38,995 nucleotides of DNA from Actinomycetota bacterium (GTDB lineage: Bacteria; Actinomycetota; Acidimicrobiia; Acidimicrobiales; JAJPHE01). A model generated the notes under the pieces. It was not told where the DNA came from. It saw only the letters and a program-made list of their open reading frames with translations, and did not search any database. Made by a program: the position numbers and the translations under genes. Shown piece after piece: positions 1 to 38,995 of the stretch; position 1 is the stretch's first letter, and the number at the start of each line of letters is the position of its first letter. The stretch lies in contig DAHUYE010000072.1 of the NCBI GenBank assembly GCA_027315345.1, forward strand, positions 1 to 38,995, written 5' to 3'.

Positions 1-1024
1 CGTTGGCCGAGTTGGTGGAGTCGGTGGCGCTGACCGTGTAGGAGGTGATGGCCGAGCCGCCATTGGAGCCGGGGGCGGTGAAGGCCACCGAGGCGGATGT
101 GTTGCCGGGCGTGGCGGTGCCGATGGTCGGGGCGCCGGGCAGGCCCAAAGCCGCGTTCCAGTGGGCGTCGACCCGCGAGGAGCTCAGGGCACTGGGATAG
201 ACGGCCACCTCATCGAGGCTGCCGTCGACGGGCTGGAAGTACGCACTGGGGCTGCCGCCGGCGGGTCCACCGGCATAGATCGGCTCGGCGGCGATATTCG
301 GCGTCGCGTTGACCCAAGGGTCATTGACCGGAGCGCCGAGGTCGTGGCCGTCGACGTAGCCGGTGAACAGGCTCCCGTTCGTGTCATAGGTGACGGCCAG
401 GTAGTGCCAGGCGCCGTCCCAGAGATTGACGCCGACCGTGGTGGCGTCCCAGCAGCGGCTCGAGCCGTTCTGATCGATCCCGAAGCAGCTGGCCGGCCCC
501 CATCCCAGCATGGCGTTGTTGTTCGGGTACAGCGACAGGACAGCGTCCTGTCCACTGCCTCCGCCGATCCCGATGCCCACCAGCTCGGCATTCGTGTACG
601 GACTGGTCTGGGCGTTCTTGAACCACGCCTCCAGGGTGAAGGCGTGGTTGCCGGTCAGCCCAGCCGGATCAGCGGCGCTCTGACCCACCTGGGTGGGTGT
701 CCCGTCGGCGGCGATGGCGGTGTCCGAACTCGACGACAGCGCCCCGGCCACGCCGTAGGTGATGCCGCTGGCGTTGTAGGTCCCGTTGTTGACTGAGGAG
801 GAGGAGTCGCACATGGCCGGCCCGGACGACTCGTCCAGGCGGTAGTAGGCGACGGGCGAGTCGGCCAGCACGGCACTCGAGTAGGCGTCGGAGACGTTCG
901 GGCAGGTCGATGCGTGCGCTGGCGACGCCGCCAGAGCATTCAGCCCGGCTCCGCCTAAAGCGGCGATCACGACCAGGACCCGAGAACTCCGGAGTCGAGC
1001 CCACGCCGTTGCCAGTCCAGTCAT
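1..1024 (-). CDS. Secreted LamG-domain / fibronectin III protein (3' end outside window)
   Basis: The frame opens at ATG 1024 and runs without a stop to the window edge, so the C-terminus is missing. The first ~39 residues look like a signal peptide: Arg residues, a hydrophobic Val/Ala/Leu stretch, then SPAHA before STCP. Residues ~45-295 read as a concanavalin-like LamG domain (VAYYRLDE near the start, FTLEAWFK, WHYLAVTYD, GYVDG, GSLDEVAVY, VDAHW near the end). A fibronectin type III domain follows (PGAPTIGTATPGNTSASVAF, then SNGGSAITSYTVSA) and is cut by the edge. A purine-rich GGAGGGCGAG lies just before the ATG. The architecture is that of an exported carbohydrate- or matrix-binding surface protein; the ligand is unknown. 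The same LamG type opens the giant gene at 15647, so the two probably belong to one surface programme. Confidence 0.85.
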   Translation of the reverse strand, partial: MTGLATAWARLRSSRVLVVIAALGGAGLNALAASPAHASTCPNVSDAYSSAVLADSPVAYYRLDESSGPAMCDSSSSVNNGTYNASGITYGVAGALSSSSDTAIAADGTPTQVGQSAADPAGLTGNHAFTLEAWFKNAQTSPYTNAELVGIGIGGGSGQDAVLSLYPNNNAMLGWGPASCFGIDQNGSSRCWDATTVGVNLWDGAWHYLAVTYDTNGSLFTGYVDGHDLGAPVNDPWVNATPNIAAEPIYAGGPAGGSPSAYFQPVDGSLDEVAVYPSALSSSRVDAHWNAALGLPGAPTIGTATPGNTSASVAFTAPGSNGGSAITSYTVSATDSTNSAN

Positions 1025-1160
1025 CTCGCCCTCCGCTCCGACCGGTGACCGAAAGTCCCCTTTGAGTTGAGGGTAAGGAGCGCACCGCGCGCGATACCAC
1101 AGCCTTCTTCGCGCGCTCCCGGACGAACCGCCCCGAGCCGGACAGGTGGGAGCGGGTTCT

Positions 1161-2885
1161 CTAGCGGGCCCGGCCGAGCGCGGTGGCGACGTGCTGCAAG
1201 CGCCTCTCGGCCTCCTCCGCCACGTCCGGTTCGAGCTGCGCCGACCGTTCGGAAAGTTCCTTCCGGGCCGCCTCCAGGGCACCTTCCATCAACTCCTGGG
1301 CCCGACCCCGCGCCCGCCGATGGGCCTCTGCCACCAGCTTCTCGTCCTGAGCAGTCATGCTCCTGGTCAGTTCGGAGGCCGAATCCACCATGGCCAGACG
1401 CAACCGCCTGGTATAGGCGTCGAAGGCCAGTACCCATCCGAGCTCGGCTACCAGAGCCCGGCCGGAGCGTGGACGGGGGCTGCCGTGCCACCCGGCGACG
1501 ACGATGACGGCCGTGCCGAGCAGGCCGAGGACCCGGGTTCGCGCTCCGGACTCTTCGCTGGGGATACCCCGGATCAACTCATAGCCCTGCAAGGCCATGA
1601 CCCACGGAAAGCGGGAGGCTCCGTCGGCGGTGTGGGGATGACGCATGGTCTTGTTGGCCGCCACCGTGTAGCCGACGGTGATGAGCCCGGAAACGGCCAC
1701 GCTGGCCGCCGGCTTGATGCTCCGGTTGGAGTCCTCCCGGCGGGCCCAGTAGAGCGCCGCCGCCAGTGAGGCGAGCATGGGCGGAACCGTCACCGACCAC
1801 GGAACCGCCTCCCGGTGGGCCCCGGCCGGCTGGGCCAGCCACCCGAGGTCCATCAGGAACCCCACCGGCGTGGCGTCGAACACCCAGCGGGGGACACCTT
1901 CGGTGGCGTCCAGATACAACTCCTGCCCACTCACCCTGAGCCGGCAGGCTCCGAACGGAGCCCGCTGGGGCTCGTGGTCGACCGTCGCGGTGCCGGACAG
2001 GTCCAACCGGTCCAGCCGCTGGTACAGCTGATCCACCTGGGAGGATCCGAGAAGGAGGAGCCCCTCGGCCGGGCCGTAACTCAGCTGCACCAGCCCGGTG
2101 AGGTCGGGGCGGCGGTTGTGCTCGGCCTGCCAGGCCGAAAGGGCATCGCCCAGGTAGGCGGCCTGTCCCCGGGCCGTCTCCGCCACCGCCGCCTTGACCG
2201 CCCCGGCGAAGCTGCCGAGGCGCTGGCCCCCGGGGGCAGCCAGCTCGATGAGGGTCAGGGCCCGCTGAAGCAGGTCGACGGCACCCTCGTTCTCGACGAT
2301 GGCGTCGTGGAACCCGGCCAACTCGGCTCGGCGCAGGCGAGCCCCGCGCTCGACGGCCAGGTGGGCCTCCAGCTGCAGGCGCCGGCGTTCGGCCAGCCGG
2401 CGCAGGGACAGCCCTCCGATCGTTCCCATGGCCTGCCAGGAGAACTGCTCCAGGCGCAGGCGGTGGCCGCGCCGGCGTCGGACGAAGGCCGCCACCGCCG
2501 CGTTGGCGAGGGGCACGACCGCCCCCGGCGCTCCCCAGCGGGCAGCGGCCTCCACCGCCAGAGCGGCTCCCGGGATGACGGCGTCCTCGGATGTGTCGGA
2601 GTCGTCCCCAGCGGCGGAGCACCACAGGGCCAGGTCAGCGGCATCGGCCAACCAGCGCAGGGCGATCCGAGGTTGGCGGTCCCGGCTCAGGGCCATCGCC
2701 TTGGCCAGGTCCCCGGCGCCCGAGATCACCGCCACCGCTCGCCAGGCGCCAGTCCTGGCGGCGCCTCTCGGTGACACCGCCTGGTGGAAGCGGGCCCCGA
2801 TCCCCTGGGCGGCGGTGAGCACGGCTCGGGAACTGACCACCGCGTCCCATGGGTCCCAATCGCGCTCTTGTGCGGCCGTTCCCAC
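1161..2885 (-). CDS. Hypothetical membrane-associated protein, divergent from a response regulator
   Basis: A long high-GC frame with no family I recognise. With the GTG at 2885 it is 574 residues. An ATG at 2924 is in frame but overlaps the divergent gene by 20 bases. The N-terminal half is Ala/Arg-rich and helical with many RRR clusters. The middle carries a short beta-rich part (CRLRVSGQELYLDA, GVPRWVFDATPVGFLMD). Three hydrophobic stretches follow (VPPMLASLAAALYW, AASVAVSGLITVGYTVAA, VLGLLGTAVIVVAGW). The tail is a charged coiled-coil-like helix with EAHRRARGRAQELMEGALEA. I see no HATPase motif (N, G1 or G2 boxes), so it is not a complete histidine kinase, although the long helix could act like a dimerisation segment. 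Head-to-head placement with a receiver protein suggests a signalling pair; this is inference only. Confidence 0.7.
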   Translation of the reverse strand: MGTAAQERDWDPWDAVVSSRAVLTAAQGIGARFHQAVSPRGAARTGAWRAVAVISGAGDLAKAMALSRDRQPRIALRWLADAADLALWCSAAGDDSDTSEDAVIPGAALAVEAAARWGAPGAVVPLANAAVAAFVRRRRGHRLRLEQFSWQAMGTIGGLSLRRLAERRRLQLEAHLAVERGARLRRAELAGFHDAIVENEGAVDLLQRALTLIELAAPGGQRLGSFAGAVKAAVAETARGQAAYLGDALSAWQAEHNRRPDLTGLVQLSYGPAEGLLLLGSSQVDQLYQRLDRLDLSGTATVDHEPQRAPFGACRLRVSGQELYLDATEGVPRWVFDATPVGFLMDLGWLAQPAGAHREAVPWSVTVPPMLASLAAALYWARREDSNRSIKPAASVAVSGLITVGYTVAANKTMRHPHTADGASRFPWVMALQGYELIRGIPSEESGARTRVLGLLGTAVIVVAGWHGSPRPRSGRALVAELGWVLAFDAYTRRLRLAMVDSASELTRSMTAQDEKLVAEAHRRARGRAQELMEGALEAARKELSERSAQLEPDVAEEAERRLQHVATALGRAR

Positions 2886-2895
2886 CGGGGATAAT
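2868..2895 (+). promoter_or_regulatory. Promoter of the response-regulator gene, probably leaderless
   Basis: TTGTGC (2868-2873) and GATAAT (2890-2895) are separated by 16 bases and resemble -35 and -10 boxes of the housekeeping sigma factor. The ATG of the response regulator begins nine bases after the -10 box and there is no Shine-Dalgarno sequence between them, so the transcript would have almost no leader. Read on the other strand the same AT-rich core gives AATTAT five bases before GTG 2885, so the core may work in both directions. Confidence 0.5.
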
Positions 2896-2904
2896 TGTGG
2901 ACCA

Positions 2905-2924
2905 ATGACTACCCGGGTTGTCAT
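2905..2924. repeat. 20-bp near-perfect palindrome over the response-regulator start codon
   Basis: ATGACTACCCGGGTTGTCAT has two 10-base arms with one mismatched pair and no spacer. It spans the first codons of the response-regulator gene (M-T-T-R-V-V) and encodes M-T-T-R-V-V-I on the opposite strand as well. Its place at the centre of a divergent gene pair, 10 bases from a -10 box, is what an autoregulatory operator would look like, but coding constraint alone could also produce it. Confidence 0.45.
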
Positions 2925-3594
2925 AGTCGATGACGACGTGTGGATCCGGAGAGGCCGGGCCCAGGCCCTGGGCGAGGCTCCCGGCATCGAGGTGGTGGCC
3001 GCCCTGAGCCACCAGGAGGCCCTGGAGCGCTCCGAGCTCTGGTCAACCGCCGATGTGGTGCTGGTCGATGCGTGGGATCCGCGGGCCGGTTTCGACCGCT
3101 TTCCCGGGGTCGGTGTGACTCGGGCCATCCGCGACCAGCGGACCGGGGACGGCCCCCGGGTGGCGGTGGTGACCGGTCACCTGGTCAACGACGTACTCCG
3201 CCTGCGGATGGCGGAGGCGGGTGCAGACTTCTTCTACAGCCACGAGGAGGTAGCCGACCCCGAGCGCCTGGTGGCAGCCGTTGCCGCTGCGGCGACGGCC
3301 GAGCCGGTCCCGTCCACGTCGACCAGCCGGAACGCGGCGATAGAGCCCGCCCTGGACTGGATACGGATCCATGGCCTGGAACCGGCGTTCACCCCGGCTC
3401 CCCAGAAGGCGATCCCCTTCTCCCGCCGCACCATCGCGCACATCCGGCGCGAGGTAGGCCAGCGGGCCGGCCTGGCCGCCCGAGGTGACCTGGCCCGATG
3501 GCGGGTGGTGGTCGACTTCATCAACCGGGCCCGGGGGGCCGAGCTACGGCGGCCCACCGAGCCGGGGGGATCGCCCCCGTGGCCGGCGCCGTAG
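2905..3594 (+). CDS. Response-regulator-like protein with degenerate receiver and C-terminal HTH-like region
   Basis: 229 residues. Residues 1-125 form a CheY-like receiver: VVIVDDD supplies the acidic cluster (D9-D11), D55 in VVLVDAWD is the expected phospho-acceptor, and AVVTGH holds the switch Thr. The conserved Lys after the last strand is missing: GADFFYSHEEV stands where GAxGYxxK is usual. Phosphorylation may therefore be weak or signalling atypical. The C-terminal part has FSRRTIAHIRREVGQRAGL, which recalls the recognition-helix region of LuxR-type domains but is too divergent to name with certainty. No conventional histidine kinase lies in the window; the divergent membrane protein is the only candidate partner. 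Start chosen at ATG because the receiver begins there and a -10 box lies directly upstream. Confidence 0.75.
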   Translation: MTTRVVIVDDDVWIRRGRAQALGEAPGIEVVAALSHQEALERSELWSTADVVLVDAWDPRAGFDRFPGVGVTRAIRDQRTGDGPRVAVVTGHLVNDVLRLRMAEAGADFFYSHEEVADPERLVAAVAAAATAEPVPSTSTSRNAAIEPALDWIRIHGLEPAFTPAPQKAIPFSRRTIAHIRREVGQRAGLAARGDLARWRVVVDFINRARGAELRRPTEPGGSPPWPAP

Positions 3595-3646
3595 CACTGT
3601 CGGCATCTCCGCCCACGACCTGAACGGAGCGAACCCGAGCCTGGGA

Positions 3647-5317
3647 TCACCCCGCGATGGCGGTGGCGGCCTGCTGCTGGACGGCATCGGACACCGCGGC
3701 CGCTCCGCCGTAAATCTCCACCCGTCCAGGCGGCCGGATACTCAGGTACCCGGCCGTGGCCGAGGACAGCTTGGACGGGTCGGTGAGCAGCAGCGGGGCC
3801 CGAAGCATCCCGAGCCGGGCTCCGCCGGCCAGGGCGTCGGGGAAGTTCACGCCGCTGGCCAGACCGGCCCAGGAGGCGACGGGGAAGAACTGCTGGGCGA
3901 CCATGACGGCGGTGGCGTAACGGTCGGCGCCGACGATCCCCAGGGCGGACGGGTCGGCCTGGGCCGCCGGGCCGCCCACGGCACAGCGGGCGAGCCTGTA
4001 GTGGCTGGCGATCCAGGTGGAGGTGGCCGGAGCCGGCCGGGAGCCGTCGGTGAGGAGCACGACTCCGCCGACCGACCCGGCGGCGGTGGCCGCCGTGAGG
4101 GCGTCGGGGAAGTCGAGCCCGGTGGTCTCGAACACCTCGGCCGGCCCGGGCACGGCGTTGGCGATGGCCACGGCCGTAGCGAAGCGGTCGGCGCCGGCCA
4201 AGCGCACGACCTTGTAGCCGGCGGACTGGACCTGCTGGGCCACCGCGTCACCCAGGGCGGCGGTGCCGCCGAGCAGGTAGACGGTGCCGCCGGGCGCCAG
4301 CACCCGGGACAGCTCCCGGGCCGGGGTGCTGTCCAGGGACGCGGGGCTGGTCAGGAGCAGCGGACCGCCCTCGACCACGGCCAGCGGGGTTCCGGCCAGG
4401 GCATCCGGATAGGCGTCATCACGGGCCAGCACGACCGCCTTGGCCGTCCCCGTGGCGAAGGTAGCCCTGGACACCGCCACCGCCGTGGCCTCCCGGTCGG
4501 CCCCGGCCAGCCGGGGCGCTACGGGGGTGGCCAACATCCACGAGCTGGCGTGGCTGGACAGGACGGTGAAGGTGACGTCGGTGGGCGTCTCCGTCGCGCC
4601 GACCACGCACGGGTCGGGCTGGGCGGTGGTGGCCGGGGAGGAGGCACAGGCCTGAATGGGCGCGCCGTCGCGGAAGACGACCACGTCCCCGCCGAGGTCC
4701 CCGGCAGGCAGGACGGACGTGGACAGGTCGAAGGTCAGCGTCAACGGCTGGGATGCACTGGCCTGGGGTGCGGAGATCTGCACCTCCTGGCCCAACGCCG
4801 TGTAGCCCGAAGGCGACGACGGGGTGTTGGTGCTGGTCTTGGTGATGGTGACGCTTCCGCCGGTGGGCGTGCCCACCGCCACCACCAAAGGATCGGAGCC
4901 GGTCGGCTTGGTCCCAGGGGCGTCGGACCACACCACTCCGCCGGCGCCGACGGTGGCGGGGCTGGTGGCCGAGGTCGGGGTGGTAGATGTGCTTCCGCCA
5001 CCGCCGCCTCCACCACCCCCACCGCCTGTGGACGTGGTGGTGGCGGGAGGCTGGTTGACCGTGTAGGTGGGCGGGGGCGGTGCTGTGGTGGTGGGCGACT
5101 GTCCCGGCGGGGGGGTATTGGCCGGCGGGGCCGTGGTCGTGGTCGACGCCGGCGGGGCCGTGGTGGTGGTTGTATCGGGGGGAGCAGGGGTGGCGGCCAC
5201 CGCCACCGACCATCCGGGCCGGAGAGTGCCGGCCAGGCCGACCAGAACCAGACCGCTGATGCCGGCCACGACCGCGGTCGCCCTACGCCGGCGGCGGGAG
5301 AGGGAAGCAGTGCTCAT
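3647..5317 (-). CDS. Secreted protein with three cell-wall-binding repeat 2 domains
   Basis: 556 residues from ATG 5317. Residues ~8-42 form an Arg-rich start and hydrophobic helix (signal peptide or anchor). A Pro/Thr-rich, probably extended region follows (repeats of TTTTTAPP), with a run of eleven Gly at ~98-108. Residues ~120-265 are an uncharacterised beta-rich domain. Three repeats of the CW_binding_2 family fill the C-terminus, each opening with a GADR motif (RLAGADREATAVAV, RLAGADRFATAVAI, GIVGADRYATAVMV) and carrying a FPDALA/YPDALA motif and a final I/V-GG-AA-A/V-D segment. In clostridia this family holds proteins non-covalently on wall polymers. It lies 23 bases after the 73-residue gene and ends the giant-adhesin unit, so it could be the wall anchor for that system (inference). 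Confidence 0.88.
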   Translation of the reverse strand: MSTASLSRRRRRATAVVAGISGLVLVGLAGTLRPGWSVAVAATPAPPDTTTTTAPPASTTTTAPPANTPPPGQSPTTTAPPPPTYTVNQPPATTTSTGGGGGGGGGGGSTSTTPTSATSPATVGAGGVVWSDAPGTKPTGSDPLVVAVGTPTGGSVTITKTSTNTPSSPSGYTALGQEVQISAPQASASQPLTLTFDLSTSVLPAGDLGGDVVVFRDGAPIQACASSPATTAQPDPCVVGATETPTDVTFTVLSSHASSWMLATPVAPRLAGADREATAVAVSRATFATGTAKAVVLARDDAYPDALAGTPLAVVEGGPLLLTSPASLDSTPARELSRVLAPGGTVYLLGGTAALGDAVAQQVQSAGYKVVRLAGADRFATAVAIANAVPGPAEVFETTGLDFPDALTAATAAGSVGGVVLLTDGSRPAPATSTWIASHYRLARCAVGGPAAQADPSALGIVGADRYATAVMVAQQFFPVASWAGLASGVNFPDALAGGARLGMLRAPLLLTDPSKLSSATAGYLSIRPPGRVEIYGGAAAVSDAVQQQAATAIAG

Positions 5318-5340
5318 GGTGTCGCTCGCGATCTTTCGGG

Positions 5341-5562
5341 TCAGCCGGCCCCGCCCGCCCCGGCCATGGTGGGCGGGGGCGGGGGCGGCGCCTGCTGGTT
5401 GATGGGCTGGGGAGGCTGGGTCGTGGTGGTGGTCGGAGCGGCGCTGACGTGGGGAGCCGGCGGCCGGGGGGCCGCCGGGCCGCCCTCCAGGGCCGCCACC
5501 GCCCCGATCGACCCGGCCACCACCGCCAAGCCGGCGATGGCCATGCCCAGGCGGCGCCTCAT
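5341..5562 (-). CDS. Small secreted or membrane-anchored Pro/Thr-rich protein
   Basis: 73 residues. MRRR then a hydrophobic segment (LGMAIAGLAVVAGSIGAVAAL, positions 5-25) and a low-complexity tail with TTTTTQPPQP and a run of six Pro, ending in MAGAGGAG. The ATG overlaps the stop of the giant gene as ATGA (5559-5562), so translation is likely coupled. The composition resembles the Pro/Thr-rich linker of the next gene. I recognise no family. It could be an anchor, a chaperone-like partner or a spacer protein of the surface complex. It is short, but the 4-base overlap, the start position and a clear signal-like helix support it as real. Confidence 0.7.
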   Translation of the reverse strand: MRRRLGMAIAGLAVVAGSIGAVAALEGGPAAPRPPAPHVSAAPTTTTTQPPQPINQQAPPPPPPTMAGAGGAG

Positions 5563-8500
5563 GACACACCCGGGCTTTCCGCCCACACCTGGTAGCCGCC
5601 GCCGGATCCGGTCTCCCGGGCCCAGACCACGAAGGTGTACGGGGCACTGGTGCCCGACGGCTTGGTGTAGGTGAACGAGCTGGACGAGGAGTATGTGCTG
5701 GGCCCCCCGTAGGTCCAGTTGGTGTCGGGCTGGCTCGGGTACGCCGCCACCCAGGGACCGTCGTGGTTGGCCGGTGGCGTACTGCCGTACGTGGAGTTGG
5801 TGGCCCAGAAGAAGTACTCCGGCGTCGGGCACCCGGTTACTCCGGTGGCCGTGACAGTTATGGTCCCGTTGTTGTTGTCGGTGGCCGACAGTGTCGGGGA
5901 GCCCGTGCAGGGCGCGCTCGACACGAGGTCGACCTGGGTGTTCTGGGCCCAGTTGTCGTACTGGACCTCCACCTGCCATTCGTAGTTGGAGGAGCTGGCC
6001 AACTCGGTGGCCGTCGACCAGGTGAAGCTGGTGGTGGAGGTGTAGACGGGGGCCGCGCCGGAGGTCACCTCGTTGGTGAAGGTGTTGTGCACCGGGTCGT
6101 AGTAGAACCAGGCCGGGCCGGTTCCGTTGCCTCCGGGGCGATACAGCTCGTAGGCGTACTGCTGGCTGCCCGAGCAACCCGACGGCGGGGTGGCCGACAC
6201 GGTGACCGTGGTTCCCACCTGAGCCAGGTAGGCGCCGCCTCCGGGTCGCTGAACCCCGGTTCCGGACAGGGTGATGCCCGGTGAGGTGGTGCAGGCGGCC
6301 GGAGGCACGATGGACTCGGTCAGGTCGTAGCCATCGCTCTCGTAGAAGTTGGCCGTGTTGGGGCTCGTTCCGTTGCGAGCCAGGACGTAGAAGAAGTACG
6401 GATTCTGACCGGTGGGCGACTTATCGCTGGTGGTGAAGGTGTAGGTGGCGCTGGACGACCAGTCCTGGGACACGGACCACGCCTGGGTCACCGGGCTCCA
6501 CATGTGGAACTGGAACTGCGGGCTGGAGCATCCGCCTCCCAGCGAGCCGACCGAGATGGTGGCCGTGTTGGGCTGCTGGACACTGGAGGCAGTGGTGGAT
6601 AGGACGCCCGTGCAGGTGGGGGCGGCGTTGACCGTCACCGACTGCACGGCGTAAGTGTCATAGAACGTGTCGCTGGTCGGAGCCGATGCCGCCTTCACCC
6701 ACACGGCGTAGTAGTAGGGCTGGGTGCTGGGCGCCAGGCTGGTAGGCACGCTGTAGGTGCTCGTGGAGCTCCAGTTCTGCACGATCTGCCAACTGCCGCT
6801 GTACTGCAGGAAGGCGTACTGGGCCGGACTGCACCCGGCCGCGGCTGCCGTCAGCTGGTCAGAGGACCCTTGGGTGATCGATGTCTGGGCGGCGCTGAGG
6901 GTCACCCCTGTGCACGCCCCGGCATAGGTCGCGGCGGTCGTCACCGTCAGCGGGACGGTGGCGCTATAGGCCGTGTGGGTCGGATCACCGTTGTAGTAGG
7001 CGGTAACGGCGTTGGATCCGGCGGGCAGGCCGCTGGTGGTGCACGAGGCCTGGCCTGAGGCGACGACGACGCCCTGACAGATGGTGACGCCGGACTGACC
7101 GACGGCCTGGTCCTCGAAGTCGACGCTGCCTCCAGTCCCGTTGACGGTGAAGGTGAAGGTGACCGACTGGCCTACGGTCGGGTTGCCCGCCGGGCTGTAG
7201 GTCAGCCCGAGGGTGGGCCTCGTCCCCTCCACGCCCTGGCCGATGGAGTCCGAGCTGGGGGCGTTGGTGGCCGAGGAGTCCGAGTAGGACGCCGTGACCG
7301 TGTAGGTGCCCGAGTCGGCGAAGGTGACCGGGCAGGTGGCAGTGCCACCGGCCGAGAGGGACTGGCCGGAGCACGAGGTCGGGACGGTCACGCCGGCGGC
7401 CGGGGTGACGGCGAAGGTCACCGCCCCGGTGGTCACGGAGTTGGCACCGGAAGTGACGGTGGCGGTGAACGTCACCGCCGAACCGGTGGTCGACGACGGG
7501 CTGGACGATGCCAGCCGGGTGACGGTCTCCGTCTCGCCCACCCCTTGGCCGACCGAGGCGCGGCTGGACCCGTAAGTGCCCGAGACGTCCGTGTAGGACG
7601 CCGTCACCGTGTAGGTACCGGCAGTGGCGAAGGTGATCGAGCAGGTGGCCGAGCCGGTGGCCGAAAGGGCTTCACCGGCGCAGGAGGCCGGCACGGTCGC
7701 GCCGGTGGCCGGGGTGACGGTGAAGGTGACCGTCCCCGAAGTCGGCGCACTGTTGCCCGAGGTCACGGTGGCGGTGAAGGTCACCGGGGCTCCCGGGGCC
7801 GACGCTGGCGTGCCCGAGCTCACGGCGGTGGCCGTGGCCGGCTGGCCGATGGTCTGGCCCACCGATCCCGCCGAGCCAACGTAGGTGTCGGTGGGGTCGC
7901 TGTAGGCGGCGGTGACCGTGTAGGTGCCGGCGGTGGCGAAGGTGATCGAGCAGCTGGCCGTTCCGGTGGCCGAGAGCGTCGCACCCGAGCATGAGGCCGG
8001 GACGGTGGTCCCTGTCGTCGGGCTCACTGTGAAACTGACCGTCCCGGTAGAGATCGCCTGGCCGCCGGAACCGACCGTGGCGGTGAAGGTGACCGGCGAA
8101 CCCGGACTGGCCGAAGCGGCTGCCGAGGTCACCGAGGTGGTGGTGGCGTCACCGGAGACGGTGTGTCCGACCGACCCGCTCGATGGGGCGTTGTTGGTGT
8201 CACCCCCGTAGGTGACGGAGAAGGTGTAGGTCCCCACCGCCTGGGGGCTGAACGGGCAGCTGGCCGACGTCTGGCCGTTGGGCAGGGCGGTCGGGCAGCC
8301 GGACATCACCGCCGGGTTGCCGCCGACGGGGGTCTCCACGAAGGTGAGGGCGCCGGTTGGCGAGGCGCCCGTGACGGTGGCCGTGACCGTGACGGCGGCA
8401 CCCACTCCGGACGGGTTGGGTGTGGCCGTGACGGCGGTGGAGGTCGACGCCTGGTTCTGGGTGCCCGACGGGTTTACCGTCATGGCCTCCCAGCCCAGGC

Positions 8501-11500
8501 TCGGGCCGTCGGCCGTGTCACCCGAGTAGGCGGCGGTGATGGCGTAGGCGCTGGCCGCCGGGGCCGAGGCGTTGCACGGCGCCGAGCCTGAAGCGAGCGG
8601 AACGGCGGAGCAAAGAAGGGTGGTGTTTCCGTTCTGGTCGGTGGCCTTGAAGTCGACCGTGCCGCCTGCCGGGCTGTTGATGGTGCCCGTCTGGGTGACC
8701 ATGGCGGTGAAGGTGAGGCTGTCACCGGTATTGGCCACGCCGACGGCGCCGTTGGGCTGGCTGTTGTCGGTGAAGGTCACCGACGTGGTGGTCCCGCCGA
8801 CGCCGACGCCCTGACCGACCGAGCCGTTGCTCGGGGCGAGCACCCCGGAGGCATCGGTGTAGGAGGCGGACACCGTGTAGGTGCCGGCCTGGGTAAAGGT
8901 CAGGGTGCAAGACGCCTGGCCGGCCGACGCCCGGACCAGGTTCACCGGGGCACAGGACGTGGCCGTCACTCCGGAGCTGGGCAGGGCGCTGAAGACCACC
9001 TGGCCCGAGTTGACCGCATTGCCGTGGGTGTCGAGCACGCTGGCGGTGAAGGTCACCGGGGCGTTCACGTCCGACGGCTCGGTGGCGGAGGACACCCTGG
9101 TGGTGGTGGGCAGGGCCGCCACGGTCTGGGTCCAAGTCCCGCTCGACGCGGCGTTACCGGTGTCACCGCCGTAGGTGGCGGTGACGGTATAGGTCCCGGG
9201 CGTGGTGATGGTGCTCAGGCAAACAGCCTGGGCGCTGGTCATGTTGACCGGGCCCGAGCAAAGGGTCACGGGCGTGCCGCCGGCGGCAGGGACGGAGCTG
9301 AACGTGACCGTCCCGCCCGGGGCCGGGGCGCCGGCGGCGGAGTCGACCAGGGAGGCAACCTGGGCGGTGTAGGTGACGCTGTCGCCAGTCATGGAAGGGT
9401 TGGGCGAGCCGCTGAGGGTGGTGGTGGTCGGGCCGACCTGCTCCAGTACCCCGTTGGTCCCCGACAGGTAGTTGGGGGCGTTGGGGTCTGAGGTGTAGAC
9501 GGCGTCGACTTCCTCCACACCGACGGGTAGGGCAGTGGTCGTACAGCTCCGGCTGCCGTCGGCCGCCGCCGCCAGGTCCCCGCAACCGTTGATCCCTGTC
9601 GGGACCGTGGCCCCGCTGGGCGTGTAGAAGAAGCTGAAACTCCCGCCCACAGGTGGGGGATTGTTATTGACACTGGCCGTGGCGGTGAAGGTGACCGACT
9701 GGCCGCTGGCCAGCTGAGCCGACGTGGACGTGATTCCCACGGTCGCCTGCTCCCCGGTGACCACCAGGGCGGTGCAGGCGCTGTAAGGCGACTGGCAGCT
9801 GCTCGACGCCTGGGTGTTCCCGTCCCCGCCGTAGTCGGCCCGAATGAGGTAGCTGCCCACCCCCAGGGTGGAGGCGGTGCAGGACAGGCCGGCGGTCGAG
9901 GTGGCGCCCTGACCCGGGGTCGGTACGCTCGGCGCGCAGTCGCTCATGTCGGTCCAGGTGCTGCCCTTGTCCTTGGTCTCCAGGAGGGTGACGGTGCCTC
10001 CCAGGGTGCCGGTGCCGGAGGCGGCGGTGACCGTGGCCGAGAGCACCGGGGTGCCGAAGGGGATGGGGCTCTGGGCGCTGAGGCTGGTGGTGGTGGAGAC
10101 CGGGATGACACTCAGCGGGGTGGATGCCGAGGTGGACGCATAGGCGGTCCCGGCCGCCTGCGGGTTCCCGATCGAGGAATCGGAATACACGGCGGTGAAC
10201 TCATAGGGCTGGACCGCCACCGCCAGGCCGGCTGGCAGCGCACACTGCGCCACCCCATTGGCCCCGAGCGGAACGGGAGTGGTCGAGCCGGCGCAGGACA
10301 ACGGAGCGGACTGGCCTGCCTCGAAGAACTGGACGCCGCCGACCGAGCTGATCGGCTGGCCGCCCGAGGTCACTACATCGCTGAGGGTGACGACCTGACC
10401 GTAGGTGGAGGAGGTCACCGGGCTGCCAGCGGAAGACTCGGCGGTGAGGGTGGAAACCGTCGGTTTGGCCACGACCAGCCAAACGCCGTAGGCGTCGTAG
10501 GCCACCACGTAATCGGGACCACCGGGGTTGTCGTTTCCGCTCACGTGGCTGAACTGGCCCGCGGGCGTCGTGGGCGTGCTGAGCACGAGATAGCGGGTGC
10601 CGGCTGTGGCCTGGAAGCCCGGCTGGCTGGTGATGGCCAGAGTCGTGCCGGTGAGGGTCACCGGGTTGGTCGATGAGAGGCCCGACGCTCCACCGAAGCC
10701 CAGGCTCACCCCGAGGGTGGGCGTGGCGTTGGCGTCGGAACCGTAGGTGGTCACCGGCACCAAGCGGCCCGCGGTCCCGTAGTTCACCAGCAAGGTTCCG
10801 TCGTTGACCAGGTTGGTGAGAGACCCGCCGTAGCCCGTCTCCAGCGAGACGGTCACCCCTTGGTCGATCTTGGCCAACCCAGCCAGGGCATCGGCACTGT
10901 TGTTGGCAGAATCACGGATGGTCCCGTCGGCCAAGGTCAGCCCGGTCCCCGGGCCGGCGAGCTCGGCTATGGAGCCGGCCGTGGGCCAGAACAGGTCGGC
11001 GTTGAGCATCCAGGTGCCCCCGGTGAGCGTCCCCACGCCTCCGGTAAGGCTCTCGTTCGTCGGAACGGCGTTGAGGGACAGCGACGAGCCGCCACCGACC
11101 GACAACACCCCCTCGTTGTTCAGCTGGGCCAGGATCTGACGGGAGTCCCCGCCTCCATCGGCCACGATCTGTCCGGGCTGGGCTCCGGCGGCCCCGGTCT
11201 CGTTCACCACCGCACCCGTACCGGCGCCGTTGGCACCGGCCACCGTCAGCTCGCTGGTTCCGCCACAGCCCGCCGCCGCAGTGCTTAGGTGGATAATGCC
11301 GTAGTTGTCCACCTCGGTCGAGGCGGTGACCACCGCCGCGCCGGAGTTGCAACCCTGGTCCAGGATGTTCAGGCGCTGACCGGCATAGACCGTGTGGCCC
11401 ATCAGGGTGATGGAGTTCTGAAGATTAAACGTGGACCCACCCGCCCCGGTGATGTCCAAGGTGGAGGCGGTATTGCCCGGACCTTGAATCAGAGGCGGGT

Positions 11501-14500
11501 TCGGACCCGATACCGTCCCGGCTCCCTGGATCCACTCGTTGCCCCCGTCCAGGAAGATGCTCCCTGAGCCGATCGTGGTCACCGTGCCCGTGTCGTTGTC
11601 AATGGTGACCGCGCCGCTCGGGCCCAGGTTGTTGACGGGCACATAGAGTTGCGCACCATTGAGTATCAGGCTGCCTCCCTGGTTCTGGAAGGTTGAGCCG
11701 GCCTGGTCAAAGTGCGTGTAGCTGGTTACAGAGACCGTTCCCTGGTTGGTCAGGTTTCCCCAAAGGAAGTTCCAGTCACTACCACCCGGGCTGCGCTCGG
11801 CCAGGATCTCTCCCCCCGCCTGGTTGACCAGGCCGTACCCGGGAGGTGCCTCCAGACGCGAGTAGTCGCCACAGCCCCCGCCACCGGTCATGTCGATGAG
11901 GCCGAGGTTGTGGGTGATCGGGTTGAAGCCCTCGAACCGATTGGTGGCTGTGACCCATACGTAGCCGCCATTACAGCCCTGATCGATCAGGTGGAGCTGC
12001 TGCTTGGACTGGATGTCACCGCTGAGGTCGACGTTGTACTGCAGATCGAGATTGGCCGGCCCCGACCCGGTCATGTCGAGGAAGACCGACGGGTTGTTGC
12101 CGTTTGTCCCTTCCAGTAGGGGCGGGTTGGCCGTGGTGGCGACACTGCCCCCGCCTTGGATCCAGACATCGCCGTAGTCGACGGCCAGGTTGGCGCCGTT
12201 GTTGATCGTGTTGGGAGCGGTCGGCGGCCCCACCGTCGTGATGGTGCCGGCGTCGCTGTCGAAGGTGAGGGCCGATTCCGGGCCACCGGTGTTAGGCGGC
12301 AGGTAGAGCTGGGCGTTGGTCAGGGCCAGCGTTCCCTCGTTCTTGAAGGTCGAACCGGGCTGGTCGAAGCGGGTGTAGCTGGTGACCGACACCGTCCCCT
12401 GGTTGGTAAGGTCCCCACGCAGGTAGTTCCAGTCGCCCCCGCTGCTGCGCTCGGTCTTGAGGGTGCCCACGTTCGTCAAGGCCGATCCGGGCGGCACCGA
12501 CAACGAGGAGTAGCCACCGCAGCCGCCGCCACCGGTCAGGTCGACCAGACCATCGTTCTCGAAGCTGCCCATGGCCGTCAGAGTGGCGGCGCCGGGGGGG
12601 CTGCAGGCCTGATCGATCAGATAGAGCTGCTGGTTGGCGGCCACCGTGCTGCCGGGCTGGAGGGTGACGTTCGCCTCCAGGTCCAGGGCGGTGGAGCCGC
12701 TGCCCGTGATGTTCAGATAGGACGGGGTCGAGCCTGGGCCCTGTATGACGGGTGGCGTGGAGCCTGGAGCCAGCGAACCGCCGCCCTGGACCCAGCGGTT
12801 CCCCCCGTCGAGGAAGAGGTTCCCGGTCCCGGCAGTGGCGATGACGCCCTGATAGGTGGGATCGGCGTCGCTGTCGACAGTGACCTGTTGAGGCGTCCCG
12901 CTGCTGTTGAGCGGGAGGTAGAGCTGGGCGCTGTTCATGACCAGCTGACCGCGATTGTCGAGAGCGGAGGCCGGCTGGTTGAATTGGGTGTAGTGGTTGA
13001 TCAGCATGGCGCCTTCGTTCTCCATGCTGCCGTTGAGGTAGTCGGTGTCCCCACTGGTGTCTGTCCGAAGGGTCCCGGTGTTGGTGGCCGAGGCGCCGGG
13101 CGGAACGTGTAGCTCGGAATAGCCGCCGCAGCCGCCGTAGCCGCCGAGATCGATGAGGCCGGAGCTCTGGAAGCTGCCGGCGGCGGACAGGGTGGCCTCA
13201 CCGTTGTCGCAGCCCCGGTCGAGGACGTCTATCTCCTGATTGACATAGACGTCGCCGGTAAGGGTGACGTTGCCTCCCACGTGCAACTGGGCCACTCCGG
13301 CCGCTGTGTCGGCCAGTTCCGAGGAGTTGGAACCCGAGCTCTGGATCACGGGTGGGGTAGCCCGAGGCGCCACGATGCCACCGCCCTGGATCCAGTTGTT
13401 GCCTCCGTCCACCAGCAGGCTCCCGCTGTTACCGGTGATGTCGACGGTTCCATTCAGGTCGTCATCCACGCTGATGGCACCCGCAGGACCGCTGCTGTTG
13501 ACCGGGATGTACAGCTGGGCGTTGTTGACCAGGAGGCTGCCCTGGTTGTCGAGCACCGACCCGGCCTGACTGAAGCGGGTGTAGGCGTTGATCTTGACGG
13601 TGTTCTGGTTGACCACGTTGCCGGCCAGGACATCCCAGTCCCCCCCGCTGTGGTCCATCTGCAGAGTGCCCAGATTGGTGAGCGTGCCGGGCGTCGCCCC
13701 TGAACCGATCGTCAGCTGGGTCAGATGTCCGCACCCGCTGGTCCCACCGAGGTCCAGGATGCCGCTGTTGCCGATGTAGCCTCCCTGGGTCAGGCTGAGC
13801 TGGGCGCTCGGGCCTCCGCAGCCCTGGTCCACCAGGTTGAGTGTCTGGGTGGTCTCCGACCCGCCCGCCGGGGTGGCCGAGCCGGCGGTGTCACCCACGA
13901 CCAGCTGGGCTACCGTCACGGACCCGTTGAGGTTGACCGCATAGGAGCTGGGCGCGCTCCGACCCGATGGCACCGGGTTCAGGCAGGCGACGTCCCCGCT
14001 GGACGGGGCAGCCGAGGCGGCCGAGCCGTCCGGGTTGGCCCAGTTGCCGGTGGTCGACCAGTTGTTGTCCCCGGCCTGGCCGGACCAGACCAGCGTGCAC
14101 TGCGCCGAGGGTCGGCTGGTGGCAGAGGGGGCGGTCTGCACGAAGGTGGATGACCCCGTGGTCGCCCCGGCCTCCGACGACTGGATGGTGGCCGGGCCGG
14201 GTGTGGACGCGGCGATGAATTTGGCGCTGTAGGTGCCGTCGGGGTTGGCGATGACGGGGCCGGTAGGACCGGTGGCTCCGCCCGACGCGACGCTGAAGGA
14301 AGGCGCCGTTCCCGTGACCGGGTTGCCGTTGCCGTCGGTCAGCCGAGCGGTCGCTGTGACAACCGATGTGCCGTCGGCGGGGACGCTGGGACGGTCCAAG
14401 CTGACGGCGATGCTCGTGGCCGGACCAGGGGTCTGGGTCAGGGTTGCATAACCGGTCGGAGCCGGACTGGCTCCCGAGTCGGTAGCTGTGACGGTCACAG

Positions 14501-15647
14501 GACCGGCATGGGCCGAGGTGGTGAGGGTCGCCAGGTAGGTGCCCGGCTGGTTTGGATCCTCTGTGACCGTCAGGGGATTCTCGGATGGGTCGGAACTGGT
14601 CAGGGTTATGTGGCTGGCGTCACCCGAAACCGGATTGCCCTGGCCGGGAGTAGAACCGTCTGAGACTTCCACCGTTACCTGGACGGTGGAGGGGCTGTTG
14701 GAGTTCGTGGTGACCGCCGCGCTGTACTGGGAGGCGTCCGCCGGGCCTAGTAGGACCTGCACGCTGCGGGCCGGGCCGGCGTGGGTGCCGGAGTCGAACC
14801 AGTGAGCCGCCACCACCGAGGGACCAAGGACCGAGGCGTAGATGGCCGCCTCATCGACGGAGCCATTGAGGGGTTGGCTGTAGTTGACGTCGGTCCAGCC
14901 CCCCACCCGGATGGGACTGGTGGTCAGGGCCAACGGGAAGGTCACGGAATTCAGCCGCGGCGGGCCCAGGGGTTGGCCGTCGACATAACCGGCGAAACCG
15001 GGGTTGGCCGGGCTTCCGCTCCCGGAGTAGCTGACAACCAGGTAATGCCAGCGGCCGTCGTTGAGGGTCTGGCCTCCCCAGGTGACCGACTTGCCGTACA
15101 GGTCGATGCCCAGCCGGAACCCGCTCTGGCCGTTGTCGGCCGGCCACACGGTCATGGCGGCGGCCTTCTCGCTGCCCGCGGTTCCGAAGCTGACCACGGC
15201 TTGGGGCTGGGAGCTGGTCGACTTGTACCAGGCCTCCATGGTCCAGGGGTTGTCCCCGCCGAAGTTCGGGGCCGATACGGTGCCGGTGAAGCTGACCGGC
15301 TGGGTCACCGACCCGTCCGCATGCATGGCCAGATCGGAGGGATCGAGCGGGTCGGTGAGCGCGCCCGGGACCGAGGTGATTCCGCCGCCGTTGGAGTTGG
15401 TGCCGTAGGTCCCGGTGTATCCGTTTGGTCCGGAGTCTTGGGCGCCGGAGACGCTGCCGGCGTCATCCAGGCGGTAGTAGACGACGGGCTGCAACCCCTC
15501 CACTGCCGACGCATAGGACGTCCCCGTGGCGGGAGAGGCGTGCGCGATGGTCACGGCGGCGAGTGAAGGCAGGCTGGCTGCGGCCAACACCGCGGCGCGC
15601 CACCTGCGTCCCGACCAGATCGTCCGAACCCGCTCGCTGATCCTCAC
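5559..15647 (-). CDS. Giant secreted multidomain adhesin-like protein (3362 residues)
   Basis: Starts at GTG 15647, preceded by AGGGGGC. Residues 1-38 are a signal peptide (hydrophobic core ending IAHASPA). Order of domains: LamG (~45-290); two invasin-like Ig folds (~290-510); WSGQAGDNNWSTTGNWANPDG, the start of five ~205-residue beta-rich repeats (~515-1690). Each of those repeats has an (I/L/V)D(Q/R)(G/A)C site and a second GC(G) site about 30 residues later, plus NAQLY(L/I/V)P and the wxxGGG signature. Eleven ~100-residue bacterial Ig-like repeats follow (~1725-2900), most with AGTYTVTA(S/A)Y and two Cys. Four C-terminal modules (~2905-3362) have CTG openings and aromatic YxxxVW strands. 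I see no LPXTG, no S-layer homology domain and no terminal membrane helix, so retention at the cell would need a partner. Ligand unknown; adhesion or matrix binding is inferred from architecture. Confidence 0.9.
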   Translation of the reverse strand: MRISERVRTIWSGRRWRAAVLAAASLPSLAAVTIAHASPATGTSYASAVEGLQPVVYYRLDDAGSVSGAQDSGPNGYTGTYGTNSNGGGITSVPGALTDPLDPSDLAMHADGSVTQPVSFTGTVSAPNFGGDNPWTMEAWYKSTSSQPQAVVSFGTAGSEKAAAMTVWPADNGQSGFRLGIDLYGKSVTWGGQTLNDGRWHYLVVSYSGSGSPANPGFAGYVDGQPLGPPRLNSVTFPLALTTSPIRVGGWTDVNYSQPLNGSVDEAAIYASVLGPSVVAAHWFDSGTHAGPARSVQVLLGPADASQYSAAVTTNSNSPSTVQVTVEVSDGSTPGQGNPVSGDASHITLTSSDPSENPLTVTEDPNQPGTYLATLTTSAHAGPVTVTATDSGASPAPTGYATLTQTPGPATSIAVSLDRPSVPADGTSVVTATARLTDGNGNPVTGTAPSFSVASGGATGPTGPVIANPDGTYSAKFIAASTPGPATIQSSEAGATTGSSTFVQTAPSATSRPSAQCTLVWSGQAGDNNWSTTGNWANPDGSAASAAPSSGDVACLNPVPSGRSAPSSYAVNLNGSVTVAQLVVGDTAGSATPAGGSETTQTLNLVDQGCGGPSAQLSLTQGGYIGNSGILDLGGTSGCGHLTQLTIGSGATPGTLTNLGTLQMDHSGGDWDVLAGNVVNQNTVKINAYTRFSQAGSVLDNQGSLLVNNAQLYIPVNSSGPAGAISVDDDLNGTVDITGNSGSLLVDGGNNWIQGGGIVAPRATPPVIQSSGSNSSELADTAAGVAQLHVGGNVTLTGDVYVNQEIDVLDRGCDNGEATLSAAGSFQSSGLIDLGGYGGCGGYSELHVPPGASATNTGTLRTDTSGDTDYLNGSMENEGAMLINHYTQFNQPASALDNRGQLVMNSAQLYLPLNSSGTPQQVTVDSDADPTYQGVIATAGTGNLFLDGGNRWVQGGGSLAPGSTPPVIQGPGSTPSYLNITGSGSTALDLEANVTLQPGSTVAANQQLYLIDQACSPPGAATLTAMGSFENDGLVDLTGGGGCGGYSSLSVPPGSALTNVGTLKTERSSGGDWNYLRGDLTNQGTVSVTSYTRFDQPGSTFKNEGTLALTNAQLYLPPNTGGPESALTFDSDAGTITTVGPPTAPNTINNGANLAVDYGDVWIQGGGSVATTANPPLLEGTNGNNPSVFLDMTGSGPANLDLQYNVDLSGDIQSKQQLHLIDQGCNGGYVWVTATNRFEGFNPITHNLGLIDMTGGGGCGDYSRLEAPPGYGLVNQAGGEILAERSPGGSDWNFLWGNLTNQGTVSVTSYTHFDQAGSTFQNQGGSLILNGAQLYVPVNNLGPSGAVTIDNDTGTVTTIGSGSIFLDGGNEWIQGAGTVSGPNPPLIQGPGNTASTLDITGAGGSTFNLQNSITLMGHTVYAGQRLNILDQGCNSGAAVVTASTEVDNYGIIHLSTAAAGCGGTSELTVAGANGAGTGAVVNETGAAGAQPGQIVADGGGDSRQILAQLNNEGVLSVGGGSSLSLNAVPTNESLTGGVGTLTGGTWMLNADLFWPTAGSIAELAGPGTGLTLADGTIRDSANNSADALAGLAKIDQGVTVSLETGYGGSLTNLVNDGTLLVNYGTAGRLVPVTTYGSDANATPTLGVSLGFGGASGLSSTNPVTLTGTTLAITSQPGFQATAGTRYLVLSTPTTPAGQFSHVSGNDNPGGPDYVVAYDAYGVWLVVAKPTVSTLTAESSAGSPVTSSTYGQVVTLSDVVTSGGQPISSVGGVQFFEAGQSAPLSCAGSTTPVPLGANGVAQCALPAGLAVAVQPYEFTAVYSDSSIGNPQAAGTAYASTSASTPLSVIPVSTTTSLSAQSPIPFGTPVLSATVTAASGTGTLGGTVTLLETKDKGSTWTDMSDCAPSVPTPGQGATSTAGLSCTASTLGVGSYLIRADYGGDGNTQASSSCQSPYSACTALVVTGEQATVGITSTSAQLASGQSVTFTATASVNNNPPPVGGSFSFFYTPSGATVPTGINGCGDLAAAADGSRSCTTTALPVGVEEVDAVYTSDPNAPNYLSGTNGVLEQVGPTTTTLSGSPNPSMTGDSVTYTAQVASLVDSAAGAPAPGGTVTFSSVPAAGGTPVTLCSGPVNMTSAQAVCLSTITTPGTYTVTATYGGDTGNAASSGTWTQTVAALPTTTRVSSATEPSDVNAPVTFTASVLDTHGNAVNSGQVVFSALPSSGVTATSCAPVNLVRASAGQASCTLTFTQAGTYTVSASYTDASGVLAPSNGSVGQGVGVGGTTTSVTFTDNSQPNGAVGVANTGDSLTFTAMVTQTGTINSPAGGTVDFKATDQNGNTTLLCSAVPLASGSAPCNASAPAASAYAITAAYSGDTADGPSLGWEAMTVNPSGTQNQASTSTAVTATPNPSGVGAAVTVTATVTGASPTGALTFVETPVGGNPAVMSGCPTALPNGQTSASCPFSPQAVGTYTFSVTYGGDTNNAPSSGSVGHTVSGDATTTSVTSAAASASPGSPVTFTATVGSGGQAISTGTVSFTVSPTTGTTVPASCSGATLSATGTASCSITFATAGTYTVTAAYSDPTDTYVGSAGSVGQTIGQPATATAVSSGTPASAPGAPVTFTATVTSGNSAPTSGTVTFTVTPATGATVPASCAGEALSATGSATCSITFATAGTYTVTASYTDVSGTYGSSRASVGQGVGETETVTRLASSSPSSTTGSAVTFTATVTSGANSVTTGAVTFAVTPAAGVTVPTSCSGQSLSAGGTATCPVTFADSGTYTVTASYSDSSATNAPSSDSIGQGVEGTRPTLGLTYSPAGNPTVGQSVTFTFTVNGTGGSVDFEDQAVGQSGVTICQGVVVASGQASCTTSGLPAGSNAVTAYYNGDPTHTAYSATVPLTVTTAATYAGACTGVTLSAAQTSITQGSSDQLTAAAAGCSPAQYAFLQYSGSWQIVQNWSSTSTYSVPTSLAPSTQPYYYAVWVKAASAPTSDTFYDTYAVQSVTVNAAPTCTGVLSTTASSVQQPNTATISVGSLGGGCSSPQFQFHMWSPVTQAWSVSQDWSSSATYTFTTSDKSPTGQNPYFFYVLARNGTSPNTANFYESDGYDLTESIVPPAACTTSPGITLSGTGVQRPGGGAYLAQVGTTVTVSATPPSGCSGSQQYAYELYRPGGNGTGPAWFYYDPVHNTFTNEVTSGAAPVYTSTTSFTWSTATELASSSNYEWQVEVQYDNWAQNTQVDLVSSAPCTGSPTLSATDNNNGTITVTATGVTGCPTPEYFFWATNSTYGSTPPANHDGPWVAAYPSQPDTNWTYGGPSTYSSSSSFTYTKPSGTSAPYTFVVWARETGSGGGYQVWAESPGVS
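7220..8180. repeat. Tandem ~300-bp repeats coding Ig-like domains 8-10 of the giant protein
   Basis: Three consecutive Ig modules share nearly the same amino-acid text (for example TCSITFATAGTYTVTA in modules 8 and 9) and long blocks of matching DNA at a period close to 300 bases. Such repeats can expand or contract by recombination, which would vary the length of the protein. Confidence 0.7.
11300..14080. repeat. Five ~610-bp repeats coding the Cys-paired beta-rich modules
   Basis: The Cys-centred motifs fall near 13830, 13215, 12610, 11975 and 11360, a period of roughly 605-635 bases (about 205 residues). The copies are clearly related in protein (DQGC, GGGGCGGYS, NQGTVSVTSYT, YLPLN) but more diverged in DNA than the Ig repeats. 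The family is not one I can name. Confidence 0.75.
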
Positions 15648-15746
15648 CTGCAGCCCCCTGAATCCGTCATCTGCTGACAGAGCCCGACCAGCTCGGCCGT
15701 GCTCCGCAAGGCATGGGTCGCGCCCGACTCGACGTCCTCCACCTCA

Positions 15747-15777
15747 CCGACCAACTCGCCGCGGGCGAGTTGGTCGG
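15747..15777. repeat. Perfect 14-bp inverted repeat upstream of the giant gene
   Basis: Arms CCGACCAACTCGCC (15747-15760) and GGCGAGTTGGTCGG (15764-15777) around GCG. It lies 100 bases before the GTG of the giant gene and 113 bases after the regulator's stop codon. There is no T-tract on either side, so it is not a classical terminator. It may be a hairpin terminator of the GC-rich type, an attenuator or leader hairpin, or a DNA-binding site. Confidence 0.6.
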
Positions 15778-15867
15778 ATCGCAGACGGATGACGAAGGAA
15801 ACGAGCACCGAGGCGGAGGGTAAGAAGCCCCCGTTGCCGCCGCGTAACAGAAGTGGCGATCTTGCGG

Positions 15868-15885
15868 ACCACCCCTTCGGGTGGT
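15868..15885 (-). terminator. Hairpin just after the regulator stop codon
   Basis: ACCACCC (15868-15874), four-base loop, GGGTGGT (15879-15885). It starts four bases beyond the stop codon of the large regulator on the minus strand. No T-run follows, so it is a weak or Rho-assisted terminator at best. Confidence 0.4.
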
Positions 15886-15889
15886 TACG

Positions 15890-18800
15890 TCACCGCCCGT
15901 TCAGCCGGCGAACCAATTCCTGGCTGCGGGCCGACAGAGCCACGCCCAGCTCGGAGAGAGCCGCCTCGGCCCGGTGCATCATGGCCATGGCGGCGCCCAC
16001 CTGGCCGTCCTCGGCCAGGACCGAGGCCGCTTTGAGATACAGGCCCTCTTCGTGGGGATTGTCGGTGATGACCTTCTCCAGCAGCGCCACGGCCCCTTCC
16101 ACATCGCCCCGCGCCTCGGCGTCGGCTACGACCAGGAAGACCATGCTCAGGTGGCGCCGGCGGAGCCTCTCCCTGGGCCCGGCGGTGAAATCGAGATACC
16201 GGCTGGTGGGAAGGAGCGGCCCCGTATAGAGCTGAAGGGCGTTCTGGGCCAGTTGGGCCGCCCGGGGGTCCTGGGCTGAGGAGGCCGCCAGGGCCGCGTC
16301 CGCCACCGCTTCGAAGAGCCGGACGTCAACCTGGACATCCGGGGCCAGGGCGATCCAGTCACCATCGCGGACCACGACCGGGCCGAAGTCAGAGCGCATC
16401 CGACTCAACACGGTGCGCAATCGACTCCTCCCCGCCCCTGGCGGCGCCTCCGGCCAGAGTTCCTCGACCAGCTCTTCAACCGGGACGCGGCCCGCCAGCG
16501 CCACCCGGTCGAGCAGCTGGCCGGCGGGACCGCCGGGACACTCACGGGTTGCGCGGCTGGTGACCACCTGACATCCACCGAGGAGCCGGATGATCGGCTG
16601 AGCTGCCGGCGTCATCCCTTGGTCCCCGGTGGGACCCCGGCCGTCGGTTCTTCCCTCGGAGGGACCGGCCCAGACGCCCAGGGCGAGCTCAGAGACCAGG
16701 CCGGAGAAGTCATCTGCGCGGTCGAGACCGAGACGGTTGGCCGCCGAGGCCAGGGCGGCGGCCACCGTGGCCTCTCCCAGGAACAAGCCCGCGGCTATGT
16801 CCGGCGGGGTGCCGCCCATCGCCGCGGCCATGGCCACCTGCCGCTCCAGGGGTGTCAGCTCGGCCACCCGGTTGGCTCGGCCGCTCCCGATGGCACCCAG
16901 GCGGGCCAGTTCCTCCTCGACGCGCGCCGCCCACGGGCGTGCCCCCATCTCCTCGAAGAGCTCGAGTGATTGGCGGAGACGGGCCTCGCCCTCAACCGAC
17001 CGGCCCGCCCTCGAGAGGAGAAGGCCGCGGGCCAGGGTGACCCGCGCCCGGGCGAAGCGCCAGTCCTGACCGCCGTAGTGGCGGAGGGCCTCGGCAAATA
17101 GGTGGTCCGCCTCGGCGACATCCGTGCAGAGCATCGCCCGCACCCGCTTGGCGGCCGCCGCCACTCGGGCGCTCCCCGTGGCCTGGGCCTGTTCCTGGAG
17201 CTGTCTGGCGACCATTGCCGCCTTCCCGGGATGGCCGGCGCTCAGGTACGCCTCGGCCAGGTCGGCGCCCCACATGACGATGCCCGGCTGCACCGGGGCG
17301 GCCGACCCGGCTATCCCGGAGAGGATCTCGTACCAGCGGACCGCCTCCTCGTAGCGTCCCTGGCCGAGCTCCATCAGACCGAGGGCGGCCAACACACCGT
17401 TGGACACGACGGGGATGCGGGCGGCCGGAGAATCCAGGAGGAACAGACACCGCTCCCGGCATCGCCCGGCGTTGCCCAGAACGGCGTCAGCGATGGCCAG
17501 GACTGCGGCCGCGTAAGGGGAGAGAGCCTCCTGGCCGGTCTGGCGGATCAGGTCCAGCGCCTCGATGGCGAGGGCCTCGGCCCTGGACCACCGGCATACC
17601 CGGTGCTCCAGCAGGGCGCGGGTGACAAGCATGGCGGGCACCACACCGAGGAGCTGCCCCGCCCTCGCCACCGTCTCGATGTGATCGAGTACCCGGCGGG
17701 TGTTCTCGTGGTCCTCGACCTGCAACAGGGCCAGGGCGGCGCTCAAGGCGACGCCCGCGCTCCCCGCCGCCAGGGCCTCCGGCGCGGCCAGTTGAGCCTC
17801 GACCATTTCCACCAGACGAGCCCGGAGGCCGGATTCCCCACCCGCCACCCGCACCGAGGTGAGAGCCAGGTCAGCCATCCGGCGGGCCCCGGCATCGGCC
17901 CGGGATGAGAGCTCCGTCGCCAGGCGCGCCGCTTCGACCGCCTCGGCCGCCAACCCGCCGCGCAGGGCGGAGCCGGAAGCGCTGACGGCCATGGCCACGG
18001 CCGCAGCCGGATCAGTGGCGGCGGCGGCCCGGGCCTCGTCCAGCAAGTACAGCCGACCCTCCTCCTCGGATGTGCCCACCATCAAGGCCCGGCCCCGGAC
18101 CAGGGCGGCGCGTCCTCGTAGCCGCCCCTCCGGGTCCAAGGCGAGGACCTCCTCGGCCATCACGCGGGCGGTTTCTGTGCGACCGGAGCCCAGCCACAAT
18201 TCTGCCGCCGAGATGAGGCGAGTCGCGCCGGCCAGGCGGTCCGCGCTCAACCGGGCGGCGTCCTCGTAGGCGGCCGCGGCCTCGGCCGGCGCCCCACGGC
18301 GCTGGATGGACTGGGCTGCTGCCTCGAGGACCGCAGCCACGCTTTCATCGGGCTCGATCTGGGCCTGAGCGAGATGCCAGGCCTGGCGCTCGAGTTCTCC
18401 GACGGCGGCATTGGCGGCGGCCAGGGTCAGATGGACCCGGCTCAGCTCCTCGGGCGAGGCGGAGTGGTATATGGCGCAGCGGGCGAGAGGGTGGCGGAAG
18501 ATCAGCTCCGGTCCGGACGAAGAGACGAGGCCGCCGTCCTCGATCCAGTGCAGTTCGATCGGAGACAGCCCGAGATCCTCGAGGGCACGGCTGAGCACGC
18601 CCAGATTGCCGAAGCTGGCGGCGGCCACGACCAGTGCCCGCCGCGACCCATCGGGCAGAGCCGACACGCGCTCGACGAAGTAGTCGCGCAGCCGTTGGCC
18701 GACCGGAGGAAGGCGGGGCAGGGGCTGATGCCCGCTCAGTTGGTCAGGCGACAGCTCCTTGGCCATCTCGGACAGAGCCAGCGGGTTCCCGGCCGAACTG

Positions 18801-19489
18801 GCCACCAGCTGCTCCGCCACCATCTCACTTACTGGTGCACCCGTCGCCGCGGCCAGCAACGCCCGGGCGGCACAACCGTCCAGCCCGCCAAGCTGCATAA
18901 CCTCCAGGTCCCCCAGTTCGGCCCAGGCGGAACCGTCCGGTCGGGCACCGAGGAGGATTACGACACCCTCGCCCCTGAGGCGCCGGGCGGCGAAGACCAG
19001 GGCCTCCCGACTGGCGTCGTCGAGGAAGTCAGCATCGTCGACAATGACCAACAGACCCACGGTCGACGCCCCGCCCCGACGGGTGGCGGCCGCTCCCAAC
19101 AAGCTGAGCAGCGCGCTCCCCACCCCCAAAGGTCCGATCGGCTCCGGCCCAGCCGGGGCCCAGCCGAGGGCCGTGGCCAACAGCCCAGCTTGACCCGGCG
19201 GGATGTCGCGCATGTGGCTGCGGACCGGGCCGCACAACTCGACCAGGCCCGAATAGGCGGGCGCACCGCCCCGCTCGATCCCGGTGACGGAGAGGACTGG
19301 AACCTCGGCGCGCTCCCCCGCCGCTCGGAGCAGGGCGGTCTTGCCCACCCCCGCCTCCCCGATGACCACGAGGGCGGCGCTGACTCCTGTGCCCGCCTCC
19401 CGCAGGAGCCGGCCCACCCAGCCCAACTCACGATCTCGGCCCACCAACTGAGGGGCCAGAACCCCCGCCCCGCTCATCGACCCCGTCAT
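15890..19489 (-). CDS. Giant regulator: STAND ATPase + LuxR-type HTH + C-terminal SARP/BTAD
   Basis: 1199 residues. N-terminal ATPase: Walker A GEAGVGKT at 44-51, Walker B region VGLLVIVDDADFLDD (~144-158). A long helical TPR-like middle (~400-870) fits the MalT/LAL class. A LuxR-type helix-turn-helix follows at ~877-930 (LTPLERQVAMAAAMGG, then PDIAAGLFLGEATVAAAL). The usual His of the recognition helix region is replaced. From ~965 a second DNA-binding module appears: IIRLLGGCQVV, ELVEELWPEAPPGAGRSRLR, TVLSRMRSDFG and VDVRLFE are those of the OmpR-like domain of SARPs, and 1060-1199 is the bacterial transcriptional activator domain. AfsR-type proteins carry the SARP part at the N-terminus; here it is C-terminal and joined to a second HTH. 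Position directly upstream on the same strand suggests it controls the giant surface gene (inference). Confidence 0.88.
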   Translation of the reverse strand: MTGSMSGAGVLAPQLVGRDRELGWVGRLLREAGTGVSAALVVIGEAGVGKTALLRAAGERAEVPVLSVTGIERGGAPAYSGLVELCGPVRSHMRDIPPGQAGLLATALGWAPAGPEPIGPLGVGSALLSLLGAAATRRGGASTVGLLVIVDDADFLDDASREALVFAARRLRGEGVVILLGARPDGSAWAELGDLEVMQLGGLDGCAARALLAAATGAPVSEMVAEQLVASSAGNPLALSEMAKELSPDQLSGHQPLPRLPPVGQRLRDYFVERVSALPDGSRRALVVAAASFGNLGVLSRALEDLGLSPIELHWIEDGGLVSSSGPELIFRHPLARCAIYHSASPEELSRVHLTLAAANAAVGELERQAWHLAQAQIEPDESVAAVLEAAAQSIQRRGAPAEAAAAYEDAARLSADRLAGATRLISAAELWLGSGRTETARVMAEEVLALDPEGRLRGRAALVRGRALMVGTSEEEGRLYLLDEARAAAATDPAAAVAMAVSASGSALRGGLAAEAVEAARLATELSSRADAGARRMADLALTSVRVAGGESGLRARLVEMVEAQLAAPEALAAGSAGVALSAALALLQVEDHENTRRVLDHIETVARAGQLLGVVPAMLVTRALLEHRVCRWSRAEALAIEALDLIRQTGQEALSPYAAAVLAIADAVLGNAGRCRERCLFLLDSPAARIPVVSNGVLAALGLMELGQGRYEEAVRWYEILSGIAGSAAPVQPGIVMWGADLAEAYLSAGHPGKAAMVARQLQEQAQATGSARVAAAAKRVRAMLCTDVAEADHLFAEALRHYGGQDWRFARARVTLARGLLLSRAGRSVEGEARLRQSLELFEEMGARPWAARVEEELARLGAIGSGRANRVAELTPLERQVAMAAAMGGTPPDIAAGLFLGEATVAAALASAANRLGLDRADDFSGLVSELALGVWAGPSEGRTDGRGPTGDQGMTPAAQPIIRLLGGCQVVTSRATRECPGGPAGQLLDRVALAGRVPVEELVEELWPEAPPGAGRSRLRTVLSRMRSDFGPVVVRDGDWIALAPDVQVDVRLFEAVADAALAASSAQDPRAAQLAQNALQLYTGPLLPTSRYLDFTAGPRERLRRRHLSMVFLVVADAEARGDVEGAVALLEKVITDNPHEEGLYLKAASVLAEDGQVGAAMAMMHRAEAALSELGVALSARSQELVRRLNGR

Positions 19490-19645
19490 CCTGCCCGCTG
19501 GCTATCCCAGAAACCACAATCCCAAACCCGCAATAAAGTTCGCATGGTCCCGTAACTGGACGTCGACCGGACAGCACCAGGTTACAAGTAGGCATAGGTT
19601 GAGGCGCGGGGACAGGGCCCGTCATCGACCTGGAGCGAGGAGGCT

Positions 19646-19660
19646 GGCTCCGAAGGAGCC
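19646..19660 (-). terminator. Short hairpin after the ferritin-like operon
   Basis: GGCTCC-GAA-GGAGCC, six base pairs with a three-base loop, 34 bases downstream of the operon's last stop codon. It lacks a T-run. The 205-base gap 19490-19694 otherwise shows nothing I can assign beyond upstream sequence of the large regulator. Confidence 0.35.
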
Positions 19661-19694
19661 GAGCGCCCGCTCCGGGGAACCCTAAGCCACCGGG

Positions 19695-20249
19695 CTAGAC
19701 GGCGGCCTTGGCCGCCTCGGTCTCGGCGCAGACCTTCTCGATGTCGGCCCAAGTCAGACCCTCGGCGCTCCAGAGCTGCTCGAAGGCGGCATCGGCCACG
19801 TCGGTGAAGCCGTGCCGGTTCCGGAAGTGGTACAGCCGGCGGGGCTTGGCCACGTCGTAGCCGAGGCCGGCCAACCGGCCCAGGCAGTAGGCGTCCCAGG
19901 CCGTCTGCTGCTGGAGGGTCAGCTCGCCCTCACCCGGGGCATCGGAGAAGCCCGGGCTCTGGCGGTCCTTGACCCGGAACATGAGCCGGCCCAGCACCTC
20001 GGTGACGTTGCGGTCGGAGAGGTGCCGGGGGGCCTTGGGGTCCTCGAAGGCGCCCCCCTGGGCCCAGAGCACCACCGGGTCGACGCTGGTCACCCGGGAG
20101 CGCCCCAGGGCGCTGGGCTCGTCCACCTCGATGCGAATGTCCGAATCGATCCCGATCTTGGCCGCCAGCTCCTCGGCCGTTTTGATGATGCGTTCGGGTT
20201 CGAACAGGACCAGGGTGAACTGCTCCGGGTCGACGGTGACGGTGCCCAC
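19695..20249 (-). CDS. Protein of unknown function, third gene of the ferritin-like operon
   Basis: 184 residues from GTG 20249. I recognise no family. It has an alternating beta/alpha start (FTLVLFEPERIIKTAEELAAKIG, then DIRIEVDEP), a stretch with SVDPVVLWAQGGAFEDPK, and a helical C-terminal half with WDAYCLGRLAGLGYDV and a basic YHFRNRHGF patch. There is no signal peptide or membrane segment, so it is probably cytoplasmic. It follows the second ferritin-like gene by 68 bases on the same strand, which suggests shared expression. A role as accessory or maturation partner of the putative di-iron proteins is a guess. Confidence 0.75.
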   Translation of the reverse strand: MGTVTVDPEQFTLVLFEPERIIKTAEELAAKIGIDSDIRIEVDEPSALGRSRVTSVDPVVLWAQGGAFEDPKAPRHLSDRNVTEVLGRLMFRVKDRQSPGFSDAPGEGELTLQQQTAWDAYCLGRLAGLGYDVAKPRRLYHFRNRHGFTDVADAAFEQLWSAEGLTWADIEKVCAETEAAKAAV

Positions 20250-20317
20250 AGGTTTGTCCTGCGCCTCTCTCTAGATGCCTGGCTTGTTTGCCGGTTGGGT
20301 TCTAGCCGACGGCGGGG

Positions 20318-21205
20318 CTACTGCGCCGCCGGAGCGGCGTAGCGGGCGTCGGCCTCGACCCGGGCCTCCTTGGCCACGGCGCCGATCTCATCGATCTCCT
20401 CATCGGAGAAGCCGGCCAGCTGGCGGAAGCGCCGGGCCAGGCGGATGGGGCTGTCCTCCTCATCGCCACGGCCGCCGCCGAGGGAGAAGAGCTTGTCCAC
20501 CACGTGCTGGAACTCGAGGGCCCGTTCCCGCCGCTCGGGGTCGTTCATGGTCAGGCGGCGGAGCCAATCCGATCCCATCTTCACGTGGGTGACCTCATCG
20601 GCCAACATCCAGTCCTCGCAGAACTCCAGGACCGGGTCGCCCGACTTGTCCCCGAAGTCCCGCATGGTGTTGAACACGTCGATGGCCAGGCCCTCCAGGG
20701 CCCGGTTGACCCCGGTCAGGCGCAGGACGGGGTCGGGATTGCACGCCGCCTGGAACAGGAAGGGGGACTCGGCGAACTCGCCCAGCTCGGTGCCCATCCA
20801 CTCCGAGAGCTTCACGGAGATCTCGCAGTGCCGGGCCTCGTCCCAGCACTGGCGGGCCATGTCCAGCTTCAGGGCATAGGGAACCTGGTCGGCGCCGTCA
20901 CCCAGGTCGAAGTCGAAACAGGTCCGTCCGGCCCCTTCCAGGGCCTGGATCTCGCCCACGAAGATGCCGTGCATCAGCGAGCGGGCCGCCTCGGGGGCGT
21001 TGGGCATGTCCGGGGTCATCCGGCCCAGGCCTCGGGCCTGGCGGCGCTCGGAGCGGGTCTCCTCGTCATCCCCGGCCAAATCGGCGGAGTCGGAGCCATA
21101 GGCGCCCAGGCCCCGCCGGCGGGGATCGTTGAACTGGTCCTGGAAGTCGACCCGGGCGAAGCGGCCGTCCCGGGCCAGATCATCGACGGTCAGGTGCTTC
21201 TTCAT
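20318..21205 (-). CDS. Ferritin-like di-iron protein
   Basis: 295 residues from ATG 21205. The four-helix di-iron ligand pattern is visible: Glu in FVGEIQALEGAG, the pair in DEARHCEI (ExxH), Glu in NRALEGLAIDVF, and the pair in ADEVTHVKMG (ExxH). This is the ligand set of ferritin-like oxidases and of the DUF455/MiaE-like group. The N-terminal ~70 residues are charged (DDEETRSERRQ). Probably cytoplasmic. The ATG overlaps the stop of the upstream gene (ATGA), so the two ferritin-like proteins are translationally coupled and may form a heteromer. The substrate cannot be read from sequence; an oxygenase or oxidase is more likely than iron storage because of the length and lack of ferroxidase-shell features (inference). 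Confidence 0.75.
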   Translation of the reverse strand: MKKHLTVDDLARDGRFARVDFQDQFNDPRRRGLGAYGSDSADLAGDDEETRSERRQARGLGRMTPDMPNAPEAARSLMHGIFVGEIQALEGAGRTCFDFDLGDGADQVPYALKLDMARQCWDEARHCEISVKLSEWMGTELGEFAESPFLFQAACNPDPVLRLTGVNRALEGLAIDVFNTMRDFGDKSGDPVLEFCEDWMLADEVTHVKMGSDWLRRLTMNDPERRERALEFQHVVDKLFSLGGGRGDEEDSPIRLARRFRQLAGFSDEEIDEIGAVAKEARVEADARYAAPAAQ

Positions 21206-21861
21206 GCGCTTGCCTCCACGCTCAGCGGTGCTTCGGTGCCGATGGACCCGGGCCCGGCTATACCGCCGGCCCGGTGCATGATGATTTCCAGCTTGGCCTG
21301 GTGCTCGGCCGCCCGTCGGATGTCGTCCTCCCCGTCCACGATGGACTGGATGAGCATCTCCCCGTCCCGCCAGTCCTCGAACTCGTCGTTGAGGGCCAGA
21401 CGCAGCGACCGCATGGTCGGGGCGTCGGTGATGCTCGAAGTGTTGTTGAGGTGGTAGGTGTAGGCGGCGATCTTGTGCGGGATCAGGACCCGGTAGACCC
21501 CGACCAGCTTCTCCAGGGTCTTGTCCTCGCCCTCGGGCTCGGTCATGGCCTCGATGAACTCCACGATGGTGTCGTTGGCCGGCACGGTCAGACGGTCGGG
21601 GTTCATCTCCCGGAGCTCGGGCAGGCGCTTGTGCCACAGCTCGGAGTGCCAGGCGTGCTTATAGCAATGGGTCCCGAGGCGCATCTTGACGTCGAGCTCG
21701 GGCACGGTGGCCACCCAGCCGCCCAGGGCCTCGAACAGGCGCATCTCGATCCACTTGTAGTTGCCGACCCGCCGGGCCGTCTCCTCCACCGTGAACGAGC
21801 CGGGCAGCTCGCGACGATCCCAAGGGGCGAAGGCGGGACGGGGCTTCTTAGGGTCGGGCAT
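21202..21861 (-). CDS. Ferritin-like fold protein, first gene of the operon
   Basis: 219 residues from ATG 21861; AAAGGTGG lies ~10 bases upstream. It is all-helical with MRLFEALGGWVATVPELDVK, THCYKHAWHSELWHKRLPEL, VYRVLIPHKIAAYTYHLNN and NDEFEDWRDGEMLIQSI. The arrangement and spacing resemble a ferritin-like bundle, but clean ExxH pairs are missing: His-rich HAWHSELWH stands for the second pair and DEFEDWRDGE for the fourth. It may have lost one metal site and act as partner of the following, fully liganded protein. Neighbours: translation overlaps by four bases with the next gene; a 14-bp palindrome lies 63 bases upstream. Function not established. Confidence 0.7.
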   Translation of the reverse strand: MPDPKKPRPAFAPWDRRELPGSFTVEETARRVGNYKWIEMRLFEALGGWVATVPELDVKMRLGTHCYKHAWHSELWHKRLPELREMNPDRLTVPANDTIVEFIEAMTEPEGEDKTLEKLVGVYRVLIPHKIAAYTYHLNNTSSITDAPTMRSLRLALNDEFEDWRDGEMLIQSIVDGEDDIRRAAEHQAKLEIIMHRAGGIAGPGSIGTEAPLSVEASA

Positions 21862-21921
21862 GGAGCCGGGACCACCTTTCTCGGTGCGCGGTGTGGGCCA
21901 CCCGAGGTGGCTCCCCCTGTT

Positions 21922-22182
21922 TCAATAACAAATGTTATCGAGAAAGACACTACCTACCGCCGGCCCGCCGCGCCACCAGGACCCTGGACGACGACACCGA
22001 TTGGGAGGCTCTGTACCCCCGGGAGGACTAGTGGCGAAGCGCTCGACCACGGGCGGCAGCTCCATCACCAGGAAGTCGGTAGCGGAAGGCTCGCCTGCTG
22101 GTCCTCGGTCGGCTCGCAGTTGTTGGTCGAGCTGCTCAAAGAACGCGTCCGTGACTCGGACGCTCCTCCGATGCGAGCTCAC
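21922..22182 (-). pseudogene. Toxin-like gene, apparently truncated
   Basis: 86 residues. The first ~50 (SVRVTDAFFEQLDQQLRADRG, then PSATDFLVMELPPVVERFAT) look like a RelE/ParE-type toxin family often found in actinobacteria. The expected C-terminal strands (a PGR-x-YRVLI-like segment) are absent; instead the frame goes into low-complexity SPPGGTEPPNRCRRPGSWWRGG and ends in the palindrome before the ferritin-like operon. Neither of the other frames restores a convincing tail. Its ATG overlaps the stop of the antitoxin-like gene by four bases. I judge it a 3'-truncated toxin; family assignment is from memory and uncertain. Confidence 0.45.
21925..21938. promoter_or_regulatory. AT-rich palindromic operator upstream of the ferritin-like operon
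   Basis: ATAACA-AA-TGTTAT is a perfect inverted repeat with six-base arms, standing out in a very GC-rich region. It sits 63 bases before the first gene and overlaps the likely promoter. The form is that of a TetR-type or similar repressor site. It also lies inside the last codons of the truncated toxin frame. Confidence 0.55.
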
Positions 22183-22367
22183 TGCTGAGTCGTGCCCAGC
22201 ACCTCTCGGGCTTCGAGCAACGAGCGGCCCTTCAGTCGGGCTCGCACCAAGAATTCCGGAGCCACCTCGGAGGGGTCCGTGAGCACGCTTTCATTCAGGA
22301 GCCGGTGGCGCTCATCCGGGGTGACGCTCTCCAGGTCGGCGGCTGTCCAGGTCCTGTCGGCGGCCAT
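22179..22367 (-). CDS. Antitoxin-like small protein
   Basis: 62 residues: WTAADLESVTPDERHRLLNESVLTDPSEVAPEFLVRARLKGRSLLEAREVLG. It has an acidic helical character and the small size of antitoxins, and it overlaps the next, toxin-like frame as ATGA. The DNA-binding part is not obvious, so it may neutralise the toxin without a classical fold. It is probably intact even though its toxin seems truncated. Start chosen at ATG 22367, where a -10-like TACACT lies seven bases upstream. Confidence 0.5.
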   Translation of the reverse strand: MAADRTWTAADLESVTPDERHRLLNESVLTDPSEVAPEFLVRARLKGRSLLEAREVLGTTQQ

Positions 22368-22374
22368 CCCCGGA

Positions 22375-22407
22375 AGTGTACCGAAGTGTCGGCATTTTCA
22401 GGTACAC
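22375..22407. promoter_or_regulatory. Promoter/operator of the antitoxin-like gene
   Basis: On the minus strand TACACT (22380-22375) precedes the ATG at 22367 by seven bases, with no Shine-Dalgarno sequence, again suggesting a leaderless transcript. GTGTACC (22376-22382) and GGTACAC (22401-22407) form a perfect inverted repeat over it, with an 18-base spacer that contains one TGTCGG half-site. Such an arrangement fits autoregulation by a toxin-antitoxin complex. Confidence 0.45.
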
Positions 22408-22441
22408 CTTCCCCTCGGACCCCAGGCGATCCCGAGGGAAG

Positions 22442-22873
22442 TTACGACTTCCTCCGCGGCCCGGGGCTGCGCCGGGGATGGCTGCGAACCACCGTCCCGT
22501 CGGCCCTCCGGTAGGAGCGAACCGCGACCGGGGATGCCCCCTGAGGCTCGCCACCACTGGCGCCGACGAAAAGGCCGCCGTCACGACGGCTCGGAGCCGG
22601 CGCCGCCGCCCAGCCCGCACCCAGGCGGGCGACGTTGGCCATGACGAAGTCGGCCAGGGCGCCGGGGGGGTCGGTGAGCTCCGCGGCGACCTCGACGGCG
22701 GCGGGCAGGCGGTCGGCCAGCTCCGACATCCGCCCCGTGACCGCCCGCCGGGGCAGGCCCCAGGCGACGGCCTCCTCCACCAGATCCTCCCATCCGATGT
22801 TCGCCAGCCCGGTCCGCCCGTTGACAGCCATGGCCGCCTCCGGACTGGCGGGGGGGTAGTAGGTGGTCGACAT
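22442..22873 (-). pseudogene. C-terminal fragment of a HipA-type kinase
   Basis: 143 residues. It opens abruptly at MSTTYYPPASPEAAMAVNG, then WEDLVEEAVAWGL and a helical DRLPAAVEVAAEL segment. This is the text of the C-terminal end of HipA proteins (after the catalytic core, where YDVxST...xxLAL-NG is usual). The kinase core, the activation loop and hipB are absent; sequence upstream of the Met is unrelated. The tail after residue ~85 (PSRRDGGLFVGASGG, then RRADGTVVRSH) is not HipA-like. The fragment is probably a deletion remnant of a hipBA module that kept its upstream control region. Confidence 0.55.
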
Positions 22874-22881
22874 GAGGTAAA

Positions 22882-22943
22882 TCCCGACATAACTGATCTG
22901 TCGGCAAATCTCGACAGAGTTGTCGTGTCGGAATATCCCGACA
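22882..22943. promoter_or_regulatory. Cluster of CCGACA/TGTCGG half-sites (three inverted repeats)
   Basis: Inverted repeats: CCGACA-N9-TGTCGG (22884-22904), CGACA-N4-TGTCG (22912-22925) and TGTCGG-N6-CCGACA (22926-22943). All lie within 62 bases directly upstream of the HipA fragment. The density and shared half-site are those of a multi-site operator for a helix-turn-helix repressor such as HipB, whose gene is missing here. Confidence 0.6.
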
Positions 22944-22980
22944 GGGGAGCCGGGAGGAGGGCACCCCCCGCCGGCGACGC

Positions 22981-23720
22981 TCAGCTGGCCATGCCCACGA
23001 TGGGCTGGGCCAGGCGCTCGGCCCCGGTGGAGCCCAGGAAGGGGGCGTCCCCGTAGGAGAAGATGCCCCCGTCCGAGGCCACCAGCCAGTAACCCCGGCC
23101 ATCCGGCGTGGCGGCCATGCCCACCACCGGCTTGGCCAGCCTCTCGGCTCCGGCCGACCCGAAGAAGGCGGCGTCCCCGAAGGAGAACACCCCCCCGTCG
23201 GAGGCCACGAACCAGTAGCCGTGGCCGTCGGGGGTGGCCGTCATCCCCACGATGGGCTGGGCCAGGCGTTCGGACCCGGTGGAGCCGTAGAAGGCGGCGT
23301 CCCCGAAGCTGAAGATGCCCCCGTCGGAGGCGACCAGCCAGTACCCGGCCCCGTCGGGAGTGGTGGCCATGCCCACGATGGGCCGGGCCAGGCGGAGGGC
23401 GCCGGTGGAGCCGAAGAAGCGGGCCGTGCCGAAGCAGTACACCCCGCCGTACTGGTCCACCAGCCAGTAGCCGTGGCCGTCGGGGGTGGCGGCCATCCCG
23501 ACCACCTTGATGCCCCGACCGACGGCCGAGCCGAAGTTCCCGGCATCCCCGTAGGGATAGACGGCGCCGTTCTGGCCGGCCAGCCAGTAACCCTTCTCAT
23601 CCGGGGTGGCCGCCATGCCCACAATCGGACCGCCCAGGGCCGTCCCCCCGGCCGAGCCCTCGAAGGCGGCCTTACCGAAGTCGAAGATGCCCCCGTCGGC
23701 AGCCACGAATCGATATTCGC
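22981..23720. repeat. Tandem 126-bp repeats encoding the GYWLV modules
   Basis: About six copies at a 42-codon period. The four nearest the C-terminus are close to identical in DNA (for example GAGGCCACCAGCCAGTA and GGCGGCGTCCCCGAAG recur). The first two copies are the most diverged. The arrangement suggests recent duplication from the 3' side. Confidence 0.8.
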
Positions 23721-25212
23721 TCATCTGGGCCGCCCCGCACCCCGAAGCCACCGCGGCGGGGGCGAAGGTCCCGGCCTGGGTGCCGGTCCGGGCCGGGTTG
23801 TCCCGGAACATGGGCCAGGAGGACGAGCCGATCGATCCGCCGGCCACCTCGTAGTGGAAGATGACCCCGTCGTGAGTCGTGGTGTTGACCCCGGCGATGG
23901 TGATCCCCAGGGTGCCGTTGGGATCCATGCTCACCAAGGGGCTCGACTGCATGCCGATCTGGTTGACGGCCACCGAGGCGGCCAGGGCCCCGCTGCGCCC
24001 GTCATAGATGTAGAGGCCGTCCCCGGTGGGGACGAGCACGTCGTCATAGCCCGCCCCGGTCAGGTCGGCGGTGACCACGCTGCCGATGACGGCGCCGACA
24101 CCGGGCGGGGTCAGGACGGGCCAGCCCGGTAACGGGTTCCCGGATCCGTCGAAGGCCCAGATCTGGCCGAAGTTCGGATCGGCCGCGTTCCCCTGAACGG
24201 CCTCGACCACGTCGGTCCTCCCGTTGCCCTCCAGGTCACCCAGGGCCGGGGAGGTCCGGGTGTAACCGCCGAGATCCCGGGACCACGCCACCGAGCCGTC
24301 GGCCGGGTTGATGACGAACAGCTTGGTGGAATCCACCGTGGGCAGCCCCTGCTGGGCCCAGTAGAAGCCGGTGCCGACGGCCAGCATGGGCTGGCCGTTG
24401 CCGCCCAGATCCCCGACGGCCGGGGAGGAGGTGACCACGTCGTCGAACTGGTCGGACCAGACAACCCGGCCGGCGCCGTTGACGGCCCGGAGGATCCCGC
24501 CGTGGGGAGTGGTCTGGTCCCCGCCCTCGAAGACCAGGGTCTGGCCGCCGACCTGGGCGATGGACGGCGATGAGAACACGGTGTCGTAGGTGAAAAGGGG
24601 CCAGCCGGGCAGCACCGAGCCGGTGGCGGCGTCGAGGGAGTAGGAGTCCTGGCCCAGGGCCCCGGCCACCACGTCGGTTCCCCCGCCGCAGGTGATGTTG
24701 GCCAGGGCCGGGGTGGCGTAGACGGGCTCGGAGGCCTGATTGGGATCCGAACCGGAATAGTGCAGCCGGGTCCCGCCGGTGGAGGACAGGCCCCAGTAGC
24801 CCCCGCCGGTCCCGCTGTCGTAGGTGCCGGTGCCGATGAAGACCTCGGGCTGGCCGTTGATGGTGGCCACGGCGGGGGACGAGTCGATGGGCTTGTCCAG
24901 CTGGGCCGGCCAGCCGGCCACGGCCGAGCCGTCGGCCAGATGGAAGGCGTAGACCTTTCCGTTCAGGGCGCCCACCACCATGGCCGGCCCGGCGCTGTCC
25001 AGGCTGGCCACGGTCGGGCTGGAGGCCCGGAACTGCACCCCGGGCATGTCCTTGGACCAGACCAGCTTCAGGTTGAGGGGACCGGCGCTCAAGTGGGGGG
25101 AGGACGTGGCAACCGCCGCCGAGGGATGAGCCGGCAGTCCCGTCAGGGCCGCCAGCGCCAAGGGGGCGGCGGCGGTGAGGCGGAGGAGGTGGAGTGGCCG
25201 TTGGAGTGACAT
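22981..25212 (-). CDS. Secreted beta-propeller protein with C-terminal GYWLV repeats
   Basis: 743 residues from ATG 25212. Residues 1-33 are a signal peptide. Residues ~45-485 are a propeller of PQQ/FG-GAP type: repeated SSPAVATI/SSPAVGDL, SGNGQ/EGNGRTDVV, DGSGNPLPGWPV. Residues ~505-743 carry tandem 42-residue repeats (I/V-VGMAATPDG-x-GYWLVASDGG, then FSFGDAAFYGSTG, RLAQP). The last repeat stops after IVGMAS, so the protein ends in mid-repeat, at the same phase as the repeat joints. This repeat is typical of secreted proteins in Acidimicrobiia, where its ligand is unknown. The gene lies 34 bases after an EamA gene on the same strand. A surface or extracellular binding role is inferred. Confidence 0.85.
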   Translation of the reverse strand: MSLQRPLHLLRLTAAAPLALAALTGLPAHPSAAVATSSPHLSAGPLNLKLVWSKDMPGVQFRASSPTVASLDSAGPAMVVGALNGKVYAFHLADGSAVAGWPAQLDKPIDSSPAVATINGQPEVFIGTGTYDSGTGGGYWGLSSTGGTRLHYSGSDPNQASEPVYATPALANITCGGGTDVVAGALGQDSYSLDAATGSVLPGWPLFTYDTVFSSPSIAQVGGQTLVFEGGDQTTPHGGILRAVNGAGRVVWSDQFDDVVTSSPAVGDLGGNGQPMLAVGTGFYWAQQGLPTVDSTKLFVINPADGSVAWSRDLGGYTRTSPALGDLEGNGRTDVVEAVQGNAADPNFGQIWAFDGSGNPLPGWPVLTPPGVGAVIGSVVTADLTGAGYDDVLVPTGDGLYIYDGRSGALAASVAVNQIGMQSSPLVSMDPNGTLGITIAGVNTTTHDGVIFHYEVAGGSIGSSSWPMFRDNPARTGTQAGTFAPAAVASGCGAAQMSEYRFVAADGGIFDFGKAAFEGSAGGTALGGPIVGMAATPDEKGYWLAGQNGAVYPYGDAGNFGSAVGRGIKVVGMAATPDGHGYWLVDQYGGVYCFGTARFFGSTGALRLARPIVGMATTPDGAGYWLVASDGGIFSFGDAAFYGSTGSERLAQPIVGMTATPDGHGYWFVASDGGVFSFGDAAFFGSAGAERLAKPVVGMAATPDGRGYWLVASDGGIFSYGDAPFLGSTGAERLAQPIVGMAS

Positions 25213-25246
25213 ACGACGGGAGGTATCGGCACAATCGGGGCCGACC

Positions 25247-26146
25247 TCAATCCCGGCTGGGCACGACCTCCGCCACCAGGATGCCGACCAGGATCAATCC
25301 GGCCCCGGCCAGGCCGGTGGCGCCCAAGGGTTGGCCGTAGATCGAGCCCACGATGGCCGCCGTCACCGGCTCGATCATGAGCAGCAGGGCGGTGCGGGTC
25401 GGGCCCACCCGGCGCTGGCCCCACACCTGCAGCCCGAAGGCCAGGGCCGAGCAGGCCACCCCGGTGTAGACGGCCGCCCCCAGGGCCGATCCCGGCATTT
25501 GGTACCCACCCAGGAAGAACCCGGGCAGGAGACAGCCCGTGGCCACCACCGCCAGCTGCACCACGGCCACGGCCACCACGTCGTGGTAGGCGGGGTTGGC
25601 CCCCACGGCCCGGTCGATCTCCAGGATGTTGACAGCGAAGGTGACCGCGCACCCCAGAGTCAGCCACTCCCCCAGCCCGACGTGCAGGTGGGCGCCGGTG
25701 AGCAGGAACAACCCGGCCGTGGCCAGCACCACCCCGATGACCACCCGGCCCTGCGGCAGCCGGCCCAGCCAGAAAGCGCCGAGAACAGGGACGAAAACGA
25801 CCAGCAGGTAGGTGATGAAGGCGGATACCGGGGTGCTGGTGTAGCGCAGGCCGAAGGTCTGGAGCAGGTAGCCGGCCAGGAGGGGTACCCCGGCCCGCAG
25901 GCCGCCCCGGATAACGGCCGGCTGGCGGAGGCGGGACCAGCCCCCGATGCGGGCCAGGAACAGGCCCAGGAGCACCGTCCCGGTCAGGAAGCGCACGCCC
26001 AGGAACGGGACCGGATCGACCCGGTGGATGGCGTCCTGGACGGGGATGAAGGTGCTGCCGAAGGAGATGGCGGCCAGGACCACGGCCAGGTGGGCCCGGA
26101 CCAGCTCTCGGCGGTCGGCCACCCCGGCCGTCGGGCGTTCGGCCAC
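25247..26146 (-). CDS. EamA/DMT-family permease
   Basis: 299 residues from GTG 26146. Ten hydrophobic segments in two halves, as in the drug/metabolite transporter superfamily: LAVVLAAISFGSTFIPVQ opens the first EamA unit and GSALGAAVYTGVACSALAF lies in the second. Loops carry short basic clusters. An inner-membrane exporter of a small metabolite is expected; the substrate cannot be told. An AATATC hexamer eight bases before the GTG may be a -10 box and no Shine-Dalgarno sequence is visible. Confidence 0.88.
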   Translation of the reverse strand: MAERPTAGVADRRELVRAHLAVVLAAISFGSTFIPVQDAIHRVDPVPFLGVRFLTGTVLLGLFLARIGGWSRLRQPAVIRGGLRAGVPLLAGYLLQTFGLRYTSTPVSAFITYLLVVFVPVLGAFWLGRLPQGRVVIGVVLATAGLFLLTGAHLHVGLGEWLTLGCAVTFAVNILEIDRAVGANPAYHDVVAVAVVQLAVVATGCLLPGFFLGGYQMPGSALGAAVYTGVACSALAFGLQVWGQRRVGPTRTALLLMIEPVTAAIVGSIYGQPLGATGLAGAGLILVGILVAEVVPSRD

Positions 26147-26163
26147 GCCCGGAGGATATTGGC

Positions 26164-26202
26164 GGCGGGCCTCAGGCCTTCGACGGGCGGGCCTCAGGCC
26201 TT
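26164..26202. repeat. Two 17-bp direct repeats, each holding a GGCCT/AGGCC inverted repeat
   Basis: GGCGGGCCTCAGGCCTT occurs at 26164-26180 and 26186-26202, a 22-base period, directly upstream of the EamA gene. The internal GGCCTCAGGCC is dyad-symmetric. It could be a two-site operator for the EamA gene or simple duplication. Confidence 0.5.
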
Positions 26203-26244
26203 AGTGGGCAATTGGTCCAGTTATAGGCGCGCAGCTAGTCGAGT

Positions 26245-26325
26245 ATGGCCGTGGCCAGCGGTCACGGTTTCCTGGGCGGATACGTCCGGCGTCTCGTCGA
26301 CGACGAGCTCGACGTGCTCCGCGGG
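26245..26325 (+). pseudogene. Possible N-terminal fragment of an AAA/DUF4143-type ATPase
   Basis: The plus-strand frame from ATG 26245 reads GHGFLGGYVRRLVDDELDVLRG, which resembles the first residues of DUF4143 ATPases (Y-x-x-R-x-V-D-x-E-L-D-x-L). No Walker A follows; the frame runs into unrelated sequence and the antisense of the next gene. It is a short relic at best. The rest of the 26147-26368 gap shows only the direct repeats. Confidence 0.3.
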
Positions 26326-26368
26326 GCTCACCCCTACGACCAGGGACCCGGACCTATCGGGGCGCCGC

Positions 26369-27997
26369 TCAGCCCTTGGAGGGGGTGGTGGGGAAGGTCA
26401 CGGTGGGCACCGAAGTTGGCGGTGAGCCTCCGCCGCCGCCGGAACCGCCGCCGCCCCCTGAGCCGCCGCCCCCTGAGCCCCCGCCGCCCGAGCCGCCCCC
26501 GCCGCCCCCCTTACCGCCGCCACCGGAGCCGCCAGGGACGGTCACGGCCGGGGCTTTGGGGGCGGTCGTGGTGGTGGTCGAACTGGTCGAGGAAGTCGTC
26601 GTCGACGTCGAAGTGGTCGGGGCCGTGGAGGCCGAGGTGCTCTCTTTGGCCGGGCCGGACCGGTAGTTCTTGACGGCCCGGGCGTTGCCCAGGATGGCCG
26701 CCATCATGTCCGGGGCGTTGCCGTCCATCCCCAGGGCCCAGATGCCCACCCCGGCCAGGCCGGCCGAGTTGGCCAGCTGGGCTTTGAGGGCCACCGACTG
26801 GGGGTCATCGAAGTACACCTCGTGCCAGTTGCCCTGGGGGTCCTGGTACTCGTACCAGGGGACATCGGCGTTCGGGTCCCAATAGATCCCGGACAGGCCG
26901 GCCATCTGGGCGAAGGACACCGGCGTCGGCCCGGATGTGGCCTTGGACTCGGGCTGGTTATCCGCCGTCTGCCACTGGTAGCCGTAGAAGGGGATGCCGA
27001 GGATGACCTTGGAGGCCGGCACGGAGGACAGGTAGCCGGCCACCACGTCGGCGTCGCTGGGGTCGGTTCCCTTGAGCGGAGCGTTGGGCGAGGCGTAACC
27101 CGACTGGTACATGTCGTAGGCCATGACGAAGAAGCCGTCCACATAGGGCTCCATGGCCTGGACATCGAAGAAGCCCTGGCCGTCGGTGGCCGATCCGCCG
27201 TAGGTGTCCACCGTGACCTGCCAGTGGGGATCGGCACCGTGGAAGCGCTGGGCCAGGTAGTCCATCATCCGGGCCACGCCGGCCCGGTCGGCGGCGCCGG
27301 TCCCCTCGAAGTCGAGGTTGACCCCGTCCAGGGCCTTGGCCTGCACGGCCGAGATGATGTTGGTGGCCAGGGTGGAGTCGGCGGCCGGGTTGGACGACAG
27401 CTGGTCCAGGGCCTTCTGGTCGAAGCACTCGACGCTCAGGACCACCCGGTCCTGGGCGGCATGGGCCCGGGAGATCAGGTCGGCCAGGGCCTGGCTCTGG
27501 TATCCCTCCCAGCCCGGGCCGGACTGGCTCAGGCTGCCGTCGGAGTTGGCGTCCAGGCCGAAATAGGCGATGGTCGACATCCCGGACACGTCGAACCCGG
27601 AGGAGTCGGCCAGGGTCCAGTAGGGGGCGAAGCCGAAGACCTCATGGGGCCGGAGCTGGGCGGAGTTGGTCACCGCCGGCGGGGCCGGCTGGGGGGCCAC
27701 CGTGGCGGCCGGGAGCGGGGGCAGGGCCGCGGCGGCGGCCTCCTGGGCGGCCACGGCGGCGTCAGGCCGGTTGGCCTGGCTGGGGTCGGCGATGACGGGC
27801 GGCCGGTGGGGGCTGGTGGCTCCATGGGCCACCTGGGAGCCGATCAGCCCGCCGGTGGCGACCACCAGGCCCAGCTGGAGGGCCAGGGCGCCGGCCACGA
27901 ATCCCCGGGCCGGCCCGGCCCCTCGGCCCCGTCGCCAGAGCCCCCGGCCCGGCAGGGCGGGCGCCAGACGTCCAAGGCCGGTCCGAAACACCCCCAT
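26369..27997 (-). CDS. Exported GH18-like glycoside hydrolase with Ser/Thr and Gly-rich tail
   Basis: 542 residues from ATG 27997. An Arg-rich start and a hydrophobic helix (~32-57) are a signal or anchor. Residues ~117-440 match family 18: VFGFAPYWTLAD, DGVNLDFEG at 224-232 with the catalytic Glu at 231 (second acidic position is Asn, so DxxNxDxE rather than DxxDxDxE), FFVMAYDMY, VILGIPFYGYQW and VGIWALGMDG. This is close to the YaaH/cortical-fragment type lyases and hydrolases acting on peptidoglycan or chitin-like glycans. A Ser/Thr-rich linker (~450-480) is followed by repeats of GGGGS and a short Pro/Thr end. The Gly-rich tail has no known fold. The protein is probably outside the membrane. 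Confidence 0.87.
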   Translation of the reverse strand: MGVFRTGLGRLAPALPGRGLWRRGRGAGPARGFVAGALALQLGLVVATGGLIGSQVAHGATSPHRPPVIADPSQANRPDAAVAAQEAAAAALPPLPAATVAPQPAPPAVTNSAQLRPHEVFGFAPYWTLADSSGFDVSGMSTIAYFGLDANSDGSLSQSGPGWEGYQSQALADLISRAHAAQDRVVLSVECFDQKALDQLSSNPAADSTLATNIISAVQAKALDGVNLDFEGTGAADRAGVARMMDYLAQRFHGADPHWQVTVDTYGGSATDGQGFFDVQAMEPYVDGFFVMAYDMYQSGYASPNAPLKGTDPSDADVVAGYLSSVPASKVILGIPFYGYQWQTADNQPESKATSGPTPVSFAQMAGLSGIYWDPNADVPWYEYQDPQGNWHEVYFDDPQSVALKAQLANSAGLAGVGIWALGMDGNAPDMMAAILGNARAVKNYRSGPAKESTSASTAPTTSTSTTTSSTSSTTTTTAPKAPAVTVPGGSGGGGKGGGGGGSGGGGSGGGGSGGGGGSGGGGGSPPTSVPTVTFPTTPSKG

Positions 27998-28019
27998 GAC
28001 CCAGTATGGCTTCTGGGTC
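27998..28019. promoter_or_regulatory. Inverted repeat and -10-like box at the GH18 start
   Basis: GACCCAG (27998-28004) and CTGGGTC (28013-28019) are perfect arms separated by eight bases, touching the ATG at 27997. On the minus strand CATACT (28008-28003) is five bases from the ATG with no Shine-Dalgarno sequence. If the transcript is leaderless the repeat is an operator; if not, it would fold in the leader. Confidence 0.45.
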
Positions 28020-28039
28020 CGACGGGGTGATTCCTGCCG

Positions 28040-28180
28040 TTCACCCCGATTTCAGGGCAAGGGCGTGGATCCGGAGCCGGCAGGCGGGCCGGCACGACCC
28101 CGGTCTACGGTGGAGACGCAACCCACTGGGGAGCGAAGTCCGGAAAGACCGATGCGCGAACCAGGCCGACCAACCAGCCA
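28040..28180 (+). promoter_or_regulatory. Possible degenerate cobalamin-riboswitch-like leader
   Basis: Upstream of the B12 genes there are, in riboswitch order, an ACGGTGGAGACGCAAC segment (28107-28122), CCCACTGG (28122-28129), GGGGAGCGAAGTCCGGAAAG (28128-28147) and GCGCGAACCAGG (28154-28165). The order and spacing recall the GCAAC, CCACTG, CGGGAAGG and B12-box (GCCAGGAGACCTGCC) parts of cobalamin riboswitches, but the B12 box is poor. I could not fold it; a short GC-rich leader of no function is the alternative. Confidence 0.3.
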
Positions 28181-28196
28181 CCCCCCCGCCGCCGGC

Positions 28197-28715
28197 ATGA
28201 CCATCACCCTGTTCCTGGGGGGCGCCCGGTCAGGCAAGTCGGAGATGGCCGAGGCCATGGCCGCGGCCGAATCGGCCCGCCTGGGAGCGGGGGTGACCTA
28301 CGTGGCCGGGTCCGGACCCGGACCGGCCGGGGACGCCGACTGGGAGCGGCGCATCGAGGCCCACCGCCGCCGGCGCCCGGAGGCCTGGGACACCCTGGAG
28401 GCGCCCCTCGAACTGGGCCCGGTCCTGGCCGGCCCCGACCTGGCCGGCCGGGTGGTGCTCATCGACTCCCTCGGCACCTGGCTGGCCCGACGCGACCACT
28501 TCGCCCCCGACCCCTCCCTCCTCCCCGCCCTGGCCGGCCGCTCGTTGTCCACCCTCATTGTCTCCGAGGAGGTCGGCATGGGGGTCCACCCCTCCTCCGA
28601 GTCGGGCCGGGCCTTCCGCGACGCCTTGGGCCGGCTCAACCGGGAGGTGGCCGAGGTGGCAGGTGAGGTCTACCTGGTGGTGGCCGGGCGCCGGCTGGCT
28701 CTGGAGCGGCCATGA
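28197..28715 (+). CDS. cobU: Adenosylcobinamide kinase / adenosylcobinamide-phosphate guanylyltransferase
   Basis: 172 residues. Phosphorylates adenosylcobinamide with NTP and then adds GMP to give adenosylcobinamide-GDP (late B12 pathway, cytoplasm). P-loop GGARSGKS at residues 8-15, the GMP-accepting His in IEAHRRRRPEAWDT, the loop DSLGTWLA, and the C-terminal VSEEVGMGVHPSSESGRAFRDALG block are all present. ATG 28197 is chosen because the family begins with M-x-x-TLFLGGARSGKS. An in-frame ATG at 28152 has a better ribosome site (GGAAAG) and would add 15 Pro-rich residues. Overlaps cobS by ATGA, so the four downstream genes are translationally coupled. Confidence 0.93.
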   Translation: MTITLFLGGARSGKSEMAEAMAAAESARLGAGVTYVAGSGPGPAGDADWERRIEAHRRRRPEAWDTLEAPLELGPVLAGPDLAGRVVLIDSLGTWLARRDHFAPDPSLLPALAGRSLSTLIVSEEVGMGVHPSSESGRAFRDALGRLNREVAEVAGEVYLVVAGRRLALERP

Positions 28716-29575
28716 GCGAGCCGGGCGGCTCCGGGCCCGGGAGCAGTAGCGGTGAACCCGGCGGCCGGAGCCTGCTCGGGGCCTTCTCCTTCCTGACCTG
28801 CCTGGGCGGGGGTCGGCCTCCGTCCCAGCGGGCCACCCTCTGGTTCCCTCTGGTCGGCCTGGCCCTGGGGCTGGCCCTGGGCGGGATCTGGTGGGGAGCG
28901 CATCGGGCCTGGCCGGTGGGCGTAGCGGCCGTGTTGGTGGTGGTGGCCGACCTGGTCCTGACCGGGATGCTGCACTTCGACGGGCTGCTCGACGCCGCCG
29001 ACGGCCTGCTGGCGCCCATGGACCGGGCCCGCCGGCTCGAGGTCATGGCCGATCCCCGCACCGGGGCCTTCGGCGTGACCGCCGGGGCCGCCACCTTGCT
29101 GGTTCGTTGGGTGACCCTGGCCGCCATGGCCCCCCGGCCCCTGCTGCTGGCCGGCCTGTGGTGCGCCAGCCGCTCGGCTATGGCCCTGACTCTGGCCACC
29201 GTCCCCTACGCCCGGACCGAGGGGGGCCTGGCCTCCGCATTCCGGGGGCCCGCCGACCGCTCCGACGGCTCCGACCGCTCCGCCGGCTCCGGCCGCTCCG
29301 CCGGCTCTGGGTGGCGGACGGCGGCCCCGTGGGTGGGGCTGGGCGGAATCCTGGTCGCGGTCGGGCTGGGCGCCGGCCAGGCCCACCTGGGTGGGGTGAG
29401 TTTCCCGTACTGCCGGCTGAGCGGGGCCGTCTCGGTGGTGGCCGCCATGATTGCCTTCGCCGCCGTGATCGGCCTGGCCCGGCGCCGGCTGGGCGGCTTC
29501 ACCGGGGACGTGCTGGGGGCCGCCGGGGTGGTGGCCGAGACGGCGGGCCTGCTGATAGCCGCGGCCCGCTGGTGA
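28712..29575 (+). CDS. cobS: Adenosylcobinamide-GDP ribazoletransferase (cobalamin synthase)
   Basis: 287 residues. Joins adenosylcobinamide-GDP with alpha-ribazole (or its phosphate) to form cobalamin (phosphate) in the membrane. Visible family marks: FSFLTCLG near the start, LTGMLHFDGLLDAADGLL with the acidic metal-binding motif, MADPRTGAFGVTAG, and RRLGGFTGDVLGAAGVVAE near the end. Multiple hydrophobic helices fit an integral membrane enzyme. The loop at ~185-200 is Ser/Gly/Asp-rich (repeats of DRSDGS and GSGRSAG), which is longer than usual. Start overlaps cobU and stop overlaps cobD (GTGA), so the unit is tightly coupled. Confidence 0.93.
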   Translation: MSEPGGSGPGSSSGEPGGRSLLGAFSFLTCLGGGRPPSQRATLWFPLVGLALGLALGGIWWGAHRAWPVGVAAVLVVVADLVLTGMLHFDGLLDAADGLLAPMDRARRLEVMADPRTGAFGVTAGAATLLVRWVTLAAMAPRPLLLAGLWCASRSAMALTLATVPYARTEGGLASAFRGPADRSDGSDRSAGSGRSAGSGWRTAAPWVGLGGILVAVGLGAGQAHLGGVSFPYCRLSGAVSVVAAMIAFAAVIGLARRRLGGFTGDVLGAAGVVAETAGLLIAAARW

Positions 29576-30531
29576 GGACGGCCTCGTTCCCAAGACCGGG
29601 CCGGCTGGCCGGCGCCGCCCTGGGCCTGGCCGCCGACCGCCTCCTGGGCGAGCCTCCCGCCCGGCTCCACCCGGTGGCGGCCTTCGGATCAGCCATGGCC
29701 CGCTTCGAGGCCCTGGCCTACCGGGACAGCCGGGCGGCCGGGGTCCTTCACGCCGCCACCGGGGTGGCCCTGGGCGCCGGCGCCGCCCCCAGGGTTTCGA
29801 TCCGGAACCACCCCTTCCTCGCGGAAGCGCCGGCCACGGCCGTGGCCGCCTACGCCGCCGCCGCCGGGCGCAGCCTGGCCGACACCGCCCTGTCCATCGG
29901 AACCCGGCTGGAACAGGGCCGGCTGGTTGAAGCCGCCGAGGCCCTTCCGGCCCTGGTGGGCCGGGATCCGACCGGCATGGACGAAAAGGAGATGGCCCGG
30001 GCCGTAGTCGAATCCGTGGCCGAGAACACCGTCGATGCCGTGGTCGCCCCCGTCCTGTGGGCCGCCCTGGCCGGACCGGCCGGCGCCTTCGGCTACCGGG
30101 CCGTCAACACCATGGACTCCATGGTCGGCCACAAGAACCCGCGCTACCTGCACTACGGCTGGGCCTCGGCCCGGCTGGACGACGTCGCCAACCTCGTCCC
30201 GGCCCGCCTGACCGTGGCCCTGGTGGCCGCGGTGCGGCCCGGCTCGGCCCGGGACGTGTGGAGAGTCGTGCGCCGTGACGCATCGCGCCATCCGTCCCCC
30301 AACGCCGGCCCGGCCGAAGCTGCCTTCGCCGCCGCCCTGGGCCTCCAGCTGGGCGGCACCAACCGCTACGGGGACCGCACCGAGGTGCGCGGCCCGCTGG
30401 GCCACGGCCGGACACCCGAGCCGGCCGACATCGCCCGAGCCGTCCGCCTGAGCCAAGACGTCGGTCTCCTGCTGACCGGCCTGCTGCTGGCCGCCGCCCT
30501 GGTAAGCGCGACAGCCCGGACCCGGCCATGA
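29572..30531 (+). CDS. cobD: Adenosylcobinamide-phosphate synthase (CbiB/CobD type)
   Basis: 319 residues from GTG 29572, which overlaps the cobS stop as GTGA. Joins adenosylcobyric acid with aminopropanol phosphate. Marks: ADRLLGEPPARLHPVAAFG at the start, LVGRDPTGMDEKEMARAVVE, SVAENTVDAVVAPVLW, YRAVNTMDSMVGHKNPRY, and SPNAGPAEAAFAAALGLQLGG. The region ~58-85 (GVALGAGAAPRVSIRNHPFL) is less hydrophobic than the usual membrane helix here, a mild oddity. C-terminus hydrophobic. Naming follows the cobD (Pseudomonas) usage for this enzyme, called CbiB in enteric bacteria. Confidence 0.92.
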   Translation: MRTASFPRPGRLAGAALGLAADRLLGEPPARLHPVAAFGSAMARFEALAYRDSRAAGVLHAATGVALGAGAAPRVSIRNHPFLAEAPATAVAAYAAAAGRSLADTALSIGTRLEQGRLVEAAEALPALVGRDPTGMDEKEMARAVVESVAENTVDAVVAPVLWAALAGPAGAFGYRAVNTMDSMVGHKNPRYLHYGWASARLDDVANLVPARLTVALVAAVRPGSARDVWRVVRRDASRHPSPNAGPAEAAFAAALGLQLGGTNRYGDRTEVRGPLGHGRTPEPADIARAVRLSQDVGLLLTGLLLAAALVSATARTRP

Positions 30532-31442
30532 CGGCGCCGCCTCGGTCGGTGCCGCCGGCCGGCACCCACGGAGGGGACGGAGCGGCGGTGGCCGCCGCCC
30601 TCGGCCTGGACCCCTCCCACGTGGTGGACCTGTCGGCCAGCCTCAACCCGGTCGCCCCCGACCCCGGCCCGGTTGTCCGGGCCGCCATCGATGCCGGCGC
30701 CCTGGGCCGGTATCCCGATCCTTCCGCCGCCCACGCCGCCCTGGTCGGGGCCATGGACGTGGAGCCGGAGCGGCTTCTTCTCACCAACGGAGGGGCCGAG
30801 GCCATCACGGTCCTGGCCGGCCTCATCGGTGGCCGGGTGGAGGAACCGGAGTTCTCCCTCCACCCCCGGGGCGGCCCGGATGAGCCGTTGTGGCGCTCCA
30901 ACCCCCACAACCCCTCCGGCCTACTGGCGCCGCCGGGGGCCAGGGCCGGCGTCTGGGACGAGGCCTTCTATCCCCTCGCCGCCGGGAAGTGGACCCGGGG
31001 CGATACCGGCGTCCCGGTGGTGGGCTCCCTGACCAAGCTCTTCGCCTGTCCCGGGCTTCGCATCGGGTACCTGCTGGCCGACCCCGAGACAGTGTCACGG
31101 GCCCGGGTGGCCCAGCCGGCGTGGTCGGTCAACGGACTGGCCGCCGCCGCCCTGCCCGTGCTGCTGGAGGGAGCCGACCTGCCCGGGTGGAGGGCCGCCA
31201 TCGCGGATCTGCGCTCGGAGCTCACCACCCTCCTGGACGCCCACGGGCTGGAGCCCCAGCCCTCGGACGTCAACTACGTCCTCTGCGCCCGGGCGCCCGG
31301 GCTGAGGGAACGGCTGGCCCCCCATGGCGTGGTGGTCAGGGACTGCGCCTCCTTCGGCCTGCCCGGTCAGGCCCGAGTGGCCGTGCCCGGACCCGCCGGC
31401 CTGGAGCGCCTGGCCCAAGCCCTGGAGCGTTCGGCACCGTGA
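30528..31442 (+). CDS. cobC: Threonine-phosphate decarboxylase-like PLP enzyme
   Basis: 304 residues, ATG overlapping the cobD stop (ATGA). A class I/II PLP aminotransferase fold enzyme that makes aminopropanol phosphate from threonine phosphate for the B12 side chain. Visible: the GTHGGDGAA motif near the start (usual HGGD of this family), DLSASLNPVAPDP, RYPDPSAAHAAL, NPHNPSGLLAPPG, VVGSLTKLFACPGLRIGYLL with the PLP Lys at 170, and an Arg-containing C-terminal segment (QARVAVPGPAG). At 304 residues it is shorter than the ~340 usual for the family. The text between ~100 and 130 is compact (EPEFSLHPRGGPDEPLW). Confidence 0.9.
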   Translation: MTAPPRSVPPAGTHGGDGAAVAAALGLDPSHVVDLSASLNPVAPDPGPVVRAAIDAGALGRYPDPSAAHAALVGAMDVEPERLLLTNGGAEAITVLAGLIGGRVEEPEFSLHPRGGPDEPLWRSNPHNPSGLLAPPGARAGVWDEAFYPLAAGKWTRGDTGVPVVGSLTKLFACPGLRIGYLLADPETVSRARVAQPAWSVNGLAAAALPVLLEGADLPGWRAAIADLRSELTTLLDAHGLEPQPSDVNYVLCARAPGLRERLAPHGVVVRDCASFGLPGQARVAVPGPAGLERLAQALERSAP

Positions 31443-31470
31443 ACGGGCCCAGACCCTGCCTTGTCCGCCC

Positions 31471-32859
31471 CTACCTGGTCAGCATGTCCTCGAGGCTGAA
31501 GCCGAGTGCTCCGGTGGCCAGGACCTCGGGTTCGACGCCCCTCCGACCCCATAAGGCGTATTGAACGTCCTCAGCCCGATGGGGAACGTGGACCGACTTG
31601 GCCGTGAGGTCCCGTAGGTCACGGAGGCCCAGCGGGCTGTCCTGCCAACGGGCCTCGCCCAGGAACTCGGTGCGAGAGCCGCGCATCCCCAGAACATCGA
31701 CCTCACACGGCGGACCCGACGAAGCCCACCAGCGCCCCACCAATAGGTCTTCCGGAAGGACACCGCTGGTTACGAGATGAGACGCGTGAGCGCGGGCCAT
31801 TCGCTCGAACAGCCACCCGAGGTGGCCCAGCCATTGCGGTTGCCGGCGGGTCAGCACGGCGGGGCCGTTCCCACCCGCCATCTGGGCCAGGTCTGAATAC
31901 AGGACCCTGAACCAGAAGGCCAGGTACACGTCGTCGATCTCGTACAGGGGACGGGCCCGCTTGGGAGCACCGAGGGGCAAGGAGCGACGGACCATTCCGG
32001 AGCGGACCAGCACATCCAGGGGGTGTTCGACGCGCTGATCGGCCTCGTTCTGGATCTCGGACATCCGAGTCCGGCCCCGGCCGATGGCCGCCAGGATCCG
32101 GGGATAGCCCCCGGTGTCGGGCAGTTCCTCGCCGAGGATCCCCTCGGCATCCTCGAGCAGGACGCCGCCGGGGGAACCGGCCAGGCCCAGCAGGTTGTCC
32201 CGCGTCGAGACAGCCTGGTCCCAGGCCTTCAAGTGCAATGGGTAACCCCCACAGGCGGCGTAGGCCTCGACCAGACTCACCGGGCTGAGGTCGGGCCAGA
32301 ACTCTGAAGCCTTCTCGATGCCGACCGGGTCAAGCCGCAGGGTCACGGTCGGACGGCCCCGGAGCGGCCCTTGGGCGCCGAGCATCGTCTCCATCGCCCC
32401 AACCGCCGACCCGGTGAGCACCAGCATCAGCCGGCTGTCCGCCGGAAGGTGGTCCCAGACGGCCTGCACCACGCTGGCAAAGCCCGGGGTCGAGCGGGCC
32501 AGGTACGGAACCTCGTCCAGGACCACCACCAGAGGCTCCGCTCGAGAGGCGGCGGCAAAGAACCGCAGGGCCGCCTCCCACCCGGCAAAGCGGCCACCGC
32601 TCATGTCCGCCAGCTCGGGCCCGCCATCCCGGGCCACGGCTTCCTGGAGGCGGGTCAGTTCGATGGCCTCGGCCTGCTGGGTGGCACCGAAGAAGATGGC
32701 CCGCTTACCGGCGACGAAATGCGACAGAAGAAAGGTCTTACCGGTCCGCCGCCGGCCCCAGACCACGACCAGCTGGGCTTGGCCGCCCTGCGCCCGTTCC
32801 CAGGCAGCATTGAGACGACCGGTCTCCAGCTCCCGGGAGAGCAAGGGAAGCAGGGTCAC
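31471..32859 (-). CDS. AAA+ ATPase with DUF234-like C-terminus
   Basis: 462 residues from GTG 32859. Walker A GRRRTGKT (35-42), Walker B LVVVLDEVPYL (~105-115), then a helical AAA lid and a winged-helix region (RMSEIQNEADQRVEHPLDVLVRSGMV, RARPLYEIDDVYLAFWFRVLY). The C-terminus (EVDVLGMRGSRTEFLGEARW) is the PD-(D/E)xK-like DUF234 part, with Arg for the usual Lys in ECKW. These ATPases occur in archaea and bacteria; their function is poorly known and many are near toxin-antitoxin-like loci. Start: GTG is preceded by TTGTAC-17-TACTAT and no Shine-Dalgarno sequence; an ATG at 32922 (GGAGAC four bases upstream) is the alternative, adding 21 residues that look like promoter DNA read as protein. Confidence 0.85.
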   Translation of the reverse strand: MTLLPLLSRELETGRLNAAWERAQGGQAQLVVVWGRRRTGKTFLLSHFVAGKRAIFFGATQQAEAIELTRLQEAVARDGGPELADMSGGRFAGWEAALRFFAAASRAEPLVVVLDEVPYLARSTPGFASVVQAVWDHLPADSRLMLVLTGSAVGAMETMLGAQGPLRGRPTVTLRLDPVGIEKASEFWPDLSPVSLVEAYAACGGYPLHLKAWDQAVSTRDNLLGLAGSPGGVLLEDAEGILGEELPDTGGYPRILAAIGRGRTRMSEIQNEADQRVEHPLDVLVRSGMVRRSLPLGAPKRARPLYEIDDVYLAFWFRVLYSDLAQMAGGNGPAVLTRRQPQWLGHLGWLFERMARAHASHLVTSGVLPEDLLVGRWWASSGPPCEVDVLGMRGSRTEFLGEARWQDSPLGLRDLRDLTAKSVHVPHRAEDVQYALWGRRGVEPEVLATGALGFSLEDMLTR

Positions 32860-32865
32860 CGTTGG

Positions 32866-32894
32866 ATAGTAACTACAAAGGCCTTGTAGTACAA
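32866..32894 (-). promoter_or_regulatory. Promoter of the ATPase gene
   Basis: Minus-strand TTGTAC (32894-32889), a spacer of exactly 17, TACTAT (32871-32866), then six bases to GTG 32859. A good housekeeping-type promoter whose expected transcription start is at the start codon. The first of two palindromes (32874-32888) fits exactly inside the spacer. Confidence 0.65.
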
Positions 32895-32904
32895 GGGCCT
32901 TGTA
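32874..32904. promoter_or_regulatory. Two tandem 15-bp palindromes (operator) between ATPase gene and cobQ
   Basis: TACAAAGGCCTTGTA (32874-32888) and TACAAGGGCCTTGTA (32890-32904) have TACAA arms and are 16 bases apart, so they lie near one face of the helix after about 1.5 turns. The first occupies the -35/-10 spacer of the ATPase promoter, the second covers its -35 box and leads into TATAGT on the plus strand. This is a strong repressor-site arrangement for two divergent promoters; the protein is unknown and is possibly the ATPase itself or a partner. Confidence 0.7.
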
Positions 32905-32947
32905 TAGTCGGAGGGTGAGCATGTCTCCGGGCGGGGTCGTTGAGTAG
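32903..32947 (+). promoter_or_regulatory. Plus-strand -10 box and short leader ORF before cobQ
   Basis: TATAGT (32903-32908) is six bases before GTG 32915 and 12 before ATG 32921. Upstream of the ATG is GGAGGG. From ATG 32921 a short frame runs MSPGGVVE and stops at TAG 32945-32947, overlapping the TTG start of cobQ in another frame. A leader peptide that couples to cobQ translation, or a relic of a former start, are the two readings. Confidence 0.45.
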
Positions 32948-34583
32948 CCGCCCCGGGGATCCACGCCCTGAGGCGCCGGAGGCCACCCATCTCTCCCCCG
33001 GCCTGCGGGGCGGGCTCATGGTGGTGGGAACCGCCAGCGACGTCGGCAAGTCCCAGATGGTGACCGGGCTCTGCCGGCTGCTCGCCCGGCGGGGGATCCG
33101 GGTGGCCCCGTTCAAGGCCCAGAACATGTCCAACAACTCCTTCGTAACGGAGTCGGGTCACGAGATTGGCCGGGCCCAGGGCGTGCAGGCCCTGGCCGGC
33201 GGGGCCGAGCCGGAAGTGGCCATGAACCCGATCCTGCTCAAGCCGACCGGGATCAAAGGCAGCCAGGTGGTCTTGAACGGCCGGCCCGTCGGGCACCTGG
33301 GCGCCCTCGAGTACCACCGGCGCAAGCCCGAGTTCGTGGGCCCGGTCACCGACGCCCTGGCCGACCTGCGCCGGCGTTACGACGTGGTGGTGGCCGAAGG
33401 CGCCGGCGGGGCGGCCGAGATCAACCTGTTGGACCGGGACATCGTCAACCTGTCGGTGGCGGTGCGGGCCGGCCTGCCCGCCGTGGTGGTGGGGGATATC
33501 GACCGGGGGGGTGTCTTCGCCGCTCTCTACGGAACGGTGGAGCTGCTGCCCCCGGAACAGCGGGCCACCGTGGCCGGCTTCATCATCAACAAGCTTCGGG
33601 GCGATCCGGCCTTCCTGACCGGCGCCGGCGCCCAGCTGGAAGCGCGCTGCGGGATCCCCACCCTCGGCGTGCTCCCCTGGCTCGATGACATCGCCCTCGA
33701 CGCCGAGGACTCCCTGGGCCTGGCCGGGCCCCGCCCCCGGCCGGCCGGCGCCGCCTCCGGCGCCCCCTCCGGCTCCGGCTCCGGTTCCGGCGAAGGGGAC
33801 CGCCTGGACGTGGCCGTCATCCGCTTCCCCGCCCTTTCCAACTTCACCGACTTCGACCCCCTCGGGCTGGAGCCGGCCGTAGGGGTTCGGATGGTCGATC
33901 ACCCCGGCGCCCTGGGCGGGCCCGACCTCATCGTCCTGCCCGGCACCAAGGCCACCGTGGCCGACCTGGACTGGCTCCGCTCGACCGGGCTGGCCGAGGC
34001 GGTGGTGCGGGCGGGCCGGGCCGGCAGCCTCATCCTCGGCATCTGCGGCGGATACCAGATGCTCGGCCAATCCATCCACGACGACGTCGAGTCCGGCCGG
34101 GGTCGAGTGCCGGGCCTGGGCCTCCTGGCGGTGGAGACGGTCTTCGAGACGGCGAAGGTGACCCGCCGGCGCCGGGGCGCCACTCGTACCTGGGCCGGGG
34201 ACCGGTCCGGAGCCGGCCCGGCGGCGGCCGGCTACCAGATCCACCACGGCCGCTGCCGTCCCGTAGCCGGCCCGGACGCCGGCCGGGCCTGGTTCGGGCT
34301 GGCTGACCGGTGGGGCACCGAGGACGAGGGCCTGGTCTCCCCGGACGGTGCGGTGCTGGGCACCAGCCTGCACGGCCTGTTCGAATCCGACGGCTTCCGG
34401 GCCGCCTTCCTCGACTACGTGGCCGGGCGGAGGGGGCGGGGGATTCCGGAGTCGACGGTCGATTTCGCCGAAGCCAGGGTGGCCCAGTGGGACCGGCTGG
34501 CCGACGCCATCGAGGAGCACATCGACCTGGCCGCCCTGGAGAGGATCATCCGCTCCGGCGCCCCGGCGGCCGAGACCACCTGA
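32940..34583 (+). CDS. cobQ: Cobyric acid synthase
   Basis: 547 residues from TTG 32940. Amidates cobyrinic a,c-diamide at four side chains with glutamine and ATP. N-terminal nucleotide domain: MVVGTASDVGKSQM (27-40), FKAQNMSNNSFVT, PILLKPTG, and VVAEGAGGAAEINL. GATase class I domain: Cys369 in ILGICGGYQML and His478 in TSLHGLFESDGF. Between them is a variable linker (PAGAASGAPSGSGSGSGEGD) that is longer than usual. Start is uncertain: ATG 33018 would remove 26 residues and begin at MVVGTAS, with a GGGGCGGG before it. The TTG start overlaps a short upstream frame. It is next to cobT in direction and lies after the ATPase gene, which breaks the cob block. Confidence 0.92.
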   Translation: MSSRPGDPRPEAPEATHLSPGLRGGLMVVGTASDVGKSQMVTGLCRLLARRGIRVAPFKAQNMSNNSFVTESGHEIGRAQGVQALAGGAEPEVAMNPILLKPTGIKGSQVVLNGRPVGHLGALEYHRRKPEFVGPVTDALADLRRRYDVVVAEGAGGAAEINLLDRDIVNLSVAVRAGLPAVVVGDIDRGGVFAALYGTVELLPPEQRATVAGFIINKLRGDPAFLTGAGAQLEARCGIPTLGVLPWLDDIALDAEDSLGLAGPRPRPAGAASGAPSGSGSGSGEGDRLDVAVIRFPALSNFTDFDPLGLEPAVGVRMVDHPGALGGPDLIVLPGTKATVADLDWLRSTGLAEAVVRAGRAGSLILGICGGYQMLGQSIHDDVESGRGRVPGLGLLAVETVFETAKVTRRRRGATRTWAGDRSGAGPAAAGYQIHHGRCRPVAGPDAGRAWFGLADRWGTEDEGLVSPDGAVLGTSLHGLFESDGFRAAFLDYVAGRRGRGIPESTVDFAEARVAQWDRLADAIEEHIDLAALERIIRSGAPAAETT

Positions 34584-34645
34584 GACCACCGAGGTCGGTG
34601 GCGAATCTGGACCGCCCTCAGCAGTCGATGGCAGCTCCGGCCGCC

Positions 34646-34753
34646 CAGAACCCGTGCCATCACCTCAATGGCGGCGTCCCGACTCACGACCAGGAACGGC
34701 CGTCCCTTCTCATCCGGAGCCTCCCCCCACCACAGCTCGCCTCGGGCTACCAC
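34646..34753 (-). pseudogene. MazF-like toxin remnant
   Basis: From GTG 34753: VVARGELWWGEAPDEKGRPFL, then VVSRDAAIEVMARVLG. This is the N-terminal part of MazF/PemK toxins (RGE-x-WW, and RP-x-LVxSRD). After about 36 residues the frame leaves the family (GRSCHRLLRAVQ) and continues only as antisense to cobQ, and neither of the other frames gives a convincing continuation. The catalytic C-terminal half is missing, so the gene is dead. Confidence 0.6.
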
Positions 34754-34839
34754 CAGCGCTCCCACGGCTCGTCCTCGATCGCCTGCACGGCCAGTTCGTG
34801 AGCCCGGGCCAACTCCTCGGCGGCGGCGGAGGCACGCAC
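34747..34839 (-). pseudogene. MazE-type antitoxin C-terminal remnant
   Basis: A short frame VRASAAAEELARAHELAVQAIEDEPWERWW, with the acidic and aromatic C-terminal tail typical of antitoxins that wrap MazF. It ends in TAG overlapping the toxin start by seven bases, the usual coupled arrangement. The N-terminal DNA-binding part is missing. The whole 34584-34906 gap between cobQ and cobT holds only this pair. Confidence 0.5.
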
Positions 34840-34906
34840 TCCGGAGGCACCCGCCCAGGAACCTCCGCCTGGGACCCCCGGCGCCGGACATGAGAAGGTT
34901 GGTCCC

Positions 34907-35983
34907 GTGACGTCACGTTCCAGCTTCGAGGAGACCATGGCCGGGTTGTCCGGCGCCGACCCGGGGGCCATGGCCGCCGCCCGGGAGCATCAGGACCGCC
35001 TGACCAAGCCCCGGGGGGCGCTGGGCGAACTGGAGGAGATCGGCATCCGCCTGGCCGGCGCGGCCGGGGTCGATCCCCCGCCGGTGCCGGAGCCGGCCGT
35101 GGTGGCGGTCTTCGCCGGGGACCATGGGGTGGCCGGCGCCGGCGTGACCCCGTGGCCCTCGGAGGTGACGGCCCAGATGGTGGCCAACTTCCTGGCCGGC
35201 GGCGCGGCCATCAACGTGGTGGCCCGCCAGGTCGGGGCCCGGGTGGTGGTGGTCGACGTCGGGGTCGCCTCCGACCTGGCCCCCGGGCCCGGCCTGCTCA
35301 TCCGCAAGGTCAGGCCCGGCACCGGGGACATCACCTCGGGGCCGGCCATGACCCGGATCGAGGCCGCCGCCGCCCTGCAGGTCGGCCTGGACGTGGCCCG
35401 GGAGCTGGTGGCCGAAGGGGCCCGGTGCCTTTTGACCGGGGACATGGGGATCGGCAATACCACCCCGTCGGCGGCCCTGATCGCCCACTTCACCGGCCGG
35501 CCGGCGGCCGAGGTGACGGGCCGGGGCACCGGGGTGGACGACCCCATGCTGGCCCACAAGATCGAAGTGGTCTCCGCCGCCCTGGCCCGGGCCGGGGCCG
35601 AGCTGGAGGACGGGGACCATTTGGGCTGGCTGGCCTCGGTGGGCGGCCTGGAGATAGCCGCCCTGGCCGGCTACATGATCGGCGGGGCCGAGGCCCGGGT
35701 TCCAGTGGTCATCGACGGGGTGATCGCGGCGGCCGGCCTGGCGGTGGCAGCGGCCCTGGCGCCGGCGGTGGTGGACCACTGCTTTGCCGGGCATCGCTCC
35801 AGCGAGCCCGGGGCCACAGCTGTGCTCGAGCATCTGGGCCTGCGCCCGGTCCTGGACCTGGGCCTGCGCCTGGGGGAGGGCACCGGGGCGGCCCTGGCCC
35901 TGCCGGTCATCCAGTCGGCGGCCCGCATCCTGGGCGAGATGGCCACCTTCGATTCGGCCGGGGTGACCGACAAGGACGGCTGA
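34907..35983 (+). CDS. cobT: Nicotinate-nucleotide-dimethylbenzimidazole phosphoribosyltransferase
   Basis: 358 residues from GTG 34907. Makes alpha-ribazole phosphate from dimethylbenzimidazole and nicotinate mononucleotide, the lower-ligand branch of B12. Marks: RLTKPRGALGELEEIG, VAVFAGDHGVAGAGVTPWP, TAQMVANFLAGGAAINV, GDMGIGNTTPSAALIAHFTG, RGTGVDD, and LGLRLGEGTGAALAL with the catalytic Glu near the end. Length as usual. Purine-rich GAGAAGG ~9 bases upstream. It follows cobQ after the mazEF remnant and is transcribed in the same direction. Confidence 0.95.
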   Translation: MTSRSSFEETMAGLSGADPGAMAAAREHQDRLTKPRGALGELEEIGIRLAGAAGVDPPPVPEPAVVAVFAGDHGVAGAGVTPWPSEVTAQMVANFLAGGAAINVVARQVGARVVVVDVGVASDLAPGPGLLIRKVRPGTGDITSGPAMTRIEAAAALQVGLDVARELVAEGARCLLTGDMGIGNTTPSAALIAHFTGRPAAEVTGRGTGVDDPMLAHKIEVVSAALARAGAELEDGDHLGWLASVGGLEIAALAGYMIGGAEARVPVVIDGVIAAAGLAVAAALAPAVVDHCFAGHRSSEPGATAVLEHLGLRPVLDLGLRLGEGTGAALALPVIQSAARILGEMATFDSAGVTDKDG

Positions 35984-35996
35984 GGCGCTGACGGAT

Positions 35997-36017
35997 TATG
36001 ATGTAGGCTTACATCAT
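35997..36017. promoter_or_regulatory. vapBC promoter/operator
   Basis: TATGAT (35997-36002) is a -10-like box. ATGATGTAGGCTTACATCAT (35998-36017) is a 20-base palindrome with perfect eight-base arms and GGCT in the middle; it overlaps the -10 box and the vapB start codon. This fits autorepression by the VapBC complex. No clear -35 box is visible. Confidence 0.6.
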
Positions 36018-36273
36018 GCAGCGGACCCAGATATCGCTGACCAGCGAGGAGCGCCGGGTCCTGGACGTGGTGGCGGCTCGGACGGGACGATCCATATCCG
36101 CCCTCATCCGGGACGCCGTCAACACCGTCTACGGAACCGAGCGCAGCGCCGAGGACGATCTGGCCGCCATGCGCCGGGCCTTCGGGTCCTGGCAGGAGCG
36201 CGACGTCGACGGACGGGACTGGGTGGACCAGCTTCGCTCCGGTTCTCGCCTGGGATCCCAACCCGGCTCGTGA
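36016..36273 (+). CDS. vapB: VapB-type ribbon-helix-helix antitoxin
   Basis: 85 residues. RTQISLTSEERRVLDVVAA is the strand-helix start of a ribbon-helix-helix domain and GRSISALIRDAVNTVYG its second helix; the acidic C-terminal half (EDDLAAMRRAFGSWQERDVDGRDWVDQLR) should neutralise the toxin. Start at ATG 36016 inside the palindrome. Overlaps the vapC start by four bases (GTGA). Confidence 0.88.
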   Translation: MQRTQISLTSEERRVLDVVAARTGRSISALIRDAVNTVYGTERSAEDDLAAMRRAFGSWQERDVDGRDWVDQLRSGSRLGSQPGS

Positions 36274-36647
36274 CCGCCCTGGTGGACACGTCAGTCCTGA
36301 TCGACTACCTCCGAGGAGACCCGAGGGCAGCGGCCGTGCTCGAAGGGGAGCGGGCCGCAGCCCCGCTCCACGCCAGCGAGATCACCCGCCTGGAGGTACT
36401 GGCCGGCATGCGACCGGTCGAGGAGGATGCCACCCGTGCCCTGCTGTCCACTCTGGTGTGGCACCCGCTCGACGCCGAGTTGGCCGAAAAGGCCGGACAA
36501 CTCGGCCGCCGCTGGCTTCCCAGCCACTCCGCCATCGATAGCGCCGACCTGGCCATAGCCGCCACGGCCGTCCATGCCCGGGCCCGGTTGCTGACCCGCA
36601 ACACCAAGCATTTTCCGATGTTCCCGGACCTGGAGGCGCCCTACTGA
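36270..36647 (+). CDS. vapC: VapC-type PIN-domain ribonuclease toxin
   Basis: 125 residues from GTG 36270. PIN catalytic acids visible: Asp6 in LVDTSVLIDYL, Glu42 in RLEVLAGMR, Asp90/Asp93 in AIDSADLAIAATA. C-terminal RNTKHFPMFPDLE is usual. Full length, so the pair appears functional. In other bacteria VapC cuts tRNA or rRNA and is held inactive by VapB. GTG overlaps the vapB stop. Confidence 0.92.
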   Translation: MTALVDTSVLIDYLRGDPRAAAVLEGERAAAPLHASEITRLEVLAGMRPVEEDATRALLSTLVWHPLDAELAEKAGQLGRRWLPSHSAIDSADLAIAATAVHARARLLTRNTKHFPMFPDLEAPY

Positions 36648-36664
36648 TCCGGGCCGGATGCGCC

Positions 36665-36680
36665 GTAACGCAGAATTAAC
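36665..36680 (+). promoter_or_regulatory. Possible GlnR-type box upstream of the glutamine synthetase gene
   Basis: GTAAC-GCAGAA-TTAAC matches the actinobacterial GlnR arrangement of two NNAAC-type half-sites with a six-base spacer, 102 bases before the gene. A chance match is possible because half-sites are short. Confidence 0.35.
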
Positions 36681-36781
36681 GCGCTGGGGTCGACCCCCGG
36701 GCACGGTGCGTGAGAGGCTTTCCCAACCCGCACACCCTGGGCGGCGTCGCGCCGGCCCGGGCTTCTCAGGAGGACACAAGG

Positions 36782-37792
36782 TTGGCTATCAGGGCCGAGT
36801 ACATGTGGATCGACGGCACCGAGCCGACGCCGAACATCCGGTCGAAGACCAAGGTCATCGATAAGGGCACCTCCTTGAAGGACCTGCCCATCTGGGGCTT
36901 CGACGGCTCCAGCACCAACCAGGCCCCGGGCAAGGCCTCCGACTGCGTGCTGCGGCCGGTGGCCGTCTTCCCCGACCCCATCCGGGGCGGTGACGACGTG
37001 CTGGTCATGAGCGAGGTCCTCCTGACCGACATGACCCCGCACAAGACCAATACGCGGGCGGCGCTGGTGGAGGCGGCGGCCAAGTTTGCCGATCAGGAGC
37101 CGCTGTTCGGGATCGAGCAGGAGTACACCCTGTTCAAGGGGGGACGGCCTCTGGGCTTCCCCGAGTCGGGCGGCTTCCCCCGCCCCCAGGGCCCGTACTA
37201 CTGCGGCGTGGGCGCCGATGAGATCTTCGGCCGGCCGGTGGTGGAGAGCCACCTGGACGCCTGCCTGCGGGCCGGCATCTCGCTCTCGGGTATCAACGCC
37301 GAGGTCATGCCCGGCCAGTGGGAGTTCCAGGTCGGGCCCCTCAGCCCCCTGGACGTCTCCGACCAGATGTGGGTGGCCCGCTGGCTGCTGCACCGCATCG
37401 GTGAGGACTACGGGGTGAGCGCCACCCTCGACCCCAAGCCCGTTCGGGGCGACTGGAACGGCGCCGGGGCCCATACCAACTTCTCCACCAAGGCCATGCG
37501 GGAGAACTACGACGCCATCATCACCGCCGCCGAGGCCCTGGGTAAGAACGCCGAGCTGCACGTCGCCAACTACGGCCACGGCATCGAGGGCCGACTGACC
37601 GGCGCCCACGAGACGGCCCCCTACGACCAGTTCAGCTACGGGGTGTCCGACCGGGGCGCCTCGGTCCGCATCCCCTGGCAGGTGGAGCAGGACCAGAAGG
37701 GCTACATCGAGGACCGCCGGCCCAACGCCAACTGCGATCCCTACACCGTGACCAGGCTGATCGTGGAGACCTGCTGCTCGGCCCTGGCCTGA
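36782..37792 (+). CDS. glnII: Type II (eukaryotic-like) glutamine synthetase
   Basis: 336 residues. Makes glutamine from glutamate, ammonia and ATP. Start at TTG 36782, fixed by AGGAGG eight bases upstream (36768-36773); an ATG at 36710 lies upstream of that site. Marks: GFDGSSTNQAPGKASD, GGDDVLVMSEV, FGIEQEYTLF (active-site Glu), QGPYYCGVGADE, NAEVMPGQWEFQVGP, NGAGAHTNFSTK, and DRGASVRIPWQVEQD. The length fits GSII rather than the ~470-residue GSI. Monocistronic with its own terminator. Confidence 0.95.
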   Translation: MAIRAEYMWIDGTEPTPNIRSKTKVIDKGTSLKDLPIWGFDGSSTNQAPGKASDCVLRPVAVFPDPIRGGDDVLVMSEVLLTDMTPHKTNTRAALVEAAAKFADQEPLFGIEQEYTLFKGGRPLGFPESGGFPRPQGPYYCGVGADEIFGRPVVESHLDACLRAGISLSGINAEVMPGQWEFQVGPLSPLDVSDQMWVARWLLHRIGEDYGVSATLDPKPVRGDWNGAGAHTNFSTKAMRENYDAIITAAEALGKNAELHVANYGHGIEGRLTGAHETAPYDQFSYGVSDRGASVRIPWQVEQDQKGYIEDRRPNANCDPYTVTRLIVETCCSALA

Positions 37793-37830
37793 ACCGGAGC
37801 CGCCGGCGGGCGGCCGAGCTGAGAGAGTTG

Positions 37831-37871
37831 CGAGAAGACCGGGCCGATCTGGCTCGGTCTTCTCGTCTTTT
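37831..37871 (+). terminator. Rho-independent terminator of the glutamine synthetase gene
   Basis: 15-bp stem: CGAGAAGACCGGGCC, loop GATCT, GGCTCGGTCTTCTCG with one G-T pair, then TCTTTT. The clearest terminator in the window. Confidence 0.92.
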
Positions 37872-37893
37872 GCGGTCGGGATTGTCTTTTGCG

Positions 37894-37918
37894 ACCGGGA
37901 CCGCTCTCCGGTCCCGGT
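37894..37918. terminator. Second hairpin downstream of glnII
   Basis: ACCGGGACCG, loop CTCTC, CGGTCCCGGT, 10 base pairs. Follows a TCTTTTGCG direct repeat, so it may be a back-up terminator. The remaining bases of the 37793-38142 gap show no gene I can support. Confidence 0.4.
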
Positions 37919-38142
37919 ACCAAGCCGAAAGCAGCGTCCATCTGCTGAATGGCGACGGCTTCAAACCTCCCGATCCGGCGGACGAATCCAAGCGGCTGCG
38001 ACCGCCCGCGCCGCCCTGCACACGGCCCGGCTGGGCCGGTCGATGCCAGTGGCCGACGCCACCTCGACCCGCAGTCCCGAAGGGGCGGCAGTGGACGACC
38101 AACTCCCCCCGTCCGTCGTTCCCGCCGCGGTAGAACTGATCC

Positions 38143-38469
38143 ATGAACCCTGCTCACGAGATCAAGCCGAGTGGCGCCAGAGTCCGGGCCACCTGGAACG
38201 GCGCCACCTTGGCCGAGAGCGACCGGACCCTGCTTGTGGAGGGGAATCACTACTTCCCACTCGACGACGTTCGGACCGATCTGTTCAGCGCTTCGGACAC
38301 CCACACCCACTGTCCATGGAAGGGCGACGCCAGCTACTACACGATCTCGGTCCAGGGCCAACAGAACGCCGACGCCGCCTGGTTCTACCCTGCCCCGTTC
38401 GAGGAGGCCGCTCTCATCAAGGACTTTGTGACCTTCTGGCGCGGCGTGGAGGTCACACCGACTTCCTGA
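38143..38469 (+). CDS. DUF427-family protein
   Basis: 108 residues. Single compact beta domain: VRATWNGATLAES, LLVEGNHYFPLDDVRTDLF, THCPWKGDASYYTI (the CPWKGDASYY motif is diagnostic) and AAWFYPAPFEEAALIKDFV. Family function is not known; no signal peptide, so cytoplasmic. Isolated between the glutamine synthetase terminator region and a LexA-type promoter. No Shine-Dalgarno sequence before the ATG. Confidence 0.85.
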   Translation: MNPAHEIKPSGARVRATWNGATLAESDRTLLVEGNHYFPLDDVRTDLFSASDTHTHCPWKGDASYYTISVQGQQNADAAWFYPAPFEEAALIKDFVTFWRGVEVTPTS

Positions 38470-38560
38470 ACGGATTCTCTCGATGGTGACCGGCGCCGAC
38501 TGTTACTTCCGGCGGCGGCGGCGAATCGCCGCCCATGCCCTCACCCTCACCCGGCCGGCC

Positions 38561-38605
38561 CGGCTACCTCCTGCCCGGCTACCTCCTGCCCCCCCACCTC
38601 CTGCC
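38561..38605. repeat. Three tandem 15-bp repeats
   Basis: CGGCTACCTCCTGCC twice (38561-38575 and 38576-38590) and a variant CCCCCACCTCCTGCC (38591-38605), between the DUF427 gene and the DUF222 promoter. Function unknown; microsatellite-like expansion is the simplest view. Confidence 0.6.
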
Positions 38606-38676
38606 CGGCCTGCCCGTCCCCGAGATTTCTTCCCGTTTCTGGGCGTAATTGGCACCACCCTGTCACACCACCCCGA

Positions 38677-38697
38677 TATACTGCGAACATACGTTCC
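38677..38697 (+). promoter_or_regulatory. -10 box and LexA-box-like operator
   Basis: TATACT (38677-38682) is followed by CGAACATACGTTCC (38684-38697), which fits the Gram-positive SOS-box form CGAAC-RNRY-GTTYC at every position. It would cover the transcription start of the DUF222 gene. Confidence 0.6.
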
Positions 38698-38736
38698 CTC
38701 CTGGGATGGAGGGCCGATCTCCTGGGGAGGTGGGGG

Positions 38737-38995
38737 ATGAACGAGAGAATTCGGGTGGCACTGGGCATGGTGCGCTCCGAAGTGGCCAACACCGACTTCG
38801 GTTCCCTGCCCGGTCCGGAGGCGGCTGATCTGGTCAACCTCTTCGGGGACCTGCGCAAGGTCTGCGAGTCGGGTCTCACCCTGGCCGCCGGGCGGGTGGA
38901 GTCAGTGGACAAGGCAGCGCTGGCCGGGACCGGGTTCAAAGACACCAAGGACCTGTTGTCCTCCGCCGCGGGTATGTCCCGCTCCGCCGCCGAGG
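38737..38995 (+). CDS. DUF222/13E12-family HNH-endonuclease gene (5' part only)
   Basis: From ATG 38737 (GGGGAGG upstream) to the window edge, 86 residues: NERIRVALGMVRSEVANTDF, AADLVNLFGDLRKVCESG, LTLAAGRVE and DLLSSAAGMSRSAAE. This is the start of the DUF222 domain that precedes an HNH nuclease in the 13E12 repeat family of actinobacteria. The HNH part is outside the window. In mycobacteria several members are under LexA control, in line with the box upstream. Confidence 0.75.
   Translation, partial: MNERIRVALGMVRSEVANTDFGSLPGPEAADLVNLFGDLRKVCESGLTLAAGRVESVDKAALAGTGFKDTKDLLSSAAGMSRSAAE

What the first reader, a model, noticed from the sequence alone, without database searches (positions are those of the whole stretch)
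32866..32908. Tandem palindromic operators on divergent promoters inside the cobalamin block
TACAA-x-GGCCTTGTA occurs twice, 16 bases apart. The first copy fills exactly the 17-base spacer of a TTGTAC/TACTAT promoter for the ATPase gene, and the second runs into a TATAGT box facing cobQ. An unnamed repressor could switch both the ATPase and cobQ. No regulator gene lies adjacent, so the ATPase with its winged-helix part is a candidate.
Basis: partly seen in the sequence, partly recalled or inferred. Interest (0 to 1): 0.7.

Follow-up and report, generated by a model that had tools for sequence, protein, structure and literature searches.

The report
Immunity-like ATPase carrying its own operator
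The paired palindromes are not a cobalamin switch: they are a repeated DNA landing site that travels between distant bacteria with the neighbouring ATPase gene, a predicted single-gene anti-phage protein that probably binds the site to control its own production.

Summary
TACAAAGGCCTTGTA (32874-32888) and TACAAGGGCCTTGTA (32890-32904) sit 16 bp apart in the promoter spacer of the ATPase gene, and TACAANNNNNTTGTA occurs nowhere else in the 3.84-Mb genome. The interpretation needs changing. Sister genomes have cobC and cobQ touching, with no ATPase and no motif, so gene and operator entered the cobalamin block together. ATPase homologues 55-66% identical, in Chloroflexota and other actinobacterial lineages and in non-cobalamin contexts, carry the same operator at their start codon. 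Its conserved element is TTGTA(G/C)TACAA repeated with an exact 16-bp period, overlapping the -10 box. In nine genomes (about 27 Mb), 29 of 30 matches to a two-unit pattern lie at this gene. Across 78 diverse homologues, inverted repeats are strongly enriched at -75..+15, with subfamily-specific sequences; the genome's second ATPase has a different private operator. The protein is a STAND/ORC-like ATPase with a winged helix and a PD-(D/E)XK-like DUF234 domain, matching PADLOC's unvalidated defence candidate PDC-S27. Best reading: the ATPase binds its own private operator and represses itself. Binding and repression are inferred. Control of cobQ or response to cobalamin is unsupported.

The parts
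32884..32894 (.). Central full operator unit TTGTAGTACAA (dyad at 32889), identical or nearly so in homologues
   Evidence: exact 11/11 match; the unit recurs at 16-bp spacing in all eight clade members
32868..32878 (-). ATPase-proximal half-unit (minus: TTGTAGTTACT), 16 bp from the central dyad, overlapping the -10 box
32900..32910 (+). Distal half-unit (TTGTATAGTCG; on the minus strand its TACAA half), 16 bp from the central dyad; contains TATAGT
32874..32888 (.). First-reader palindrome 1 (TACAAAGGCCTTGTA)
32890..32904 (.). First-reader palindrome 2 (TACAAGGGCCTTGTA)
32866..32871 (-). -10 box TACTAT of the ATPase; 6 nt before the GTG, implying a leaderless transcript
   Evidence: homologues have TANNNT about 6-10 nt before the start
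32889..32894 (-). -35-like TTGTAC, 17 bp from the -10 box; weak by the E. coli consensus
31471..32859 (-). ATPase gene (GTG start at 32859): STAND/ORC-like ATPase_2 + winged helix + DUF234 PD-(D/E)XK-like domain; PDC-S27 homologue
31936..32106 (-). Winged-helix region of the ATPase (aa 253-309): the proposed operator reader
   Evidence: HTH_IclR/MarR/ArsR matches at aa 249-297 of homologues; model has H-H-H-strand-wing-strand
31474..31914 (-). DUF234 / PD-(D/E)XK-like C-terminal domain (EVDVLG ... GEARW)
32903..32908 (+). TATAGT facing cobQ; fortuitous or compensating -10, not conserved
31449..33010 (.). Approximate extent of the DNA inserted between cobC and cobQ; CGGGC at both edges (31444-31448, 33011-33015) could be a 5-bp duplication, weak
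   Evidence: (junctions in relatives)

Best explanation
The palindromes form the private operator of the adjacent ATPase gene. Shown by sequence: an array of TTGTASTACAA units with a 16-bp period lies across the core promoter and start of this ATPase in at least eight genomes of different phyla and contexts; it is essentially absent elsewhere in those genomes, and other subfamilies of the same ATPase have their own different arrays at the same place. Inferred: the ATPase itself, through its winged helix, binds the array cooperatively, covers the -35 to -10 region and represses its own leaderless promoter, so that a potentially toxic STAND ATPase/PD-(D/E)XK effector is kept low until an unknown trigger (for example phage or DNA damage) pulls it off the DNA. 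Gene and operator moved as a unit into the cobC-cobQ junction here; cobQ is a bystander or at most read from a weak promoter in the operator's far edge.
For: Operator conserved with the ATPase at 55-66% protein identity in L006-L009, L036-L038 while flanks are unrelated. TACAANNNNNTTGTA and the two-unit pattern occur only at this gene in the own genome and in 29 of 30 places over nine genomes. Relatives without the ATPase have cobC abutting cobQ and no motif. No cob genes near the other copies. Family-wide: best inverted repeat scores 8 or more in 51% of 74 homologues at -75..+15 against 4-12% in neighbouring bins, Wilcoxon p about 2e-7 or lower; 41 of 78 pass shuffle p<=0.05 where about 4 are expected. 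The paralogue in the same genome has a different, also unique operator. Winged helix supported by Pfam HTH matches at aa 249-297 in homologues and a model of mean pLDDT 92 with top matches 2qen (Z 22.3) and 2fna. All 36 members scanned match PADLOC PDC-S27.
Against: No binding or expression data. In the NLR-type STAND proteins that also match the model, the winged-helix domain is regulatory and, from general knowledge, not a DNA binder. About half of diverse homologues show no significant inverted repeat by the score used, including the 42-47% identical L010, L012-L014. Repression rather than activation rests only on the operator overlapping the core promoter.
Confidence: 0.72

Rival explanations
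1. The ATPase binds its operator as a positive autoregulator: bound ATP-form STAND oligomers recruit or remodel RNA polymerase, as MalT- or IniR-type STAND regulators do at their targets.
For: STAND-type fold; IniR, a transcription-activating ATPase, is described as resembling SSO1545 in its ATPase domain; weak -35 hexamer.
Against: The array lies between and over the -35 and -10 boxes, where bound protein normally blocks polymerase; in several subfamilies it abuts or crosses the start codon.
Confidence: 0.12
2. A separate host transcription factor binds the array.
For: Palindromic promoter sites are usually bound by dedicated regulators (general knowledge); the winged-helix domain of NLR-type STAND proteins, which match the model, need not bind DNA.
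Against: The motif is private to this gene in each genome, follows the gene across phyla without any co-travelling regulator gene in L006-L009, and changes with ATPase subfamily.
Confidence: 0.06
3. A cobalamin-linked operator that switches both the ATPase and cobQ.
For: Location inside the cob block; TATAGT faces cobQ.
Against: cobQ orthologues in relatives lack it and most abut cobC; the operator elsewhere is never near cob genes; no cobalamin riboswitch in the window.
Confidence: 0.03
4. The array is an end or target site of a mobile element; the ATPase would be a TnsC/TniB-like transposition protein.
For: Sporadic, horizontally mobile distribution; profile match to VchTnsC and weak TniB hits; possible CGGGC duplication at the insert edges.
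Against: No copy of the unit at the other side of the gene in the window; empty sites in relatives lack the motif, so it is not a homing target; no transposase gene in the insert; the array position tracks the start codon.
Confidence: 0.05

Closest known systems
PDC-S27 (PADLOC candidate single-gene phage defence; ATPase + PD-(D/E)XK)
   Same: 36 of 36 family members scanned match the two PDC-S27 models; described as an ATPase fused to a PD-(D/E)XK-superfamily domain, with 4562 bacterial and 3503 archaeal occurrences (PMC12988326)
   Different: The paper passages read say nothing of operators or regulation; defence activity is described there as experimentally unvalidated
SSO1545 (2fna) and PABY2304 (2qen), solved archaeal ATPases
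   Same: ATPase plus winged-helix fold, Z 20.7 and 22.3 over about 293 residues; sequence-profile hits E 4.7e-15 and 1.6e-19
   Different: Their aligned range ends at model residue 320, so the DUF234 part is not covered; no operator known to me
Self-specific autorepressors such as plasmid RepA of repABC operons (PMC4492784)
   Same: An ATPase that represses its own operon through a private operator, different for each paralogue
   Different: RepA is a ParA-type partition protein; unrelated function
Defence-island regulators (WYL-family regulators, PMC9122601; RptR, PMC12255303)
   Same: Dedicated transcriptional control keeps defence genes quiet
   Different: There the repressor is a separate protein; here the effector itself is the only candidate

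Membership tests
PDC-S27 / ATPase_2-DUF234 ATPases | ATPase_2 (PF01637) domain with Walker motifs | tested here: met
   E 7.5e-12 above cut-off; invariant GRRRxGK and DE
PDC-S27 / ATPase_2-DUF234 ATPases | DUF234 (PF03008) C-terminal domain | tested here: met
   33.7 bits against cut-off 22.5
PDC-S27 / ATPase_2-DUF234 ATPases | Match to the PADLOC models | tested here: met
   E 5e-29 and 1.3e-10
PDC-S27 / ATPase_2-DUF234 ATPases | PD-(D/E)XK catalytic residues | tested here: inconclusive
   EVDVLG...GEARW: D389 and E403 kept, the usual lysine is arginine (R405) in this clade; many homologues have GEAKW; nuclease activity untested
PDC-S27 / ATPase_2-DUF234 ATPases | Anti-phage activity | not testable with these tools
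   candidate only; unvalidated in PMC12988326
STAND NTPases | P-loop ATPase followed by a winged-helix domain, fold like NLR/CED-4/ORC | tested here: met
   plant NLR Z 15-17, CED-4 about 14, ORC2 15.0; a shared fold shows no function
Autorepressor with private operator | Operator at the gene's own promoter, co-inherited and unique in the genome | tested here: met
Autorepressor with private operator | Protein binds operator and lowers transcription | not testable with these tools
   needs gel shift and reporter assay

The most novel reading that the evidence does not exclude
A whole family of single-gene, NLR-like STAND immune ATPases carries its own subfamily-specific operator array. The array is both an off-switch and an assembly-counting platform: monomers parked in line at 16-bp steps repress the gene, and trigger-induced oligomerisation removes them, coupling effector activation to its own induction without a separate regulator.
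Probability: 0.3. Interest if true: 0.8.

Novelty: new variant of a known kind. Interest (0 to 1): 0.6.

Why it matters
PDC-S27 genes number in the thousands in bacteria and archaea and have no known trigger or mechanism. A private operator at the gene's start gives each subfamily a readable DNA target, suggests that the effector is its own regulator, explains how a lone gene can move safely between phyla, and supplies an assay (operator occupancy or a reporter) with which its unknown trigger can be screened. It also supplies dozens of natural protein-operator pairs for decoding winged-helix specificity.

Tried and rejected
Cobalamin operator or riboswitch: no Rfam hit in the window, no motif at cobQ of relatives. 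Homing-nuclease target: empty sites lack the motif. Mobile-element end: no unit on the other side of the gene. RNA hairpin or terminator: one terminator-like hit on the minus strand within the array, but the inferred ATPase transcript starts downstream of it. First AlphaFold run with 5 sequences was unusable (mean pLDDT 53); adding viral-contig homologues fixed it. Phmmer of the single protein against the PDB found nothing; the profile did. Viral-contig scan with the single protein found none. Pairwise operator similarity fades below about 50% protein identity, so no universal motif exists. Loose 15-mer search TACAANNGCCTTGTA in 198 class genomes gave 3 single sites without the ATPase, chance-like. 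Papers found with DUF234, PF01637, COG1672, SSO1545 or PDC-S27 were seen only as search-list titles and abstract starts, apart from term look-ups in three of them; none of that mentioned such an operator; most subscription papers are not in the library, so absence there is weak.

Full report
Observation. The two 15-mers are present where stated, with starts 16 bp apart. TACAANNNNNTTGTA matches only these two places in the 3.84-Mb genome, with zero matches for the reversed pattern. On the minus strand TTGTAC - 17 bp - TACTAT precedes the ATPase. These hexamers are weak by the E. coli consensus (the scan reports none), but TACTAT lies 6 nt before the GTG at 32859, the spacing expected of a leaderless actinobacterial transcript (general knowledge; not measured here).

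The cobalamin setting is incidental. cobQ orthologues were fetched from relatives, including two genomes of the same family. In five loci (L091, L092, L094, L095, L097) cobC lies directly before cobQ, abutting or overlapping; L093 does not show cobC but has no ATPase and no motif either. None has the ATPase or the palindrome. The ATPase and its promoter are therefore an insertion of about 1.56 kb into the cobC-cobQ junction of this genome. CGGGC occurs at both inferred edges and could be a target duplication, but a GC-rich 5-mer is weak evidence. No Rfam family is found in the window. The TATAGT facing cobQ has no good -35 and is followed at the expected +1 by GTG and a ten-codon frame; its use is unknown.

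The operator belongs to the ATPase. A scan of 84,980 genomes with the protein gave homologues of 60-64% identity in a Chloroflexota bin, a Gaiella bin and two Solirubrobacterales bins; wider searches added 66%, 65%, 57% and 56% identical copies. Seven of these eight have readable DNA upstream, and all seven carry the same kind of operator; the eighth (L069) ends 12 bp above its start. None is near cob genes, and the neighbours differ in L006-L009. L038 has lost the first 63 residues but keeps the array. Aligning the operators shows what is conserved: TTGTA(G/C)TACAA with dyad symmetry, repeated with an exact 16-bp period, the copy nearest the gene merging into the -10 box. A two-unit pattern with up to 2 mismatches, searched in nine genomes (about 27 Mb), gave 30 matches, 29 of them at this gene; the one other is at the level of the reversed-pattern control, which gave 2.

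The pattern is family-wide with private sequences. In 78 non-redundant homologues (26-100% identity) the best inverted repeat within -110..+40 averages 9.0 against 6.0 in other windows of the same loci and 5.5 in dinucleotide shuffles; 41 pass p<=0.05 and 24 beat all 100 shuffles. By position, scores of 8 or more occur in 51% at -75..+15 but 4-12% in neighbouring 90-bp bins, and 10 or more in 30% against 0-5%. The sequences differ by subfamily, for example GTTAGTAAC units, CCGACAT/GTAAC units, TAGCTATATTATA and TGCATGCAGGGC. They are shared only between proteins above about 50% identity: 38% of such pairs reach a local score of 10 in the operator region against 7% in flanks. The second ATPase of this genome (C89, 35% identical) has its own operator, also unique in the genome. 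Plasmid copies in Rhodothermus, Sinorhizobium and Mesorhizobium and several viral-contig copies show the same layout. About half of the homologues show nothing significant by this score.

The protein. It has Pfam ATPase_2 and DUF234. A 15-sequence alignment gave a model with mean pLDDT 91.9: an ATPase, then H253-261, H267-274, H279-287, strand, wing, strand, then a domain with the D389...E403-A-R405 arrangement of PD-(D/E)XK proteins, arginine replacing the usual lysine in this clade. Pfam HTH families (IclR, MarR, ArsR) match aa 249-297 of several homologues. The closest solved structures are 2qen (Z 22.3, rmsd 3.0, 295 aligned) and 2fna (Z 20.7), followed by plant NLRs, ORC2 and CED-4 at Z 14-17. 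All 36 members scanned match PADLOC's PDC-S27, described as an ATPase fused to a PD-(D/E)XK domain and not yet validated as defence (PMC12988326).

Mechanism. Shown: co-inheritance, uniqueness, promoter overlap, subfamily specificity. Inferred: the ATPase is the protein that reads the array, because it is the only gene that always accompanies it and it has a winged helix; the effect is repression, because the array covers the core promoter and sometimes the start codon. A 16-bp period is about one and a half helical turns, so neighbouring units face opposite sides, which would suit a chain of dimers. The main doubt is that winged-helix domains of NLR-type STAND proteins need not bind DNA.

Verdict. 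Self-regulation through a private operator is a known kind of control; its systematic presence across a large family of single-gene STAND/PD-(D/E)XK candidate defence proteins was not found in the passages and search lists read in the paper library, and is the interesting part.

Noticed in passing
G000:C89:14736-16092 (L029, L165): A second ATPase_2/DUF234 gene in the same genome, 35% identical, with a different private array (GTAACTTACGTGGATCGTGAGTTACG).
   Followed up: partly
32915-32947: The + strand TATAGT places +1 on a GTG that opens a ten-codon frame (MSMSPGGVVE) ending just inside the TTG start of the cobQ reading frame; possible leaderless leader peptide or chance.
   Followed up: no
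36270-36647: A lone PIN-domain gene (PF01850, E 6e-14) sits between cobT and a glutamine-synthetase-like gene.
   Followed up: no
L038 (G457:C189:2288-2326): A homologue that has lost its first 63 residues, Walker A included, up to an intact operator array; broken copy or assembly error.
   Followed up: no
L147 (NC_013502.1:22111-23535): Rhodothermus marinus plasmid copy lies downstream of a type III-A CRISPR csm5 gene, with the palindrome ATTATACTCCAGAGTATAATACTCTCGAGTATAAT abutting its ATG.
   Followed up: partly
L058, L061, L063 (start codon region): In one actinobacterial subfamily the palindrome (AACTTCGcc-ATG-gcGAAGTT type) spans the start codon itself.
   Followed up: no
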